From Acidimicrobiales bacterium (GTDB lineage Bacteria > Actinomycetota > Acidimicrobiia > Acidimicrobiales > UBA8190), in assembly GCA_035531755.1 (NCBI GenBank), contig DATKSK010000019.1:1-34352 (forward strand): 34,352 nucleotides of DNA, read 5' to 3'. The notes beneath the pieces were generated by a model, which had not been told where the DNA came from, made no database searches, and saw only the letters and a list, made by a program, of their open reading frames with translations. Made by a program: the position numbers and the translations under genes. This document shows, piece by piece, positions 1 to 34,352 of this stretch; the stretch's first letter is position 1; each line of letters begins with the position of its first letter.

Positions 1-157
1 TCCCGCCGACCACGTCGTCGGCCTCGAGCACCATGGCGTCGCGCCCCGCCTTGGAGAGCTGGTAGGCGGCCGTGAGGCCGGCCGGCCCTGCGCCGATCAC
101 CACCACCGGCCGGTCGTCGCGCCACGCCGTCGTCTGCGTCACCTCACCCAGCTCCAC
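1..157 (-). CDS. FAD-dependent oxidoreductase, N-terminal fragment
   Basis: Only the first ~52 residues are inside the window; the gene runs off the left edge. After a short polar leader the protein reads VVVIGAGPAGLTAAYQLSKAG followed by a strand ending in VLEAD. This is the Rossmann beta-alpha-beta ADP-binding fold (GxGxxG plus an acidic residue at the end of strand 2) typical of FAD-binding amine oxidase, protoporphyrinogen oxidase and UDP-galactopyranose mutase-type flavoproteins. The sequence does not go far enough to tell which. The GTG at 157 is chosen because it gives the usual short N-terminus; a second in-frame GTG lies at 142. A TATCCT box at 183-188 (minus strand) could be its -10 element. 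The next gene (278-1522) lies on the same strand upstream, with 120 bp between them. Confidence 0.75.
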   Translation of the reverse strand, partial: MELGEVTQTTAWRDDRPVVVIGAGPAGLTAAYQLSKAGRDAMVLEADDVVGG

Positions 158-277
158 TTCGTCCGGCTTCCGGTCTCGGGGCAGGATACCGCCGCCCGTG
201 GCCCGCTCCGGGTACCCCCCCGCCCCCCCGTCCCCCGGTCCCCCCGGTCCGCGGACGTCGGGGCAGGGCCGCAGCCC

Positions 278-1522
278 TCAGGGCACGTACAGGTCGGTGA
301 ACGCCAGGACGGCGTAGACCACGAGGCCGGCGCCGGCCAGGACGAGCACGGCGCGCTCCATGCGCTCGCCCGCCGTGACCGTCGCCCCCGCGAGCACGAG
401 CGGGAACGCCGACAGGGCGTAGCGCTCGAAGCCGTCGAGGTTCGAGGCCGTGAGCGCCACCACCAGCACGGCCGCGGCCAGGGCACCGAAGCTCGCCGGC
501 CAGTGGCGCAGGGCCACCACCACCAGCCCGAGGGCGAGCAGCGCCCAGGGCAGGTGCAGCGCGGACCCCAGGTGGCGGCCGTGCGCCAGGAGAGAGGTGT
601 CGTGCGCCAGCGTCCGCACCGGGTCGGCCAGCCGACCGCGCAGGGTGCCCTGCTGCTGGACCCGCAGCGGGGCCAGGGCGTCGCCGTAGCGCCAGCCGAC
701 CCATCCCAGGAACGCCGCCAGCCCGGCGGCGGGCCCGACCACGGCGGCGGCACGCGCCACGCGCTCGGCGACCGGCGCGCCCCGCAGGCCCCGCACGGTC
801 TCGACGACCGCCGGCACGACCAGCATCACCCCCAGGGGCCGGGTGGCGCCGGCCACCAGACCGAGCCCCGCCGCCCACCACCAGGCGCGGGCGCGCAGGG
901 CGAGCAGCATCCCCACGCCGAGGGCCATGAGCGTCCCCTCGGCGTACCCCATGACGGCGGTGAAGGCGGGCGGCGCCAGGCACGCCAGCCAGGCGGCGCG
1001 CCGGGCCAGCGCGTCGTCGCCCGTCTCGCGCCGGGCCAGGGCGGCGAGGAGCGCCACCGCCACGAGCGCCGAGGCGTTGGCCACCACGAGCAGGGCGGCC
1101 CCGATCCCGACACCCGGGAGCGACGCCAACGCCCGTACCAGCAGCGGCACCACCGGGAAGAAGCGCAGGGCGGCGTGGCCCGCGCCGGCGTAGCCGTGGC
1201 GGGCGATGGACTCGTACCACCCCGCGTCCCACCCCAGCAGGCCCTGGTGGGCGCGCGCCGTGGCGGACGCCGAGGCGTGGGTGCGGTCCACGACCTGGCG
1301 GGCGAGCACGAGGGCCGCCACCACCACCACGCGGGCCACCACCCAGGGCAGCACGGCGGCGCGCAACCCCCACCACAGGCCGGGGCGAGCGGACCCGCCC
1401 CGGGTCCCCGGGGCGGCGGCGGCAGCGGACGCGGACGGCGCGCCGGCCGAGTCGCCGCCCGGCGGGGACGGGGCGGCCCGGGACACGGCCGGCGACGCCT
1501 GGTCTGCCCCCGGGGCCCGCAT
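278..1522 (-). CDS. PIG-V-like integral membrane glycosyltransferase
   Basis: This 414-residue multi-spanning membrane protein has an Ala/Pro/Gly-rich cytoplasmic N-terminus (about residues 1-48) followed by many hydrophobic segments. The first luminal/periplasmic loop holds WDAGWY (98-103), RHGY and RFFPVVPLL (120-128). This arrangement is characteristic of PIG-V/GPI mannosyltransferase 2-like proteins of the GT-C fold, where the acidic residue in the first loop is thought to be catalytic and the donor is a polyprenyl-phosphate sugar. Substrate and product cannot be read from the sequence; a role in cell-envelope glycan or glycolipid synthesis is inference. The ATG at 1522 has no Shine-Dalgarno but lies 6 nt after a TAGCAT box, as expected for a leaderless mRNA. 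It is transcribed away from the ABC transporter operon. Confidence 0.75.
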   Translation of the reverse strand: MRAPGADQASPAVSRAAPSPPGGDSAGAPSASAAAAAPGTRGGSARPGLWWGLRAAVLPWVVARVVVVAALVLARQVVDRTHASASATARAHQGLLGWDAGWYESIARHGYAGAGHAALRFFPVVPLLVRALASLPGVGIGAALLVVANASALVAVALLAALARRETGDDALARRAAWLACLAPPAFTAVMGYAEGTLMALGVGMLLALRARAWWWAAGLGLVAGATRPLGVMLVVPAVVETVRGLRGAPVAERVARAAAVVGPAAGLAAFLGWVGWRYGDALAPLRVQQQGTLRGRLADPVRTLAHDTSLLAHGRHLGSALHLPWALLALGLVVVALRHWPASFGALAAAVLVVALTASNLDGFERYALSAFPLVLAGATVTAGERMERAVLVLAGAGLVVYAVLAFTDLYVP

Positions 1523-1528
1523 GCCCGC

Positions 1529-1534
1529 ATGCTA
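1529..1534 (-). promoter_or_regulatory. Candidate -10 box (TAGCAT), leaderless start
   Basis: TAGCAT fits the actinobacterial -10 consensus TANNNT and ends 6 nt before the ATG of the PIG-V-like gene. There is no Shine-Dalgarno between them. No clear -35 was recognised. Confidence 0.4.
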
Positions 1535-1601
1535 ACGACGCCGGTCGCCCCGACCGGGTGAGGCCCCGGCGCGGGCACAGCCGGGCCGCGGGCCCGAGCA
1601 G

Positions 1602-1633
1602 GCCGAACGACGGCGTGTGCCCCGTCGTTCGGC
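1602..1633. promoter_or_regulatory. Perfect 12-bp inverted repeat, candidate operator
   Basis: The arms GCCGAACGACGG (1602-1613) and CCGTCGTTCGGC (1622-1633) are perfect reverse complements separated by 8 nt. The element sits in the 201-bp divergent region between the PIG-V-like gene and the ABC transporter operon. It ends 11 nt before a TACCAT box (1645-1650), so it would cover the -35 region of the operon promoter. That position suits a repressor operator. It could alternatively be a terminator-like hairpin, but no gene ends just before it on either strand. Confidence 0.5.
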
Positions 1634-1644
1634 AGTGTGCCGTC

Positions 1645-1650
1645 TACCAT
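1645..1650 (+). promoter_or_regulatory. Candidate -10 box (TACCAT) of ABC transporter operon
   Basis: TACCAT matches TANNNT. It would give a leader of about 67 nt to the ATG at 1724. The inverted repeat at 1602-1633 overlaps the expected -35 position. No good -35 hexamer is visible. Confidence 0.3.
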
Positions 1651-1723
1651 GGCGCCGCGAGTGCCACACAGCGGGCCGCGCGCCCGTTGCGAGGCGAGGG
1701 CGAGGCGAGGGCGAGGGGGACCG

Positions 1724-3388
1724 ATGGCTGACTCCGCGGATCGGTACGATCGGCGGGCGTTTCTGGCACGGGGCGCCTCGACGGCAGCCGCCATGGGGCT
1801 CGCCGGCGTGGGGGTCCCGGCGCTGCTGTCGGCCTGCGGCACGTCCACGACGACCAGGTCGCACGGGTCGACGCCGGGCGTGGGCACGGGCACGCCCCGG
1901 CGCGGCGGGTCGGTGACGGTCGGGCTGAACTCCGAGATCGACGGCTTCCTCCCGGCGAGCAGCCACTTCGACAACTCCGGGATCACCTACGCCAACACGG
2001 TGTTCGACAGCCTGACGCGCGTCGGCGCCGACGGAACGGCCAAGCCCTACCTGGCCAAGGCGGTGACGCCCAACGCCGACATGACGGCGTGGACCATCAC
2101 CTTGCGCCCCGACGTGTCGTTCCACGACGGCTCCGCGTTCACCGCCGACGTCCTGGTGGCCAACATCGAGGCGTTGCGCCACTCCCTGCTGACGTCCCAG
2201 GCCCTGGCGCCGGTCTCCGGCGTGACCGCGACGGGCGACCTCGAGGTCACGATCAGCCTGGACGAGCCGCTGGTGGCGTTCCCCCACTACCTCGCCACCC
2301 AGATCGGCTACCCCGTCGCCATGGCGCAGCTCACCACCACGAACACCACCCACCCCATCGGGACGGGGCCGTTCATGTACGAGTCGTGGGAGCCCAACGA
2401 CCACTTCACCGCCGTCCGCAACCCCAACTACTGGCGCCACGGGCTTCCCTACCTCGACGGCATCACGTACAAGCCGATCCCCCAGGACCAGTCGCGCGAG
2501 TCCTCGCTGCGGTCGGGCACGGTCGATCTGATGGTGACCCGCGACCCCCACGTCATCCGGGACCTCGGCCACGCCACCGGCTACCAGCAGATCGCCGACC
2601 TCAACCAGGCGCACGGCCAGACCGACATGGACTTCATCATCCTCAACTGCGCCGCCGACCCCACCAACGACCTCATGGTCCGCCAGGCCCTCGCCCACGC
2701 CATGGACACCGAGCAGATCGTGAAGCTCTTCGGGGCCGGCGTCACCCAGCAGAACACCAGCCTGTTCCCACCGGGCTCCCCGTACCGCCCGGCGCACAAC
2801 GGCTACCCCGCCTACGACCTGAACAAGGCGAAGCAGCTCGTCGCCCAGGCGGCCCCCAACCACGGCGGGTCGATCACCATCACCCTCGACACCGTCACCG
2901 ACCCCCGCCTGCTCGAGATCATCCAGGCCATCGCCAACATGTGGAGCCTGGCCGGGGTGCACGTCACCGTGGGCCAGGTCGAGCAGGTGACCTTCATCGA
3001 CAACCTCGTCACCAGCAAGTTCATGGCATACACCGACGAGCAGTTCTCGGCCTCGGACCCCGACCTCAACTACGTGTGGATGAGCCCCACCACGGCGAAC
3101 CCGCCGATCTCGCTGAACTTCAGCCGGAACAAGGACCCGCTCCTGGAGGCGGCGCTCCAGCGGGGTCGCACCAGCGCCGACCCCGCGGTGCGGGCCGCCG
3201 CCTACCAGACCGTGGACGAGCGGCTCGCCGCCGACCTCCCCTACCTGTGGTTCTCGCGGGCGACGTGGTCGCTCACGGGCACCACCGCCGTCGCCAACTT
3301 CAACAACATGACGCTGCCCGACGGCTCGCTCGACCGTGGCTTCGCGTCGGGCGTCTTCACACCCACCTCGACGTGGCGGACGGCCTGA
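1724..3388 (+). CDS. ABC transporter substrate-binding lipoprotein, family 5 (peptide/nickel type)
   Basis: This 554-residue extracytoplasmic receptor belongs to the SBP_bac_5 (DppA/OppA/NikA) family. The N-terminus has a twin-arginine motif DRRAFL (Arg10-Arg11), a hydrophobic stretch and a lipobox LSAC with Cys38, so it is predicted to be exported by Tat and lipid-anchored. Family features include LRPDVSFHDGSAFTADVL near residue 130 and the GTGPFMYESW segment. Start choice: the ATG at 1724 follows GAGGGGGA with 3 nt spacing and places the signal peptide correctly. The longer reading frame from 1637 would add 29 Arg-rich residues before the signal. It is the first gene of a five-gene importer operon (1724-7686) whose next gene begins 10 nt downstream. 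Ligand identity (di/oligopeptide, metal chelate, sugar) cannot be decided from sequence. Confidence 0.92.
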   Translation: MADSADRYDRRAFLARGASTAAAMGLAGVGVPALLSACGTSTTTRSHGSTPGVGTGTPRRGGSVTVGLNSEIDGFLPASSHFDNSGITYANTVFDSLTRVGADGTAKPYLAKAVTPNADMTAWTITLRPDVSFHDGSAFTADVLVANIEALRHSLLTSQALAPVSGVTATGDLEVTISLDEPLVAFPHYLATQIGYPVAMAQLTTTNTTHPIGTGPFMYESWEPNDHFTAVRNPNYWRHGLPYLDGITYKPIPQDQSRESSLRSGTVDLMVTRDPHVIRDLGHATGYQQIADLNQAHGQTDMDFIILNCAADPTNDLMVRQALAHAMDTEQIVKLFGAGVTQQNTSLFPPGSPYRPAHNGYPAYDLNKAKQLVAQAAPNHGGSITITLDTVTDPRLLEIIQAIANMWSLAGVHVTVGQVEQVTFIDNLVTSKFMAYTDEQFSASDPDLNYVWMSPTTANPPISLNFSRNKDPLLEAALQRGRTSADPAVRAAAYQTVDERLAADLPYLWFSRATWSLTGTTAVANFNNMTLPDGSLDRGFASGVFTPTSTWRTA

Positions 3389-3398
3389 GACTCCCGGG

Positions 3399-4343
3399 AT
3401 GATCCGTTACGTCGGCACCCGGCTGCTCCAGTTGGTGGTGATCTGCTTCCTCATCTCGGTCGCCGCCTTCCTCCTCGTCCACCTCCTGCCCGGCGACCCG
3501 ACGCTCGCCATCCTCGGCCCCAACGACACGCCGTCGGCCCGCGCCACGCTGTTGAAGCAGCTGGGTCTCAACCACAGCCTGGTCGTGCAGTACTGGACGT
3601 GGGTGAAGAACATCTTCCACGGCAACCTGGGGGTGTCGTTCCTCACCAAGCAGACGGTGAGCAACGCCCTGAGCGTGGCGGTGCCGATCGACCTGGAGCT
3701 CGTCATCGTGTCGCAGGTCATCGCCCTCGTGGTCGCCGTCCCCCTGGCGCTCGTGGCGGCGCTCCGGCCCAACAAGGCCTTCGACCGGGTGGCCACCACC
3801 ACCACCTTCGGCTTCCTGTCGTTGCCCACCTTCGTGGCCGGCCCGCTGCTCGTCCTGCTGTTCGCCGTGGAGCTCCACGCCGTGCCGGCCACCGGGTTCG
3901 TCCGCCTGTCGCAGAGCTTCGGATCCAACCTGAAGTCGGTGATCCTCCCCTCGGTCACCCTCGCCATCGGGTCCATCGCCGTCTACTACCGCCTCCTGCG
4001 CGCCGATCTCATCTCCACGCTGCAGGAGGACTTCGTCACCATGGCCCGCGCCAAGGGCCTGTCGACGCCGTACATCATGCTGCGCCACGTGCTGCGCCCG
4101 TCGTCGTTCTCGCTGCTGGCCGGGGCGGGCATCAGCATCGGCACCCTGTTCACCGGGGCCTTCGTGGTCGAGGTCCTGTTCCAGCTGCCGGGGATCGGGT
4201 ACCAGCTGGTGCAGGCGATCTACGCGCGCGACTACCTCGTTGTGCAGGGCATGGCGCTCGTGGCGGCCGTGGCGTTCGTGGTCGTGAACTTCGGCGTCGA
4301 CTTCCTCCTCACCCTCCTCGACCCGCGGGTGCGGCGTGGCTGA
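3399..4343 (+). CDS. ABC transporter permease, DppB type
   Basis: This 314-residue inner-membrane permease opens with MIRYVGTRLLQLVVICFLIS (TM1), followed by HLLPGDPT, the classic N-terminus of DppB/OppB/NikB. A later cytoplasmic loop carries the EAA-type coupling motif around DFVTMARAKGLS, which docks to the ATPases. Six transmembrane segments are expected. The ATG at 3399 is preferred over the upstream in-frame ATG at 3336, which would overlap the receptor gene by 53 nt and add a non-family N-terminus. The 3' end overlaps the next permease by 8 nt, so translation of the two is probably coupled and roughly stoichiometric. It should pair with the DppC-type protein to form the channel. Confidence 0.92.
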   Translation: MIRYVGTRLLQLVVICFLISVAAFLLVHLLPGDPTLAILGPNDTPSARATLLKQLGLNHSLVVQYWTWVKNIFHGNLGVSFLTKQTVSNALSVAVPIDLELVIVSQVIALVVAVPLALVAALRPNKAFDRVATTTTFGFLSLPTFVAGPLLVLLFAVELHAVPATGFVRLSQSFGSNLKSVILPSVTLAIGSIAVYYRLLRADLISTLQEDFVTMARAKGLSTPYIMLRHVLRPSSFSLLAGAGISIGTLFTGAFVVEVLFQLPGIGYQLVQAIYARDYLVVQGMALVAAVAFVVVNFGVDFLLTLLDPRVRRG

Positions 4344-5282
4344 CGGACACCTGCGCGTGTCCACGGCCCCCGGTGAGATGGTGGCCGCCGACGCCGGGAC
4401 CGAGAGCGTCCTCGCCATCGAGGCGATCCCCGGGGCGACCGGCGCGGCCCCGTCCAGGCGCACGGGGTTGGGCGCGCTGTTCTGGGTGTGCGCAGGCTGG
4501 GTGGCGCTCATGGCCCTGCTGGCCATCCTCGCCGGCGTGCTCCCGCTCAAGGCGCCGAACTTCCAGGACTACTCGGCGGTCAACGTGGGGCCGAGCGTCC
4601 ACCACCTGCTGGGCACCGACGACCTCGGGCGGGACCTGCTGGCCCGCATCATCTACGGGTCGCGCGTGTCGCTCGTCATCGGGTTCGCCCCCGTGGCCAT
4701 CGGCCTCGCCGTGGGCGGGTCGCTGGGCCTGCTCGCCGGCTACCGCGGCGGGGTCGCCGACAGCCTGCTCAACGCCCTGTCGTTCGTGATCCTGGCGTTC
4801 CCGGCCCTGCTGGCCATCATGGTGATCGAGCGCTTCTGGCAGCCCATCTCGCTGTTGAAGCTGATCGTGCTCTTCGCCATCGTGGCCGCCCCCCAGCTGT
4901 TCCGCGTCATGCGGGCCACCACCCTGTCCTACGCGGGCCGCGAGTTCGTGGTGGCGGCGCGCGCCACCGGCGCCACCACGCGGCGCATCCTGCTGCGCGA
5001 GCTGCTGCCCAACACGCTGCCGGCGGCGGCCTCGTTCGCGCTCATCGGCGTGGCCATCGCCATCGTGCTCGAAGGGGCCCTCGCCTTCCTGGGACTGTCG
5101 GTGTCGCTCCCGACGTCCTCGCTCGGCAACATCATCAACGCCGGGGTGAACAACGACAACCTGACGCTCAACCCGTACATCGCGCTGTGGCCGTCGCTCT
5201 ACATCTTCCTGCTGCTGACCGCCCTGAACCTCATGGCCGACCGGCTGCGCTCGTACTTCGACATCCGCGAGGTGAAGCTGTG

Positions 5283-5283
<1 letters not shown>
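4336..5283 (+). CDS. ABC transporter permease, DppC type
   Basis: This 315-residue permease starts at GTG 4336, 8 nt inside the upstream permease gene. An N-terminal cytoplasmic tail of about 45 residues precedes TM1 (around GALFWVCAGWVALMALLAIL). The signature HHLLGTDDLGRDLLARIIYGSRVS is diagnostic of the DppC/OppC/NikC N-terminal region. The coupling loop is REFVVAARATGATTRRILLRE (EAA motif). Together with the DppB-type subunit it forms the translocation pore. Its stop codon overlaps the ATG of the first ATPase gene (TGATG), which argues for translational coupling. Confidence 0.92.
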
Positions 5284-6421
<1,138 letters not shown>

Positions 6422-6425
<4 letters not shown>

Positions 6426-6481
6426 CGGGGCAGGGCGTGACGGGGCAGGGCATGACGGGGCAGGGCGTGACGGGGCGGGCC
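6422..6481 (+). repeat. 15-bp tandem repeat, 4 units
   Basis: Units start at 6422, 6437, 6452 and 6467, with consensus (A/G)TGACGGGGCAGGGC. The fourth unit is diverged at its 3' end. Being a multiple of 3, gain or loss of units would keep the bridging frame open. Confidence 0.9.
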
Positions 6482-6502
6482 GTGAGCGGGACGGACCGCT
6501 GA
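6422..6502 (+). CDS. Possible coupled mini-ORF (26 aa) made of a 15-bp tandem repeat
   Basis: From ATG 6422 the frame reads in five-residue repeats of the form (M/V)TGQG and ends in a TGA at 6500-6502. Its ATG overlaps the stop of the upstream ATPase gene (ATGA), and its stop overlaps the ATG of the downstream ATPase gene (TGATG). The frame therefore bridges the two genes with no untranslated base. Four 15-bp units occupy 6422-6481 (two ATGACGGGGCAGGGC, one with GTG for ATG, one diverged), followed by a degenerate remnant. Whether a peptide is made is unknown. The simplest reading is that ribosomes pass through it, coupling the two ATPases. No known family. Confidence 0.35.
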
Positions 6503-7686
6503 TGGCCGGGAGCGGCACCGCCCACATGCGCGGCGGCGACGTCCTGCTGCGCGCCGAGCACCTGGTGGTCGAGTTCGGGTCGGGGGGGCACCGCGTCCAG
6601 GCCGTCTCCGACGTCAGCTTCGACGTCGCGCCGGGCGAGACCCTCGGCCTCGTGGGCGAGTCCGGGTGCGGCAAGTCCACCACCGGGCGCGCCGTGGCCC
6701 TCGTGCACACGCCCGACTCCGGCACCGTGACCTTCGACGGCACCGATCTCACGGCGCTGTCGGCACGCGAGCTGCGCCGAGCCCGCACCAAGGTCCAGAT
6801 GGTGTTCCAGGACCCCATCTCGTCGCTCAACCCGCGTCGGCGGGTCCTCGACGCCGTCATCGACCCCTTGTCGGTGTGGGGGATCGGCACCAAGGAGGAG
6901 CGCCGGGCGAAGGCGCGCGCCACGCTCGACGCCGTGGGGATCGACCCCGACAGCGCCGGGGGTCGGCGGCCCATCGAGATGTCGGGCGGCCAGTGCCAGC
7001 GCGTCAGCATCGCGCGGTCGCTCATGCTCGACCCCACCGTCCTCATCTGCGACGAGCCGGTCTCCGCGCTCGACGTGTCGGTGCAGGCGCAGATACTCAA
7101 CCTGCTCCACGACCTGAAGCGTGACCGCGGGCTCACCATGGTCTTCATCGCCCACGACCTCGCCGTCGTCAAGAACGTCAGTGACCGGGTGGCGGTGATG
7201 TACCTCGGCAAGCTGTGCGAGGTGGCGCCGCCCGACACCCTCTACCACCGGCCCCAGCACCCCTACACCGAAGCGCTGCTGACGTCGATCCCCGAGCCCG
7301 ACCCCGCCTCCGCCAGGAACGGGGCGGCGCCCTTGTCGGGCGACCTGCCGTCGCCGATCAACCCGCCCTCGGGGTGCCGGTTCCGCACCCGCTGCCCGTA
7401 CGCGCAGCAGACGTGCGCCGACGAGGAGCCCCAGATGCGCGCCATGGGGCCCGACCACTTCGTCGCCTGCCACTTCCCTCTCGGGTCGCAGGGCCCGGGT
7501 CAGGCCGCCGATGGGCCCCCGTCGCAGATCGCGGCCACGCCGAGCGCTCCCCCGCCCCCGCCCCCGCCCCCGCCGAGCCCGGCCGTGGCACCACCATGGC
7601 AGCAGCCGCCGGCACCCCAGTCGGCGGTGCCGCCGTCCCCGCCCGACGAGCCGAGCGAGCGGCCCCCGCTCTGGCTCAACCCGTAG
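6502..7686 (+). CDS. ABC transporter ATP-binding protein, DppF/OppF type
   Basis: This 394-residue second ATPase partners with the DppD-type subunit. Motifs are Walker A GESGCGKST (52-60), VFQDPISSLNPR (Q-loop, typical of DppF/OppF), signature MSGGQCQR, Walker B VLICDEPVSALD and H-loop VFIAHD. The C-terminal oligopeptide domain has GCRFRTRCPYAQQTC. After about residue 335 there is a ~60-residue low-complexity tail with a run of nine prolines and PxxP motifs, absent from typical family members. Start choice: ATG 6502 overlaps the preceding mini-ORF stop; an alternative is ATG 6526 (residue 9). It is the last gene of the importer operon and converges on rpsA, 117 bp away. Confidence 0.9.
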   Translation: MAGSGTAHMRGGDVLLRAEHLVVEFGSGGHRVQAVSDVSFDVAPGETLGLVGESGCGKSTTGRAVALVHTPDSGTVTFDGTDLTALSARELRRARTKVQMVFQDPISSLNPRRRVLDAVIDPLSVWGIGTKEERRAKARATLDAVGIDPDSAGGRRPIEMSGGQCQRVSIARSLMLDPTVLICDEPVSALDVSVQAQILNLLHDLKRDRGLTMVFIAHDLAVVKNVSDRVAVMYLGKLCEVAPPDTLYHRPQHPYTEALLTSIPEPDPASARNGAAPLSGDLPSPINPPSGCRFRTRCPYAQQTCADEEPQMRAMGPDHFVACHFPLGSQGPGQAADGPPSQIAATPSAPPPPPPPPPSPAVAPPWQQPPAPQSAVPPSPPDEPSERPPLWLNP

Positions 7687-7750
7687 TCCCGCCGGTCCCG
7701 GTCCCGACGCGGGCCGCCGCGGGAACAGCCGGCGACGGAACCGTCAACGT

Positions 7751-7801
7751 CGAAACCGCCGGTGTCGCGCCTGCCGACGACGAAACCGACGGCGTCGCGC
7801 C
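7751..7801. repeat. Imperfect 21-bp direct repeat in convergent gap
   Basis: Two copies (7751-7771 and 7781-7801) of a sequence beginning CGAAACCG and ending GTCGCGCC differ at two positions. They lie between the stops of the ABC ATPase gene and rpsA. No strong hairpin or T-tract was found in this 117-bp gap. Confidence 0.6.
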
Positions 7802-7803
7802 GA

Positions 7804-9411
7804 TCAGGCCGGGGCGTCGCCTCCGGCATCGCCGACGGCAGGCTCGGCCGGCGCCGCGGGTGCCTCGGCCGCGGGTGCCTCGGCCGCGGGTGCCGCCGGT
7901 GCCGCGGCTTCGGCTGCGGGTGCCTCGCCTGCGGGTGCCGCCACCGGCCCGTCCGGAGCCCCCGCAGGGGCGACGCCGGCCGGGGCCTCCACGCCCTCGG
8001 GCGGGGTTCCGTGCTCGGCCACGTACTCCGCCCAGGCCGCCTGGGCCTCGGTCTCGGGCGTGAACTCCGTCCCGCCGTAGTCGAAGCCGATGTAGTTGCC
8101 CTGCTCGTCGTAGGCGTGCTCGCCGAAGGCCTCGCGGTACTCCTCGGAGACCTCGCCGCCCTCGGCCGCCTGCTTGATCGACAGGCTGATGCGCCGGCGC
8201 TGCAGGTCGATGTCGATGATCTTGACCCACAGCTCCTCGCCCGGGGTCACCACCTGCTCGGGGAGGTCGACGTGGTGCCCGGCCATCTCCGAGATGTGCA
8301 CGAGGCCCTCGATGCCGTCGCCCACCTGCACGAAGGAGCCGAAGGGCACGAGCTTGGTGATCCGGCCGTAGACGAGCTCTCCCACCTGGTGGGTGTTGGC
8401 GAAGTCCTGCCACGGGTCGGTCTGCGTCGCCTTCAGCGAGAGGCTGATGCGCTCCTTGTCGAGGTCGACGTCGAGCACCTCGACCTCGACCTCGTCGCCC
8501 ACCGAGACGACCGACGACGGGTGGTCGACGTGCTTCCAGGACAGCTCCGACACGTGGATCAGACCGTCCATGCCCCCGAGGTCGACGAAGGCGCCGAAGT
8601 TCACGACGGACGACACGGTGCCGCGCCGGCGCTCGCCCGGCTTCAGGTTCACGAGGAACTCGCCGCGCTGCTCCTTCTGGGTCTCCTCGAGCCACGCCCG
8701 GCGCGACAGCACGACGTTGTTGCGGTTCCGGTCGAGCTCGATGATCTTGGCCTCGATGGCCCGGCCCACGTAGGGCTGGAGCTCGCGGACGCGCCGCAGC
8801 TCGACGAGCGACGCCGGCAGGAAGCCGCGCAGGCCGATGTCGACGATCAGGCCGCCCTTGACCACTTCGATGACCGGGCCCTTCACGACGCCGTCGGACT
8901 CCTTGATCTTTTCGATGGTGCCCCACGCCCGCTCGTACTGGGCGCGCTTCTTGGACAGGACGAGGCGTCCCTCCTTGTCCTCCTTCTGGAGGACAAGGGC
9001 CTCGATGTGGTCACCGAGGCTGACGATCTCCGAGGGGTCGATGTCGTTACGGATGGAGAGCTCGCGCGACGGGATGACGCCCTCGGACTTGAAGCCGATG
9101 TCGAGCAGGACCTCGTCCCTGTCGATCTTCACGACCTTGCCCTCGACGATGTCGCCGTCGTCGAAGTCGACGATGGTGGCGTCGATGGCCTCTTCGAGCG
9201 AAGCGCCGCCCAGGTCGTCCTCCACGATCGCCCGGGGGACGTAGGCCCCGGTCTCGTCGAAGGACCCCATGGGGGTGCCGGAGAGCAGTGCGGTGGCGCC
9301 GGGTACCTCACCGGCCGCCGCGGCGGGTGTCACCGCCGGGTCAACTGTGCCGGTGGAACCGGCAGCGTCGTCGGGCATGAACTTCGGAACTCGCTTTCGG
9401 GAAAAGGGCAC
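7804..9411 (-). CDS. rpsA: 30S ribosomal protein S1
   Basis: This 535-residue RNA-binding ribosomal protein helps recruit mRNA to the 30S subunit. Four S1 (OB-fold) repeats are visible at about 85-155 (GDIVEGKVVKIDRDEVLLDIG), 172-240, 258-326 (VVNFGAFVDLGGMDGLIHVSEL) and 344-414 (VPFGSFVQVGDGIEGLVHIS). This is the four-domain actinobacterial form rather than the six-domain E. coli form. From about 415 the C-terminus is unique: an acidic/aromatic segment, then a ~60-residue Ala/Pro/Glu tail with AAEAP repeats encoded by a 15-bp repeat near 7850-7940. The GTG at 9411 is favoured by GAGG 6 nt upstream. An in-frame ATG at 9378 is the alternative and would shorten the protein by 11 residues. Its position next to polA matches Mycobacterium. 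Confidence 0.95.
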   Translation of the reverse strand: MPFSRKRVPKFMPDDAAGSTGTVDPAVTPAAAAGEVPGATALLSGTPMGSFDETGAYVPRAIVEDDLGGASLEEAIDATIVDFDDGDIVEGKVVKIDRDEVLLDIGFKSEGVIPSRELSIRNDIDPSEIVSLGDHIEALVLQKEDKEGRLVLSKKRAQYERAWGTIEKIKESDGVVKGPVIEVVKGGLIVDIGLRGFLPASLVELRRVRELQPYVGRAIEAKIIELDRNRNNVVLSRRAWLEETQKEQRGEFLVNLKPGERRRGTVSSVVNFGAFVDLGGMDGLIHVSELSWKHVDHPSSVVSVGDEVEVEVLDVDLDKERISLSLKATQTDPWQDFANTHQVGELVYGRITKLVPFGSFVQVGDGIEGLVHISEMAGHHVDLPEQVVTPGEELWVKIIDIDLQRRRISLSIKQAAEGGEVSEEYREAFGEHAYDEQGNYIGFDYGGTEFTPETEAQAAWAEYVAEHGTPPEGVEAPAGVAPAGAPDGPVAAPAGEAPAAEAAAPAAPAAEAPAAEAPAAPAEPAVGDAGGDAPA

Positions 9412-9412
9412 C

Positions 9413-9433
9413 GCACGCCTCGAGAGGGCGTGC
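9413..9433 (-). promoter_or_regulatory. Hairpin covering the rpsA ribosome binding site
   Basis: In the mRNA, GCACGCC (9433-9427) pairs perfectly with GGCGTGC (9419-9413) across a 7-nt loop. The stem ends 1 nt before the GTG start, and the GAGG Shine-Dalgarno is split between loop and stem. Folding would therefore hide the ribosome binding site. Confidence 0.5.
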
Positions 9434-9462
9434 GGGTGGCCACCGGCGGCGACCGGTCGACA

Positions 9463-9468
9463 AGCCTA
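9463..9468 (-). promoter_or_regulatory. Candidate -10 box (TAGGCT) for rpsA
   Basis: TAGGCT matches TANNNT and lies 51 nt before the GTG start. It would produce a leader of about 45 nt containing the hairpin at 9413-9433. No convincing -35 was seen. Confidence 0.35.
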
Positions 9469-9518
9469 GCAACAACCGTCCTGAGCTGCGCCGGTGGCGC
9501 ATCGGGGCACGTCCGCGA

Positions 9519-12323
9519 TCAGGCCTTGGCGTCCGCCCACGACGCGCCCCACGATGCCGACACCTCGAGCGGCACGGCCAGCTCGGCGGCGTCGGCGACA
9601 CCGGCCATGACCGTGGGCACCAGGTCCCCGGTGACCGCTTCCTCGTCGGCGGGCACCTCCACCAGCACCTCGTCGTGCACCTGCAGGACGACGCGTGCCG
9701 CCAGCCGCTTCTCCTCGAAGGCGACGTCGAGGCGCACCAGGGCCACCTTGAACAGGTCGGCGGCGAGCCCCTGGATGCCGGCGTTCATGGCCTGGCGCTC
9801 GGCCGCCATGCGCAGGTTGCGGTTCGGCGAGTGCAGGTCCGGCAGCGGCCGGCGCCGGCCGAAGAGCGTCTCGGTGTACCCGCGCGAGCGCGCCTCGGCC
9901 ACGGTCGTGTCCATGTAGGCCCGCACGGCGGGGAAGGCCTCGAAGTAGGCGTCCAGGATGACCTGGGCCTCGGACGGCTCGATCGACAGGCGCTGGGCCA
10001 GCCCGTAGGCCTCCATGCCATAGGCCAGCCCGTAGGAGACCATCTTGGCCCGGTTGCGCTGGGCCGTGGTCACGTCCTCGGGCATCACGCCGAAGACGCG
10101 CGCCGCCGTGGTGCGGTGGATGTCCTGCCCCGTGGCGAACGCGGTCACCAGCCCCGGGTCGTGCGACAGGTGGGCGATGACGCGCAGCTCGATCTGGTCG
10201 TAGTCGGCGACGAGCAGCCGGCAGCCGTCGGCGGGGATGAACGCCTTGCGCAGACGCCGCCCCTCCTCGGTGCGGACGGGGATGTTGTGGAGGTTCGGCC
10301 GGTCCGACGACAGCCGGCCGGTGCGGGCCACCGTCTGGTGGAACGTGGCGTGGATGCGGCCGTCGTCGCCCACCTCGGCGAGCAGGCTCTCGCCGTAGGT
10401 GGAACGGAGCTTCTCCACCTCCCGGTACCGCAGCAGCGTGTCGACGACGGGATGCTGGCCCCGCAGCTTCTCGAGGGTGATGGCGTCGGTCGAGAAGCCC
10501 GTCTTCGTCTTGCGCCCCGGCGTGAGGCCCAGACGGTCGTAGAGCACGGCGCGCAGCTGCGGCGTGGAGTTCACGTTGAACGTCTCCCCCGCCAGCTCGT
10601 GGATCTGCGCCTCGAGCCGGGCGCACTCGGCGACCAGCCCGTCGGCGATGCGGCGCAGCTCCTCGGCGTCGACGCGGATCCCCGCCACCTCCATGCGGGC
10701 GAGCACGCGCACGAGCGGGCGTTCGACCTCGTCGTGCAGGCGCACGAGCCCGGCGCGGGCCAGGGCGGCGCGCATGGGGGCGAGCAGGAGGCCGAGCGCG
10801 GTGGCGTGGCGCCCCGCGGCGGTGGACAGCTCCTCCTCGACGGCGCCGTCGAGTGCCAGGCGCCCGGCCGACTCGGCCGCCACGCCGGCGTCGAGGGCGA
10901 TGCCCAGCTGCACGTCCACCACGTCCTCGAGCCGGTAGCGGCCCGAGGACGGGTCGAGGAGGTAGGCCGCCACCGCCGTGTCGAGCTCCAGGCCGGTGAG
11001 GTCGACGCCCTGCGGGAGCAGCGTGCGCATGAGCTCCTTCGACCCGTGGGCCACCACGGGGGCGCCGCCCACCCCGACAAGGGCACCGAGGGCGCCACGC
11101 ACGGCGTCGTCGTCGAGCAGGGCGCCGTCGAGCCACAGGGGCCGGGCAGCAGCGGGCGCGTCCCCGGAGCCCTCGTCCCCGGAGCCCACGTCCCCGGAGC
11201 CCACGTCCCCGGAGCCCTCGTCCCCGGGCGCGCTGTCCAGGGCCATGCCCACGAGGGGGGAACGGCCGGCCTGCCCCGACCACACCGGGGCCAGGGCCAC
11301 GGGACGGCGCGCCCCGGCCAACGCCGAGAGGGCCGCCACCGCCGCCGGCACGTCCGGCAGCACCTCGGCCACCACCGAGGTCAGGTCGACGCCCGGCGGG
11401 GCGGGCACGCCGGGGGCCCGGGGCAACGCCTCATCGCCGTCGCCGCCCATCAGGGGGGCGAGGCGCTGCCACAGCGACTTCAGCTCGAGGTCGCCGAACA
11501 CCCGCTTGACCTCGTCGGCGTCCCACCGCCCCAGGGCGAAGTCGTCGATCCCCACGTCGAGCGGCACGTCCCGGACGAGCGGGATCACCTGGGCGTTGCG
11601 CCGCACCTGCTCCTCGTGCTCGGCGAGGTTCTGGCGCAGCTTGGGCGTCTGCTCGGCCAGATGGGCGTAGATGCCGTCGAGGTCGCCGTACGCCGTGACG
11701 AGCTTGGCCGCCGTCTTCTCACCCACGCCGGGCACCCCGGGGAGGTTGTCGGACGGGTCGCCGCGCAGCGACGCCAGCGTGGGGTACGAGCGCGGCGGCA
11801 CGCCGGTGCGCTCGACGATGCCCGCCTCGTCGTAGACGACGGTGTCGGAGATCCCCCGGCGGGTGTACATCACCGTGACGTGCGGGTCCTCCACCAGCTG
11901 GAAGGTGTCGCGGTCGCCGCTCACCACGACGACGGCGCGCCCGGCGTCGCGCGCCTGGGTGGCCAGCGTCGCCAGGACGTCGTCGGCCTCGAAGCCGGCC
12001 TTCTCCACCATGACGATGCCCATGGCCCCCAGGACCTGGCGCACGAGGCCGAACTGCGGGACGAGGAGGTCGGGGGTCTCGGGCCGGTTGCCCTTGTACT
12101 CGTCCACGATCTCGTCGCGGAAGGTGGCCTCGGGGCGGTCGAAGGCCACCGCGATCCCGCCGGGCTGGTTGTCGCGCAACAGCATGACCAGCATCGACGT
12201 GAAGCCGTGCACGGCGTTGGTCACCTGGCCCGCCTTGGTGGCGAGGTCGATGGGCAGGGCGAAGAACGCCCGGAAGACCAGGGAATTGCCGTCGAGCAGG
12301 TACAGCGCGCCCCGGTCACCCAT
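9519..12323 (-). CDS. polA: DNA polymerase I
   Basis: This 934-residue protein fills gaps and removes primers during replication and repair. Residues 1-290 form the 5'-3' nuclease (LYLLDGNSLVFRAFFAL, GFEADDVLATLA, VSGDRDTFQLV, GDPSDNLPGVPGVGEKTAAKL). Residues ~310-525 are the vestigial 3'-5' exonuclease, without the metal-binding acidic residues. Residues ~530-934 are the polymerase: motif A DYDQIELR (707-714), motif B with Lys760, Tyr764 and Tyr768, and motif C VHDE (882-885). Motif A usually reads DYSQIELR, so the third residue is unusual. A five-residue Gly/Ser/Asp repeat (about 366-388) interrupts the exonuclease-like domain. The start is set at ATG 12323 rather than ATG 12332 because a TAGGAT box ends 7 nt before 12323 and overlaps the 12332 codon. 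rpsA follows after a 107-bp gap. Confidence 0.95.
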   Translation of the reverse strand: MGDRGALYLLDGNSLVFRAFFALPIDLATKAGQVTNAVHGFTSMLVMLLRDNQPGGIAVAFDRPEATFRDEIVDEYKGNRPETPDLLVPQFGLVRQVLGAMGIVMVEKAGFEADDVLATLATQARDAGRAVVVVSGDRDTFQLVEDPHVTVMYTRRGISDTVVYDEAGIVERTGVPPRSYPTLASLRGDPSDNLPGVPGVGEKTAAKLVTAYGDLDGIYAHLAEQTPKLRQNLAEHEEQVRRNAQVIPLVRDVPLDVGIDDFALGRWDADEVKRVFGDLELKSLWQRLAPLMGGDGDEALPRAPGVPAPPGVDLTSVVAEVLPDVPAAVAALSALAGARRPVALAPVWSGQAGRSPLVGMALDSAPGDEGSGDVGSGDVGSGDEGSGDAPAAARPLWLDGALLDDDAVRGALGALVGVGGAPVVAHGSKELMRTLLPQGVDLTGLELDTAVAAYLLDPSSGRYRLEDVVDVQLGIALDAGVAAESAGRLALDGAVEEELSTAAGRHATALGLLLAPMRAALARAGLVRLHDEVERPLVRVLARMEVAGIRVDAEELRRIADGLVAECARLEAQIHELAGETFNVNSTPQLRAVLYDRLGLTPGRKTKTGFSTDAITLEKLRGQHPVVDTLLRYREVEKLRSTYGESLLAEVGDDGRIHATFHQTVARTGRLSSDRPNLHNIPVRTEEGRRLRKAFIPADGCRLLVADYDQIELRVIAHLSHDPGLVTAFATGQDIHRTTAARVFGVMPEDVTTAQRNRAKMVSYGLAYGMEAYGLAQRLSIEPSEAQVILDAYFEAFPAVRAYMDTTVAEARSRGYTETLFGRRRPLPDLHSPNRNLRMAAERQAMNAGIQGLAADLFKVALVRLDVAFEEKRLAARVVLQVHDEVLVEVPADEEAVTGDLVPTVMAGVADAAELAVPLEVSASWGASWADAKA
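11161..11228 (-). repeat. 15-bp tandem repeat inside polA
   Basis: Four complete 15-bp units (11161, 11176, 11191, 11206; plus-strand consensus TCCCCGGAGCCC(A/T)CG) and a partial fifth keep the reading frame. They encode alternating GSGDV/GSGDE pentapeptides in the degenerate exonuclease domain. Confidence 0.95.
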
Positions 12324-12330
12324 GCCCGGC

Positions 12331-12336
12331 ATCCTA
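12331..12336 (-). promoter_or_regulatory. Candidate -10 box (TAGGAT), leaderless polA
   Basis: TAGGAT ends 7 nt before the ATG at 12323. No Shine-Dalgarno is present. The 71-bp gap between the ANTAR regulator and polA holds nothing else recognised. Confidence 0.4.
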
Positions 12337-12403
12337 GGTGTCGGCTGCTCGCCGTCACCCGCCCCCGGTCAGGGCGCGACAGGCCCGGGCCGGTGGTCCG
12401 GGG

Positions 12404-13000
12404 TCAGGGCGACAGGGCCCCGTCGATGACTTCCTGGGCCACCTGCTGCATCCGGACACGGCGGTCCATGGCGTTGCGCTGGATGAAGGAGAAGGCCTCG
12501 GCCTCGGCCAGCCCGTTGCGGTCCATGAGCACGCCCTTGGCCCGGTCCACCATCCGGCGGGTCTCGAGCTTCTCCTCCAGGGTGGCCACCTCCTGGGAGA
12601 GGCGGGCGTGCTCGTCCTCGATCGCCCGGTACTCCTCGAAGCGCGCCATGGCCACCTCGATGGCCGGCACGAGCTCGCCGCGCTGGAACGGCTTCACCAG
12701 ATAGGCGGCCACGCCCGCGTCACGCGCCTCCTCGATGAGGTTGCGCTGGCTGAAGGCGGTGAGGATGAGCACGGCCACGCGATGGTTGGCCGAGATGCGC
12801 CGGGCCGCCTCGATGCCGTCGATGCCAGGCATCTTGATGTCGAGGATGGCGAGGTCGGGCTCGTGCTCGGCCACGAGGTCCACGGCCTCGTCGCCGCGAC
12901 CGGACTCCCCCACGACCTCGTAGCCCTCGGCCTCGAGGATCTCCTTCAGGTCCAGACGGATGATGGCCTCGTCCTCGGCGATGACGACGCGCTTGCCCAT
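12404..13000 (-). CDS. pdtaR: ANTAR-domain response regulator, PdtaR type
   Basis: This 198-residue phospho-regulated antiterminator has an N-terminal receiver with acidic pair Glu9/Asp10, phosphoacceptor Asp54 (AILDIKMPG), Thr81 and Lys103 (LVKPF). A short coiled-coil linker (~120-148) is followed by a three-helix ANTAR RNA-binding domain (about 136-192: RRMVDRAKGVLMDRNGLAEAEAFSFIQ). Known family members bind paired hexaloop hairpins in nascent RNA and prevent termination, after phosphorylation by the sensor PdtaS. PdtaS is not in this window, as is usual since it is unlinked in Mycobacterium. Location just upstream of polA on the same strand matches Rv1626 synteny. AAGGAG lies 12 nt before the ATG. 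A small coiled-coil gene ends 32 nt upstream and is probably cotranscribed. Confidence 0.92.
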   Translation of the reverse strand: MGKRVVIAEDEAIIRLDLKEILEAEGYEVVGESGRGDEAVDLVAEHEPDLAILDIKMPGIDGIEAARRISANHRVAVLILTAFSQRNLIEEARDAGVAAYLVKPFQRGELVPAIEVAMARFEEYRAIEDEHARLSQEVATLEEKLETRRMVDRAKGVLMDRNGLAEAEAFSFIQRNAMDRRVRMQQVAQEVIDGALSP

Positions 13001-13032
13001 GCGGCGGTTTCTCTCCTTGCCCGGGGGTCCGG

Positions 13033-13326
13033 CTATCGGGGCTCGACGGCCAGCTGGCCGAGGAGCTCGTCCTGGCGACGTTCCAGCTCGCCGATGGTGG
13101 TCGCCAGCGCGGCGCGCGCCCGTTGGGCCGCGTCGGCGGTGCGCTGGGCGTCCGTGTAGTCGTGCCCCGCCAGGGGCGTCTCGGACACGAGCGAGCGGAT
13201 CCTGGCGTCGTCGGCCGCGTCGTTCAGCACCATCAGCTGCTCGTCGAGCACGGCCAGCTCCTCGCGCACCCGCACCAGCCGACCGTGGACGTCACGCAAC
13301 GATCGTTCGACGAGGGACCTGCGCAT
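13033..13326 (-). CDS. Small coiled-coil protein of unknown function
   Basis: This 97-residue, highly charged protein lacks a signal peptide or membrane segment. It consists almost entirely of predicted helix: a first heptad-rich stretch (SLVERSLRDVHGRLVRVREELAVLDEQ, ~5-31), a central segment with HDYTDAQRTADAAQRARAALA, and a terminal helix ELERRQDELLGQLAVEPR. No catalytic motif is visible and I do not recognise the family. An in-frame ATG at 13347 would add seven residues (MCVEFAR); neither start has a good Shine-Dalgarno. The longer open frame to 13671 runs through the tRNA-Leu gene and is not coding. It sits between tRNA-Leu and the ANTAR regulator on the same strand, 32 bp from the latter. 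Confidence 0.7.
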   Translation of the reverse strand: MRRSLVERSLRDVHGRLVRVREELAVLDEQLMVLNDAADDARIRSLVSETPLAGHDYTDAQRTADAAQRARAALATTIGELERRQDELLGQLAVEPR

Positions 13327-13406
13327 GCGGGCGAATTCTACGCACATCCCACCCGGGGCCCTCGGCGCGCCGTGCCGAACACCCGTTCGGGGGCGGCGGC
13401 CGCCGG

Positions 13407-13490
13407 TGCCCGAGGCGGGATTCGAACCCGCACGTCCTTGCGGACAATGGCTTTTGAGGCCATCAGGTCTGCCTATTCCCTCACTCGGGC
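13407..13490 (-). tRNA. tRNA-Leu (anticodon CAA)
   Basis: The 84-nt minus-strand sequence folds as a type II tRNA. The acceptor stem GCCCGAG/CTCGGGC carries discriminator A at 13407. The anticodon stem ATGGC/GCCAT has loop CTCAAAA (anticodon CAA, reading UUG). A long variable arm GTCC-GCAA-GGAC and T-arm GCGGG-TTCGAAT-CCCGC complete it. The D-loop has GG. The 3' CCA is not encoded (ACCG follows). Confidence 0.97.
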
Positions 13491-13499
13491 GCGTGCCGA

Positions 13500-13505
13500 A
13501 TGGTA
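13500..13505 (-). promoter_or_regulatory. Candidate -10 box (TACCAT) for tRNA-Leu
   Basis: TACCAT ends 9 nt before the mature tRNA 5' end, which would allow a very short 5' leader for RNase P. No -35 was recognised. Confidence 0.4.
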
Positions 13506-13543
13506 GTGGGAGGGGCGCACCCGGACGTGGCGCTGATGACCTG

Positions 13544-13559
13544 CCGGTAACGTGACCGG
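13544..13559. promoter_or_regulatory. 16-bp palindrome upstream of fabD, candidate operator
   Basis: CCGGTAACGTGACCGG matches its own reverse complement at 14 of 16 positions. It contains ACGTGACC, which resembles the ACGTGTCACC in each copy of the adjacent 32-bp repeat. It also contains a TAACGT box that could be a -10. The fab operon starts 98 nt downstream. Confidence 0.4.
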
Positions 13560-13568
13560 CGCCTCCCG

Positions 13569-13632
13569 GACGTGTCACCCTGGGGCACGCCCCCGATCGA
13601 GACGTGTCACCCTGGGGCACGCCCCCGATCGA
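13569..13632. repeat. Perfect 32-bp tandem duplication upstream of fabD
   Basis: Two identical 32-bp units (13569-13600, 13601-13632) abut each other. Each contains an imperfect inverted repeat CGTGTC-N7-GGCACG. The array ends 15 nt before the AGAGGAG Shine-Dalgarno of fabD. It could be a duplicated regulator site or part of a structured leader, depending on where transcription begins. Confidence 0.85.
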
Positions 13633-13657
13633 TCGGTACGGGAGAAGAGGAGTCCGA

Positions 13658-14902
13658 GTGCTGGCGTTCACCTTCCCGGGTCAGGGCTCGCAGCGACCCG
13701 GCATGGGTCGCGCCTGGCTCGAGCACCCGTCGTGGGAGGTCGTCGACGAGGCGTCGGCGGTCGCCGGCAAGGACGTCGCCCGCCTCCTCCTCGAGGCCGA
13801 CCAGGAGGAGCTCACGCTCACGGCGAACGCCCAGCTCGCCACGTTCGTGCTGAGCCTGGTGGTCCTCGACGCCATCGAGCGCGTCGGCATCGAGCCCACC
13901 CTGTGCGCCGGGCACAGCCTCGGCGAGTACACCGCCCTCGCCGCCAGCGGTGCGCTCGGCTTCGACGAGGGCGTGCGTCTGGTCGTCGAGCGCGGCGCGG
14001 CCATGCACCACGCCGCCCAGGAGCGGCCGGGGACCATGGCGGCCGTGATGGGCGCCGACGACGATGCCGCCGAGGCCGCCTGCCAGCGCGCCGAGGGCGA
14101 GGTGTGGGTGGCCAACTACAACGCGCCGGGCCAGGTCGTCATCGCCGGCACGGCCGAGGCGGTGACGGTCGCCGGGTCCATCGCCAAGGAGCTCGGCGCC
14201 CGCAAGGTCATCCCCTTCCCGGTGGCGGGCGCCTTCCACACCACGCTCATGAGCCCGGCCCGCGCGTGGCTGCGCAAGGCGCTGTCGGGCACGCCGTTCT
14301 CCGACCCCGAGATCCCGGTGGTGGCCAACGTCGACGCCCGCGCGCACAGCGCCGCCGACGAGTGGCCGGGGCTTCTCTCCGCCCAGTTGTGCAGCCCGGT
14401 GCGGTGGCGCCAGAGCCTGGAGACCCTCGCCGGCCTGGGCGCCACCCGCTTCGTCGAGGTGGGTCCCGGCGGCGTGCTCACCGGCCTGGCCCGGCGCACC
14501 CTCCCCGGTGCCGCCGCCAGCGCGGTGGCCACCCCCGACGACCTCGACACCCTGGTGAACGCCATCGCCGGCAGTGAGACGTGGCAGGCCTACGCCGCCG
14601 CCCACCAGGGCGAGCACCTCTACACCTCCGAACGCGTCGTCATCTCCCCGGCCGCCGGGATCTTCGAGCCCGTGGCGGGGCTGGGCGCACCGGGCCCCGC
14701 CGGCCTCGGTGCGGCGGGCACCGCCCAGCCCGGCCACGAGGGAGTCCCGGTCGCCGTCGGGGACCTGCTCGGCACGGTGGGCGCCGCCGAGGTCCGCACG
14801 CCGTTCGCCGGCATCGTCGTCGGCTTCCTGGCCCACCCGGGCGAGCGCGTCTCGGGAGGCGAGCCCATCGCGTGGCTGCGCGTCCCGACGGAGGGCGCGT
14901 GA
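13658..14902 (+). CDS. fabD: Malonyl-CoA:ACP transacylase with extra C-terminal barrel-sandwich domain
   Basis: This 414-residue enzyme transfers malonyl from CoA to acyl carrier protein. The catalytic part (~1-300) shows GQGSQ (8-12), nucleophile Ser87 in GHSLGE, Arg112, His194 in GAFHT and Gln243. Typical FabD ends near 310 residues. Here about 85 more residues (~326-410) resemble a biotinyl/lipoyl-type barrel-sandwich hybrid: VVISPAAGIFEPV, a Gly/Ala loop, VAVGDLLGTV, VRTPFAGIVVGFLAHPGERV and GEPIAWL. The usual EAMKM-type turn with the modifiable lysine is replaced by VGAAEV, so no biotin or lipoate can be attached there. GTG 13658 follows AGAGGAG. Its stop overlaps the fabH start (GTGA). 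First gene of the fab operon. Confidence 0.95.
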   Translation: MLAFTFPGQGSQRPGMGRAWLEHPSWEVVDEASAVAGKDVARLLLEADQEELTLTANAQLATFVLSLVVLDAIERVGIEPTLCAGHSLGEYTALAASGALGFDEGVRLVVERGAAMHHAAQERPGTMAAVMGADDDAAEAACQRAEGEVWVANYNAPGQVVIAGTAEAVTVAGSIAKELGARKVIPFPVAGAFHTTLMSPARAWLRKALSGTPFSDPEIPVVANVDARAHSAADEWPGLLSAQLCSPVRWRQSLETLAGLGATRFVEVGPGGVLTGLARRTLPGAAASAVATPDDLDTLVNAIAGSETWQAYAAAHQGEHLYTSERVVISPAAGIFEPVAGLGAPGPAGLGAAGTAQPGHEGVPVAVGDLLGTVGAAEVRTPFAGIVVGFLAHPGERVSGGEPIAWLRVPTEGA

Positions 14903-15876
14903 CGACCGCTGGGGGCGCCGTCATCACCGGATGGGGCACCGCGCTGCCCGACACCGTGGTGACCAACGCAGAGCTCGAATCCCGCCTCGACACCTCCGCC
15001 GAGTGGATCGTCGAGCGCTCGGGGATCTGCGAGCGGCGCGTGGGCGGGACGGTGTCGTCGCTCGCCGCCGACGCCGGGCGGCGGGCCCTGGCGCGCGCCG
15101 AGGTGTCGCCGGCCGACGTCGGCCTGCTGGTGCTGGCCACCTCCACCCCCGACATGGCGGTGCCGGCCACCTCCGCCACGGTGCACCACGCCCTCGGCCT
15201 GTCGGGCGGGGCCTTCGACGTCAACGCGGCGTGCGCTGGATTCGTCTACGCGCTGGTCGCCGCCCACGGCGCCCTGCGGGCCACCGGCGCCGCCCACGCG
15301 CTCGTCATCGGCGCCGACTGCCTGTCGCGGATCACCGATCCCACCGACCGTGCCACCGCCGTCCTCTTCGCCGACGGCGCCGGTGCCGTGGTGCTCGAAG
15401 CCCGCGACGACGACGGCCTGCTGTCGGTGGACCTCGGCATCGACGGCAGCGGGTACGACCTGCTGACGTGCCCGCACGGCGGCACCATCGCCATGGAGGG
15501 CAAAGAGGTGTTCCGGCGGGCCGTGCGCGTGACGGTCGACTCGGCATCGGCGGCACTGGCGGGCGCCGGGATCGCCGCCGACGAGGTGGCGTTGTTCGTC
15601 CCCCACCAGGCCAACCTGCGCATCATCGAGGCGACCGTGGCGCGCCTGGGCATCCCCATGGACCGCGTGGCCGTGGTCCTCGACCGCACGGGGAACACGT
15701 CGAGCGCCTCGGTGCCCCTGGCCCTCGCCGACGCCGCCGACGCCGGCCGGCTCCGGCCCGGCGACAACGTCCTGCTGTCGGGGTTCGGCGCCGGCATGGC
15801 CTGGGCCAGCATGGTGCTGCGGTGGGTCGTCGACACCGGTACCGGCTCCACGGGGCCGACCGGAGGTGGCCGGTGA
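14899..15876 (+). CDS. fabH: 3-oxoacyl-ACP synthase III (KAS III)
   Basis: This 325-residue condensing enzyme starts fatty acid chains from acyl-CoA and malonyl-ACP. The thiolase-fold catalytic triad is complete: Cys112 (NAACAGF), His236 (VPHQAN) and Asn266 (GNTSSAS). The N-terminal WGTALPD and WIVERSGICERR segments are typical of FabH (the latter helps bind CoA). The GTG at 14899 overlaps the fabD stop by 4 nt and is preceded by GGAGGG; the longer open frame upstream is a shadow of fabD. Starter-unit preference (acetyl or branched) cannot be judged from these motifs. The stop overlaps the fabG start by 4 nt. Confidence 0.95.
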   Translation: MTTAGGAVITGWGTALPDTVVTNAELESRLDTSAEWIVERSGICERRVGGTVSSLAADAGRRALARAEVSPADVGLLVLATSTPDMAVPATSATVHHALGLSGGAFDVNAACAGFVYALVAAHGALRATGAAHALVIGADCLSRITDPTDRATAVLFADGAGAVVLEARDDDGLLSVDLGIDGSGYDLLTCPHGGTIAMEGKEVFRRAVRVTVDSASAALAGAGIAADEVALFVPHQANLRIIEATVARLGIPMDRVAVVLDRTGNTSSASVPLALADAADAGRLRPGDNVLLSGFGAGMAWASMVLRWVVDTGTGSTGPTGGGR

Positions 15877-16631
15877 GCGGCGGCGCCGGGGGGACCGGCG
15901 CGGGGCGGGTGGTGCTCGTGACCGGCGGGTCGCGCGGCATCGGCCTCGCCTGCGCCCGGCGCTTCCAGTCCCTCGGGGACCGGGTCGCCGTCACCTACCG
16001 CACGGCGCCGCCCGCCGGGCTCGCCGGGACCGGGCCCGACGACGTCGACCTGCTGCCCGTCGAATGCGACGTGCGCGCCCCCGAGCAGGTGGACGCGGCG
16101 TTCACCGCCGTGGAGAAGGCCTTCGGCCCCGTCGAGGTCCTCGTGGCCAACGCCGGGGTGACCAAGGACACCCTCCTGCTGCGCATGGGCGAGGAGGCGT
16201 GGCACGAGGTGCTCGACACCAACCTGTCGGGCGTCTACCGCGTGGTGCGCCGGGGCCTCGGGCCCATGGTGCGGGCCCACCGGGGGCGCATCGTCCTGGT
16301 GTCGTCGGTGGTGGCCTTCCTCGGCTCACCCGGCCAGGTGAACTACGGGGCCGCCAAGGCCGGCCTGGTCGGCCTGGCCCGCTCGCTGGCGCGCGAGGTC
16401 GGCAGCCGGGGGATCACCGTGAACGTTGTCGCGCCCGGCGTGGTCGACACGGATATGATCGCCGGCCTGGGAGAACAGCGCGTGGATCAGCTCCAGGCGA
16501 TGGTGCCGTTGGGCCGCAGGGCGGAGCCCGCGGAGGTGGCGGGGGCGGTGGCGTTCCTCGCCTCGGCCGACGCCGCCTACATCACCGGTGCCGTGCTCCC
16601 GGTCGACGGTGGCCTCGGCATGGGGATGTGA
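15873..16631 (+). CDS. fabG: 3-oxoacyl-ACP reductase
   Basis: This 252-residue short-chain dehydrogenase performs the NADPH-dependent first reduction in the elongation cycle. It has the cofactor motif TGGSRGIG (17-24), NAG (93-95), catalytic Ser144/145, Tyr158 and Lys162 (YGAAK), and the C-terminal SADAAYITGAVLPVDGGLGMG segment characteristic of FabG. GTG 15873 overlaps the fabH stop (GTGA) and follows GGAGGTGG. In Streptomyces the compact fab cluster lacks fabG, so its inclusion here gives a fuller operon. The gene is followed by 263 bp holding a minisatellite before acpP. Confidence 0.93.
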   Translation: MSGGAGGTGAGRVVLVTGGSRGIGLACARRFQSLGDRVAVTYRTAPPAGLAGTGPDDVDLLPVECDVRAPEQVDAAFTAVEKAFGPVEVLVANAGVTKDTLLLRMGEEAWHEVLDTNLSGVYRVVRRGLGPMVRAHRGRIVLVSSVVAFLGSPGQVNYGAAKAGLVGLARSLAREVGSRGITVNVVAPGVVDTDMIAGLGEQRVDQLQAMVPLGRRAEPAEVAGAVAFLASADAAYITGAVLPVDGGLGMGM

Positions 16632-16718
16632 GGTGCGAGCAGGCACCGGAGCAGGCCCACCCCCGGTGAACGAGGGCCGGCGGTGACACGACCGCCGGCC
16701 ACACGGGCGGCGGTGAAA

Positions 16719-16854
16719 CCGGTGGAACAAGCCGGTGGAACAAGCCGGTGGAACAAGCCGGTGGAACAAGCCGGTGGAACAAGCCGGTGGAACAAGCCGG
16801 TGGAACAAGCCGGTGGAACAAGCCGGTGGAACAAGCCGGTGGAACAAGCCGGTG
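16719..16854. repeat. 13-bp minisatellite, 10 perfect copies, between fabG and acpP
   Basis: Ten identical units of CCGGTGGAACAAG (16719-16848) plus a 6-nt partial copy. Because 13 is not a multiple of 3, all frames read the same 13-residue cycle; on the plus strand it is GGTSRWNKPVEQA. None of the frames has a stop. The CCGG ends of adjacent units can pair with each other in RNA. The array ends 28 nt before the AAGGAGGA of acpP and lies in the operon transcript. Confidence 0.97.
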
Positions 16855-16894
16855 CGCCGGGCGACCGGAGCGCACCACGACCAAGGAGGATGCG

Positions 16895-17134
16895 GTGAGC
16901 GACGAGGCCACCTTCGACAAATTCAAGGCGTGCGCGATCGACGTCCTGCAGGTGCCCGCGGACAAGGTGGTCCCCGAGGCGCGCTTCGGTGACGACCTCG
17001 ACGCCGACAGCCTCGACCTGGTCGAGCTCGTCATGGCCCTCGAGGAGGCCTTCAACGTGACCGTCGACGAGTCCGAGCTCGAAGGCATCGAGACCGTCGG
17101 CCAGGCCTACGACCTGATCTCGGCCAAGCTCTGA
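16895..17134 (+). CDS. acpP: Acyl carrier protein
   Basis: This 79-residue acidic carrier holds growing acyl chains on a phosphopantetheine arm attached to Ser39 in DADSLDLVELVMALEE. Helix I (ATFDKFKACAIDVLQV) and the C-terminal helix (VGQAYDLISAKL) match the family. Start: GTG 16895 with a strong AAGGAGGA 4 nt upstream. The frame stays open upstream through the 13-bp array, which contains in-frame GTG codons (for example 16748), but those lack a good Shine-Dalgarno and would give a non-family N-terminus. The stop overlaps the ATG of fabF. Confidence 0.97.
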   Translation: MSDEATFDKFKACAIDVLQVPADKVVPEARFGDDLDADSLDLVELVMALEEAFNVTVDESELEGIETVGQAYDLISAKL

Positions 17135-18336
17135 TGCTCCTCGGGGTGGGGCCCGGCGGTCCCCTGCAGGGACGGCGTGTCGCCATCACCGGCATGGGCG
17201 TCCTGGCCTGCTGCGGCATCGGCCTCGACGCGTTCTGGCAGGGCCTGCAGCGTCCCGCGCCCGAGGGCGAGCGGCGCGTGCCCGACTTCGACCCCACGGC
17301 CTGGTTCGGCCCCAAGGAGGTCCGGCGCGTCGACCGCTTCGCCCAGTTCTCGGTGGCCGTGGCCGACATGGCGATCGCCGACGCCGGGGAGATCGACGCC
17401 GACCCCGACCGCTCGGGTGTGATCTTCGGCACCGGGGTGGGCGGCCTGGAGACCCTCCAGGAGCAGATCGGGGTGTTCCTCGACAAGGGCGCCCGCCGGG
17501 TGTCCCCGTTCCTGATCCCCATGATGATGGCCAACGCCGGCGCCGCCAACATCTCCATGCGAGTGGGGTGGCACGGCCCGTGCGAGACCATCACCACGGC
17601 GTGCGCGGCCGGCACCCACGCCGTGGCCGCCGCCGCCCGCCTGGTGGCGAGCGGCCGGTGCGACGTCGTCGTCGGCGGCGGGGCCGAGGCCGCCATGGTC
17701 GGCGTCGGGCTGGCCGCCTTCGCCAACATGACCGCGCTGTCGAGCGAGGGGAAGTCCCGGCCCTTCGACGTGCGCCGCGACGGCTTCATCTGCGCGGAGG
17801 GCGGCGGCGCGCTCGTGCTCGAGGACCTGGAGCACGCCCGCCGGCGCGGGGCGCGCATCTACGGCGAGCTCCTCGGCGCGGGGTCGACCGCCGACGCCCA
17901 CCACATCACCGCGCCGGCCCCCGGGGGCAACGGCGCGGCGGCCTGCATGGAGCTGGCCCTGGCCGACGCCCAGCTCGCTCCGGCGGCGATCGGCCACATC
18001 AATGCCCACGGCACCTCGACGCCGCTCAACGACCTGGCCGAGGCCCAGGCCATCGAGAAGGTGTTCGGGGCCCCCGCACCTCCGGTCACGTCGGTGAAGG
18101 GCGTCACCGGGCACGCCCTCGGGGGTGCGGGCGCCATCGAGGCGGTGGCCACGACCCTGTCCATCCACCACCGCCTGATCCCGCCCACCGCCGGGCACGA
18201 GCAGACCGACCCGGAGATCCACCTCGACGTGGTGCACGGCTCGGCCCGCCCGTGGGAGCCCGCCCCCTCGCTGTCGAACTCGTTCGGGTTCGGCGGCCAC
18301 AACGGCTGCCTCGTCATCGGGCCTCCCCCCGCCTGA
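17134..18336 (+). CDS. fabF: 3-oxoacyl-ACP synthase II (KAS II)
   Basis: This 400-residue elongating condensing enzyme has the Cys-His-His triad: Cys157 (TTACAAG), His292 ([11 protein letters not shown]) and His327 ([13 protein letters not shown], with Lys322). The N-terminal [15 protein letters not shown] and C-terminal [14 protein letters not shown] are family hallmarks. ATG 17134 overlaps the acpP stop (TGATG) without its own clear Shine-Dalgarno, implying coupling. It is the last fab gene. A GC-rich perfect hairpin follows at 18344-18374. Confidence 0.95.
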
Positions 18337-18343
18337 GCGCCCG

Positions 18344-18374
18344 CCGGCGGGGCCCGGAACGGGGGCCCCGCCGG
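18344..18374 (+). terminator. Perfect 12-bp hairpin after fabF
   Basis: CCGGCGGGGCCC (18344-18355) pairs completely with GGGCCCCGCCGG (18363-18374) around a 7-nt loop, starting 8 nt after the fabF stop. There is no T-tract, as is common for actinobacterial terminators. It separates the fab operon from a separate promoter for the next gene. Confidence 0.65.
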
Positions 18375-18380
18375 GCACGG

Positions 18381-18386
18381 TACGGT
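18381..18386 (+). promoter_or_regulatory. Candidate -10 box (TACGGT), leaderless UbiB-family gene
   Basis: TACGGT ends 7 nt before the ATG at 18394, directly after the fab hairpin. No Shine-Dalgarno is present, consistent with a leaderless transcript. Confidence 0.4.
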
Positions 18387-18393
18387 CGGCACG

Positions 18394-20124
18394 ATGACAC
18401 CCACCGCCGGCGGGCCGCCCCCGGGCCCCGCGCCGGCCGACCTCGCCGTCGGGGCGTTCTCCGCGCACCCACCGTGGCTCGTCGACCCGGACCACCTGGT
18501 GTGGCGCACCGGCATCGCGGCGCTGCGCGCCCGCACCCGGGCGGAGGCGCCGCGCCTCACGCGCCGGCGCCGGCTCCCCCCCGGTGTGCGCGTCGTGCGG
18601 GTGGGGGCGTTGCTCGGGACGGCGGTGGCGGGCTGGTACCTGCGCGACCGACGCCAGGGTCGGCATGCCTCGCGTGCCGGGCTGTCGCGGCGGCTGCGGC
18701 GCGCCTTCGAGCGGCTGGGCCCGACCTACATCAAGCTCGGGCAGATCCTGTCGTCGGGCGAGGGACTGTTCCCCGAGGAGCTCGTGGCGGAGTTCCGCCT
18801 GTGCCGCGACCAGGTCCCGGCGGAGTCCTTCGCCGACGTGCGCCGCATCGTCGAGGCGGAACTGGGCATGCCCCTCGAACAGCGCTTCAGCAGCTTCGAG
18901 CGCCGGCCCATCGCGGCGGCGTCGGTGGCGCAGGTCCACGCCGCGACCCTCGACACCGGCGAGGCGGTGGTGGTCAAGGTGCAGCGGCCCGACGTGGCCC
19001 GCCTGGTGCGCCACGACCTGGCCGCCATGAGCTGGATCGCCCCGCTGTTGGTGGGGCGGATCCCCGTCGCCGCCCTCGCCAACCCTCCGGCGCTCGTCGA
19101 GCTCTTCGCCGAGACGATCGTGGAGGAGCTCGACTTCCGCCTCGAGGCCGAGAACATGCTCGACGTCGCCCGCGTGCTCGCCGACACCGGCCAGCAGGCC
19201 ATCGTGGTGCCGCGCCCGCACCCGTCGCTCGTCACCCGGCGCGTCCTCGTGATGGAGCGCCTGGAGGGCTTCGCCTGGGGGGACGCCGAGGCCATGCGCG
19301 CCGCCGGCATCGACACCGAGGCCGTCCTGCACGCTGCGCTCATCGCCTTCCTCGAGGGTGCGGTGCTCTACGGCGTGTTCCACGGCGACCTGCACGGGGG
19401 AAACCTCCTCGTGCAGCCCGACGGGCGCGTGGCGCTGCTCGACTTCGGGATCACCGGGCGGTTCGACGAGGCCAGGCGCCTGGCGTTCCTCCGCCTCGTG
19501 GTGGCGGCGTCCGCCAACGACGTCCCCGGCCAGATCGCGGCGATGCGCGACCTCGGCGCGCTCCCCGTCGACGTCGACATCGACGCCGTGATCCGCGACC
19601 TCGGGCTCGACCGTCCGCCGATCGACCCCACCACGCTCACCGCCGAGGAGCTCACCGCCGAGATCCGCGACATCACCAAGGGCCTGCTCGGCTACGGGGC
19701 GCGCATGCCCAAGGAGCTCATGCTCTACGTGAAGGACATGCTCTTCCTCGACGGCGCCCTGGCGGTGATGGCCCCCAACGTGGACGTCATCGGGGAGATC
19801 GTCAAGGTCGTGCTGTACTTCCACGAGCGCCACGGGGAGCGCATCGCCCTCGAGATGGGCGTCGAGCCGGGCACCATTCCGGGCGTCGACGTCGCCGGCA
19901 TCCGCGCCTCGCTGGGCGTGTCGGAGGAAGTCGACACGCTCACGTACCGCGAGCTGCAGGAGCGCCGCGAGCTCATCCGCCGTCGCCTCGAGCAGCACCA
20001 GCGCGGCGGGCGCCGCCGCCGGCGCCGCCGTTCCCCGGGCACGTCGGGCGCAAGCCCCTCACCGACGGGCCCCGCACCGGCGGGGCCCGCGAGGAGACCG
20101 GGCGAGGAGACCGACGAGGCCTAG
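18394..20124 (+). CDS. UbiB/ABC1 (ADCK)-family atypical kinase
   Basis: This 576-residue protein has all the UbiB-family motifs: KLGQ (114-117) in the KxGQ helix, Ala-rich nucleotide loop AAASVAQVH (174-182), Lys195 (VVVKVQRP), the EELDFRLEAEN segment, catalytic HGDLHGGN (330-337) and DFG (350-352). Family members are ATP-dependent and linked to isoprenoid quinone or lipid metabolism; the exact reaction is unsettled. The usual two C-terminal membrane helices are not evident; instead a single hydrophobic stretch lies at ~67-83. The C-terminus from ~530 is Arg-rich, then Pro/Gly-rich. Its TAG shares bases with the stop of the convergent gene at 20121 (CTAG). Confidence 0.88.
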   Translation: MTPTAGGPPPGPAPADLAVGAFSAHPPWLVDPDHLVWRTGIAALRARTRAEAPRLTRRRRLPPGVRVVRVGALLGTAVAGWYLRDRRQGRHASRAGLSRRLRRAFERLGPTYIKLGQILSSGEGLFPEELVAEFRLCRDQVPAESFADVRRIVEAELGMPLEQRFSSFERRPIAAASVAQVHAATLDTGEAVVVKVQRPDVARLVRHDLAAMSWIAPLLVGRIPVAALANPPALVELFAETIVEELDFRLEAENMLDVARVLADTGQQAIVVPRPHPSLVTRRVLVMERLEGFAWGDAEAMRAAGIDTEAVLHAALIAFLEGAVLYGVFHGDLHGGNLLVQPDGRVALLDFGITGRFDEARRLAFLRLVVAASANDVPGQIAAMRDLGALPVDVDIDAVIRDLGLDRPPIDPTTLTAEELTAEIRDITKGLLGYGARMPKELMLYVKDMLFLDGALAVMAPNVDVIGEIVKVVLYFHERHGERIALEMGVEPGTIPGVDVAGIRASLGVSEEVDTLTYRELQERRELIRRRLEQHQRGGRRRRRRRSPGTSGASPSPTGPAPAGPARRPGEETDEA

Positions 20125-20882
20125 ACGGGCGGGGCCTGGGCCGACGTCGAGGACGACGGACCGCCCGCCGCGCCCCGCGGCCCCATCGGCCGCCAGGTGC
20201 CGGCGTTGGCCTGCAGGGTCGTCTCGTCGACGACCTGCTTGGCGGTCGAGGTGCTGCCCGACACGATCGCCTCCACCCGCACGGTGTCGCCCTGCTTGAC
20301 GCTGCCGATGCCCATCTCGCCACCGTTGACACTGGTGCCGGCGTCGACGGTGAAGGTGCCCGAGGTGCCGTCCGCGCTCTTGACCGTCAGGGTCCAGGTG
20401 CTCCCCGCCGTGTCGGTGACGCCGGACACCGTGCCGGTGCGCTCGGTGACGGTCTCGTAGCCGTTGGGGCCGTTCACGGTGAACTCACCGTGGACGACCG
20501 GACCGCCGATCCCCCCGCCGAAGGGTCCCCCGCCCATGTGCCCCATGCGTCCCCGCGGGCCGAAGGGGGCGTTCGGCGCGGCCGCCGGTGGCGTCGTGAT
20601 CGACGACGAGCCCGACGGCGCGGAGGTCGACGAGGACCCCGGGTCCGTGGCGGTGGTGGACGTGGACGTGGACGTGGACGTGGACGTGTCGCTCGAGCTC
20701 GTGGCGGCATTGGCGAGCGCCCCCGCCCCCACCGCCACGCCGGCGGCGGCCCCGATGCCCACGGCCGCCTTCAGCAGGCGACGCCGGGACGGTGGCGTGG
20801 GCGGCGGCCCCCCGGTCGGTGCGGCCCCCATGGGCGGCGTGCCCCACGGCGCCCCCGGCGGGTTCACCGGCATGTCGTGCAT
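20121..20882 (-). CDS. Exported or membrane-anchored DUF5666-like protein
   Basis: This is a 253-residue protein. Residues 1-31 are Pro/Gly-rich and cytoplasmic, then SRRRLLKAA (32-40) resembles a Tat motif, followed by a hydrophobic segment (~39-58). A Ser/Thr linker contains six ST pairs encoded by a 6-bp repeat, and a Gly/Met-rich patch follows (~110-125). The C-terminal ~110 residues (TGTVSGVTDTAGSTWTLTVKSADG ... VKQGDTVRVEAIVSG) look like a DUF5666-type beta-barrel, function unknown. The ATG at 20882 has GGAGGAGG upstream. A longer frame to 20978 would add 32 residues of 5' leader and is not favoured. Stop codon overlaps that of the UbiB gene. Confidence 0.75.
   Translation of the reverse strand: MHDMPVNPPGAPWGTPPMGAAPTGGPPPTPPSRRRLLKAAVGIGAAAGVAVGAGALANAATSSSDTSTSTSTSTSTTATDPGSSSTSAPSGSSSITTPPAAAPNAPFGPRGRMGHMGGGPFGGGIGGPVVHGEFTVNGPNGYETVTERTGTVSGVTDTAGSTWTLTVKSADGTSGTFTVDAGTSVNGGEMGIGSVKQGDTVRVEAIVSGSTSTAKQVVDETTLQANAGTWRPMGPRGAAGGPSSSTSAQAPPV
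20658..20687 (-). repeat. 6-bp repeat (GGACGT x5) in Ser/Thr linker
   Basis: Five perfect GGACGT units on the plus strand encode alternating Ser-Thr in the linker just after the membrane segment of the DUF5666-like protein. Gain or loss of units would change linker length in frame. Confidence 0.9.
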
Positions 20883-20898
20883 CGTCTGCCTCCTCCTC

Positions 20899-20920
20899 CG
20901 GCGCCGGTAGGCCGGCGCCG
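20899..20920 (-). promoter_or_regulatory. Perfect 9-bp hairpin in the 5' leader of the DUF5666-like gene
   Basis: CGGCGCCGG (20899-20907) and CCGGCGCCG (20912-20920) form a 9-bp stem with a 4-nt loop immediately upstream of GGAGGAGG. If transcription begins after the TACCGT box at 20932-20937, the hairpin lies near the mRNA 5' end, where it could protect against decay. Confidence 0.5.
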
Positions 20921-20931
20921 ACCTGAGGATC

Positions 20932-20937
20932 ACGGTA
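20932..20937 (-). promoter_or_regulatory. Candidate -10 box (TACCGT)
   Basis: TACCGT matches TANNNT and lies about 49 nt before the ATG at 20882. No clear -35. Confidence 0.3.
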
Positions 20938-21041
20938 CGCACCGTTCCTGTGGCGAAACTGTGCAGTGGCGAATTCATTTCGTCCCGACGTCCCTCCCGG
21001 GGCGGCGCCGGTGCGACGCCTCCGGAGCGAGGGGCGCGCGG

Positions 21042-21839
21042 TCAGGAGGTGGCGTCGATACCGGCGCGCAGCTCCGACACGAACGCGGCCGCGCCGTCGG
21101 GACCGGCCCCGTCGAGCAGCCGGCGCACGAGGGCCGAGCCGACCACCACGCCGTCGGCCTCGGTGCACGCCTCGGCCGCCTGCGCGGCGTTCGACACGCC
21201 GATGCCGATGCACACGGGGCGCTCGGTCAGCCGCCGGACGGTGGCGGCCACGTGGCGCGCCGAGGACGCCAGCTCCGAACGCTCGCCGGTCACCCCCATG
21301 ACCCCGACGCCGTAGACGAAGCCCCGCGACCGTTCACAGATGGCCCGGGCCCGGGCCTCGGGCGTGGACGGCGCCACCAGCAGGACGGTGGCCACCCCGG
21401 CGGCGTCAGCCTCCTCGCACCATTCGCCGGACTCCTCGAGGGGGAGGTCGGGGATGATGGCCCCGGCGATGCCGGCGTCGGCCAGCGAGCGGGCGAAGCG
21501 GCGCAGGCCGGCGCGGAACACGATGTTGTAGTACGTCATCACGCACAGCGGCACGGGGAGGTCGGCGCGCGCCAGCACGTCGAGCACCGACGACGGCGTG
21601 GTGCCCCGCTGCAACGCCCGCAGCGACGCCTCCTGGATGACGGGCCCGTCGATCATCGGGTCCGAAAAGGGGATCCCGATCTCCACGGCGTCAGCGCCGG
21701 CGTCGGCCACGGCGAGCACGGCCTCGGCCCAGTCCGGTCCCATCCCGCCGGTCACGTAGGGGACGAGGAGCTTGCGCCCCCGGGCCCGGCGCGCCCGCAG
21801 ATGGGCCTCGAGCGACCCGATCTCCTCGGGCGCGCTCAT
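21042..21839 (-). CDS. trpA: Tryptophan synthase alpha chain
   Basis: This 265-residue TIM barrel cleaves indole-3-glycerol phosphate to indole and glyceraldehyde 3-phosphate. Catalytic Glu53 and Asp64 are present in [15 protein letters not shown] (equivalent to E. coli Glu49 and Asp60). Other family segments are [23 protein letters not shown], and the phosphate loop near [12 protein letters not shown] and [13 protein letters not shown] 21839 overlaps the trpB stop by 4 nt (ATGA), consistent with the tight complex the two subunits form. The open frame to 21947 is a shadow of trpB. Last gene of the trpCFBA operon. Confidence 0.95.
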
Positions 21840-23017
21840 CGCAGCATGTCGCGCACCTGGGCGACGTCCTTGTCGCCGCGCCCCGACAGGGTGAGGAGCA
21901 CGGTGGCGCCCGCCGGCACCGACCGACCCGCCTCGCGCACCAGCCACGCCAGGGCGTGCGCCGGCTCCAGGGCGGGGATGATGCCCTCGGTCTGCGCCAG
22001 CAGCCCGAAGGCGGCCAGGACCTCGTCGTCGCCGGCGTGCTCGTAGCGGGCCCGGCCGATGGCCGACAGGTGGGCGTGCTCGGGGCCGATGCCGGGATAG
22101 TCGAGGCCCGCCGAGATGGAGTGGGCCTCAAGGATCTGCCCCGCCTCGTCCTGCAGGACGTAGCTCTTCATGCCGTGGACGACGCCCGGCACGCCCCGGC
22201 CCATGGCGGCGCCGCCGGCGGCCTCCACACCCACCAGCACGGCGTCGGTGTCGGCGAACCCGGCGAACGTGCCCGCCGCGTTCGAGCCCCCGCCCACGCA
22301 GGCCACCACCCAGTCCGGGTCCGCACCTCCGAGCAGCGCCCGGCACTGCTCGCGGGCCTCGTCGCCGACGACGCGTTGCAGCTCGCGCACCATCCACGGA
22401 TAGGGGTGCGGGCCCATCACCGACCCGAGGCAGTAGTGCGTGTGCTCCACGTTGGCCACCCAGTCGCGCAGGGCCTCGTTGACGGCGTCCTTGAGCGTGC
22501 GGCTGCCCGAGGACACCGGCCGCACCTCGGCGCCGAGCAGCTCCATGCGGAACACGTTGAGCGCCTGGCGCTCGGTGTCGACCTCGCCCATGTAGACGAC
22601 GCAGTCCATGCCGAACAGCGCCGCCGCCGTGGCGCTGGCCACGCCGTGCTGGCCCGCACCGGTCTCGGCGATGAGGCGCTGCTTGCCCATCCGCCGCGCC
22701 AGCAGCGCCTGCCCGATGACGTTGTTCAGCTTGTGCGACCCGGTGTGGGCGAGGTCCTCGCGCTTGAGCAGCACCCGCACACCGAGGCGCTCCGACAGCC
22801 GGGCGCACTCGGTGACGGGCGTGGGCCGGCCCCCGTAGTCGCGCAGGATGGCGCCCAGCTCGGCGTGGAAGGCCGGGTCGGTCCAGGCGGCGCGGAACGC
22901 CGCTTCGAGCTCCATGCAGGCGGGGACGAGCGACTCGGGGACGAACCGGCCTCCGAAGTCGCCGAAGCGGCCTCCCGGTGACGGCTCCCCCATGGCACCC
23001 ACACGTGCGCCGCTCAC
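21836..23017 (-). CDS. trpB: Tryptophan synthase beta chain
   Basis: This 393-residue PLP enzyme condenses indole with serine. PLP Lys96 is in HTGSHKLNN, the phosphate-binding loop is GGGSNAAG, and the N-terminal [13 protein letters not shown] matches TrpB1-type enzymes that partner TrpA. GTG 23017 overlaps the trpF stop (GTGA); an in-frame ATG at 22993 (residue 9) is a possible alternative and would give MGEPSPGG. The 3' end overlaps trpA. Confidence 0.95.
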
Positions 23018-23703
23018 TCGTCCTCCTGCCAGTCGAAGGGGCGGTCGCCGGTGTCGTCGTCCTCGGGGGCGCCGTCCTCGACGTCGCCCCCGGTGGCCTC
23101 GCCGGCCGCGGCGCGCGCCGCGGCGATGAAGGCGCGCATCTTGCCGGGGTCCTTGCGCCCCGGCTCGGACTCCACCCCCGTCGACACGTCGACCCCGAAC
23201 GGATGCAGGTGGGCGATGGCGTCGGCCACGTTGTCGGAGCGCAGGCCCCCCGAGACGATGAGACGCGCCGGGTCGACCACGCCCTCCGCCAGCTGCCAGT
23301 CGAAGACCTCGCCCGACCCGGGCGACAGGGCGTCCACCAGGATGGCGTCGACCCCGTAGTCGTCGATGCGGGCGATGCCGGGGTGGCCCACCGGGAACGC
23401 CTTGATGGTCACGGGGATGCGCTCGGCCACCCAGGCGGTGTCCTGGGCCGTCTCGTCGCCGTGGAGCTGGGCGGCGCGCAGGCCGATGCCGTTCACGATG
23501 TCCACCACGCGGGTGCGGGCCTCGTTGCGGAAGACCCCGACGGTGAGGATCTCCGGCGGGACACGCTCGATGATGCGCCGCACGGCCTGGGGCGCGACCT
23601 GCCGGGGCGACGGGGCGAACACGAACCCCACGGCGTCGGCGCCGAGGCCCACGGCCAGCAGGGCGTCGGCCTCGGACGTGATGCCGCAGATCTTCACGAG
23701 CAC
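23014..23703 (-). CDS. trpF: Phosphoribosylanthranilate isomerase with acidic tail
   Basis: This 229-residue TIM barrel catalyses the Amadori isomerisation before indole ring closure. Catalytic Cys6 (KICGIT) and Asp124 (ILVDA) are present, as is the phosphate-site [12 protein letters not shown] and VDVSTGVES. The last ~30 residues form an acidic, Glu/Asp-rich tail ([20 protein letters not shown]) beyond the normal family end. GTG 23703 lies 4 nt after the trpC stop. Many actinobacteria (Mycobacterium, Streptomyces) lack trpF and use the dual HisA/TrpF enzyme PriA, so a dedicated gene here is informative about lineage. Confidence 0.93.
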
Positions 23704-23707
23704 GGCG

Positions 23708-24544
23708 TCACCCCCGCGCCCGGTAGGCGTCCCGGGGGGCGTGGCGCGCCCCGATGCGCTGGCCGGTCAGATCCCGGACCGCGGCGCGCCGGTCGGCGGC
23801 CCGCACGAGGGACTCGCCCACGAGCACCGCCTGGTAGCCGACGCCCGCCAGCCGGCGGGCGTCGTCGGGCCCGGTGATCCCCGACTCGGCCACGGCCACC
23901 ACCTCGGGGGGGATCCTCCCCCCGAGCCGCTCGGCGCGCCCGGGGTCCACGGCGAACGTCGTCAGGTCGCGCTGGTTGACCCCGACCATCTCGGCCCCGG
24001 CACCCAGGGCGCGCTCGAGCTCGGCCTCGTCGTGCACCTCCACCAGGGCGTCGAGCGACAGCTCGTGCGCCAGGGTCACGAGTCCCAGGAGCTCGGCGTC
24101 CGACAGGGCGGCCACGATGAGCAGCACGGCGTCGGCCCCCATGAGCCGGGCGTCGCACACGTCGGCGTCGCCCACGGTGAAGTCCTTGCGCAGCACCGGC
24201 AGTGCGCACGCGGCGCGGGCGGCCGCCAGGTCGGCCGCGGAGCCGCCGAAGAATTCCTCGTCGGTGAGCACCGACAGGCAGGCCGCACCGCCCGCCGCGT
24301 AGTCGGCGGCCACCTGGGCGGGGTCGAGGCCGGCGGCGATGACCCCCTTGCTGGGCGAGCGCCGCTTCACCTCGGCGATGACGGCCAGCGCCTCCCCCGC
24401 CGGGGCCGCCAGCGCGCCCAGGAAGGGTCGGGTCGGCGGTTGCGCCTCGGCCCGCGCCAGCAGCTCGTCCAGGCTGCGGTCGTCGGCCGCGGCCCGGGCG
24501 CGGTGGGTGGCGAGGATGGTGGAGAGGTAGGTGTCGGCCGGCAC
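23708..24544 (-). CDS. trpC: Indole-3-glycerol phosphate synthase
   Basis: This 278-residue TIM-barrel enzyme closes the indole ring. Family motifs include IAEVKRRSPSKG, the YAAGGAACLSVLTDEEFFGG segment, LRKDF with the catalytic Lys, GVNQRDL, and VAESGITGPDDARRL near the C-terminus. GTG 24544 fits the family N-terminus (TYLSTILATHRARAA) and lies 7 nt after a TAGGCT box with no Shine-Dalgarno, suggesting a leaderless start. First gene of trpC-trpF-trpB-trpA. No T-box, tandem Trp codons or attenuator were found upstream. The divergent response regulator starts 160 nt away. Confidence 0.95.
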   Translation of the reverse strand: MPADTYLSTILATHRARAAADDRSLDELLARAEAQPPTRPFLGALAAPAGEALAVIAEVKRRSPSKGVIAAGLDPAQVAADYAAGGAACLSVLTDEEFFGGSAADLAAARAACALPVLRKDFTVGDADVCDARLMGADAVLLIVAALSDAELLGLVTLAHELSLDALVEVHDEAELERALGAGAEMVGVNQRDLTTFAVDPGRAERLGGRIPPEVVAVAESGITGPDDARRLAGVGYQAVLVGESLVRAADRRAAVRDLTGQRIGARHAPRDAYRARG

Positions 24545-24551
24545 CGGCGCC

Positions 24552-24557
24552 AGCCTA
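24552..24557 (-). promoter_or_regulatory. Candidate -10 box (TAGGCT), leaderless trpC
   Basis: TAGGCT ends 7 nt before the GTG of trpC, the same geometry as at polA and the UbiB-family gene. No -35 was recognised. Confidence 0.4.
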
Positions 24558-24703
24558 ATGGGCGGTGGTGCGCGCCCCGGGCCCTCACACTCTCCTCATA
24601 GGGGCATCACGGCCCGCGCACGGCGCCGCGGTCTCCTGGCACGGTGCGCGCACGGTACGAGGGTCCCCGTGGGGCCATCCCCCCCGGTGGCAGGCTGGGG
24701 GCG

Positions 24704-25387
24704 ATGGGAGGGGACGGAGAGACCATCGTCGTCATCGAGGACGACCGCAACATCTCCGACCTGGTGGCGCTGTACCTGCGCCGCGAGGGCTACCGCGTGC
24801 TGCAGGCCGAGGACGCCGAGGGCGGCCTGGCCTACGTCGACCGGGACCGTCCCCAGCTGGTCGTGGTCGACATCGGCCTGCCCGGGGCGCTCGACGGCCT
24901 CGACGTGTGCCGCCGCCTGCGCGCCGATGGAGGCGACGTCCCCGTCGTCATGCTCACGGCCCGCGACGACGAGGTCGACCGGGTGATCGGCTTCGAGCTC
25001 GGCGCCGACGACTACATCACCAAGCCGTTCTCGGCGCGTGAGCTCGTCGCCCGGGTGCGCGCCATCCTGCGCCGCGCCGGGTCCCCGCCCCGGGCCGCGC
25101 CCGCCGTGCTCGAGGTGGGCGAAATCGCCGTCGACACCGGCCGGCGCGAGGTCCGCAGCGGCGCCGCGGTCGTGGCGCTCACCACGCGCGAGTTCGACCT
25201 CCTCACCTACCTCGCCCTCAACCGGGGGCTGGCCCTGTCGCGACGTCAGCTCCTCGACGGCGTCTGGGGCGACGGGTGGTACGGCGACGAGCGCACGGTC
25301 GACGTCCACGTCCGGCAACTGCGCAAGAAGCTCGGCGACTCGCTCCCCCTCACGACCGTGTGGGGTGTCGGCTACCGGCTCGGCTGA
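24704..25387 (+). CDS. OmpR/PhoB-family response regulator
   Basis: This is a 227-residue DNA-binding regulator. The receiver has the acidic pair Glu12/Asp13/Asp14, phosphoacceptor Asp56 (VVVDIGLPG), Thr85 and Lys107 (ITKPF). The winged-helix output domain (~130-227) has LTTREFDLLTYLALN, SRRQLLDGVWG, RTVDVHVRQLRKKLG and the C-terminal hairpin TVWGVGYRLG. ATG 24704 follows GGGGG and places the receiver at the N-terminus; the open frame from 24644 adds a non-family leader. The partner kinase gene begins 9 nt downstream. Target genes are unknown; autoregulation and the nearby surface-protein gene are natural candidates (inference). Confidence 0.93.
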   Translation: MGGDGETIVVIEDDRNISDLVALYLRREGYRVLQAEDAEGGLAYVDRDRPQLVVVDIGLPGALDGLDVCRRLRADGGDVPVVMLTARDDEVDRVIGFELGADDYITKPFSARELVARVRAILRRAGSPPRAAPAVLEVGEIAVDTGRREVRSGAAVVALTTREFDLLTYLALNRGLALSRRQLLDGVWGDGWYGDERTVDVHVRQLRKKLGDSLPLTTVWGVGYRLG

Positions 25388-25396
25388 GCGACGGCC

Positions 25397-26866
<1,470 letters not shown>

Positions 26867-26882
26867 GGGAAGCGCCCTGACG

Positions 26883-27941
26883 TCAGTTCTTGGTGCGGCC
26901 CTCGGGCTCCCAGCCGTCGAACCACAGGCCGTGCGAGCCGCCGGCCTTCGGGTACACGGGCCGCACGCTCGGCAGGTCGGGCCGCCCGCTGCGCACGGGC
27001 GGGTGGACCACCGGCGCCGGCTCGGCGGCGAAGTCCATCGGCCCGGCCACGGCCGGGAGCGGCCGGGAGATCCGCAGCATGCGCCGCAGCAGGCTCCGGG
27101 GGCGCTCCACGAGGGCCAGCGCCACCGACCCGAGGTACAGCACGATGAAGCCGATCACCGCCACGAGCCACAGGTGCGGCCCGGGGCCGGTCGTCGCCAG
27201 CGACCCGCCGCTCGCCGCCGTGGGCGGCGCCGTGGTCGGCGTGGCAACGGGGGCCGTCGTGGGAGCGGCCGTGGTCGGGGTCGCCGTGCCCGCCGAGGCC
27301 GTGGCGATCACCGGTGACGCCGCCGAGCCCGTCGGGGCCGTCGAGGTGATGCCCGTCGGCGCGGCGTTGTTCGGGTACGGCTTGCAGGTCACGTTCAGGT
27401 TGCTGCCCGACACGACCAGGGTCAGCTGCACGGTCGGGTCGACCGTCAGCGTGATGGTGCCACCCGACGCCGTGAAGGGGCCGATGGAGCTGGGCGTCGC
27501 CGGCAGGATGAGCGGCAGGCCGGTGGTGGGCACCGGGCTCGGGATGGGCGCGTTGATCGCCAGGGTCCCGCTGGCGATCGACGCCGGCGTGGCGCCGGTG
27601 GCGTCGATCTTCGTGACGGCGGAGCCCACGATGGCCGAGTTGCCCAGGGCCGCGGCAGCCGAGACGATCGACGTCGGCAGCGACACCTTCGACTGGTAGT
27701 TGGTCAGGTTGAACGTGGAGCCCGACGCGGGGCTCGCCGGGGTGATCGTCCCGGTGGTGATCACGTCGTTGAGCACGATGTTGCCCACGGGCGTGCCCGG
27801 GCAGTACAGCTCGTACGCGGACGAGTCGGCGAAGGCCGGCGTCGCGGACGCCGCGAACAGCGTGACCACGCTCCCGCCTCCCGCGACCACCCCGGCTATG
27901 ACAGCTGCGACGCCGCGTCGCCTGCTGTTCGACCTTGCCAT
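26883..27941 (-). CDS. Secreted cell-surface protein with LATTG motif, C-terminal TM and long tail
   Basis: This 352-residue protein has an N-terminal signal peptide (SRRRG, hydrophobic 11-30, likely cleavage after ATPAFA, residue 38). The mature domain is Thr/Ser/Pro-rich beta-type (~39-190) with two cysteines, Cys47 and Cys186, probably a disulfide. A Thr/Ala/Pro linker (~195-245) leads to LATTG (248-252), a hydrophobic segment (258-277) and Arg-rich residues (280-290). That is the layout of a sortase substrate, in particular the LAxTG motif of class E sortases. However, about 75 residues follow the membrane segment, far more than the usual short tail. I do not recognise the ectodomain. ATG 27941 has AGGGGGG upstream; the open frame to 28196 is leader. 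Confidence 0.8.
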   Translation of the reverse strand: MARSNSRRRGVAAVIAGVVAGGGSVVTLFAASATPAFADSSAYELYCPGTPVGNIVLNDVITTGTITPASPASGSTFNLTNYQSKVSLPTSIVSAAAALGNSAIVGSAVTKIDATGATPASIASGTLAINAPIPSPVPTTGLPLILPATPSSIGPFTASGGTITLTVDPTVQLTLVVSGSNLNVTCKPYPNNAAPTGITSTAPTGSAASPVIATASAGTATPTTAAPTTAPVATPTTAPPTAASGGSLATTGPGPHLWLVAVIGFIVLYLGSVALALVERPRSLLRRMLRISRPLPAVAGPMDFAAEPAPVVHPPVRSGRPDLPSVRPVYPKAGGSHGLWFDGWEPEGRTKN

Positions 27942-28239
27942 CGTGTCCCCCCTATCTGGCGCCGACATCGGATCCACCGGCGTCACGTTCCTCCCCGGTC
28001 GTCCGGGCCGGCGTGCGAACCGTCCCGTGCGCCCGGTGCCGTCCCGTTCGGGGCGACACCATGACGCGCGCGGGCGTCCGCTCGCAACACCTGGGTCAGA
28101 CGTTACGGAGTCGCGCACCGAATTGGCATCATCACGATTGAGGAATTCTGTGCCGCCACCAGGGAAATCACCATGTGCACGGGCGCGCGTCGGCACGGCT
28201 CACGTCGGTGAGCCGTGCGAGGTGCGGTACGGGCTGCGC
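27942..28239. other. 298-bp intergenic region, AT-richer patch
   Basis: The gap lies between the c-di-GMP gene and the surface-protein gene, both on the minus strand. It contains the hairpin at 28193-28218 and an AT-richer patch (about 28115-28155) that is unusual for this window and may hold the surface-protein promoter. I could not fix -35/-10 boxes. No gene or RNA was recognised. Confidence 0.5.
28193..28218 (-). terminator. Perfect 11-bp hairpin after the c-di-GMP gene
   Basis: GCACGGCTCAC (28193-28203) and GTGAGCCGTGC (28208-28218) pair completely around a 4-nt loop, 21 nt after the stop of the minus-strand gene at 28240. No T-tract follows. Confidence 0.65.
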
Positions 28240-30018
28240 CTAGGCCTCGGGGGCCGCCCAGACCTGCTCGCGCGGCCCCGGGTGGCCCAGGTGGTACCCC
28301 TGCGCGAGCTCGCACCCGATGGCGCGCAGGGCCGCGGCCTGCGCCGGCGTCTCGACGCCCTCGGCCACCATGGACAGATGGAGCTCGTGGCCGAGCGCGA
28401 TGAGCGCCCGCACCATGGCGGCGCCGTGCGGGTTGCTGGTGGAGTCGAGGGTGGCCACGAACTCCGGTGCGATCTTGAGCGCGTGGATCGGCAGTTCCTG
28501 GAGCCAGGCCAGCCTGCACTCGCCGGCTCCGAAGTCGTCGAGGTTGAACTGCACCCCCGCCGCGCTCAGCCGGGCGAGCACGCCCTCGGCGCCCGCAGCG
28601 GCGCGCGCCGCGTCCTCGGACAGGTCGATGCTGATCATGGCCGGCGACACCCCGTGCTTGCGGGTGAGGCCCTCGAACATCTCGACGAAGTGCGGGTCGG
28701 TCAGCTGGCGGCCCGACACGTTCAGGGTGAGCCGGAACTGCGCGGGGAGGTTCTCGGCGGCCCGCCACAGCACCAGCTCGGTGAGGGCGCGGTCGAGGGT
28801 CCACCGGCTGATGGCGTCGGCCATGCCGACCTCGGCCGCCACGTCGAGGAACTCACCCGGCAGCAGCACCCCCTGCTCCGGCCGCTGCCAGCGCAGCAGC
28901 GCCTCGGCACCGACCACCTGGCCGCTGCGGAGGTCGACGACCGGCTGGTAGAACAGCGCCAGCTCGCCGTTGTCCATGGCGCTCTGCAGCCCGTGCTCGA
29001 TCTCGTAGCGCGACACCACGCGATCGCGCATGGACGCGTCGAACACCTGCGACGCCCGGCCCTCGTCGCGGGCCCAGTACATGGCCAGCTCGGCGTTCTC
29101 GAGGACGGTGTCGGCGGTCTCCCCGGTGGCGCCGGGGTCCGTCAGGACGATGCCGACGGTGGCGCGCAGCCAGTGCTCCACGCCGTCCACCACGACGGGC
29201 CGGCCGGCGCCGTCGAGAACGAGGCTGGCGATCCGCAGGGCGTCAGCCTCGGAATTCACGTCGGCGCACACGACGGCGAACTTGTCGGCGGCCACCCGCG
29301 TGACGATGTCGGACTTGCGCCTCGCCACCGACAGGCGGCTGGCCACTTCGCGCGCCACCTGCTCGGCGACGCCGCCGCCGAACTGCGCGTGGACGTCCTG
29401 CCACCCGTCGAGCTCCACGAACAGCACCGCCAGCGAGCCGCTGTCGCGCCGGGCCGCGGTGAGGGCCTTGTCCAGCTGGTCCTCGAGCAGGGCGCGGTTG
29501 GGCGGCTCGGTGAAGACCGTCGGTGCGGCCGGGGCCACAGGCGTCGCCGGCGCCGCCGGCGCGGGTGCCGCCGCGCCCTGGGCGCTCAGCTCCTCGATGC
29601 GCTCGGCGAGGCGCTGGTTCTCGACGGCGAGGGCTCGCTGGGCCAGGGCGTTGCGCACGGTCTGGATGAAGGCCTGGGGGACGAGCGGCTTGACGAGCAG
29701 GCCGTCGAGCTGCGCCGAGGCGGCCAGGGCGCTGTCGAGCGACGCCAACCCCGTGAGCAGGAGGACCGGCGTGTCGGGGTCCTCCTCCTTCATGCGCTGG
29801 GCGAGCTCCACGCCGGTCTGGTCGGCGAGCTGGTGGTCGACGACGATGGCGGCAGGGCGTTGGAGCCCCCGCAACGTGAAGGCCTCGGTCGGGTCCGACG
29901 CCACGAAGACCTCGATGCCGGCGCCCTTGAGCACCGACGCCAGGCTGTCCCTCGTGGCCTGGTCGTCGTCGACGACCAGGACCGAGTCCTGCAGCACTGT
30001 GGGTTGGAACGCAGACAA
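28240..30018 (-). CDS. REC-GGDEF(degenerate)-EAL c-di-GMP signalling protein
   Basis: This is a 592-residue cytoplasmic regulator. The receiver (~12-125) has Asp17-Asp19, phosphoacceptor Asp61, Thr89 and Lys110. A coiled coil (~126-147) and an Ala/Pro linker follow. The GGDEF domain (~172-330) reads AADKF (243-247) where GGDEF should be, so it cannot make c-di-GMP, but the inhibitory-site motif RKSD (234-237) is kept. The EAL domain (~335-585) keeps Glu372 (EAL), Asn433, Asp494-Asp495, Lys515, Glu553 and Gln573, with Asp465 in place of one metal-binding Glu and KIA instead of KID. A phosphodiesterase or c-di-GMP receptor is likely. The start codon is TTG (30018), preceded by a G-run. Confidence 0.9.
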   Translation of the reverse strand: MSAFQPTVLQDSVLVVDDDQATRDSLASVLKGAGIEVFVASDPTEAFTLRGLQRPAAIVVDHQLADQTGVELAQRMKEEDPDTPVLLLTGLASLDSALAASAQLDGLLVKPLVPQAFIQTVRNALAQRALAVENQRLAERIEELSAQGAAAPAPAAPATPVAPAAPTVFTEPPNRALLEDQLDKALTAARRDSGSLAVLFVELDGWQDVHAQFGGGVAEQVAREVASRLSVARRKSDIVTRVAADKFAVVCADVNSEADALRIASLVLDGAGRPVVVDGVEHWLRATVGIVLTDPGATGETADTVLENAELAMYWARDEGRASQVFDASMRDRVVSRYEIEHGLQSAMDNGELALFYQPVVDLRSGQVVGAEALLRWQRPEQGVLLPGEFLDVAAEVGMADAISRWTLDRALTELVLWRAAENLPAQFRLTLNVSGRQLTDPHFVEMFEGLTRKHGVSPAMISIDLSEDAARAAAGAEGVLARLSAAGVQFNLDDFGAGECRLAWLQELPIHALKIAPEFVATLDSTSNPHGAAMVRALIALGHELHLSMVAEGVETPAQAAALRAIGCELAQGYHLGHPGPREQVWAAPEA

Positions 30019-30051
30019 GGAAGGCCCCCCCTACAAGTTCCAGGTCGCCAC

Positions 30052-30073
30052 GGCCGGTGTCTGTTCACCGGCC
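30052..30073. repeat. 8-bp inverted repeat in leader of the c-di-GMP gene
   Basis: GGCCGGTG (30052-30059) and CACCGGCC (30066-30073) are perfect complements around a 6-nt loop. The element lies 34 nt before the TTG start and ~140 nt after the cysC stop, so it could be a leader structure, an operator or a weak terminator. The rest of the 195-bp gap (30019-30213) shows a repeated TTGAC on the minus strand near 30122-30134 but no clear promoter. Confidence 0.45.
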
Positions 30074-30213
30074 CGGTACGCCCGTCCTGTAACGACCAAG
30101 CTTCTCACCACTCCCCGCGCGAAGTCAACGTCAACCAGTCGGTCGTTCGAGACGCCCCCGGTGGCCAGAAGGGTAGATCCCACACTCCGTGAGATTCTGA
30201 CCTCAATTTGTGG

Positions 30214-30822
30214 CTAGATCCCTGAACCGGGCGCCCCGAGGGCCACGAGGACCCGCTCCAGGGCCTCCGCCAGCGAGAGGTCGTGGCCCACGACGACCTC
30301 CGGCGATTCCGGTGGCTCGTAGGGGTGGCTGACCCCCGTGAAGGTGGACAGGTCCCCCGCCGAGGCCCGGGCGTAGAGGCCCTTCGGGTCCCGCTCGGCG
30401 CACACGGCCATGGGCGTCGACACGTACACCTCGACGAACCGCAGGCCGGCGTCCTCGTGCAGGGCGCGCGCCCGGCGCCGCCCCTCGGCGTAGGGGCTGA
30501 TGAGCGCGGCCAGGGCCACGATGCCGGCGTCGGCGAACAGGCGGGCCACCTCGGCCACCCGCCGGACGTTCTCCTCGCGGCCCTCGGGACTGAAGTCGAG
30601 GTCGCCGTTGAGGCCGGACCGCATGTTGTCCCCGTCGAGGCGGTACGCGGCGCGGCCGTTCGCCACCAGGTGCTCCTCGACCGCGGCGGCCAGCGTCGAC
30701 TTCCCCGAGCCCGACAGGCCGGTGAACCACACCGTCACCCCGCGGGTGCCGAGCCACCGCCAGCGGTCGCGCCGCGTCAGGCGGCTCGTCGCCCACACCA
30801 GGTCGGAGGCGGGGACGACCAC
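30214..30822 (-). CDS. cysC: Adenylylsulfate (APS) kinase
   Basis: This 202-residue kinase phosphorylates APS to PAPS. It has P-loop GLSGSGKST (35-43), the substrate segment YRLDGDNMRSGLNGDLDFS, and the lid/APS motif FVEVYVSTPMAVCAERDPKGLYARA. It is a separate gene rather than the CysN-CysC fusion found in many bacteria. GTG 30822 lies 3 nt after the cysN stop, so translation is probably coupled. Last gene of the cysDNC operon. Confidence 0.95.
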   Translation of the reverse strand: MVVPASDLVWATSRLTRRDRWRWLGTRGVTVWFTGLSGSGKSTLAAAVEEHLVANGRAAYRLDGDNMRSGLNGDLDFSPEGREENVRRVAEVARLFADAGIVALAALISPYAEGRRRARALHEDAGLRFVEVYVSTPMAVCAERDPKGLYARASAGDLSTFTGVSHPYEPPESPEVVVGHDLSLAEALERVLVALGAPGSGI

Positions 30823-30825
30823 GGC

Positions 30826-32076
30826 TCAGTCCGCGCCCAGGATCATGCCCGCCCCGGTGGTGACGTTGGTGTCCTCCGCCGCCACGATGAACGAGCCCAT
30901 GAAGCGGTTGCGCCGGTAGCTGTCGTAGAACAACGGCTGCGTCACCCGCAGGCTGACGCGCCCGACCTCGTTCAGGCCCAGGGTGCTGGCCGCCTCGTCG
31001 CGCCGCAGGGTGTTGACGTCGAGGTCGTAGTGGACCTTGCGCACCTGCGCCCGGACCCAGCGCGTGGTGTGCTTCAGGGCCACGACGTCACCTTCGGCCA
31101 GGGGGCGGTCCGACATCCAGCACATCATGGCGTCGATGTCCTGACCCACGGTGGGCTGGTTGTGGGGCCGGCAGATGAGGTCGCCACGCGAGACGTCGAG
31201 GTCGTGGGTGAGGCGCACCATCACCGACATGGGCGCGAACGCCTCGTCCACGGGGCCGTCGAAGGTGCTGATCGAGGCGATGGTGGAGGTGAGGCCCGAC
31301 GGCAGGACCAAGACCTCGTCACCGGGCCGGAACACCCCCCCGGTGACACGCCCGGCGTAGCCCCGGAAGTCGGGGATGGTCGACGCCGTCGGCCGCACGA
31401 CCCACTGCACCGGGAGCCGGGCGTCGATCAGGTTGCGGTCCGACGCGATGTACACCTGCTCGAGGTGGTGGAGCAGCGACTGCCCCTCGTACCACGGCAT
31501 GTTCAGCGACCGCTGCACGACGTTGTCGCCGTTCAGCGCCGAGATGGGGATGAAGGCGAGGTCTCCCACCTCGAGGCGCGTGGCGAACGCCTTGAACTCC
31601 TCGCAGATGCGCCGGAAGACGGCCTCGTCGTACCCCACCAGGTCCATCTTGTTGACGCACAGCAACAGGTGCGGCACCCGCAGGAGCGAAGCCAGGAAGG
31701 CGTGGCGCCTCGTCTGCTCCACGATCCCCTTGCGGGCGTCCACGAGGACGAGCGTGAGGTCGGCGGTGGAGTTCCCGGTCACCATGTTGCGCGTGTACTG
31801 GATGTGGCCGGGGGTGTCGGCGATGATGAACTTGCGCAGCGGCGTGGCGAAGTAGCGGTAGGCCACGTCGATGGTGATCCCCTGCTCGCGCTCGGCCCGC
31901 AGGCCGTCGGTGAGCAGGGCCAGGTCCGTGTACTCGTCACCGCGCTGGCGGCTGACGCGCTCCACCGCTTCGAGCTGGTCCTCGAAGATGGCCTTGGAGT
32001 CGTAGAGCAGACGGCCGATGAGCGTGCTCTTGCCGTCGTCCACCGAGCCGGCCGTGGCGAATCGCAGGAGCTCCAT
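30826..32076 (-). CDS. cysN: Sulfate adenylyltransferase subunit 1 (GTPase)
   Basis: This 416-residue EF-Tu-like GTPase drives ATP sulfurylase. It has G1 GSVDDGKST (10-18), the G2 region GITIDVAYRYF, G3 DTPGH (87-91) and G4 NKMD (142-145), followed by two beta-barrel domains. No APS-kinase domain is fused at the C-terminus. ATG 32076 directly abuts the cysD stop (TAAATG), so the two subunits of the heterodimer are translated in tandem. Confidence 0.95.
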   Translation of the reverse strand: MELLRFATAGSVDDGKSTLIGRLLYDSKAIFEDQLEAVERVSRQRGDEYTDLALLTDGLRAEREQGITIDVAYRYFATPLRKFIIADTPGHIQYTRNMVTGNSTADLTLVLVDARKGIVEQTRRHAFLASLLRVPHLLLCVNKMDLVGYDEAVFRRICEEFKAFATRLEVGDLAFIPISALNGDNVVQRSLNMPWYEGQSLLHHLEQVYIASDRNLIDARLPVQWVVRPTASTIPDFRGYAGRVTGGVFRPGDEVLVLPSGLTSTIASISTFDGPVDEAFAPMSVMVRLTHDLDVSRGDLICRPHNQPTVGQDIDAMMCWMSDRPLAEGDVVALKHTTRWVRAQVRKVHYDLDVNTLRRDEAASTLGLNEVGRVSLRVTQPLFYDSYRRNRFMGSFIVAAEDTNVTTGAGMILGAD

Positions 32077-33003
32077 TTAGAAGTACCCCTCGCGCTTGCG
32101 GTCCTCCATGGCGGCTTCGCTGAAGCGGTCGTCGGCCCGGGTGGCGCCCCGCTCGGTCAGCCGGGAGACGGCCGTCTCGTCGATGATCTCGTCGACGGTG
32201 ACGGCGTTCGACTCCACCGCGCCCGTACAGGTCATGTCGCCCACGGTGCGGTAGCGCACCATCGTCTCGAAGGGCTCCTCGTCGTCGCGCAGCGTGAGGA
32301 ACGGGTTGACGGCCAGGAGCATGCCGTCGCGACGGAACACCTCGCGCCGGTGGGCGAAGTAGATCGACGGGATGTCGACCTTCTCCTGGGCGATGAACTG
32401 CCAGATGTCGAGCTCGGTCCAGTCCGACAGGGGGAACACCCGGATGTGCTCGCCGGCGCGGTGGCGGCCGTTGTACAGCCCCCACAGCTCGGGGCGCTGG
32501 TTCTTCGGGTCCCACTGCCCGAACTCGTCGCGGAACGAGTACACGCGCTCTTTGGCCCGGGCCTTCTCCTCGTCGCGCCGGGCCCCCCCGAACACGGCGT
32601 CGAAGCGGTGCTCGGTGATGGCGTCGAGCAGGGTCCGGGTCTGCAGGCGGTTGCGGGAGGGATTGGAGCCGGGGTCGTCCACGGACCGGCCCCTGTCGAT
32701 GGACTCCTGGACCGAGGCGATCTTCAGCTGGGCGTCGAGCTCGGCGATCCGGCGGTCACGGAACTCGAGCACCTCGGGGAAGTTGTGCCCGGTGTCCACG
32801 TGCATGACCGTCAGGGGCAGCCGGGCCGGCCAGAAGGCCTTTTCGGCGATCCGCAGCATGACCACCGAGTCCTTCCCCCCCGAGAAGAGCAGGACCGGGC
32901 GCTCGAACTCCGCCACCACCTCGCGCATGATGTGCACGGATTGCGCTTCGAGCGCCTCGAGATGGGAGAGCTGGTACTGGCCAGCCTCCGCGCGTCCCCC
33001 CAT
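32077..33003 (-). CDS. cysD: Sulfate adenylyltransferase subunit 2
   Basis: This 308-residue catalytic subunit of ATP sulfurylase makes APS from sulfate and ATP. It is a PP-loop ATPase with SGGKDS (41-46), followed by MHVDTGHNFPEVLEFRD, GGARRDEEKARAKERV, and the C-terminal RKREGYF typical of CysD. ATG 33003 has no Shine-Dalgarno; the preceding 9 nt are pyrimidine-rich and follow a TATTCT box, pointing to a leaderless mRNA. First gene of cysD-cysN-cysC and divergent from cysQ. Confidence 0.96.
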   Translation of the reverse strand: MGGRAEAGQYQLSHLEALEAQSVHIMREVVAEFERPVLLFSGGKDSVVMLRIAEKAFWPARLPLTVMHVDTGHNFPEVLEFRDRRIAELDAQLKIASVQESIDRGRSVDDPGSNPSRNRLQTRTLLDAITEHRFDAVFGGARRDEEKARAKERVYSFRDEFGQWDPKNQRPELWGLYNGRHRAGEHIRVFPLSDWTELDIWQFIAQEKVDIPSIYFAHRREVFRRDGMLLAVNPFLTLRDDEEPFETMVRYRTVGDMTCTGAVESNAVTVDEIIDETAVSRLTERGATRADDRFSEAAMEDRKREGYF

Positions 33004-33012
33004 AGGAGGACG

Positions 33013-33018
33013 AGAATA
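33013..33018 (-). promoter_or_regulatory. Candidate -10 box (TATTCT), leaderless cysD
   Basis: TATTCT is a good TANNNT match and ends 9 nt before the ATG of cysD. It is the most AT-rich spot in the 96-bp divergent gap with cysQ. A TACGGT at 33041-33046 on the plus strand might serve cysQ. Confidence 0.45.
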
Positions 33019-33099
33019 GTCCGGTCAGGGCGCTTTCCGGTACGGTCTGCGGGCTTTCCCATCCCCGGACGCCACATCGCCCCAGGTGCGAGTTTGCCC

Positions 33100-33891
33100 A
33101 TGACCGACGACCACGCGCTGGCGGCCCGCATCGCCGAGGACTGCGGCGTGGTGCTCCTCGAGCTGCGGGCCCAGGGGGTGGGCGGGGACGCCCGCGAGCT
33201 CGGCTCGGAGGGCGACCGCCGGTCCAACGAGCTGCTCAACGCCGCCCTGGCGCACTCCCGTCCCCACGACGCCGTGCTGTCGGAGGAGGGCGGCACCGCC
33301 CCCGGGCGCCCGGACCGGTCAGCGGCCGCCCGGGTCTGGGTCGTCGACCCCCTCGACGGCACCCGTGAGTACGCCGAGGGCCGCAGCGACTTCGCCGTCC
33401 ACGTCGCCCTCGTGGTCGACGGCGAGCCGGTGGTGGGCGCCGTGGCCCTGCCCGGCGAGGGCCTGGTCTTCGGCACCGGCGCCCCCGGCCCGCCCGCACC
33501 CGCCTCCCCGCCCGGCGCGGCGTCCCCGGGCCCTCCGTCGGCGCCCCCGGGGGACCCCGGCCCGCTGCGGGTCGTGGTGAGCCGGACCCGGCCCCCCGCC
33601 GAAGCCGAGCAGCTCGCACGCCGGCTCGGCGCGCAGCTCCTGCCGATGGGCTCGGCGGGCGCCAAGACCATGGCCGTCGTCCGGGGGGCCGCCGACGCCT
33701 ACGTGCACGCCGGCGGCCAGTACGAATGGGACTCGGCCGCCCCCGTGGCGGTGGCGCGCGCCCACGGCTACCACGCCTCGCGTCTCGACGGCTCGCCGCT
33801 CAGCTACAACCACCCGGACCCGTGGCTCCCCGACCTCCTGGTGTGCCGCCCCGACCTGACCGACGTGATCCTGCAGGCGCTTCGCCCGTAG
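33100..33891 (+). CDS. cysQ: 3'(2'),5'-bisphosphate nucleotidase / inositol-phosphatase family
   Basis: This 263-residue Mg-dependent, lithium-sensitive-type phosphatase has the metal-site motifs SEEGG (61-65), WVVDPLDGT (80-88) and WDSAAPVAVA (210-219). The CysQ reading is supported by its divergent position next to cysDNC: CysQ removes PAP, the by-product of PAPS use. A ~30-residue Pro/Gly/Ala insertion (126-155) interrupts the fold between two strands. The ATG at 33100 gives the family N-terminus; the very long frame extending back to 30283 is a shadow of the cys operon. An inositol monophosphatase activity cannot be excluded. Confidence 0.88.
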   Translation: MTDDHALAARIAEDCGVVLLELRAQGVGGDARELGSEGDRRSNELLNAALAHSRPHDAVLSEEGGTAPGRPDRSAAARVWVVDPLDGTREYAEGRSDFAVHVALVVDGEPVVGAVALPGEGLVFGTGAPGPPAPASPPGAASPGPPSAPPGDPGPLRVVVSRTRPPAEAEQLARRLGAQLLPMGSAGAKTMAVVRGAADAYVHAGGQYEWDSAAPVAVARAHGYHASRLDGSPLSYNHPDPWLPDLLVCRPDLTDVILQALRP

Positions 33892-33980
33892 GAGCGGGCC
33901 CCGCTCGATCCGGCCGGCGTGACAGGCCGGGGTCCGCAGGAGCGGCCCCGCTCGATCCGGCCGGCGTGCCAGGCCGGGTC
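33891..33980. terminator. Duplicated double-hairpin element between cysQ and the ygfZ-like gene
   Basis: Two imperfect copies (33891-33938 and 33939-33980) stand in tandem. Each has palindrome GAGCGG(G)-C-(C)CCGCTC (33892-33906; 33940-33953) and a CCGGCC/GGCCGG stem with a 9-nt loop (33910-33930 in copy 1). A third partial GGAGCGGG follows at 33989-33996. The array begins at the cysQ stop and ends at the convergent gene's stop, so it could terminate both. Confidence 0.6.
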
Positions 33981-33983
33981 CGG

Positions 33984-34352
33984 TCAGAGGAGCGGGAGTG
34001 CCCGCACCTCGGCACCGATCACGTCGTCGGTGGCGGCCGGTCGGGACGAGGCCGCGGGCGCCTCCGGGGCCGGGCGCAGCTCGACGCGCGCCGGCGGGGT
34101 GATGCTGCGGTGCACGTAGGCCAGCGCCACCGGACGGCCCAGCGACGGTGACCAAGCCGCCGAGGTCACCGACCCGACGACCTTCCCCTCGGCGACGACC
34201 TCGGCGCCGAGGGGCGCCGCCGCACCCCCGGGCAGCTCATCGACGACGAGCCCGCGCAGGTGCCGGGCCACGCGGTTGCCCCGGGCATCGAGGCGGGCGA
34301 CGAGCTCCTGCCCGGTGTAGCACCCCTTCGTGAAGCTCACGCACCGCTCGAG
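33984..34352 (-). CDS. YgfZ/GcvT-like folate-binding protein, C-terminal part
   Basis: The last ~122 residues are present; the gene enters from the right edge. The signature SFTKGCYTGQELVAR matches the K-G-C-[FYW]-x-G-Q-E motif of the YgfZ family, whose cysteine is needed for activity. YgfZ proteins use folate and support iron-sulfur enzymes such as tRNA methylthiotransferases. The following RLDARGNRVARHLRGLVVD and the GKVVGSVTSAAWSPSLGRPVALAYVHR segment are typical of the C-terminal barrel shared with GcvT. An apparent GTG start at 34340 is internal, since the frame continues upstream (ERCV). Confidence 0.88.
   Translation of the reverse strand, partial: LERCVSFTKGCYTGQELVARLDARGNRVARHLRGLVVDELPGGAAAPLGAEVVAEGKVVGSVTSAAWSPSLGRPVALAYVHRSITPPARVELRPAPEAPAASSRPAATDDVIGAEVRALPLL

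Follow-up and report, generated by a model that had tools for sequence, protein, structure and literature searches.

A perfect 13-bp tandem array ahead of acpP in an Acidimicrobiales fab operon, probably a slippage-grown minisatellite

In Mycobacterium tuberculosis, promoter tandem repeats (VNTRs), such as those of dop, lpdA, and cysG, have units that are promoter elements, e.g., of 54 to 56 bp, and their copy number varies between isolates (PMC12817950). Their rate of variation is 10^-2 to 10^-3 per chromosome, and four copies upstream of lpdA were reported to increase its expression 12.5-fold (PMC12817950). Mycobacterial interspersed repetitive units (MIRU) are minisatellites that serve as VNTR loci and are often located in spacers of an actinobacterial genome (PMC3635867); they form a single dispersed family with longer, related units. 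A third kind, the phase-variable simple sequence repeats of pathogens, belong to contingency genes, in whose coding sequence or promoter DNA units of 1 to 6 bp are repeated.

We analyzed a tandem array that precedes acpP in a window of 34,352 nucleotides, which represents one contig of an Acidimicrobiales genome of 3.28 Mb in 77 contigs. Like the M. tuberculosis promoter repeats, it is a non-coding minisatellite that lies close to a gene start in an actinobacterium and for which fast length change, masked by short reads, would be expected (PMC12817950). Unlike them, it occupies a gap within an operon, its 13-bp unit is devoid of a -10-like element, and it is found in one genome. It shares with MIRU its nature as a minisatellite in an actinobacterial spacer, although the CCGGTGGAACAAG unit occupies a single genomic place. 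A frame-breaking period and probable slippage recall the phase-variable repeats of pathogens, in contrast to which this array precedes an essential housekeeping gene.

The array and its place in the fab operon

The array extends from 16719 to 16854 on the forward strand. TRF reported a period of 13, 10.5 copies (10.46), 100% match, no indels, and a score of 272, the highest of the 66 rows in the window. Direct reading resolved ten full CCGGTGGAACAAG units (16719 to 16848) followed by CCGGTG, with all units identical, and the array (13 bp x 10.5, 100%) fits the definition of a minisatellite, i.e., head-to-tail units of about 10 to 60 bp. The two analyses agree on the position and perfection ascribed to the array in the initial annotation. 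The distance of 28 nt given there between the array and the acpP Shine-Dalgarno is also correct, as the array ends at 16854 and AAGGAGG starts at 16883. Five shuffles of the sampled spacers of this genome yielded no array with a score of at least 100, which excludes a chance origin. As the genome is in 77 contigs, the reliability of the precise copy number depends on that of the assembly. An imperfect single relative of the unit, CCGGTGAACGAG, was read at 16663 to 16674 on the same strand and is possibly part of the sequence that seeded the array.

Curated family models gave the gene order fabD-fabH-fabG-acpP-fabF on the forward strand. In this run, fabD (13658 to 14902) and fabH (14899 to 15876) are followed by a fabG-type 3-oxoacyl-ACP reductase gene (15873 to 16631; NF009466 above cut-off), then by acpP, which codes for the acyl carrier protein and has a GTG start (16895 to 17134; TIGR00517 and NF002148 above cut-off), and by fabF (17134 to 18336). 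Gene calls, family models, and direct reading delimit a fabG-acpP gap of 263 nt (16632 to 16894) that contains the array and the acpP Shine-Dalgarno AAGGAGG (16883 to 16889). As the genes overlap at the fabD-fabH, fabH-fabG, and acpP-fabF junctions, this gap is the sole roomy spacer of the run. A long gap at this place is not odd by itself, since that of Escherichia coli K-12 is 210 nt (L170; end of fabG at 21404, start of acpP at 21615).

No promoter match was found between 16400 and 16930, and the -10-like TANNNT is absent from both the gap and the unit, which ruled out a promoter tandem repeat of the M. tuberculosis type. The gap contains no terminator match, and no Rfam family matched the array at E values up to 1. 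A search for literature on an acpP leader device found nothing relevant in the library covered.

The head of the operon harbors a second untranslated repeat, a perfect tandem duplication of a 32-bp unit (13569 to 13632) that ends 25 nt upstream of the called fabD start at 13658. A tRNA gene (13407 to 13490; Rfam RF00005, 55.3 bits) lies upstream of the operon on the opposite strand.

Tandem arrays in the spacers of this genome and of relatives

Allowing up to 2 mismatches, we found no further site of the doubled unit, either in its own genome or among 396 others of the order, and it is absent from the viral contigs searched. With one mismatch allowed, the single 13-mer occurs at five further sites of the genome, which is not above the reversed-sequence control. 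A MIRU-type dispersed repeat was therefore ruled out. In the two closest relatives, whose FabG proteins are about 88% identical, the fabG-acpP gaps are 58 and 57 nt long and lack the CCGGTGGAACAAG array; one of them has a small array of its own with a different unit (16 bp, 2.9 copies; L010/L029), and the other has none. This observed absence indicates that the array is younger than the split from those two lineages, in agreement with the perfect identity of its units and with the recent origin proposed initially.

To place the array in its genomic context, we used a sample of 760 kb, i.e., 23% of the genome, taken in stretches (L109 to L148), in which gene calling relied on a simple codon model and the non-coding part amounts to about 81 kb. 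This non-coding DNA contains 68 distinct arrays with TRF scores of at least 60, compared with 3.2 in dinucleotide shuffles, and 28 with scores of at least 100, compared with 0. The density is about 8 arrays per 10 kb, which extrapolates from the 23% sample to about 290 spacer arrays in the whole genome. Units of 14 to 17 bp are the commonest, and their sequences are unrelated. Arrays occur at 9.0 per 10 kb in co-directional gaps, 6.9 in divergent gaps, and 10.0 in convergent gaps, and 36 of 291 co-directional gaps (about 12%, or one in eight) have one. By a cruder measure, the number of frame-breaking arrays per 100 kb of coding and non-coding DNA together, the values are 7.2 for this genome, about 6 for the family (a little too high, as one stretch overlaps), 3 to 4 for two further genomes of the order, and 1.0 for a 100-kb sample of E. 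coli K-12. An eye-catching array before an essential gene can thus be explained by a process that operates genome-wide.

The period of the array had been given special meaning because it is not a multiple of 3. We observed a frame filter in coding DNA, where 70 of 72 arrays have a period that is a multiple of 3 (70/1/1 over the three frame classes), whereas spacer periods are spread evenly (18/19/21). A 13-bp period is therefore merely what an untranslated spacer permits, there is no sign of frame selection on the unit, and the proposed meaning was not supported. The array is exceptional solely in its copy number. At 10.5 copies, it is the highest among near-perfect arrays of the 23% sample, in which the next most copy-rich array at 95% identity or more and a period of at least 7 has 5.5. 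Spacers of family relatives contain perfect arrays of 15-bp units in 8.4 and 7.2 copies.

The 68 fabG-acpP gaps compared in related loci have a median length of 72 nt, and six of them contain arrays with scores of at least 60, each with a different unit (40 bp x 3.3, 23 bp x 2.2, 16 bp x 2.9, 15 bp x 2.9, 12 bp x 2.8, and 18 bp x 2.0). Neither the sequence nor the length of the gap is conserved, and there is no conserved unit. The density of arrays in these 68 gaps is 9.7 per 10 kb versus 5.0 in the other spacers of the same loci, an enrichment of about 2-fold that is not significant (P = 0.15). Together with the frequency of arrays in co-directional gaps, this gives no support to the earlier view of acpP as a special target. 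The 23-bp unit occurs once in L069 and twice in the closely related L070, showing that copy number at the acpP leader has changed between relatives in at least one case.

Origin of the array and its possible effects on acpP

We favor, with a probability of about 0.7, the explanation that the array is a slippage-grown minisatellite in a tolerant spacer, variable in length and near-neutral for the acyl carrier protein. The untranslated gap between fabG and acpP would have contained a short G+C-rich seed that grew by replication slippage, or by unequal recombination, and the expansion would postdate the split from the nearest relatives compared. Ordinary copying slippage, rather than a purpose-built dial for acpP, is the most likely cause because dozens of such repeats occur in the gene spacers of this bacterium; the acpP array would be one of several hundred in the genome. 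Its persistence can be accounted for by a gap that is roomy in a packed operon and by the strong Shine-Dalgarno that acpP itself has 28 nt downstream, which would protect the gene from changes in the array. Array length probably changes often, and such changes would be near-neutral for the acyl carrier protein. As the efficiency of translational coupling drops when the distance between genes grows (PMC12548453), the side effect that we consider most plausible is that acpP is coupled less tightly to fabG. Three observations count against slippage as the explanation: the top copy number in the sample, the folding of the leader (z = -3.74 relative to shuffles), and the approximately 2-fold, non-significant excess of arrays in acpP gaps. 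Given long reads, spacer arrays could become typing markers for uncultured Acidimicrobiales.

The initial annotation had proposed that pairing between units could tune acpP expression. In the more general form of this idea, the array would be a copy-number dial acting through RNA structure or spacing, i.e., by changing the access of ribosomes or Rho, or cleavage by RNase, between fabG and acpP, and if true it would represent a rare case of copy-number variation ahead of core fatty-acid synthesis. Acyl carrier protein is required in excess, which makes acpP a plausible place for a dial. The leader RNA is predicted to fold better than shuffles, with pairing between self-complementary GCCGGU units and a separate G+C-rich hairpin upstream of the array (16676 to 16701, forward strand; GGCCGGCGGT paired with ACCGCCGGCC) that has 10 pairs, a 6-nt loop, and a free energy of -25.4 kcal/mol in a 40-nt piece; no T run follows it. 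The pairing part of the proposal was thus upheld by prediction. Its tuning part was not, as increasing the number of copies produces no trend in the predicted accessibility of the acpP ribosome site; the unpaired probability of the Shine-Dalgarno stays at 0.70 to 0.72 from 0 to 20 copies. A switch based on odd or even copy numbers appeared in one folding context and was rejected as a robust property over 25 flank combinations, in which the difference in opening energy ranged from about -1.6 to +3 kcal/mol. As this effect is inconsistent in size and sign across contexts, an RNA switch cannot be claimed. The M. tuberculosis promoter repeats, which vary and to whose copies lpdA expression is reported to respond (PMC12817950), offer a precedent for a dial, but the acpP unit differs from them in having neither TANNNT nor a promoter match. 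The relatives, moreover, have no conserved unit. We consider a dial unlikely.

Reading frames offer another route to an effect. All frames through the array are open, and the ORF list contains one, from 16683 to 16898 on the forward strand, that, given the current number of copies, terminates in the GTGA overlap where acpP begins. A table of frames by copy number confirmed that each gain or loss of a unit changes which upstream frame runs into acpP: from GTG 16683 or GTG 16713, 10 copies lead to a stop at the GTGA overlap, 11 copies to an in-frame fusion to the acyl carrier protein, and 12 copies to an out-of-frame overlap of 98 nt into acpP. This cycle is real, and copy number could set the leader frame to one of these three outcomes, each corresponding to a different state of expression. 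However, the start of the candidate leader frame sits within the strong predicted hairpin, and GTGAGC is a common beginning of acpP in the family, so that one phase in three reaches the overlap by chance. The gap is conserved neither in sequence nor in length, and a period of 13 is unremarkable among spacer arrays, arguing that such a frame switch is very unlikely. We give even less credence to a three-state slippage switch, in which coupling, fusion, and out-of-frame overlap would provide cells of a population with differing levels of the protein.

The printed copy number might also be wrong, or the array wholly false, as a result of assembly. The assembly comprises 77 contigs, the array overlaps itself over at most 123 nt, which would be near the limit of short-read assembly, and counting the units of arrays above about 150 to 300 bp is beyond short reads (PMC12817950). 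Nevertheless, many other arrays were found in the same genome, perfect arrays occur in independently assembled relatives, and none of the 31 contig ends checked falls in a long array, which makes an artefact quite improbable. A slippage-grown spacer minisatellite remains the explanation that we prefer.

Other repeats and structures near acpP in relatives

Two of the units in relatives' fabG-acpP gaps, those of 40 and 23 bp, contain -10-like sequences, TAGAGT- and TAGTAT-like, which makes them possible promoter repeats. The 40-bp unit is present in 3.3 copies with 100% identity at 2292 to 2422 of L071 (YP4.bin48). Each copy contains TTCCTTCACCTAGAGTGAG with the -10-like TAGAGT, and judging from its sequence this array may multiply an acpP promoter.

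Relatives' gaps have only a slight tendency toward structure (mean z = -0.5). Four loci (L088, L098, L100, and L103) share a conserved fabG-acpP gap of 73 to 74 nt with a GGTC...GACC hairpin and a possible -10-like TAGAAT, and in two of them, L100 and L103, the predicted fold of the gap is far more stable than that of shuffles (z = -3.4 and -4.3). In Desertimonas flava (L078), a 101-bp tandem repeat is found at 1422 to 1631 and at 4884 to 5213, about 3 kb apart, flanking the acpP region in apparently opposite orientations.
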